This document shows positions 1 through 21,797 of a DNA stretch of 21,797 nt, piece by piece; position 1 is the first letter of the stretch; the number at the start of each line of letters is the position of its first letter. Under the pieces are notes generated by a model, which saw nothing but the letters and a program-made list of their open reading frames with translations, had not been told where the DNA came from and ran no database searches. The translations under genes were made by a program, and so were the position numbers. The DNA is from a virus, in the IMG/VR virus record IMGVR_UViG_3300050821_001157, positions 1 to 21,797 of that record; one strand, written 5' to 3'.

Positions 1-80
1 TGATGCACGAGAATGAGCGGAGACGGCAATTTGAATCGCGGTCGCCATAACTGGAAGTAGCGTTGTGGTAGGGCTAGCAT
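1..80 (-). CDS. Start of a downstream tail-region gene, cut by the left edge
   Basis: Two open frames leave the left edge on the minus strand. One starts with ATG at 80, three bases after the stop of the preceding gene, and reads MLALPQRYFQLWRPRF and on for 26 residues. The other starts with ATG at 48 and reads MATAIQIAVSAHSRAS. I prefer the start at 80 because this operon is tightly packed and the frame stays open to the edge. Neither start has a clear Shine-Dalgarno sequence. No function can be given from so few residues; by position it would be a tail or late virion gene. Confidence 0.35.
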   Translation of the reverse strand, partial: MLALPQRYFQLWRPRFKLPSPLILVH

Positions 81-83
81 AGG

Positions 84-1874
84 TCAACACGTCACCGCAT
101 CATCTATATCCGTGAGTGCGCTTTCTGCGCCGTCGGCCACGACGATCAAATTCCGTGTCTTCATTTGCAACTTTCCAGTGCTGGTATCCCAAGAAACCGA
201 GGTCACGACTTGCTGAGCAACGGTCGGAATGGCGGCGCCCGACCACTGAGCATTGTGCCAATCCCACCACACGAGCGAATAAGCATTTGCGGGAATCTTG
301 CCGACGGCCGCGAAGACTGTGAATGACGATCCGGTCGCGCCGCCGGAATCGTAAATCGTCATGGTGCCGGACGCGCCGGAGGCAATGTCGGACGATGGTT
401 TGCCGAACAACGGTCGATCGAGCGGCATGCCGTAGAACTCGTTATTATTCGAGTCCCACACGAGCCAGAGGAAATCGTATTTGCTCCAATCGACGACGGC
501 GCGGACGTTGGAAATGGATGTGCTGAGATCGACAGGAGCCGCGCCTGCGGTGTTCGGCTTGAACAGCTCGACCGTCCCCGTTGATCCAGCAGCGACGGAG
601 ACTGATGCATTGAATTGACCGAGCAACACCGCGTTCAGCGGAACCGCGTAGGCTTGCCCCTTATAAAAGTCCCACCACATCAGGCAGTATTCGTTCTTGG
701 CGATAGTGCGGTAGAAGGCGTAGGCATTGATCGTCACCGCGCCGCCGGTCGGATCGGTTTCGTCCGACTGTTTGATCTTCACGCTGCCGGTGTTTTGGAA
801 CACGATCGCTGCGGTCGCTTGGCAAATCAGCGGCGTGTTGAGCGGCAGCGCGAACAGTTCGCCATTTGCATGATCCTGCATGAGCAGGACTTTTTGTCCC
901 CGCACTAAATGCGTTACCGCGCGAACGCCGGTCGCGCTAAAAATCGCATTTCCTTGATCGTCCTGGAGCGTCACCGCACCAGTTGATCCGTCAGAGATGT
1001 CCGTAAAGCCGGTCGGCAAAACGCCAAGAATCGGATTCTGAATGTCTAGCGGCGACCATTGGCCGGTCGAGCTGTCCCAAAACAGCCGAATCACGTCGCC
1101 GATGCCGTAGCTATATTCCAGGGCGTTCGTGACCGTGACGGAGACGCTGAGATCGACGCCGTTAATGTTGAAGAGTTCGACGACGCCGGTTCCGTTCGTC
1201 CCGCCTAGGCCAGTTCCGGCGGTGATTTTCGTCGTGACGCTGCCGAGAGCGATGCTGTTTGTCCCGCCCGGCACGAACACGAAGAGCTTGGATTGTCGCT
1301 GCTGCCACACGAAAACCTGCGTGCCGTTCGGCAGCGATTGGTTGCCCCATTGATAGGCGTAGACGTGATAGGTCGAAGTGGCCGTGGTTTGCGAAGCCGG
1401 CGGCGTATTTGTCGAGGTGACTTTCCAAACTTCGATGTCGTAGGCTTGGCCGGCGCCGCCCGGCTGGGCATAGATTTTCCCAATTTGGAGTTGGTTGTCC
1501 GGGATCGGATGCCATTGTCCGGCCGAAGGATTGTGATAAAGCAAGTGTCGCTCGCCTTGCAGCCGCAGCCCTTGATCCGGGTCGCTAATCAGCGGCAGTA
1601 CATCCATCGTGTCCGACCACGGATTGGTCATCGTATGGTCGTAACTGAATAGATCTCCGTGCTTGTCCTTGTCGTTCTTCTGGATCGTGTCGTTCAATTC
1701 GACGAGCGCGAATTCAGTCGGCTTATCGTTGCGGATTGTGATGCCGTTCCCGCTGCGGGTCACGGCCAGACCACCCGCGCCGCGCACGGTGAGCGCCTGC
1801 GCCACGGCGTCCACGAGGTCGGCAATCCAATCCTCGGTAATCGGCTCGCCGGCTTTGAGCGGTCTAAGGGGCAT
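84..1874 (-). CDS. Large repeat-containing tail protein (putative fibre or baseplate component)
   Basis: A 596-residue protein downstream of the tape measure gene, so probably part of the tail tip, baseplate or fibre. The frame is open further upstream, to 2318, but that part is an Arg-rich shadow of the neighbouring gene. The ATG at 1874 fits because it overlaps the stop of the preceding gene as TGATG. Residues 1-130 form a non-repeated head (starts MPLRPLKAGEPITEDW). From about residue 187 to 552 there are imperfect repeats of 64-77 residues. Each carries an aromatic-Asp motif such as FWDSSTGQW (265-273), WWDFYKGQAY (400-409) or VWDSNNNEFY (472-481), often followed by P-L-x-x-P-[IL]-[LF]-G and then by a [GN]-[ST]-T-G-x-V-x-L strand (for example 430-437). 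I do not recognise a named family. The beta-rich repeats suggest a surface-exposed virion protein; this role is inferred. Confidence 0.75.
   Translation of the reverse strand: MPLRPLKAGEPITEDWIADLVDAVAQALTVRGAGGLAVTRSGNGITIRNDKPTEFALVELNDTIQKNDKDKHGDLFSYDHTMTNPWSDTMDVLPLISDPDQGLRLQGERHLLYHNPSAGQWHPIPDNQLQIGKIYAQPGGAGQAYDIEVWKVTSTNTPPASQTTATSTYHVYAYQWGNQSLPNGTQVFVWQQRQSKLFVFVPGGTNSIALGSVTTKITAGTGLGGTNGTGVVELFNINGVDLSVSVTVTNALEYSYGIGDVIRLFWDSSTGQWSPLDIQNPILGVLPTGFTDISDGSTGAVTLQDDQGNAIFSATGVRAVTHLVRGQKVLLMQDHANGELFALPLNTPLICQATAAIVFQNTGSVKIKQSDETDPTGGAVTINAYAFYRTIAKNEYCLMWWDFYKGQAYAVPLNAVLLGQFNASVSVAAGSTGTVELFKPNTAGAAPVDLSTSISNVRAVVDWSKYDFLWLVWDSNNNEFYGMPLDRPLFGKPSSDIASGASGTMTIYDSGGATGSSFTVFAAVGKIPANAYSLVWWDWHNAQWSGAAIPTVAQQVVTSVSWDTSTGKLQMKTRNLIVVADGAESALTDIDDAVTC
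219..1316 (-). repeat. Six imperfect protein repeats inside the tail protein
   Basis: The anchor motif (aromatic-Trp-Asp or Trp-Gln, then Gln/Glu-aromatic, then Pro-Leu) recurs near residues 189, 266, 333, 401, 473 and 537 of the 596-residue protein, at intervals of 77, 67, 68, 72 and 64 residues. The third copy has lost the Trp (reads MQDHANGELFALPL) and the last has lost the Pro-Leu-Gly end. The repeats are visible in protein and hardly at all in DNA, which points to old duplication. Confidence 0.65.
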
Positions 1875-2791
1875 CAGGGACCGTAAGAAAAGAGGTCTTC
1901 GAACCCGTTGGTGGTCTGATCGGTGTCGTATGGAAAGATGACCTGACCGCTCCCTTGATTCTTGACGAGCTGCCAGTTCTCGGTTCCCGCGCCAACATCT
2001 TTCCGATACATGAAGTTCGGGCCGTAGATCGCGCCGCTGGCGAGAGTGCCGGGCTTCTCTTCGGCGCGGAACCGATGGGCCACGGTGTAGAGGATCGTGT
2101 TGCCGATTTGAAACTCTTGCGAGACGGTCCCGCCGAGATAAATCACCCGCTGTTGGCCGTGATTGCAGAAAGAGTTTTCGTTGACGCAGCCCTTGAGCTT
2201 GCTCATCGCCGAGAATGGCGGTTGAGTTACCCGATGCCACGTCAGGCGAATTTCCTCGTTGTAGATCGGCACTGGGGCCGTCACGTCGTGCGGCAACACT
2301 ACGCTGTCGCTGGCCCACTTGAGATAGCGACCCGGTACAGGCAACGCGGTCTCCGTCGATTCGCTCTCAAAATCCAGGAAGGTTCCCGCAGGAACGCTTG
2401 GCTTGCCGTCTGGCGTCCCGTTGGGCGCGAAGGGACGATAGATGACCGTGACGCGAGCACCGCAAGGCTTGCCCGTGTATCCCTGATTCGGAAACGTCGG
2501 CAGCGTAAAATCTACGACCTGGTTCGACGTGATTTGCTGGTAGCTCTGATTGCCGGCGGGCGAACTGGGATCTTGCGGCTCGGCGTCGAGACCGCGGACG
2601 TAGAGACTTGGGATTCCCGGCCAATGCTGCGGAGCCGTAACGACCGTTTGTCCGCTGTTGTTCGTATAAGCCCCGTACATGAGCGCGAAGAAATCTGATA
2701 CGTCGGTCCAGGCCATGATGAATACCCGCTGGCCGACAACGCCGCCGTCGTCAACGGAGAGCTTGGCAAAGACTTCCTCTAGGTATAACAT
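1874..2791 (-). CDS. Conserved-looking tail protein of unknown function
   Basis: A 305-residue protein between the tape measure gene and the repeat-containing tail protein, a position used in long-tailed phages for distal tail or tail-tip proteins. It is rich in Gly, Pro, Thr and aromatic residues with no long helix or membrane segment, consistent with a beta-sandwich virion protein. The ATG at 2791 (MLYLEEVFAKL) has no good Shine-Dalgarno sequence; an alternative ATG at 2716 (MAWTDVSDFF) is equally weak. I kept the longer form because its first residues look like sensible protein. The stop overlaps the next start as TGATG, so the two are probably translationally coupled. No family is recognised. 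Confidence 0.7.
   Translation of the reverse strand: MLYLEEVFAKLSVDDGGVVGQRVFIMAWTDVSDFFALMYGAYTNNSGQTVVTAPQHWPGIPSLYVRGLDAEPQDPSSPAGNQSYQQITSNQVVDFTLPTFPNQGYTGKPCGARVTVIYRPFAPNGTPDGKPSVPAGTFLDFESESTETALPVPGRYLKWASDSVVLPHDVTAPVPIYNEEIRLTWHRVTQPPFSAMSKLKGCVNENSFCNHGQQRVIYLGGTVSQEFQIGNTILYTVAHRFRAEEKPGTLASGAIYGPNFMYRKDVGAGTENWQLVKNQGSGQVIFPYDTDQTTNGFEDLFSYGP
2763..2791 (+). promoter_or_regulatory. Possible sigma70-type promoter for the plus-strand membrane protein gene
   Basis: TTGGCA at 2763-2768 is followed after 17 bases by TAACAT at 2786-2791; an overlapping TATAAC (2784-2789) matches the -10 consensus better but leaves only 15 bases of spacer. Transcription would start near 2798 and leave about 35 bases before the ATG at 2833. 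The element lies inside the start of the minus-strand gene, so it may be chance. It is offered because the gene downstream runs against the operon and needs its own promoter. Confidence 0.3.
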
Positions 2792-2832
2792 ACAGCTTGC
2801 GTTTTCGGAGCGGCCAGGCTTAGGCTGGCGGC

Positions 2833-3081
2833 ATGAACAATCGGCTTCTTATCGGTTCAATCGTGGCGCTGCTTGCGGCGTTGCTAGTCGTGGGCGTGAT
2901 TCTTGTGGTCAATACGTGGCCGCCGCATAAACAAACGGACGAAGAACGGCGGTTGGAGAGCTATCAAAAGGCCAGCGACGCAGCGAGCAAAGCGGCCACG
3001 GATGCTTATCGGGGTTCCGCTGAACAAGCCAAGTTCGAGGAAGGCGTTGAAGCGGAGCGGCGGCGACAGCAGGGGCGTTAA
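2833..3081 (+). CDS. Small single-pass membrane protein on the opposite strand
   Basis: An 82-residue protein with a hydrophobic N-terminal segment at about residues 5-27 (LLIGSIVALLAALLVVGVIL), then a strongly charged Lys/Glu/Arg/Ala-rich tail likely to be helical or coiled coil. It fills the gap between the divergent tail gene starting at 2791 and the convergent tape measure gene ending at 3090, and is the only sensible frame there. One membrane anchor followed by a coiled coil is the layout of an inner-membrane spanin or of a small superinfection or lysis accessory protein, but at 82 residues it is short for a spanin and no neighbouring lysozyme or holin is seen. The Shine-Dalgarno sequence is weak. 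Function unknown. Confidence 0.65.
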   Translation: MNNRLLIGSIVALLAALLVVGVILVVNTWPPHKQTDEERRLESYQKASDAASKAATDAYRGSAEQAKFEEGVEAERRRQQGR

Positions 3082-3089
3082 GTCCCATC

Positions 3090-4373
3090 TCATCTATTCG
3101 CGGCCACGACCGCCCCCGCTGGCTTGTTCGCAACGATCGCCATCTTGGCATCCATTGCCTTAAGCAAGTCCCGTTGTTCTTTATCTAATTGCTGCCATTC
3201 GCGGTCGAACGGATTCGGTTCGAGGATCGCTGCTTGAATCTGAGCGCCAATGCTGCCGATGTCGGCCGCGCCACCGAGATGTGTCGTCTCCTGAGCAAAC
3301 GCCGATCGTTTGTCCAAATCTTTCCGGCGAGCGATCGTATCGGCGGACGCTTCTCTAAGTTCCGCCAAGCTCATCCCGCCGAACCCTCGTTGTGGTTTCG
3401 CAAGCGAGTCTTTTAGGTCTGCCACAATATCGGTTGTCGATTGACCACCTCGAAAACCACCCGCGATCATGCCCCCAAGTCGGCCTACCGCCGCGCCGCC
3501 TGCGCCTAGAAGTGATTGGCCTGTTTTGGCCAATCCGCCCATGCCTGCTTTTGCTCCAGCGCCGAGTGTCGATTCCAGGTCGGCAATGTTTGCCGCCTCC
3601 TGTTCCTTCGCGCGAGCTTCGGCCCATTCAGCGCGATTAGCGGCCGAGCGTCGAGCCATTGTGATTTGACCGTTGACCGTACTTTCACCAGCGCCAGCCC
3701 TTCCACTTGCCCAAGGTGTCGCAATATGGCCTGCTAATCCCTCAAAAAATCCGTGCGTCTCGCCGATGCCGGCCCCGCGCGCCGCCATCGCGTTCGCTCT
3801 TTCGGCGTCGGTCATCGTCGCTTTGCCGGCCGCCTCGCGTTCTTTGGCCGCGTCCGCCCGCGCTTTTTCCGCTTCTGCTTGTCGCGTTTGTATTCTCTCC
3901 ATAAGCGCGCCACCAACGGTCGGTGGATTTAAAGAAGCCTCAAGTTGCTCTGTTTGCGTTTTTGCCGCTGGCCCTTTAAGAGATTCGACGGCCGCCTTAT
4001 TGGCTGCATCAACGGCCTCTTTATATCCCTGAATGCGCTTTGTGGCGGCCTCAGCAGCTTCGGCTTGTTTCCCGAATCCCGTAGCACTCTCTAACAGAGC
4101 CTCCGTGAGTTTTTCTGTTATCATCGTGCCGACAGCGAACACTCCTCCAGCAAGGAACATCTTGCCCATGTGGCCGGCAAGGTGGGCCAAAGTATGTTCG
4201 ATTCCAGCAGTCCCGTGCTTCCCAAAGAGGAATCGCTCCATTGCGCCGCCTTCCTGTTCCGGCTCTAAATGGCGCTTTACCTCATGTTTAACACGCTCAA
4301 CTTCCGGCCCGACCTTCTCGGCGCCCTTCTGATATATCTCGACAAACGCACCGGCGATTCTCTGATCTGCCAT
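3090..4373 (-). CDS. Putative tape measure protein (short)
   Basis: A 427-residue, Ala/Gly/Glu/Lys-rich, mostly helical protein immediately downstream of the tail chaperone and HNH genes, the canonical place for the tail-length tape measure. A hydrophobic stretch at about residues 69-86 (including MFLAGGVFAVGTM) may act as the membrane-interacting part. Long helical charged stretches cover about 100-200, and a Gly/Ala-rich flexible segment lies around 265-320. By the general rule of about 0.15 nm of tail per residue, the tail would be near 60 nm, short for a siphovirus. The ATG overlaps the HNH stop as TAATG. The call rests on position and composition; there is no specific motif. Confidence 0.6.
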   Translation of the reverse strand: MADQRIAGAFVEIYQKGAEKVGPEVERVKHEVKRHLEPEQEGGAMERFLFGKHGTAGIEHTLAHLAGHMGKMFLAGGVFAVGTMITEKLTEALLESATGFGKQAEAAEAATKRIQGYKEAVDAANKAAVESLKGPAAKTQTEQLEASLNPPTVGGALMERIQTRQAEAEKARADAAKEREAAGKATMTDAERANAMAARGAGIGETHGFFEGLAGHIATPWASGRAGAGESTVNGQITMARRSAANRAEWAEARAKEQEAANIADLESTLGAGAKAGMGGLAKTGQSLLGAGGAAVGRLGGMIAGGFRGGQSTTDIVADLKDSLAKPQRGFGGMSLAELREASADTIARRKDLDKRSAFAQETTHLGGAADIGSIGAQIQAAILEPNPFDREWQQLDKEQRDLLKAMDAKMAIVANKPAGAVVAANR

Positions 4374-4990
4374 TAGTTAGTCCTTTTTGCCCATCGCTTG
4401 CCGAATCCCGTAGGAATGTTCAACGCTTCTTCTGTAGACCATCCCAAGACCGCGATACGTTGCCAAATCGTGTAGTGTTTGATTCCAGTAATCTCAGACC
4501 ATTCCATAATGCAGCGCGTTATTCCGCCCAACGTGAGCAGGTGATTACGTCTGAGGTTGCGGCCTTGTTCTTTTGCGGTCGCCCAACGGCAATTTGAGGG
4601 TTCGTAATTGCCATCGTTGTTGATGCGGTCGATTGAATGCCGTGGGGAGGGACGCGGCCCCATATCGTCATAAAAGGCATCGAATGAGTCGCGCCACGAA
4701 TCGCACATAACAATTCCACGGCCGCCGTGATTGTGAAAGCCGCGAACATTGGGATTGTAGCAGCGTGCCTTCATAGCATTCCAAACTGCGTATTCACGCG
4801 ACTTTCGATGTGGTTTGCGTCTACAAACTTGGCATCCCTTGGTTCTTCCAGAATGCAAAATGCTTCCGACTTGTGCCTTTATCGTTCCACACTTGCATTT
4901 GCAAAGCCATCCTCTCTTCGCTTTGCCAAGAACAGTCCAGTTTCCGAATTTGCAATTGGTGAAATCGTGGGGTATCCTATTCGCAGACAT
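4373..4990 (-). CDS. HNH homing-type endonuclease
   Basis: A 205-residue free-standing HNH endonuclease of the phage type. Residues 27-56 form a Cys-rich zinc ribbon (CKCKCG at 30-35 and CQVC at 53-56). The HNH core follows: a Cys/His segment at 77-99 (RCYNPNVRGFHNHGGRGI) and the catalytic stretch SIDRINNDGNYEPSNCRWAT at 119-138. The C-terminal part (154-192) looks like a helix-turn-helix that ends in GWSTEEAL, as in modular DNA-binding tails of homing enzymes. It nicks or cuts DNA and can spread its own gene between phages; some phage HNH proteins instead assist packaging. It has its own strong Shine-Dalgarno sequence and a preceding hairpin, unlike its coupled neighbours, which supports later insertion. 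Its stop overlaps the tape measure ATG. Confidence 0.9.
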   Translation of the reverse strand: MSANRIPHDFTNCKFGNWTVLGKAKRGWLCKCKCGTIKAQVGSILHSGRTKGCQVCRRKPHRKSREYAVWNAMKARCYNPNVRGFHNHGGRGIVMCDSWRDSFDAFYDDMGPRPSPRHSIDRINNDGNYEPSNCRWATAKEQGRNLRRNHLLTLGGITRCIMEWSEITGIKHYTIWQRIAVLGWSTEEALNIPTGFGKRWAKRTN

Positions 4991-4994
4991 GAGC

Positions 4995-5004
4995 CACCTC
5001 CTTA
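4995..5004 (-). promoter_or_regulatory. Strong Shine-Dalgarno sequence of the HNH gene
   Basis: The minus strand reads TAAGGAGGTG with GGAGG six bases before the ATG at 4990. It is the best match to the anti-Shine-Dalgarno sequence in the window and fixes this start. Neighbouring genes mostly depend on stop-start overlap instead. Confidence 0.8.
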
Positions 5005-5021
5005 CAGGTTGCTTGTGTTTA

Positions 5022-5050
5022 GAGAGCCAAAGCTACACACTTTGGCTCTC
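5022..5050. other. Perfect 11-bp hairpin between chaperone and HNH genes
   Basis: GAGAGCCAAAG (5022-5032) and CTTTGGCTCTC (5040-5050) are perfect inverted repeats around a 7-base loop. On the minus strand no T-run follows (TAAACAC), so it is not a normal terminator for the operon. On the plus strand the following GTATTTTAACCGTTTTT is only loosely U-rich. It may weaken transcription into HNH, protect mRNA ends, or be a remnant or target of the mobile gene. Confidence 0.6.
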
Positions 5051-5077
5051 GTATTTTAACCGTTTTTATCGTTTACG

Positions 5078-5769
5078 TCAGCCATTTCCCCACCTCTCCA
5101 TCGCGTATTGAGTCCACCGCCGTCGTTCGCCCTTGCGCTTAGCACTGAACGCCTTCTGATCCGAATCGCTCATCGCCACCCGGTCGCCGCTATCCGCGAG
5201 TTCGGAGTAATAGACGACGACCTGCCCGAGCGTCATGCGGCCGATGTCGTCGGCTGAGAATCCGAACTCTTTGCCGAGCTTGCGGAAGATTTTTCGCCAG
5301 GGCCAGGGGCGTCGTTCTCCGCTCCCGGCCCAGGGGAGTTTCCCAAGGGGGTCTCGGGAACAGCATCCTTGAGCCGCTGGGCTTCCAAGCGGTCGCGCTC
5401 GTCGAGATGGGCCAGAATCGTCTCGGCTTGCTCAAGTGTCATGTCCGGCGTGCCGTGTTTCATCCCCAGCCACCAGCTCCAAGCTCGCCCCTCGTGCGTC
5501 AAGGCGATCCACTCCATGACCTCCTCGTGCGGTACGCAATGCCCGCGGAGAGCCTTGACGAACGCTGTAGCGGCGACGTGGTTTTTCGTCTCCTGGTCCT
5601 GGCAGGCCGCCAGAATCTTTGGCAAGACCTCTTCCAATCGCAGCCGAGATTCCAAGAGATGAGCGCTCATCGCGGCGTAGTCTTTGACGCGGAGCGCGGT
5701 CAGAGAGAAGGTTTGTCCTTCGACCGTGAAGGATTTCGACGGCGGCAGCAAGTCGAGAAGGTTATCCAT
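5078..5769 (-). CDS. Tail assembly chaperone, long -1 frameshift product (GT-like fusion)
   Basis: Predicted fusion of 230 residues: 160 codons from the ATG at 5769 to the AAA ending at 5290, then a -1 shift into a 70-residue frame ending with TGA at 5078-5080. The second frame has no suitable ATG of its own but reads as real protein (IFRKLGKEFGFSADDIGRMT and on, ending RRRWTQYAMERWGNG). It is helical and charged like the T part of lambda-type G/GT chaperones. In this system the rarer long form contacts tube protein while G and GT coat the tape measure during tail assembly. Gene position between tube protein and tape measure fits exactly. An HNH gene now separates it from the tape measure. 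Confidence 0.75.
5233..5769 (-). CDS. Tail assembly chaperone, short form (G-like)
   Basis: The unshifted product has 178 residues (starts MDNLLDLLPPSKSFTVEGQ). A short beta-like start is followed by a helical body (about residues 30-145) and a low-complexity Pro/Gly/Ser/Asp tail. The frame is open upstream to 5853, but that part is Arg-rich and overlaps the tube gene. The ATG at 5769 lies in the gap after the tube stop with a modest AGAGA ten bases upstream. The Ser-rich end after the A5 run looks like filler, while the -1 frame after the same run looks conserved, as is usual for the G form in frameshifting tail genes. Confidence 0.75.
   Translation of the reverse strand: MDNLLDLLPPSKSFTVEGQTFSLTALRVKDYAAMSAHLLESRLRLEEVLPKILAACQDQETKNHVAATAFVKALRGHCVPHEEVMEWIALTHEGRAWSWWLGMKHGTPDMTLEQAETILAHLDERDRLEAQRLKDAVPETPLGNSPGPGAENDAPGPGEKSSASSAKSSDSQPTTSAA
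5290..5296 (-). promoter_or_regulatory. Candidate -1 ribosomal frameshift site
   Basis: On the minus strand the zero frame reads GGC GAA AAA TCT, giving an A5 run across the GAA and AAA codons. Slipping back one base keeps AAA pairing in the A site; the P-site change (GAA to CGA) is imperfect, so the heptamer C-GAA-AAA is not a textbook X-XXY-YYZ. The -1 frame is also open upstream of the site, so the exact slip point is not fixed by stops alone. No clear stimulatory pseudoknot was worked out. Confidence 0.55.
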
Positions 5770-5788
5770 GCGCGCATTATCTCTGTCA

Positions 5789-6175
5789 TCATGGCAGCGA
5801 AGGTTCGACCCAGGCCCCATCCGTGTCGAAAGAAAACTCGGAACCAATCGCATCCCCGGTGTCCATGTCGGTCATCACCTGACAGGACGTAACGAGCGCC
5901 GGAACGCTGTAGAAGTGCGTCGAGTCGAGATAGAGCTTGAGCGTGACCGCCGAGCCTTCGGCGATCGTATTAGCAGCCCCAACATCGAACTTCATCGAGA
6001 TCGTACCGCTGCCCTCTTTGACGCCGCCGACGCTGCGCTTGAAGCCTCCGGAGGCCGACGTACCGAAACGATTCGAGTTGACCCGCTTGGTAAACGTCCA
6101 GCGGAGGACTTCGCCGAGCGTTGTCGAAGCAATCTTAACGTCACCGCCCTTGCCGGATTCGAGTGTCGCGGTCAT
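5789..6175 (-). CDS. Putative major tail tube protein
   Basis: A 128-residue beta-rich protein just upstream of the frameshifted chaperone, the usual place of the tail tube gene. Alternating strands, a Gly/Ser/Lys loop near residues 42-58 and a C-terminal part with short strands (SEFSFDTDGAWVEP) fit a compact beta-barrel tube subunit. The ATG at 6175 is preceded by AGGAG eight bases upstream, one of the few clear Shine-Dalgarno sequences here, which suits a product needed in many copies. No signature motif proves the assignment; position and fold-like composition carry it. Confidence 0.6.
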   Translation of the reverse strand: MTATLESGKGGDVKIASTTLGEVLRWTFTKRVNSNRFGTSASGGFKRSVGGVKEGSGTISMKFDVGAANTIAEGSAVTLKLYLDSTHFYSVPALVTSCQVMTDMDTGDAIGSEFSFDTDGAWVEPSLP

Positions 6176-6186
6176 CGCAGGAACTC

Positions 6187-6705
6187 CTAAGCGCCGATCA
6201 AAACGACGTTGTAAGTGACGGAATTTGAACCAGGGACGTTGATTCGGAGTGTCTTGTGCGTCGAGTCAACCGTCCACGGATTCACAAAATTCGAGAGGAT
6301 CAAATTACTATTCGGGCCAATCTGGGCAACGGAAGTCGTAACGCTGTTCGCCCAAGCCGAGAAGGGATTCGACGCGGTGCAGAGCAAATGCAGCTTGTCG
6401 CCGCTGACGGTGTTCGTGTTCTGAATCCAAATCATGCTGAGTTGCGTCAGTGCAACCGTGACCGTACTGCCGAAAATGGATTCGGTCAGACCGGTCTGCA
6501 TGTCGAGATCGTTATTCGCCGTGCTGGCCGTCGTGTATTGATTGCCGTAGATTTGATGGGCTTGATTCGCCGCGCTGCCATCCGCCAGCGCCAGCAGAAA
6601 TTGAATCGAATTGCCGTCGATGCAGTTTGTGCTCGGCAATCCGAGCGGCTGGGTATTAGTCCAGTTGATCGTGTTCTTGATCGTGGCTGATAGCACGGCG
6701 GCCAT
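6187..6705 (-). CDS. Beta-rich phage virion protein
   Basis: A 172-residue protein between the tail terminator and the putative tube protein. It is rich in Thr, Asn, Ser and hydrophobic residues, with predicted strands throughout. It ends in a pattern I associate with phage structural proteins: a GPNSNLILSNF segment, then DSTHKTLRINV and SVTYNVVLIGA. It could be an alternative tail tube subunit or a tail decoration protein. The ATG overlaps the stop of the preceding gene as TAATG. Exact role unknown. Confidence 0.65.
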   Translation of the reverse strand: MAAVLSATIKNTINWTNTQPLGLPSTNCIDGNSIQFLLALADGSAANQAHQIYGNQYTTASTANNDLDMQTGLTESIFGSTVTVALTQLSMIWIQNTNTVSGDKLHLLCTASNPFSAWANSVTTSVAQIGPNSNLILSNFVNPWTVDSTHKTLRINVPGSNSVTYNVVLIGA

Positions 6706-7136
6706 TAGACGAGCACCCTATCGGGAAGTAAGTCGATCAAGACGTTGAACGTCCGGGCAATCTGCCAAACGAGCGTGTCGGAATCCTGCGTATCGGCCCG
6801 CTCGTTGCATTTGATGTCCAGCACTCGACCCCGATCGAAGCGGAAATCCCGCCGGTTGAATTGGTCGCGAATCACTGCGTCGATCTCGACGGCCTTGTCA
6901 TAGCTGTCGTGCCAGGTCGAGACCTTCAACTGCTCTCGGTAAACCTGCCGGCCGCTGGAGGTCCGCTGCACGTCCGATTCGCTTTCGACCATGATGCTGA
7001 CGTATGGGCGCGTGATCGGATTGTTGTTCTCGTCTTTGAGCGGCGGCGAACCGCTATAGACGCGATCGGCCGGCACGAGCGCCGTGAGCGTACCGTTTGA
7101 GGACCAGAATTGATGGATGGCGGCCAAGGCGCTCAT
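6705..7136 (-). CDS. Tail terminator / tail completion protein (DUF3168-like)
   Basis: A 143-residue protein of the size and layout of lambda gpU / DUF3168 tail completion proteins: an N-terminal helix (SALAAIHQFWSSNGTLTALV), a short strand with PYVSIMVESES (44-54), a strand with REQLKVSTWH, a helix (DKAVEIDAVIRDQF), and closing strands (WQIARTFNVLID). Such proteins form a ring that ends tail polymerisation and joins the tail to the connector. It lies just after the HK97-gp10-like gene and a small helical gene, and before the tube genes, as expected. The ATG overlaps the preceding stop as ATGA. Confidence 0.7.
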   Translation of the reverse strand: MSALAAIHQFWSSNGTLTALVPADRVYSGSPPLKDENNNPITRPYVSIMVESESDVQRTSSGRQVYREQLKVSTWHDSYDKAVEIDAVIRDQFNRRDFRFDRGRVLDIKCNERADTQDSDTLVWQIARTFNVLIDLLPDRVLV

Positions 7137-7462
7137 ATGGGAGTATCTTCCTTGGGCGGTTCGGCCGGTTTCTCATCGGCGAGCTTTCGGATGAGGCGAC
7201 CAATGCGGAGGATCGCCGCAGACCAATTGGAATTCGCCATATCGCAGTTTTCCGCAGTCAGGTCTGCAATTAGTGCATGTTGAATTAGCGGATCGGACGC
7301 TTCGGGATGATCGACCGGCGGAAATGCGGCCAATTCCTCTTTGACGGCCGCGAGTAAATCGGCGTCGTTGCCTTCGCTGGCCGCGCGATAAACCTTCGCG
7401 GCGTCTTTCGCATCGAGGAAATGGAGCCAAGCCACGACTTGTCCAGGATGGGCATTTTTCAT
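7133..7462 (-). CDS. Small helical protein of unknown function
   Basis: A 109-residue acidic, helical protein (starts MKNAHPGQVVAWLHFLDAKD) wedged between the HK97-gp10-like and tail terminator genes, with four-base ATGA overlaps at both ends. The C-terminal tail (KPAEPPKEDTPI) is Pro/Glu-rich and probably disordered. It has no membrane segment and no motif that I recognise. The perfect coupling makes it a real gene. Its place inside the connector module suggests an assembly or minor virion role. Confidence 0.7.
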   Translation of the reverse strand: MKNAHPGQVVAWLHFLDAKDAAKVYRAASEGNDADLLAAVKEELAAFPPVDHPEASDPLIQHALIADLTAENCDMANSNWSAAILRIGRLIRKLADEKPAEPPKEDTPI

Positions 7463-7863
7463 TGCATCTTCCCTTTCATTCCCAAGAGGGCCACGCGCTC
7501 AAGCTTGGATTTGTCGCGATCCAGCGGCAGCGTGAGCCACGGCCGCGGGCCGATGAACTTCGTCCCGAATTGAAGGTAAATCATGTAAGCAGCGTTGGCT
7601 GTCTCTCCGATTCGCCCGCGCGGCTTAGCGGCGTCGAATTCCATCGCCACGTTGAGCTGTCCGAAGCCGATTCGCTTTCGGGGCGGCTCGCCCGGCTTGC
7701 TGGGCTGATCGTATTCGCCCGTCTTGGGGTTCCGGGGATTCGATTTGCCGACGTAGGCTTGGCAGAGCGTGTGATAAAGCACTGTGCAGCGCGCAACGCC
7801 TTCCGCCGCCGCTTTGCCCACAAGCTGCTTGAATCGCTCGTCATTCCACTGGACGTTCGCCAT
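7459..7863 (-). CDS. HK97 gp10-like head-tail connector / neck protein
   Basis: A 134-residue protein of the HK97-gp10 type, which joins or completes the head-tail interface. The start is MANVQWNDERFKQLVGKAA, a helix typical of the family. The best mark is the C-terminal FGTKFIGPRPWLTLPLDRDK (about residues 101-120), corresponding to the G-T-x-x-x-x-x-R-P-[WF] strand-turn motif of these proteins. The frame stays open to 8103, but the extra part is a shadow; the ATG at 7863 overlaps the upstream stop as TAATG and gives the family length. A charged insert around residues 43-63 (NPKTGEYDQPSKPGEPPRKR) is probably a loop. Confidence 0.8.
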   Translation of the reverse strand: MANVQWNDERFKQLVGKAAAEGVARCTVLYHTLCQAYVGKSNPRNPKTGEYDQPSKPGEPPRKRIGFGQLNVAMEFDAAKPRGRIGETANAAYMIYLQFGTKFIGPRPWLTLPLDRDKSKLERVALLGMKGKMQ

Positions 7864-8786
7864 TACAAACGCCTCATGCAGTTGATGACCGTGAGCGAGC
7901 CGATCGAGTCGGGCGACTCGTAGCCCTCGACCTCGTAGACCGTGCTGTCGGCCCGCACGATGCGATAGGTGTTGTCCAGCAAGAGTTCTTGCGCTAAATA
8001 GCACTTGGCGCTGACGACGCCCGATTGCTTGCCGAGCTGTTCGCTCCGGTCGCTGCGTTGCTCTTGAATTCGCGCCCGCACATTGGATTGATATGTACCC
8101 CAAGTCGATTCGGCGGCCCCCTCAGTCCCCTTGGCAATCGTCCGCCTCTGGATCGTGATGAGTTCATTCAGCCCGCCCGTGATCGCCAGGTTCCGCGCCG
8201 TGACGCGATACAAAGCCATCAGGCTCTCGTAGTTCACGTCGAGAATGATCCAGGATTCTCCGGCAGTGTCCGTGAGCGAACCGCCGAGCTGCGGGACGCC
8301 TTCGCTAATCGGCCACGTAAAATGCTTGTCGCCGAGCTGGTAGCGGCCGAAGGATTCGGCGGCCTCTTTCGTCGAGACTGACTGCGCGGCAGCGTGCGTG
8401 ATTGAGGACGTGACCGGAGTGACCGCGACGACCGGCGTGCCGATCGAACCGGCGCCGTTGAAAAAGTTGTAGCTGCCGATCGGCGTGGACATCGAGCCGT
8501 TTTCCCAGTACGGCTTGTGGCCGAACGTGCCCGAATCCCGCGTATCCGTGGACATCGACCAGCCGCCTTCAAGATCCATGTAGATATACTGGGCGTTGTC
8601 CGGGCAGAAGTAGAGCGTCTGGCTATTGAGCGTGCCAGCCGGCTCGAACAGTCCGGCAGTTGGCGGCGTGGTAATGCCTGTTGAAGTCAAGCCGGTTTGC
8701 AGGTCGGTCGGCAGCGTGAGCGTGAACGCAACGAGATCGTCGGTGACGGTGGCAAAGTCAGTTGTGAGATCAGCGAGCAAGGTCAT
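7863..8786 (-). CDS. Head-tail joining (stopper-like) protein with a long N-terminal extension
   Basis: A 307-residue protein. Residues about 205-307 resemble the SPP1 gp16 / phage head-tail joining family: ELITIQRRTIAKGTEG opens the barrel, SNVRARIQEQRSDRSEQ follows, and TYRIVRADSTVYEVEGYE leads to a final LTVINCMRR strand. Family members are usually about 100-120 residues long. Here two further parts precede it: a Thr/Leu-rich start with a strand-rich segment (1-120) and a second segment (145-200) with FGRYQLGDKHFTWPISEG and SWIILDVNYESLMALYRV. It acts at the head-tail junction; the extension may decorate or lock that joint. ATGA and TAATG overlaps at the two ends tie it to its neighbours. 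Confidence 0.7.
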   Translation of the reverse strand: MTLLADLTTDFATVTDDLVAFTLTLPTDLQTGLTSTGITTPPTAGLFEPAGTLNSQTLYFCPDNAQYIYMDLEGGWSMSTDTRDSGTFGHKPYWENGSMSTPIGSYNFFNGAGSIGTPVVAVTPVTSSITHAAAQSVSTKEAAESFGRYQLGDKHFTWPISEGVPQLGGSLTDTAGESWIILDVNYESLMALYRVTARNLAITGGLNELITIQRRTIAKGTEGAAESTWGTYQSNVRARIQEQRSDRSEQLGKQSGVVSAKCYLAQELLLDNTYRIVRADSTVYEVEGYESPDSIGSLTVINCMRRL

Positions 8787-9208
8787 AACTTGAGAGTCGA
8801 TTGCTGGCCACCGGACGCGATCGTATGGGCGCGGGAAGCAACGTCGTGAGCTTGTGCGGCGTTGCCATGTTGGTGCATCAACGAAATGTGCTTTTGTGCG
8901 TCTCTCGAATTGCCGGATTTATTGGCCGCATCGGATTGTGCTTCGTGCGACTTGGCAGCGTTCTCGTGCATCTCCGCAGCCTTGCGATGCAACACGGCAG
9001 CAGTTGGGCTATCGCCAGCAGCGGACGATGCGGCAGCGGCCCAGGAATGTTTCTCGGCTTCCTTATCGCCTGTCTGTCGCGTCGCCTCATGTGCATCGGC
9101 CGATAACTTGTTCGGCGACGTACCGCCAGCGCCGCCATGCGGTCCACTGCCTGGACCGCCTTCCACGACCGGCCAGCGCTCTTCCAAGATTCGGTCGTAA
9201 CGGCTCAT
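8783..9208 (-). CDS. Ala/His-rich low-complexity virion-region protein
   Basis: A 141-residue protein. After MSRYDRILEERWPVVE comes the linker GGPGSGPHGGAGG, a sequence style often met in phage head proteins, then a long Ala-rich helical part with regularly spaced His and Glu (AAEMHENAAKSHEAQSDAA, then HQHGNAAQAHDVASRAH). This is likely a flexible anchor plus an amphipathic helix. It overlaps both neighbours (TGATG and ATGA), so it is translated within the connector block. I do not recognise a function; a minor structural or assembly role is inferred. Confidence 0.65.
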   Translation of the reverse strand: MSRYDRILEERWPVVEGGPGSGPHGGAGGTSPNKLSADAHEATRQTGDKEAEKHSWAAAASSAAGDSPTAAVLHRKAAEMHENAAKSHEAQSDAANKSGNSRDAQKHISLMHQHGNAAQAHDVASRAHTIASGGQQSTLKL

Positions 9209-9420
9209 CAGTACGCCTCACTATGAATTTCGACCGGGCCCGAAATGTCGATCAGTTGATTGAGCAGCGTCACTTGATTTCGCAACTCGGCCAAGTATTG
9301 CGTCCACTGCACCGTGCGACCTTCTACGGTGTACGTCGGCTTCGGCGCCGTAACGACGCTGGCAATCAGCGCCACGAGACTGTCGCGTTGCGTGACAATG
9401 CTGGCTTCGCTGAGTGCCAT
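9208..9420 (-). CDS. gpW-like small head-completion protein
   Basis: A 70-residue protein, close to the 68 residues of lambda gpW. It has the same order of elements: an N-terminal helix (SIVTQRDSLVALIASVV), a short hairpin (TYTVEGRTVQWTQ) and a second helix (YLAELRNQVTLLNQLI), then a short tail. gpW plugs the portal after packaging and receives the tail connector. Position between capsid genes and stopper/connector genes agrees. The ATG directly follows the stop of the beta-helix gene (TAAATG), and its own stop overlaps the next ATG. The match is by layout, not by a strict signature. Confidence 0.6.
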   Translation of the reverse strand: MALSEASIVTQRDSLVALIASVVTAPKPTYTVEGRTVQWTQYLAELRNQVTLLNQLIDISGPVEIHSEAY

Positions 9421-10359
9421 TTACAAAATCGTCCCGGCTGTAGCCAGCGCGCCCGCGTAGTAGTTATTGAGCCAGTAGCACGTATCCGCCGTGATCGGCG
9501 CGGAGCCGGTGCCAACTCCCAGCCGATTGTTGCTGATGACCCCGCTCGATCCGGTCAAGAGCGAGATCGCCTTCGTCGCCGAAGTCGTCCAGTTCATAAT
9601 TTGATTCGAGTCGATGACGATGTTGTCGGTGAGCGTCGTCACGCATGAAATGGGGCCGGTGGTGGTCGTACACCAGCCGCCAATGACGTTGTTCAGAATC
9701 CGAATACCAGTCCCGCCGACGAGGGCAATAACGCCCGTCGCCGCCGCAACGGTGGTGGGCGTCAACGCCGGGGCGAGGAAGTGATTGTTGAGCAGCGTCA
9801 AACGATTCGCTCCGGCCGTCGTGAGGATGCTTTGCGATGGCGCTGTGCCCGTGCCGGCCTTTGCCGTAATGAACAAGCAGCCGGTGATCGTGACGCCTGC
9901 GGCGCTAATCACGATGCCGCTAACGAGCGCAGAAATGCCTGTCAAGTCGAACCGCACATTTTCGATCCACGCGTCATTCGATGTAATCGTCATCGTCGCG
10001 GTCGTGGCTGTCGTCCACGAGAACGTAGGCCGCGCGTCGCCTTGCCCGAGTCCGATAATGCGGACGCCTGCGACGTTGATGGCGATGGTCCCCGCGGCGA
10101 TGATGCTCTCGGCGTGTCCCGGCAGTAAGTAAATCCGGTCTCCGTTGCTGGCCGTGCAAAGCGTGAGCGCCTTGTTGAGCGTGGCCAACGGCGAAGCGGA
10201 ACTCAAACCGTTATTGCCGTCGGAGCCGGTGACGCTCGACACGAAAAACACGTTGCCGGTGACGTTACCGTTGAGGATATTGCGAATCTCAGCCGCCATC
10301 GCCGTATCGCCGAGCATCGTATTGAACCACGCAGAAGTTCTGGTAGAGAGGGCTGGCAT
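9421..10359 (-). CDS. Right-handed beta-helix virion protein
   Basis: A 312-residue protein with a short helical start (residues 1-32, TRTSAWFNTMLGDTAMAAEI) and then a pectate-lyase-like parallel beta-helix. The entry turn VTGSDGNNGLSSASPLATLN (43-62) and GDRIYLLPGHAESI (73-86) are characteristic of phage and bacterial surface beta-helix proteins. Later coils repeat N-N/S-N-x-I patterns (LLNNHFLAP, ILNNVIGG, VIDSNQIMN, VISNNRLG). Such proteins often bind or degrade polysaccharide, but here the gene lies among head genes and not among tail genes, so a capsid surface role (head fibre or decoration) is possible. No catalytic residues were identified. AAGGA lies ten bases before the ATG. Confidence 0.75.
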   Translation of the reverse strand: MPALSTRTSAWFNTMLGDTAMAAEIRNILNGNVTGNVFFVSSVTGSDGNNGLSSASPLATLNKALTLCTASNGDRIYLLPGHAESIIAAGTIAINVAGVRIIGLGQGDARPTFSWTTATTATMTITSNDAWIENVRFDLTGISALVSGIVISAAGVTITGCLFITAKAGTGTAPSQSILTTAGANRLTLLNNHFLAPALTPTTVAAATGVIALVGGTGIRILNNVIGGWCTTTTGPISCVTTLTDNIVIDSNQIMNWTTSATKAISLLTGSSGVISNNRLGVGTGSAPITADTCYWLNNYYAGALATAGTIL

Positions 10360-10385
10360 GACTTAGATTCCTTGTGAAAAGCGAC

Positions 10386-10775
10386 TTAACCCTTGATGGA
10401 AATATCCACGCTGCCGGCCACATCCACGACGATCTTGATGCCGCGGCAGCCGAAACAGGCATCGGGGAACGGATAACACTTGCTGACGGCGACGGTTAGC
10501 ACCACAGCCGCGCCCGTGTTGTCTTGAAGGGGAAGATACGTGTATTGATTCGTGGCTACTGGCGGGTTGCCTAATCGGCCCGGCTCATCGACGCCGTTCC
10601 ACGGAGCGCCGTAGAACGTCATGGAGGCCATCGTCAGGCCGCTCGGCAGGAAGATTGTCCCGCTGGCCGCGTACGAATACGGAATCTCGGCGGTCGTCGT
10701 GAGCGAGGTCGTCAGAGCAAACGACCCGATGAATTCGGACCAGCGGCGGATGCGTTCGGTAAGGCCAGAAGCCAT
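10386..10775 (-). CDS. Small beta-rich virion protein
   Basis: A 129-residue protein. The open frame runs to 10913, but the first 46 residues are Arg/Ser-rich shadow of the gene before; MASGLTERIRRWSEF at 10775 is the natural start. Strands such as GTIFLPSGLTMASMTFYGAP, a run ending NTGAAVVLTVAVS, and a closing GIKIVVDVAGSVDISIKG suggest a compact beta-sandwich, probably a capsid decoration or stabilising protein. Two Cys (KCYPFPDACFGCRG has three in all) lie close together and might bind metal or form disulphides. The ATG touches a small hairpin that contains the region where a ribosome binding site would be. Confidence 0.65.
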   Translation of the reverse strand: MASGLTERIRRWSEFIGSFALTTSLTTTAEIPYSYAASGTIFLPSGLTMASMTFYGAPWNGVDEPGRLGNPPVATNQYTYLPLQDNTGAAVVLTVAVSKCYPFPDACFGCRGIKIVVDVAGSVDISIKG

Positions 10776-10795
10776 AGGGCGGTAACTCCCGCCCT
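10776..10795 (-). promoter_or_regulatory. Hairpin abutting the start codon
   Basis: AGGGCGG (10776-10782) and CCGCCCT (10789-10795) pair perfectly around a six-base loop. On the minus strand the stem covers the purine-rich GGGCGGGAG that would serve as ribosome binding site and ends directly at the ATG at 10775. It also overlaps the TAA stop of the upstream gene, so ribosomes finishing that gene would melt it: a plausible translational coupling device. Confidence 0.45.
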
Positions 10796-11049
10796 TAGTA
10801 GAGCGGCTCGATTTGCTTTGGATGCTCGCTGCCGGTGATGCCGTTGCGCTCGCAGAACTTTGCCCACGCCTCGGTCGCCGACTTGGCCGTAATCTCGATT
10901 CCGTTATTGGCAATCGGCGTCGGGCATTGCAGCGTTACGCGGAAACCCCACGGAGCCTTCGCACCCGGCGCCGGCGCGTTTGGCAGGACGTTGCTAAGCG
11001 GCGCGGGCTCTTGTGCCGATTTCTTCGTTTTGGTTGCCGTGTTGGCCAT
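10795..11049 (-). CDS. Small protein following the capsid gene
   Basis: An 84-residue protein. Residues 1-32 are Lys/Ala/Pro-rich and probably disordered. The rest (WGFRVTLQCPTPIANNGIEI, then AKSATEAWAKFCERNGITG) looks like a small alpha/beta fold with a strand pair and a helix. It starts two bases after the capsid stop, so it shares the capsid mRNA. I recognise no family. It could be a minor capsid or assembly factor. Confidence 0.65.
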   Translation of the reverse strand: MANTATKTKKSAQEPAPLSNVLPNAPAPGAKAPWGFRVTLQCPTPIANNGIEITAKSATEAWAKFCERNGITGSEHPKQIEPLY

Positions 11050-11051
11050 GA

Positions 11052-12269
11052 CTACGCCTGACTGAGCACCGTGTAACGCGGATCAAGCGTGGCCGGCGAA
11101 CCGCGCTCGGACGCCTTGAATCGGACAACGATGTCTTGGGTAAATTCCGCTTCGCTGTTCTGCGGGGCCTGGACGACCGTAATCGGCCAGTTTTGGAAGT
11201 AGGCGACGTGTTTCTTGAGATTGGTCGCGTACCAGTTCGTATCGGCCGTGCCGGTGTTAGCCTTGTAGGCTTGCTGCCGCATGATCCGCGACGACACAAC
11301 CTTGTACTGCCCAGCCATTGCTAGCGGATTCGCTTCCAAGGGGCTCGGGCCGTTCGTCCAGGTCTGCGCATTGCCCGCGGCGTTGATATTGACGCGACGG
11401 ACTTCGGTGGCCTTGGTGAGCTGGATTGCCGTGTGCCAGAGGGCCGGTGGCACGACGATCGTATCCGGCAGGATCGTGATGACTTCGCCGGTGTTCGGGT
11501 CGAGCATTTGTGCCAGGAGCAATTCAGCCGCCTGGACGCTCGTCCAGTCCGCCAAACCATTCGCCGCCTTGACGTTGACCCAGGGAGCCGACGTTTGATA
11601 CGTGTCGTAGGTCGTATTCCTCCATTTGTACTTGAACTTCTTCTCGTTCACGTCCAGGAAACAATCCCAAAGCCTCTTCTCTTTTCTCAGCCCCAGGAAA
11701 TGCCCAACTTCGCCGGCCCGTTGCAAGACAAGCTGCGTGCGATCGAAGAAAATCGCCTCTTTCGTGACCGGGACGATCAAGCCTTCCTTAGTCGTAGCCG
11801 GCGTGTCGATGTAGTCTTCATTCAGCCCGACGGTCGGATAGGGATGACCTTCCGCGACCTCTTCCGCGTTATCACCGATGCCGCCGATACCGGGGATGCG
11901 CTCGCCGCTGAACTTCGTATCGATCGTCTCGACTTCGTTGCTCAGCACGAACTCATCCGCCTGGTATCCTTCGAGAACCTTATTGATGACCAACTGACCG
12001 ATGATGTTGCTGAACTGCGTGGTATCGACCATATCCATCGCCTCGGTCAACATCCGCGACTGATTGCGCGGGTCGCACAATTCCAGCAACTCTTGCCCAT
12101 TCTCGATCAAGTTGACGAACGCCTTTTGGATCGACACTTCCCGCGGGTCGATTTGCTTCGTGCGAAAGGCTTCCAAAACGATCGAGTTGAGTTCCTCGAT
12201 CTTGTCGTAATCGCGTCCGCAAGACTGGTATTGCCGGCGAAGGTCGCGGTAAAAACTTGGGCGATACAT
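11052..12269 (-). CDS. Putative major capsid protein
   Basis: A 405-residue protein at the expected place after protease/scaffold and a decoration-like gene. It opens with helical residues (1-75, containing RDLRRQYQSCGRDYDKIEEL), then a segment resembling the extended arm and spine of HK97-fold proteins (DTKFSGERIPGIGGIGDNAE around 117-136, TKEGLIVPVTKEAIFFDRTQ around 158-178), and later an A-domain-like part with PDTIVVPPALWHTAIQL and KYKVV-type strands. Size and order of elements suit a Mu gpT or HK97-type capsid. A good AAGGA Shine-Dalgarno sequence lies nine bases upstream, suitable for high expression. No long cleaved delta domain is evident. The assignment rests on order, length and general layout. 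Confidence 0.75.
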   Translation of the reverse strand: MYRPSFYRDLRRQYQSCGRDYDKIEELNSIVLEAFRTKQIDPREVSIQKAFVNLIENGQELLELCDPRNQSRMLTEAMDMVDTTQFSNIIGQLVINKVLEGYQADEFVLSNEVETIDTKFSGERIPGIGGIGDNAEEVAEGHPYPTVGLNEDYIDTPATTKEGLIVPVTKEAIFFDRTQLVLQRAGEVGHFLGLRKEKRLWDCFLDVNEKKFKYKWRNTTYDTYQTSAPWVNVKAANGLADWTSVQAAELLLAQMLDPNTGEVITILPDTIVVPPALWHTAIQLTKATEVRRVNINAAGNAQTWTNGPSPLEANPLAMAGQYKVVSSRIMRQQAYKANTGTADTNWYATNLKKHVAYFQNWPITVVQAPQNSEAEFTQDIVVRFKASERGSPATLDPRYTVLSQA

Positions 12270-12287
12270 GGAGAACGTCCTTTTGAG

Positions 12288-13076
12288 TTAGACCTGAAGC
12301 GCCGTGACCGGCAAGCAGTGCTGAATGGCCCAGAAATCGGACATGACCAGCGTTTCCGCATTGGTGCCGTTGAGATTTTTGATCCCGGCGACCGCAGCCA
12401 TCGCAACGGCGCCCGTATAGGTGAAGAGGTTCCGGTACAGGAAGGCGCCGTCGATTTGGAACGTCGCTTCCATTTGGGTCGAGTTCTGAGGAACCAGCGA
12501 AACGGTGTAGATATGCTGGTTCGCATCGCTTGTCGCTTGCGGCACAACTCCCGTGGCCGCAACGCCAGGAAAGTTGCTCAGCAGCGTCAAGTCTTGATCG
12601 ACCTGCGTTGTGCCGACTTGAACGACGGCGTGCCAGTTGAGCGTGCCTTGCTTCTTGTAGAAGTAAGCGGCGGTATTGGTCGTGGCGATGGGCGCGCCAG
12701 TCGTGTCAACGAGCAACCCCGCCGGGGAAGCAGAAGCGAATCCGAACACGACGCCAGCCTTGTTTGTGTTCGCCTCGGTCCACGACATTTGCCCTTCGGC
12801 GACGGCCGGCTGATTGGCCGCCATGATGAACATCTTGAGCGCCGAGAAGGCATACGCCTCGTTATTGACCGTCGTGTCGGTGAACAGCGTGAGCTTCCCG
12901 CCGCCAGTCGCGTTCGCGGCGATCGTGGCCGTCGGCGTCGAGCCCGTCAGCGTCGAGTTCAAGACGGTCGTCGATCCGAGCGTGTAGGCCGAATTGAATC
13001 GCTCATGGAAACCGCGATTCAGCGAAGCCAGCCGTTCCCGCGCAGTGAGACCGGGATCAATCAGTTTCGAGGACAT
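12288..13076 (-). CDS. Capsid decoration-like protein
   Basis: A 262-residue protein between protease/scaffold and major capsid genes, the slot used for decoration proteins in lambda-like phages. After an N-terminal helix (LTARERLASLNRGFHERFNS) it is beta-rich with Thr/Asn/Ala-rich strands, for example GGGKLTLFTDTTVNN, a strand with AAYFYKKQGTLNWHAVVQVG and, towards the end, MEATFQIDGAFLYRNLF. The pattern resembles a jelly-roll or concanavalin-like sandwich. It is much larger than lambda gpD, so this is a positional inference. AAAGAG lies eight bases before the ATG. Confidence 0.6.
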   Translation of the reverse strand: MSSKLIDPGLTARERLASLNRGFHERFNSAYTLGSTTVLNSTLTGSTPTATIAANATGGGKLTLFTDTTVNNEAYAFSALKMFIMAANQPAVAEGQMSWTEANTNKAGVVFGFASASPAGLLVDTTGAPIATTNTAAYFYKKQGTLNWHAVVQVGTTQVDQDLTLLSNFPGVAATGVVPQATSDANQHIYTVSLVPQNSTQMEATFQIDGAFLYRNLFTYTGAVAMAAVAGIKNLNGTNAETLVMSDFWAIQHCLPVTALQV

Positions 13077-13105
13077 GGTAAACTCTTTGCGTTAGAGAAT
13101 GGTGT

Positions 13106-14386
13106 TTAGCGCTTGGCCAAACTGATCGACTCGACCAGTTCCTTGACGTTCTTCGCCGGACCCTTGCGATTGGCGGCGTTGATGTCGAAGCCCTCTTGCA
13201 TCGAATCGTCGCGCGAACGCGGTCGCTGGATGCGAAGCTGCTCGGCGAGCAAGAGCTGCCGGTCGATGAGTTTCTTCTGCTTGGCCGTGTCGGCGTTGGC
13301 GAGTTCTTCGATCAACAAGTCGTCGCACAACAGCGGCGGCAGATTGGCGGCTTCCAGGAGCTTGCGGGCCGAATCTTTCCGCCTGAGGGCGTCGAGTTCG
13401 GCCTTGACCTTGTTAAGTTCGGCTTGTTCGGTCACGGTTCGGGTTCCTTGTGCTTGTCGCCGCCGCAAATGTTCCTCGGCGTCTTCGCCGTCGTCATCGC
13501 CTTCGTCGTCACCGTCGCCCAGGGCATCATCGAGATGCTGGAGCGCCTTGGCCTTGGCTTGGAGCAGCTTCTTGACCTGTGCGGCGGTCTCGATCGGATC
13601 GGCCGTGTCGTCGGCCGTGAGGGCTTGAATCTTCTTGTTGAAGACGTTGGCAATCGCTTCCTTCGGATCGCCGCCATCGTCGCCTTCCATGTCGGGATCG
13701 TCTTCTTTGAGCGGTTTTCCAGTGGGGCAGGGTGCGTCCATCGGCGTCGTCGGGTGTTGCGGAGGCATGTTGCTGTCGGGCATACGGGCTGCCGATCCTT
13801 GTCCCGAGTCGTACTCAAAAAGCGATTTGGTCGAGCCGGGATCAGCAACCAAATCGACCGACGTGACCGCTGTGATTTCCTCGACGACGAGCGTGTTGCC
13901 GTCCATGCGGATCTTGGCAGAGACGTTGTGACTGAGGCCCACGTTTTCGGGCGCGTTCTCGGCATCCCACGAAAGCTGCTCGGCCAGGGCGTGTTTCGGA
14001 TTGAACCGAAGGTCGCCGGAAAGTCCGCCGTCGGCATCGACGCGGACGTTGACGAGCTTGCCCATGCGGTCTTGATAATCTCGCGGGTCCGTCGCCTGCC
14101 CTTGCGGGTGATTCAGATTGACCTTCGCCCCTTCGTAGAGCGGCGCGGCCTTGCGAACTGCCTCAGGGAGATATTCGCGGCCATTACGAGATTTCAGGCC
14201 GAGAATCTTGACGCCAGGGATTAACCCTTGTTCGCGGTCAACGGTCAGCTTCGTGCCGCGATTGCTCGCGTATTCGATGATCGTGACGAGCTTCGGCGCT
14301 GGTGGCGTGGCGGGCTTGCGTGGAGCGACGACGCGCTCTTGTAGCCTCAGTCGCCTTCGCTTGTTCTTGCGGATCGTCGTCGCCAT
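13106..14386 (-). CDS. Prohead maturation protease with C-terminal scaffold
   Basis: A 426-residue two-part protein. Residues about 33-190 form the protease: VNLNHPQG (89-96) carries the likely catalytic His93, and GLSHNVSAKI (150-159) carries the likely nucleophile Ser152. VVEEITAVTSVDLVADPGST (167-186 region) is the conserved strand-turn seen at the end of phage prohead protease domains. Residues about 225-426 are acidic then helical: an Asp/Glu-rich tract near 285-306 (DDALGDGDDEGDDDGEDAEE) and coiled-coil-like helices (QAELNKVKAELDALRRK), as expected of a scaffold. The enzyme would direct capsid assembly and then cleave scaffold and itself. Start at 14386 with GAGG just upstream. It faces the plus-strand cassette divergently across 71 bases. 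Confidence 0.85.
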   Translation of the reverse strand: MATTIRKNKRRRLRLQERVVAPRKPATPPAPKLVTIIEYASNRGTKLTVDREQGLIPGVKILGLKSRNGREYLPEAVRKAAPLYEGAKVNLNHPQGQATDPRDYQDRMGKLVNVRVDADGGLSGDLRFNPKHALAEQLSWDAENAPENVGLSHNVSAKIRMDGNTLVVEEITAVTSVDLVADPGSTKSLFEYDSGQGSAARMPDSNMPPQHPTTPMDAPCPTGKPLKEDDPDMEGDDGGDPKEAIANVFNKKIQALTADDTADPIETAAQVKKLLQAKAKALQHLDDALGDGDDEGDDDGEDAEEHLRRRQAQGTRTVTEQAELNKVKAELDALRRKDSARKLLEAANLPPLLCDDLLIEELANADTAKQKKLIDRQLLLAEQLRIQRPRSRDDSMQEGFDINAANRKGPAKNVKELVESISLAKR

Positions 14387-14429
14387 GCCTCAACGCTAGA
14401 GGACGTGAGGCGATGAGCGAATAACAGTG

Positions 14430-14444
14430 GTACAAGCGTTGTAC
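14430..14444. promoter_or_regulatory. Perfect palindrome in the divergent intergenic region (possible operator)
   Basis: GTACAA and TTGTAC flank a three-base centre (GTACAAGCGTTGTAC). The site lies 14-28 bases before the plus-strand ATG at 14458 and 44-58 bases before the minus-strand protease ATG. Such symmetry is typical of a dimeric repressor operator; as RNA it would form a six-pair hairpin next to the AGAGG ribosome binding site. No clear -35/-10 pair was found around it. Confidence 0.45.
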
Positions 14445-14457
14445 GGAAGAGGTTAGA

Positions 14458-14703
14458 ATGAGGGGAATGAAAATCTACGAGATTAAACCCGACCATGAGA
14501 GCGATCCATTCGAGCGAGAGTTTTTGGTCGATGGCACTGATTCGACGCGCGAAGCAATCAATGCTCCCGGCATTCCGAGATTCGGCGAGTCCATCCTTGT
14601 CAATGGAATCGAACGATATTGCGACCTCCTGCGCGTCGAGATGATCGCTGGTTTCATTTGGGAAGTGACTGCTAGCTTCGTGGCACTTGATTACCAGATA
14701 TGA
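14458..14703 (+). CDS. Hypothetical protein, first gene of a plus-strand cassette
   Basis: An 81-residue protein starting MRGMKIYEIKPDHESDP. The ATG at 14458 has AAGAGG about seven bases upstream; the second ATG at 14467 would have its purine run too close, so the first is chosen. The sequence looks like a small alpha/beta protein (FGESILVNGIERYCDLLRVE, then FIWEVTASFVALD) with no membrane segment. Its stop overlaps the next ATG as ATGA, so the two plus-strand genes form an operon running against the late genes. I do not recognise the family. Such inserted opposing genes are often morons, expressed on their own. Confidence 0.65.
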   Translation: MRGMKIYEIKPDHESDPFEREFLVDGTDSTREAINAPGIPRFGESILVNGIERYCDLLRVEMIAGFIWEVTASFVALDYQI

Positions 14704-15008
14704 TGGTGAACGGCATGATCGAACAATGCTTTGGCCGCGTATTTTTAGGCGAAACGCAAATTCACGTTGGCGAGATTTGGCTTCACACGCGAGAGCCAGT
14801 TGACCATTGCCTAGGACTATGGCGCGGAGAATTCAGAACCGCCGGATTCGCTTTCCATTGCTGGACAGACCCCGGACGACTCATCCTCAACGACGGCAGA
14901 GAGAGCAGGGTGATTCTGAAGGCCACGATCCCGCAACAGGAGCCATTGCTTTCGCTTCAGATCGTGATATTTGTTGGCGATGGCAAACCGCCCACAGCTC
15001 CGCCCTAG
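14700..15008 (+). CDS. Hypothetical protein, second gene of the plus-strand cassette
   Basis: A 102-residue protein (starts MMVNGMIEQCFGRVFLGETQ) coupled to the gene before by an ATGA overlap. It is rich in aromatic residues, His and strands (HVGEIWLHTREPVDHCLGLW, then a run with FHCWTDPGRLILND) and ends in a Pro-rich tail. It could be a small beta-sandwich protein. There is no known motif, signal peptide or membrane segment. It converges on the zinc-ribbon gene, and both stop codons lie within one CTAG at 15005-15008. Function unknown; accessory role inferred from its orientation. Confidence 0.65.
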   Translation: MMVNGMIEQCFGRVFLGETQIHVGEIWLHTREPVDHCLGLWRGEFRTAGFAFHCWTDPGRLILNDGRESRVILKATIPQQEPLLSLQIVIFVGDGKPPTAPP

Positions 15009-15232
15009 ATCGGTACTCCATTATCCTCGCCTCGCCCCCGCTTCGACGTGCGCCCGCACTCTGGATTCGAGCACTTAAACGAGCTGACTTGCCCCTCGGT
15101 CTTGCTGCCGAACATCCGCCAGCCGCATTCGCGACAAACAAACTGAATCACATTGAAAGCAGTGCGTCGCGGCTTCGTCTGCTGCTTGTGGAACTTGCGG
15201 AGCGGGTGGTACTTGTCGGCCATGCGGATCAT
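15005..15232 (-). CDS. Small zinc-ribbon-like protein
   Basis: A 75-residue basic protein with two Cys pairs, CRECG (Cys33, Cys36) and CSNPECG (Cys54, Cys59), spaced as in a small zinc ribbon. The N-terminus (MADKYHPLRKFHKQQTKPRR) is strongly basic, so nucleic acid binding is likely. ATG at 15232 and an in-frame ATG at 15223 are both possible, with no strong Shine-Dalgarno sequence at either. It follows the MuF-like gene in the operon. Many phages carry such small zinc-finger proteins with unknown roles. Confidence 0.65.
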   Translation of the reverse strand: MIRMADKYHPLRKFHKQQTKPRRTAFNVIQFVCRECGWRMFGSKTEGQVSSFKCSNPECGRTSKRGRGEDNGVPI

Positions 15233-15252
15233 TGAATCCCATCCGTGAAGAG

Positions 15253-16587
15253 TTAGACGCCGAGTAGAAATCCCACGTTGCGAATCTGTTTGTACGCCTT
15301 CGCCCGAGTCTGAATCAGCGTATCCACTGACGCCTTACGCGCCGCTCGCTCCGCTTCCGATTCGGCTTGCAGCTTCGCCACGCTGGCAAGGTTGCCGTCA
15401 TCACCGCTAAGGAAGTCCGTCCATTCCGGTTCGCGGTTAAGCATGTTCGACACGGCTCTGTAGCGGTTGCCGCCGACTGCCAAACGGCGCTCTTGCTCGC
15501 TGGCTTGGGAGAACCATTGATCGTAGGCGGACGGGTCCGGTATCTCTTCGTCGGCTGCGTTAGCGAAGTCTGAGGCGAGCTCTGGATCGGTGTCGAGTTC
15601 CTCTGGCTCGCCTAAAACCGGCGTTAGCCAGCAACGGCAGTTTGGCTCATCTAGCGTGTCCGGCAATGGTTCACCTTCGTGGAATACTTGCCCGTGATGG
15701 ATGGCGTGCCACGGCCTCACGTTCATATCGAGCGTGGCCTGATACATTTGCCCGGTCTGTAAGTCGCCCAACGAATTGAACGACCTTTGCTGAGTGACCA
15801 GGTTTACGCGATGAGCCTCAGACCGCGCCACGCGAGCGGCAGCCGACGACGCGCCTTGGTATTCATCCTTGATCGTCTTAGCCAGTGATTTGAGGTCCGC
15901 GCCTTGACTCATCTCACTAGCGATCATGTTCGCGAGCTTATCAGGATCGGCGTATTGCTTCGACCAACGGCCTAATCGTGCCGGCCAGTTCGGGGCTTCG
16001 CCGCCGACACCAGGCCCGTAGATGATGTCACGCAACGTCTGCTCGCTCGGCGGCGGAAACAGGACTTGGCTGGCAATCTCTTGCCATTCGTCATCGCTCA
16101 TGCGGGGAATCACCGGCTCCGGTTGCTTGTTCTCATCGTCGGGATCGTCAGGCGCCGGCGCTGATACGGCTGCGGGCGGCACGATGGGCGGGAAGCCGAA
16201 TCCGGCTTGCGGGTTGACTGTGGCCTCTTTCAGCCGCGACAACTGCGGCACAACCTTCCGCCACCAATGCGGCGGTACAACGTCCAACAGAATGTCCTTC
16301 GTCTCAGCCGCGCTCCACTTGTGCATGGCCAGCAGCCGGTCGTAGATCATGCGTGCCACGTCGGGCCAGAATCCTTTGGCAATGGCTTGGATGCGATGCA
16401 ACGTTAGCGTATGGCCAATGTCGTCGAACGGCAAAGCGTTAATGACTCGCCGCGCATATCGGGCCGCGACACGTTTGCACGCTTCGGCTGCGGCCTCTTG
16501 ATAGTCGATGGCGTCGATGCTCTTTTGGTGCAAGCGGGCGCGGAGGCGGTTGCTTACCGGGTCGAGTTTGCGGGGCTTGGTGGGCAT
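15253..16587 (-). CDS. MuF-like head morphogenesis protein
   Basis: A 444-residue minor head protein of the Mu gpF (phage head morphogenesis) type, a partner of the portal that enters the capsid and may be ejected with DNA. The core is clear: ARVARSEAHRVNLVTQQRSF (251-270), then MYQATLDMNVRPWHAIHHGQ (281-300) and DEPNCRCWLTPV (313-324). A Pro/Asp-rich linker lies at 125-165, and a C-terminal extension (AYDQWFSQASEQERRLAVGG, then EWTDFLSGDDGNL) follows the core. Its position after portal supports the call. The start has an in-frame TAG two codons upstream, so ATG 16587 is fixed, yet there is no Shine-Dalgarno sequence; it follows a 165-base gap with a promoter-like element on the other strand. 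Confidence 0.85.
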   Translation of the reverse strand: MPTKPRKLDPVSNRLRARLHQKSIDAIDYQEAAAEACKRVAARYARRVINALPFDDIGHTLTLHRIQAIAKGFWPDVARMIYDRLLAMHKWSAAETKDILLDVVPPHWWRKVVPQLSRLKEATVNPQAGFGFPPIVPPAAVSAPAPDDPDDENKQPEPVIPRMSDDEWQEIASQVLFPPPSEQTLRDIIYGPGVGGEAPNWPARLGRWSKQYADPDKLANMIASEMSQGADLKSLAKTIKDEYQGASSAAARVARSEAHRVNLVTQQRSFNSLGDLQTGQMYQATLDMNVRPWHAIHHGQVFHEGEPLPDTLDEPNCRCWLTPVLGEPEELDTDPELASDFANAADEEIPDPSAYDQWFSQASEQERRLAVGGNRYRAVSNMLNREPEWTDFLSGDDGNLASVAKLQAESEAERAARKASVDTLIQTRAKAYKQIRNVGFLLGV

Positions 16588-16752
16588 TTGCTATAATCGT
16601 TCTGGCGACACCTGCCAGCGATCGGATGACTTAGCGCTGAGGAGTCCAGGAGCGAAGTGGTGTGGCTTTGTCGTGAGGGTATCCAGTCCCACGGGCGTGC
16701 CGGTAAGCCGGCTAGAGACAACGCCTGAAATAGAGAGCAACGACCCCACTTT
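16588..16752. other. Non-coding gap with strong RNA folding potential (possible small RNA)
   Basis: In an operon whose genes otherwise mostly overlap, this gap has no convincing reading frame. Inverted repeats are dense. CTGGC/GCCAG (16602-16606 with 16614-16618) forms a hairpin. GGCGT/ACGCC (16694-16698 with 16721-16725) encloses a second hairpin GCCGG-TAAG-CCGGC (16699-16712). GTCGT/ACGAC (16670-16674 with 16740-16744) could close a larger domain over it. A plus-strand RNA starting near 16604 from the extended -10 element would cover all of these. Alternatives are a structured leader of the MuF mRNA on the minus strand, or decayed sequence. I could not match it to a known RNA class. Confidence 0.45.
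16589..16597 (+). promoter_or_regulatory. Extended -10 promoter element (TGCTATAAT)
   Basis: A perfect TGnTATAAT lies on the plus strand, with a weak -35 candidate TTGCGG at 16568-16573 after an 18-base spacer. Extended -10 promoters need little or no -35. Transcription would start at about 16603-16605 and run rightwards through the non-coding gap, antisense to the operon. Confidence 0.5.
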
Positions 16753-17055
16753 TCACTCCATGATCTGCTGAACCCGGCTGCTCGTATCAATCTCCAGCAT
16801 CTTCCGCCACCACAGCTTGCACGCCTCAATGTCGTCGTCGGTGATCCAGGGGATGCTGACCTTGATTTGCTCCGGAGTCGTACCGATCGAGAGCTGTCCC
16901 AAGATTCCGAACACGGCTGCGATGTCCTGTTGCGGGCCCTCAGGGCTGCCGTTCAACAGCACCCGGCGCATTGGTCCGACGAGGATCGGCAAGCCGCAGA
17001 ACAGTTGCGGGTTGGATTTGAGGCGGTTCAGGAGTTCAGTTTCGCGGGCTGTCAT
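16753..17055 (-). CDS. Small protein with DUF433-like C-terminal part
   Basis: A 100-residue protein starting at ATG 17055, which overlaps the upstream stop as ATGA; the longer open frame to 17106 adds only a shadow. The second half (FGILGQLSIGTTPEQIKVSI, then PWITDDDIEACKLWWRKM) has the spacing of DUF433 helix-turn-helix domains: I-L-x-x-L-x-x-G-x-[ST]-x-E-x-I-x-x-x-x-P-x-[IL]-[ST]-x-[DE]-D-I. Such domains are best known from antitoxin-like and DNA-binding proteins. In a packaging module it might contact DNA near the portal, or it may only share the fold. No toxin gene neighbours it. Function unknown. Confidence 0.65.
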   Translation of the reverse strand: MTARETELLNRLKSNPQLFCGLPILVGPMRRVLLNGSPEGPQQDIAAVFGILGQLSIGTTPEQIKVSIPWITDDDIEACKLWWRKMLEIDTSSRVQQIME

Positions 17056-17408
17056 TGGTTGACTTCGTTGTGAAAGCCAATGGGAATGCGGTTGTCGTGA
17101 TCGCAATAAACTTCATGCTCTTCGATCCAGCACGTCTGACGGGTGCCGCTTGACCAATACGAGACTTCGTACTGCACGCAGTGGAGATGTCGAATACACG
17201 CCTGGATGATCGTCGCCTCAATTCGATCTTGGGCAGGCCCGAATTTGATAAGTGAACCGGGCTGGTGAATCAGACAGTAGCGATAGGTCTCGAATGCTTT
17301 TGCCTTTCGATCGGCAATAGCATCCTCTAACGCTTTCGTTGTCTCGGCAGCCATCTTTTGTGCAGCCAATCGGCACTCTCCATTACTCGCCATTGCTGGT
17401 AGTGTCAT
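17052..17408 (-). CDS. Hypothetical protein downstream of portal
   Basis: A 118-residue protein, helical in the first half (RLAAQKMAAETTKALEDAIA) and beta in the second, with a motif YEVSYWSSGTRQTCWIEEHE (79-98) that looks like a small SH3-like barrel as seen in other phage proteins of unknown role. It also has several Cys/His residues (CIRHLHC, CDHD). It is coupled by ATGA to portal upstream and to the next gene. It might be a minor head or regulatory protein; nothing decisive. Confidence 0.6.
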   Translation of the reverse strand: MTLPAMASNGECRLAAQKMAAETTKALEDAIADRKAKAFETYRYCLIHQPGSLIKFGPAQDRIEATIIQACIRHLHCVQYEVSYWSSGTRQTCWIEEHEVYCDHDNRIPIGFHNEVNQ

Positions 17409-19219
17409 GAAATCGCCTGGAGTGTAGTTCTGGAAAGATCGTCGGGCATCTCAACCGGCAGCCCGGCCTTATGCCGCTTGTTCGGCCGATCCACAACCTC
17501 GTCTTGCCCTGGATCGAGCATGTTCTTCATCGGTACGTTGTCCTCGGGCGATTGCGGCGTGCCGGGAGTCTGCTGGCCGCCGGCGCTAACCGCTTGGCCG
17601 TTCGTCGCACCTTGCGGCATCACGTCATCGGCGTAAGGCAAGTCAAACTCCGGCCGCCCACCAAAACGGTCAAAGTGATCCTCGAAGTTGGCCTGCTCTT
17701 GCTGGTAGTCGAGGTCTTCCTTGGCGCTCCAGGTTTGCGTAGACATGACGCCAGCCGCGTTGAGGATTTGATTCGCCTGAGTCTCTTGCAAGCGATCACG
17801 GGCCGTAATGCGTGGCTTGCCGACGATGATTTCGATACCCTTGAGCGCCTCGGGCGGGAACGGCGGATTGATGCGGCCGGAATGCCAGGCCAAAGCGGCG
17901 TGGAGAATCGGCAAGTCGGATTCCTCAGTCTCCGATTGCCAGCGCTCGAAACTGCGGACGGACGGTCCTTCGGCAACCATTGTCGAGCTGTAGTTCGCGT
18001 TGCTTGCATCAGCGCTCACCATGAACTCTGGCATATTGATTCGGGCTGCAATCGTCCTCAGCTCGGCCTGCAACACCTCAACGAACGCCGGCGCGTCGAT
18101 CGTGTCCTTGAATCCGCCGATGTCCATGTTCGCCCGCTTGTCGATAATCGTGGCGGGCCTGAACCGCTGAAAGTTCCGCTGGATGCCCGTCGTTGACGGC
18201 GTGTAGCTCACGCTGGCGTTGCTGGCCGCGAAGGCGCCCATTTGCCCGCTCGTAGTCCCGCTGCCGTGCGAGCGAATGAAGGCGATGCTCGCCTGCGTCT
18301 GAGCGACAAGCCCCATGTTCTTGAGCAGATTTTCGGCGCGGCGCAGGTTGTAGCGGATCGGATAGAACGTCGGGATACCGCGGCGGACGTTGAGATAGAC
18401 GTTCCGCTTGCGATGATCCACGTCGGCCGGATTCACGGCCTGCCCGTCAATCCAGTAGGCTTTGATCGTCTGTGCGTCTTCCAAGTCCACTTCCACGCCC
18501 CAAGCGTGAGTTGCGACGGTGTGACTCGATGGCGTGGCCAACTGCCACGGTTCGACGAACCGGACTTGCAAGCCGGTGTTGGTGTTGAAGAACCGGCGGA
18601 TGCACTCGCCGTCCATGTTCTGCCGCTTCTCGCAATCGGCTTGCTGCTTGCCCCACTTGACGGCTTTGCACCATTCATCGAGACAGGATTGGATCTTCGC
18701 GATGATGGCCGGCGGAATCTGCTCGCCGTCTTTGGCGGCGACCTGATATGTGTGCTGCGAACCGACGATGTAATTTACGAGGTTTTCCAGGATGCAATGG
18801 CACCATGGATTCTCTTTGCACAGCGTCCGCGACAAGTTGCGAGCCATGCGCAGTTCGAGCTCATTGCGGAAGCCCAGCAGCCCGAGGAACGGTTCGCTGG
18901 CCCCGTACATGGCCGACGCGATTTGATCCCACAGTTCGCCGTTCTCGCCACGGTAGGCGTCGTAGGGGTCCACGAGCGAGTCGAAGTAATCCAAACCTTC
19001 CAAGAGCCGTTTACGATCCGGGAAGTCGCCCTCGGATTCCAGGAGCGACTTCATGCCTTTGGTGAATTCCTTGTCGCCGTAGAACGGATTGGCGAGCTGC
19101 GATTGCATACGCAGTTGCGCCTCAACCATTTTGCATTCAAGCTCAGCGGTCGTCAGATTGAGGCGATGCTGCCGTTCGGCCAGTTCGCGGCGTTGTTTGC
19201 GGGCTGCCCACCATCCCAT
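17405..19219 (-). CDS. Portal protein, lambda-type
   Basis: A 604-residue portal of the lambda gpB family, the dodecameric ring through which DNA enters the capsid. N-terminal residues 5-40 are a charged helix. ENPWCHCILENLVNYIVGS (136-154) is the family segment of the stem/clip region, and INMPEFMVSADASNANYSST (394-413) followed by MVAEGPSVRSFERWQ (414-428) is the classical lambda-portal signature. The C-terminal tail from about 535 is Gln/Gly/Pro-rich and probably disordered. Length is slightly above the usual 500-550. Start chosen at ATG 19219, after a TGA three bases upstream of it; the Shine-Dalgarno sequence is weak. Neighbours (nuclease and terminase upstream, MuF downstream) confirm the module. 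Confidence 0.9.
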   Translation of the reverse strand: MGWWAARKQRRELAERQHRLNLTTAELECKMVEAQLRMQSQLANPFYGDKEFTKGMKSLLESEGDFPDRKRLLEGLDYFDSLVDPYDAYRGENGELWDQIASAMYGASEPFLGLLGFRNELELRMARNLSRTLCKENPWCHCILENLVNYIVGSQHTYQVAAKDGEQIPPAIIAKIQSCLDEWCKAVKWGKQQADCEKRQNMDGECIRRFFNTNTGLQVRFVEPWQLATPSSHTVATHAWGVEVDLEDAQTIKAYWIDGQAVNPADVDHRKRNVYLNVRRGIPTFYPIRYNLRRAENLLKNMGLVAQTQASIAFIRSHGSGTTSGQMGAFAASNASVSYTPSTTGIQRNFQRFRPATIIDKRANMDIGGFKDTIDAPAFVEVLQAELRTIAARINMPEFMVSADASNANYSSTMVAEGPSVRSFERWQSETEESDLPILHAALAWHSGRINPPFPPEALKGIEIIVGKPRITARDRLQETQANQILNAAGVMSTQTWSAKEDLDYQQEQANFEDHFDRFGGRPEFDLPYADDVMPQGATNGQAVSAGGQQTPGTPQSPEDNVPMKNMLDPGQDEVVDRPNKRHKAGLPVEMPDDLSRTTLQAIS

Positions 19220-19222
19220 GTG

Positions 19223-19492
19223 TCACCATTCCACTTTCATTAGGCCGTCATCCACGGCTTCGACGTTGTAGCCGTAGCCGATCAAGAACGTATTGAGGGC
19301 TTCGATGTCGTTTTCCATCAGTGGGCCAGAGATTCGGCATACCGTATGACGCACGCCCTCTGCTGCGGCGAATCGAATCGCCGCGCGAATGTTCGGCAAC
19401 GTCCGGCCCAAGAACGATTCGTGCGTTCCACCCAGCTTGGCATTGGCTGTCTTCAATCGCGTTTCTTCGGCTCGCGGAAATTCGATGTTCAT
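19223..19492 (-). CDS. Small hypothetical protein upstream of portal
   Basis: An 89-residue alpha/beta protein (starts MNIEFPRAEETRLKTANAKL). It contains helical AAIRFAAAEGVRHTVCRIS and, near the end, ENDIEALNTFLIGYGYNVEA followed by a short acidic strand, resembling a small ferredoxin-like fold. It sits in the place where some phages carry a small head-tail joining protein before portal, but I see no such signature. No strong Shine-Dalgarno sequence; it starts only 12 bases downstream of the terminator hairpin run, so its mRNA must come through that terminator. Confidence 0.6.
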   Translation of the reverse strand: MNIEFPRAEETRLKTANAKLGGTHESFLGRTLPNIRAAIRFAAAEGVRHTVCRISGPLMENDIEALNTFLIGYGYNVEAVDDGLMKVEW

Positions 19493-19504
19493 ACTGCATC
19501 CAAT

Positions 19505-19535
19505 AAAAAAGGGCCGGACGCCATCGCGCCGACCC
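19505..19535 (-). terminator. Strong intrinsic terminator
   Basis: On the minus strand a stem of seven pairs (GGGTCGG with CCGGCCC, one G-U) continues after one bulged base into three more pairs (CGC with GCG) and a four-base loop, and is followed by six T (19505-19510) and ATT. It lies after the nuclease gene and before the portal block. The plus strand has no T-run after the stem, so the signal belongs to the operon strand. Confidence 0.75.
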
Positions 19536-19619
19536 CAACAGGTCCGCAGTAGTGTTGGCTACGTCCGCGAGGGTAATTACTCCCCGCCGCAGCCTGTTCG
19601 ATGACCGGACGCGATAGCG

Positions 19620-20372
19620 TCAGGCCGGTTGTCGTCGTTTCAGTTCTTCATCCCAAGCGTTAAATCCACGAGCGTAATAAATTGCTATCTCAAGAGTTCC
19701 CGGTGACTTCTCCGGGCCGGGCAAATCACAGCAAGGCTGTGATCGCGAATATTCCATTCCCGACAACGGGGCGAAGTCAAGATTTACAATGCCGATTCGC
19801 CCACACCAATTGCATTGAGCAAGCGCTGCGCGTGCTTCTATATCGCGATCGCCATGAACATTTTCGTATCGGCCGTCAGATTGCCCGTACAAATAGGCGT
19901 GCGAGACATTAGGAGTATCGTACTTTCTATCGAATGCCTCGTTTACCGAACGATGTTGCAAACGGTATTTGTCTTGCAGGCAAGCGTAGCGAACGCCGCC
20001 CAATGTTGTGGCCGTCCTAAATTCATACTGAGGATTGAGAATGCTTCCAATCAACATCAAAAGCATTTGGTGCCGCGGGATGTTGAAGGCCGCGAATTTT
20101 CTCGCCTTAACGTAGTCGGCGTCCAGGCTGCTTTCCGGCTTTGCCTCGACCCATACGCCCCGATACCAATTCGCGCAGAAGAAGTCCGGCCGATAATAGC
20201 CTCCAGGGATCGCATAGCTTTCCGTCTCATATTGCGGGTCGGCGCCAATCGTTTCAAGCAGAATCGCGATCCTAGCTTCCATCTGTGATCGGTATGTAAT
20301 ACCGTTGCGCGTGACTCGCTTGGCAACCATGCTGCCGCGTGGAGGCAAGAAATCTTTGTTGTGGCAAATCAT
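19620..20372 (-). CDS. PD-(D/E)XK family phage nuclease
   Basis: A 250-residue protein with a nuclease core in residues 25-80: YRSQMEARIAILLETIGA (Glu32), an aromatic-rich segment ending YYRPDFF (Asp63) and WVEAKPE (Glu76, Lys78), the E-x-K of the active site. This family occurs widely in phages and probably cuts or resolves DNA, perhaps at branch points before packaging. The C-terminal half holds CNWC (187-190) and CC (214-215), possibly a zinc site. Start ATG 20372 is favoured by the ATGA overlap and a GGAG five bases before it; a later Met (MVAKRVTRNG) at residue 15 is the alternative. It lies directly after terminase. Confidence 0.8.
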   Translation of the reverse strand: MICHNKDFLPPRGSMVAKRVTRNGITYRSQMEARIAILLETIGADPQYETESYAIPGGYYRPDFFCANWYRGVWVEAKPESSLDADYVKARKFAAFNIPRHQMLLMLIGSILNPQYEFRTATTLGGVRYACLQDKYRLQHRSVNEAFDRKYDTPNVSHAYLYGQSDGRYENVHGDRDIEARAALAQCNWCGRIGIVNLDFAPLSGMEYSRSQPCCDLPGPEKSPGTLEIAIYYARGFNAWDEELKRRQPA

Positions 20373-20572
20373 TGATTCTCCAGTCGTTTGGCCGCCAGCC
20401 GATCAAGCTCCCGCGCATTCCGCACCAACTCCAACGTCAACGGATGATCCGTCATCCGTGCCATCTTCTCCGGCGTCAGCTCGCTAAGCAGCTTACCAAA
20501 TGATGCCGCGACTCTCGTAATCGCCGCTTCAAGTTTTGGCGTGATCCCCAGGAATGATTCTGCTTCTCTCAT
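20369..20572 (-). CDS. Small helical protein between terminase and nuclease
   Basis: A 67-residue, highly helical, charged protein (MREAESFLGITPKLEAAITR ... LVRNARELDRLAAKRLENQ). It is coupled at both ends by ATGA overlaps, so it is certainly translated with its neighbours. It has no zinc site, membrane segment or known motif. The location in the packaging block suggests an accessory packaging role, but that is only context. Confidence 0.65.
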   Translation of the reverse strand: MREAESFLGITPKLEAAITRVAASFGKLLSELTPEKMARMTDHPLTLELVRNARELDRLAAKRLENQ

Positions 20573-21797
20573 CGGTACTCCAGCGGCACTTGCGGCACGC
20601 GGCCGACAGGTTCGAATCCGTCTCCAACTTCCTGCATCAGCCGAATCGCTTGCTCTAAGGCGTCGGGGCCGTCGTCGTGCGTTCCTAGCGGAAACTCTTT
20701 CAACTGCTCGACCAGCATTCGCGTATCGGGATCATCATGGAAGTGCAACAGCCCCTCTTTGAGCCACGGCGCTAGCCGCCAAATGCGAATCTCTTTGCGA
20801 ATCCCGCACGTTGACAAGCCGCCAAACCGCTCTGGAAACGGCACTTCACCTCGCGACATCCGTTCTTCCAACAGCGGCAGCAGTAGTTCCTGGTAGAAGT
20901 CAGACTCGATCGAGAGTGCCGTCGGCCGGAAGTCCAGCATGTGCTGAATGGCGTCATCGAGAATCTGCGGCGTCGGTCGGCGGCGAATATCGGCTTGTAC
21001 GTACAAATGCTGTCCGTCCGCCGCGAGTCGGATGAAAGCCGAATAATCCGAGTGATCGGTACGCCCAAGACTCGGATCGAGCGACACGACGCGCGGCGAT
21101 AGCTCTTCTGGAAAGTCACCGTCCCACCAAAAGCAGCCCGCGCCCGGCGAATCATTGATACCCCTGAAATAATGCTCTGGAAAGGCTGCCGTTCCTTGTT
21201 GAATTGGCTCTTGCTGATAAAGCGCATGCCACCAGTAACCTTCTGTAGTCCGTTTGATTTCCTTGAAATCATCGCTCCATCGTTCCGGCCAGAGTACGCC
21301 CCCTCTTGATCGCCCAAGGGGATCATTTTCCTTGGCCTCGAACGGCAGCGTAATAATGCGCGCCTCCGGGTACATCTTCTTTAATCGGGCCGTGAGATCG
21401 TCCTGATGCCAACGGTGCATAATCGAGACAATCCACGCGCCCGGCTCAAGCCGCCGGAGGCCGTTGGATTTCAGCCGTTCCCAAAGGTTGTCCCGCTCTT
21501 TCTGGCTGAATGCCTTTTTGTGATCCTTGATCGGATCATCGAGAATCAAACCATTCAGGCGTTTACCCATAATGGCGCCGTCGATTCCTAAAGCGTGCAT
21601 CCCGCCGCGCCTGCCGACGATGTTCCACCGCTTTGCTGCCGATGAGTCGTCTCGCACTTGCACGCCGAACAACTCGCCGTATTCAGTCAGACAGTCACGG
21701 GCCGCCCGGCCGTACTTGGCCGCCTGATCGCCTTCGTGAGTAATGTACGCAATCGTGTGGTCTGGAAACGAACCCTCGTACCACGACGGGAACCAAT
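20569..21797 (-). CDS. Terminase large subunit, C-terminal 408 residues (5' part outside the window)
   Basis: The packaging motor ATPase and nuclease. The frame is open to the right edge; the first full codon starts at 21795 and reads WFPSWYEGSFPDHTIAYITH. The Walker A loop therefore lies outside the window. The visible part has a Walker-B-like LNGLILDDPIKD, then the RNase-H-like nuclease with VSLDPSLGRTDHSDYSAF (first Asp), ALSIESDFYQELLLPLL (Glu or Asp) and GTHDDGPDALEQAIRLM (last Asp), in the order of TerL nucleases. A TTG at 21672 is not a real start, since terminase sequence runs through it. No small terminase gene is visible. Its stop overlaps the next ATG. Confidence 0.92.
   Translation of the reverse strand, partial: WFPSWYEGSFPDHTIAYITHEGDQAAKYGRAARDCLTEYGELFGVQVRDDSSAAKRWNIVGRRGGMHALGIDGAIMGKRLNGLILDDPIKDHKKAFSQKERDNLWERLKSNGLRRLEPGAWIVSIMHRWHQDDLTARLKKMYPEARIITLPFEAKENDPLGRSRGGVLWPERWSDDFKEIKRTTEGYWWHALYQQEPIQQGTAAFPEHYFRGINDSPGAGCFWWDGDFPEELSPRVVSLDPSLGRTDHSDYSAFIRLAADGQHLYVQADIRRRPTPQILDDAIQHMLDFRPTALSIESDFYQELLLPLLEERMSRGEVPFPERFGGLSTCGIRKEIRIWRLAPWLKEGLLHFHDDPDTRMLVEQLKEFPLGTHDDGPDALEQAIRLMQEVGDGFEPVGRVPQVPLEYR

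Follow-up and report, generated by a model that had tools for sequence, protein, structure and literature searches.

Evidence for a lambda G/GT-type tail assembly chaperone with a probable -1 programmed frameshift at G_GGA_AAC in an uncultured virus fragment

Introduction

The locus studied here raises the question of whether two overlapping frames in the tail region of a virus fragment are expressed as a short and a long form of one tail assembly chaperone, and on which bases a ribosome passing from one frame to the other would slip. The window, by which we mean the whole stretch of DNA analysed, is a fragment of 21,797 bases from IMG/VR whose structural genes lie on the minus strand. A sequence-only reading had proposed that a G/GT-type chaperone is made through a -1 programmed frameshift, with slippage at a non-canonical site, C-GAA-AAA, in a run of five A's. 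The frame architecture, two relatives, the gene order, a slippery heptamer and a predicted hairpin support the first part of this proposal, and positions 5769-5078 very probably encode a lambda G/GT-type tail assembly chaperone with a -1 programmed frameshift, which would take place at G_GGA_AAC. The model used is that of lambda, in which G has the tape measure protein as its binding partner and the T part of GT serves to recruit the tail tube protein (PMC5009743; PMC4493119).

Results and Discussion

Along the minus strand, the window carries a terminase-like gene (20569-21795) with tblastn matches to phage terminases, a portal gene (PF05136, E 3e-19), a capsid gene (PF25209, E 2e-13) and a tail terminator gene (6705-7136; PF11367, E 3.7e-08; phrog_78, E 4e-4). 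The G-like gene, a putative zero-frame tail assembly chaperone of 178 aa (5233-5769, minus strand), runs from ATG 5769 to the stop TGA 5235-5233, as had been read before. It lies in the minus-strand order tail-tube-like gene, G/GT, HNH gene and probable tape measure gene, so that the lambda-like placement claimed earlier holds for the order, with the tail terminator confirmed by Pfam, and is less firm for the two neighbours. The gene directly upstream of G (5789-6175, minus strand, 128 aa) is a probable tail tube gene: tblastn linked it weakly (E 0.1) to the annotated tail tube protein of Roseobacter phage CRP-406, and its place agrees with the gene order in that phage. The probable tape measure protein (3090-4373, minus strand, 427 aa) was assigned by its position and by a marginal alignment to TMP_N (PF24164, E 0.11, below the cut-off), and the start of its gene is homologous in a related contig, L001. 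Between GT and the tape measure gene lies the HNH endonuclease gene (4373-4990, minus strand; phrog_374, E 2e-57; phrog_3377, E 4e-54).

On the same strand, no stop interrupts the -1 frame between a TGA starting at 5434 and the TGA at 5080-5078, and the fusion of G with this frame (GT, 5769-5078) was computed to be 230 aa long, which is the length foreseen for the long product. A scan of all zero-frame positions found a sole in-frame X_XXY_YYZ heptamer in G, namely G_GGA_AAC at 5344-5338 (minus strand), with the zero-frame codons GGA (5343-5341) and AAC (5340-5338). It is located inside the frame overlap, upstream of the A5 run, which is indeed present at 5294-5290, and of the stretch 5078-5298 to which the shift had been assigned; a non-canonical shift site would call for an overlap without any heptamer of this form. 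From the heptamer the -1 reading begins GKLPWAGSGERRPWPWRKIFRKLGKEFGFSADDIGRMTLGQVVVYY... and is free of stops, giving a T-like domain (5078-5344, minus strand) that ends at the TGA 5080-5078. The extension claimed earlier was correct in its end at 5078, but not in its length, because the slip most probably occurs upstream at 5344-5338, so that about 87 residues rather than 70 would be coded in the -1 frame.

To judge how often such a site is met, we counted in-frame heptamers of the class X_XXA_AAN or X_XXT_TTN, and the result showed 1 in 4,655 codons of the other large genes of the window, or about 0.014 expected in the overlap; in a weaker control, about 19% of synonymous shuffles of G's own codons gave the overlap a heptamer. 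The same heptamer, G_GGA_AAC, has been reported for g-t of the haloarchaeal virus HCTV-1 (PMC5009743), and the slip site of lambda and TP901-1, G_GGA_AAG (PMC7618472; PMC4493119), differs from it in the last base.

Downstream of the heptamer, a GC-rich hairpin is predicted at 5294-5337 (minus strand), with an 8-bp main stem (5331-5324 with 5307-5300), a 3-bp upper stem and an 8-nt loop. The main stem begins 6 nt after the heptamer, within the usual spacer of 5-9 nt between heptamer and stimulator (PMC7618472). The predicted fold of the 50 nt following the heptamer has an energy of -27.7 kcal/mol, lower than that of about 99.9% of the 50-nt windows on the minus strand and of 99.3% of GC-matched windows. 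Taken alone, this fold is suggestive and no proof of a stimulator, because the dinucleotide shuffles gave z-scores of -1.4 (68 nt, modest) and -2.8 (105 nt); it also comes without covariation support, since its sequence is identical in the window and in the only two relatives found. A candidate pseudoknot, CTCCC/GGGAG with GGGCC/GGCCC, was spotted by eye in a region identical in the three sequences, and an Rfam search of the window gave no match.

The relatives are two IMG/VR contigs, L001 and L002, from other metagenomes, so that the comparison covers three sequences including the window; no further relatives were found in the genome contigs scanned. Their G/GT regions are 87-88% identical over the best segment and their G proteins 90-93% identical, and G diverges by 8-12% among the three phages. 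Both relatives have G_GGA_AAC unchanged and retain the G stop, and in neither is the -1 extension lost or interrupted before its own stop, which is kept as well. Two further contigs, L012 and L013, were considered as relatives and rejected, as the 11-residue GSGERRPWPWR that they share is a chance match that lies antisense to unrelated genes.

The substitutions themselves showed a change of coding frame. Before the slip site they fall mostly on zero-frame third positions (34/45, 36/50 and 26/33 for the three pairs), and after the G stop mostly on -1-frame third positions (13/14, 15/16 and 11/13, or 39/43 as the pairwise total), which points to protein-level selection on both frames in the relatives, with the third-position bias moving from the zero to the -1 frame. 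From the A5 run to the G stop the changes are about equal in the two frames, and this stretch therefore cannot separate them. In addition, an 85-nt block (5274-5358, minus strand), which spans the heptamer, the hairpin and the start of the doubly coded stretch, has no substitution in the window, L001 or L002. An invariant run of this length was obtained in 2 of 20,000 permutations of the variable columns and in 3 of 20,000 when whole codons were shuffled; with about 32% of third positions variable in G, the probability is ~2e-5 for 28 unchanged codons and ~0.004 for 14. Double coding together with an RNA signal predicts this pattern of frame switch and invariant block.

The same block bears on where the shift would take place. 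A non-canonical shift at the A5 run (C-GAA-AAA, 5296-5290), possibly by P-site-only slippage on A_AAA, would draw on a run that lies inside the overlap and is shared by all three phages, and the annotated phage frameshifts in the PRFect motif survey include some with non-canonical motifs, 'five' among them (PMC10274946). We nevertheless consider it quite unlikely, since a canonical site is available upstream, re-pairing of the P-site tRNA from GAA to CGA would be poor, and the run sits at the 3' foot of the predicted hairpin and not before one. Such a slip would also leave unexplained both the 43 nt from the heptamer to the A5 run, which are free of silent changes, and the codons just upstream (p ~0.004 for the 14 codons and 2e-5 for the 28). 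The slip site is thus most probably G_GGA_AAC at 5344-5338, a canonical heptamer lying in the invariant block and followed by a hairpin after a spacer of usual length, and the non-canonical slip at C-GAA-AAA is very probably wrong. The two sites predict different peptides: LPWAGSGER is expected only from the upstream slip, while a slip at the A5 run would give a zero-frame peptide through ...NSPGPGAENDAPGPGEK, followed by IFR.

Another way to use the -1 frame would be to express it with no fusion at all. The earlier statement that this frame lacks its own start does not hold strictly, as it carries an ATG (5236-5234) that overlaps the G stop as ATGA in all three phages, and termination-reinitiation at this overlap would yield a separate product of just 52 residues. 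The third-position signature after the G stop is compatible with either mode. This explanation ranks marginally below a slip at the A5 run and is likewise improbable: an AGGAGG-like sequence is absent ahead of the ATG, RKIFRKLGKEFG ahead of it is fully conserved in the -1 frame, and the heptamer, the hairpin and the 85-nt block, which lie about 40-120 nt upstream, would go unexplained. An indel error in sequencing or assembly can also create two overlapping same-strand frames from one ordinary gene, but the frame layout, stops and heptamer are alike in three independent metagenome contigs, and with the relatives refuting it in practice this origin deserves hardly any weight.

The frames, the heptamer, the predicted hairpin, the conservation and the change of coding frame are all read from the sequence; for the frameshift at G_GGA_AAC, slippage itself, its frequency and the chaperone function are inferred as follows. 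Most ribosomes would stay in the zero frame and produce G (178 aa). The GC-rich hairpin, lying about 6 bases beyond G_GGA_AAC (5344-5338), would stall a smaller share of them, which would move back by one base on this heptamer and continue in the -1 frame as far as 5078, producing GT (230 aa). If the lambda model applies, G would coat the tape measure protein, the T part of GT would recruit the tail tube subunits, and the G:GT ratio would be set by the slip frequency.

G, T and GT had no significant match, and none to a chaperone or T-domain family, in PHROGs, Pfam, NCBIfam or PDB, so that the profile comparison of the extension with T domains suggested in the sequence-only reading returned no family match. 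Similarly, tblastn of GT and T against 50,697 phage records yielded nothing beyond a meaningless match at E 6, and profile comparison of G and T with the CRP-406 proteins found no similarity. The AlphaFold models were poor (pLDDT 48 and 52), and Foldseek fold searches with these low-confidence models were empty. One match of T, to phrog_3033 (E 0.1), was treated as chance, because the relatives are without it and the family also matches the Synechococcus and archaeal controls. Since no chaperone family matches, the class was assigned from gene order, architecture and the recoding signal.

Among known systems, the closest in layout is lambda G/T (gpG/gpGT), which is alike in its position between tail tube and tape measure, the -1 direction, a near-identical heptamer and the production of G and an extended GT. 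In contrast to lambda, the window has a heptamer ending in C, a strong predicted downstream hairpin, an HNH gene between GT and the tape measure gene, and G/GT proteins without a chaperone-family match. The g-t genes of HCTV-1, an archaeal virus, are likened here by the identical heptamer and the same gene pair alone (PMC5009743). Roseobacter phage CRP-406 (PV211008.1) has the same gene order, namely terminator, annotated tail tube, hypothetical gene and tape measure, with a chaperone-like gene, placed before the tape measure, that carries A_AAA_AAC and continues in an open -1 frame; it differs from the window in its heptamer, which is placed right at the stop, and shows no significant G or T protein similarity. 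Its tail region works as a positive control for the G/GT reading.

Some details of CRP-406 may be recorded separately. Its hypothetical gene (L008 5392-5897) matches the tail assembly chaperone family phrog_344 (E 3e-4) and carries no frameshift annotation. The A_AAA_AAC is at L008 5727-5733, and the -1 frame matches the tail family phrog_337 (E 5e-6).

As judged from the features compared above, G/GT is a sequence-divergent addition to the already known lambda G/GT class, and its predicted shift is canonical and ordinary. That it represents a chaperone family without detectable relation to described ones, known so far from three uncultured phages, with a shift that relies on a hairpin of unusual strength and perhaps uses the A5 run as an additional site, is an outside chance. 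What is gained is the removal of one claimed non-canonical frameshift site and the confirmation of an otherwise well-described phage feature. As a sequence-orphan tail chaperone, G/GT would be missed by homology-based annotation, as no family matches, and it comes to light through gene order combined with an in-frame heptamer and conservation in relatives.

The junction downstream of GT differs between the window and its relatives. L001 and L002 both lack the HNH gene at this point, and their GT stop overlaps the start of the tape measure gene (ATGGCTGA). The stretch inserted in the window (4373-5075, minus strand) lies exactly at this junction: ATGGCTGAC is kept at the GT end, and after it come, in turn, a stub frame of 9 residues, a hairpin of 12 bp and the HNH gene with a strong ribosome-binding sequence ahead of it; a second tape measure start, ATGGCAGATCAG, then overlaps the HNH stop. 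The overlapped start ATGGCTGAC is therefore found, in slightly different form, on both sides of the insert, and GT and the tape measure gene are both complete as a consequence. In this arrangement the inserted HNH gene resembles a free-standing homing-type element. The 12-bp hairpin (GAGAGCCAAAG...CTTTGGCTCTC; 5050-5022, minus strand) stands just upstream of the strong ribosome-binding sequence of the HNH gene, with a z-score of -4.4 for a 96-nt stretch.

Finally, a small plus-strand frame (2833-3081), opposite the tail genes, has an N-terminal membrane segment and weakly matches a family of Rz-like spanins (E 0.023); it may encode a lysis or membrane protein or be a chance frame.
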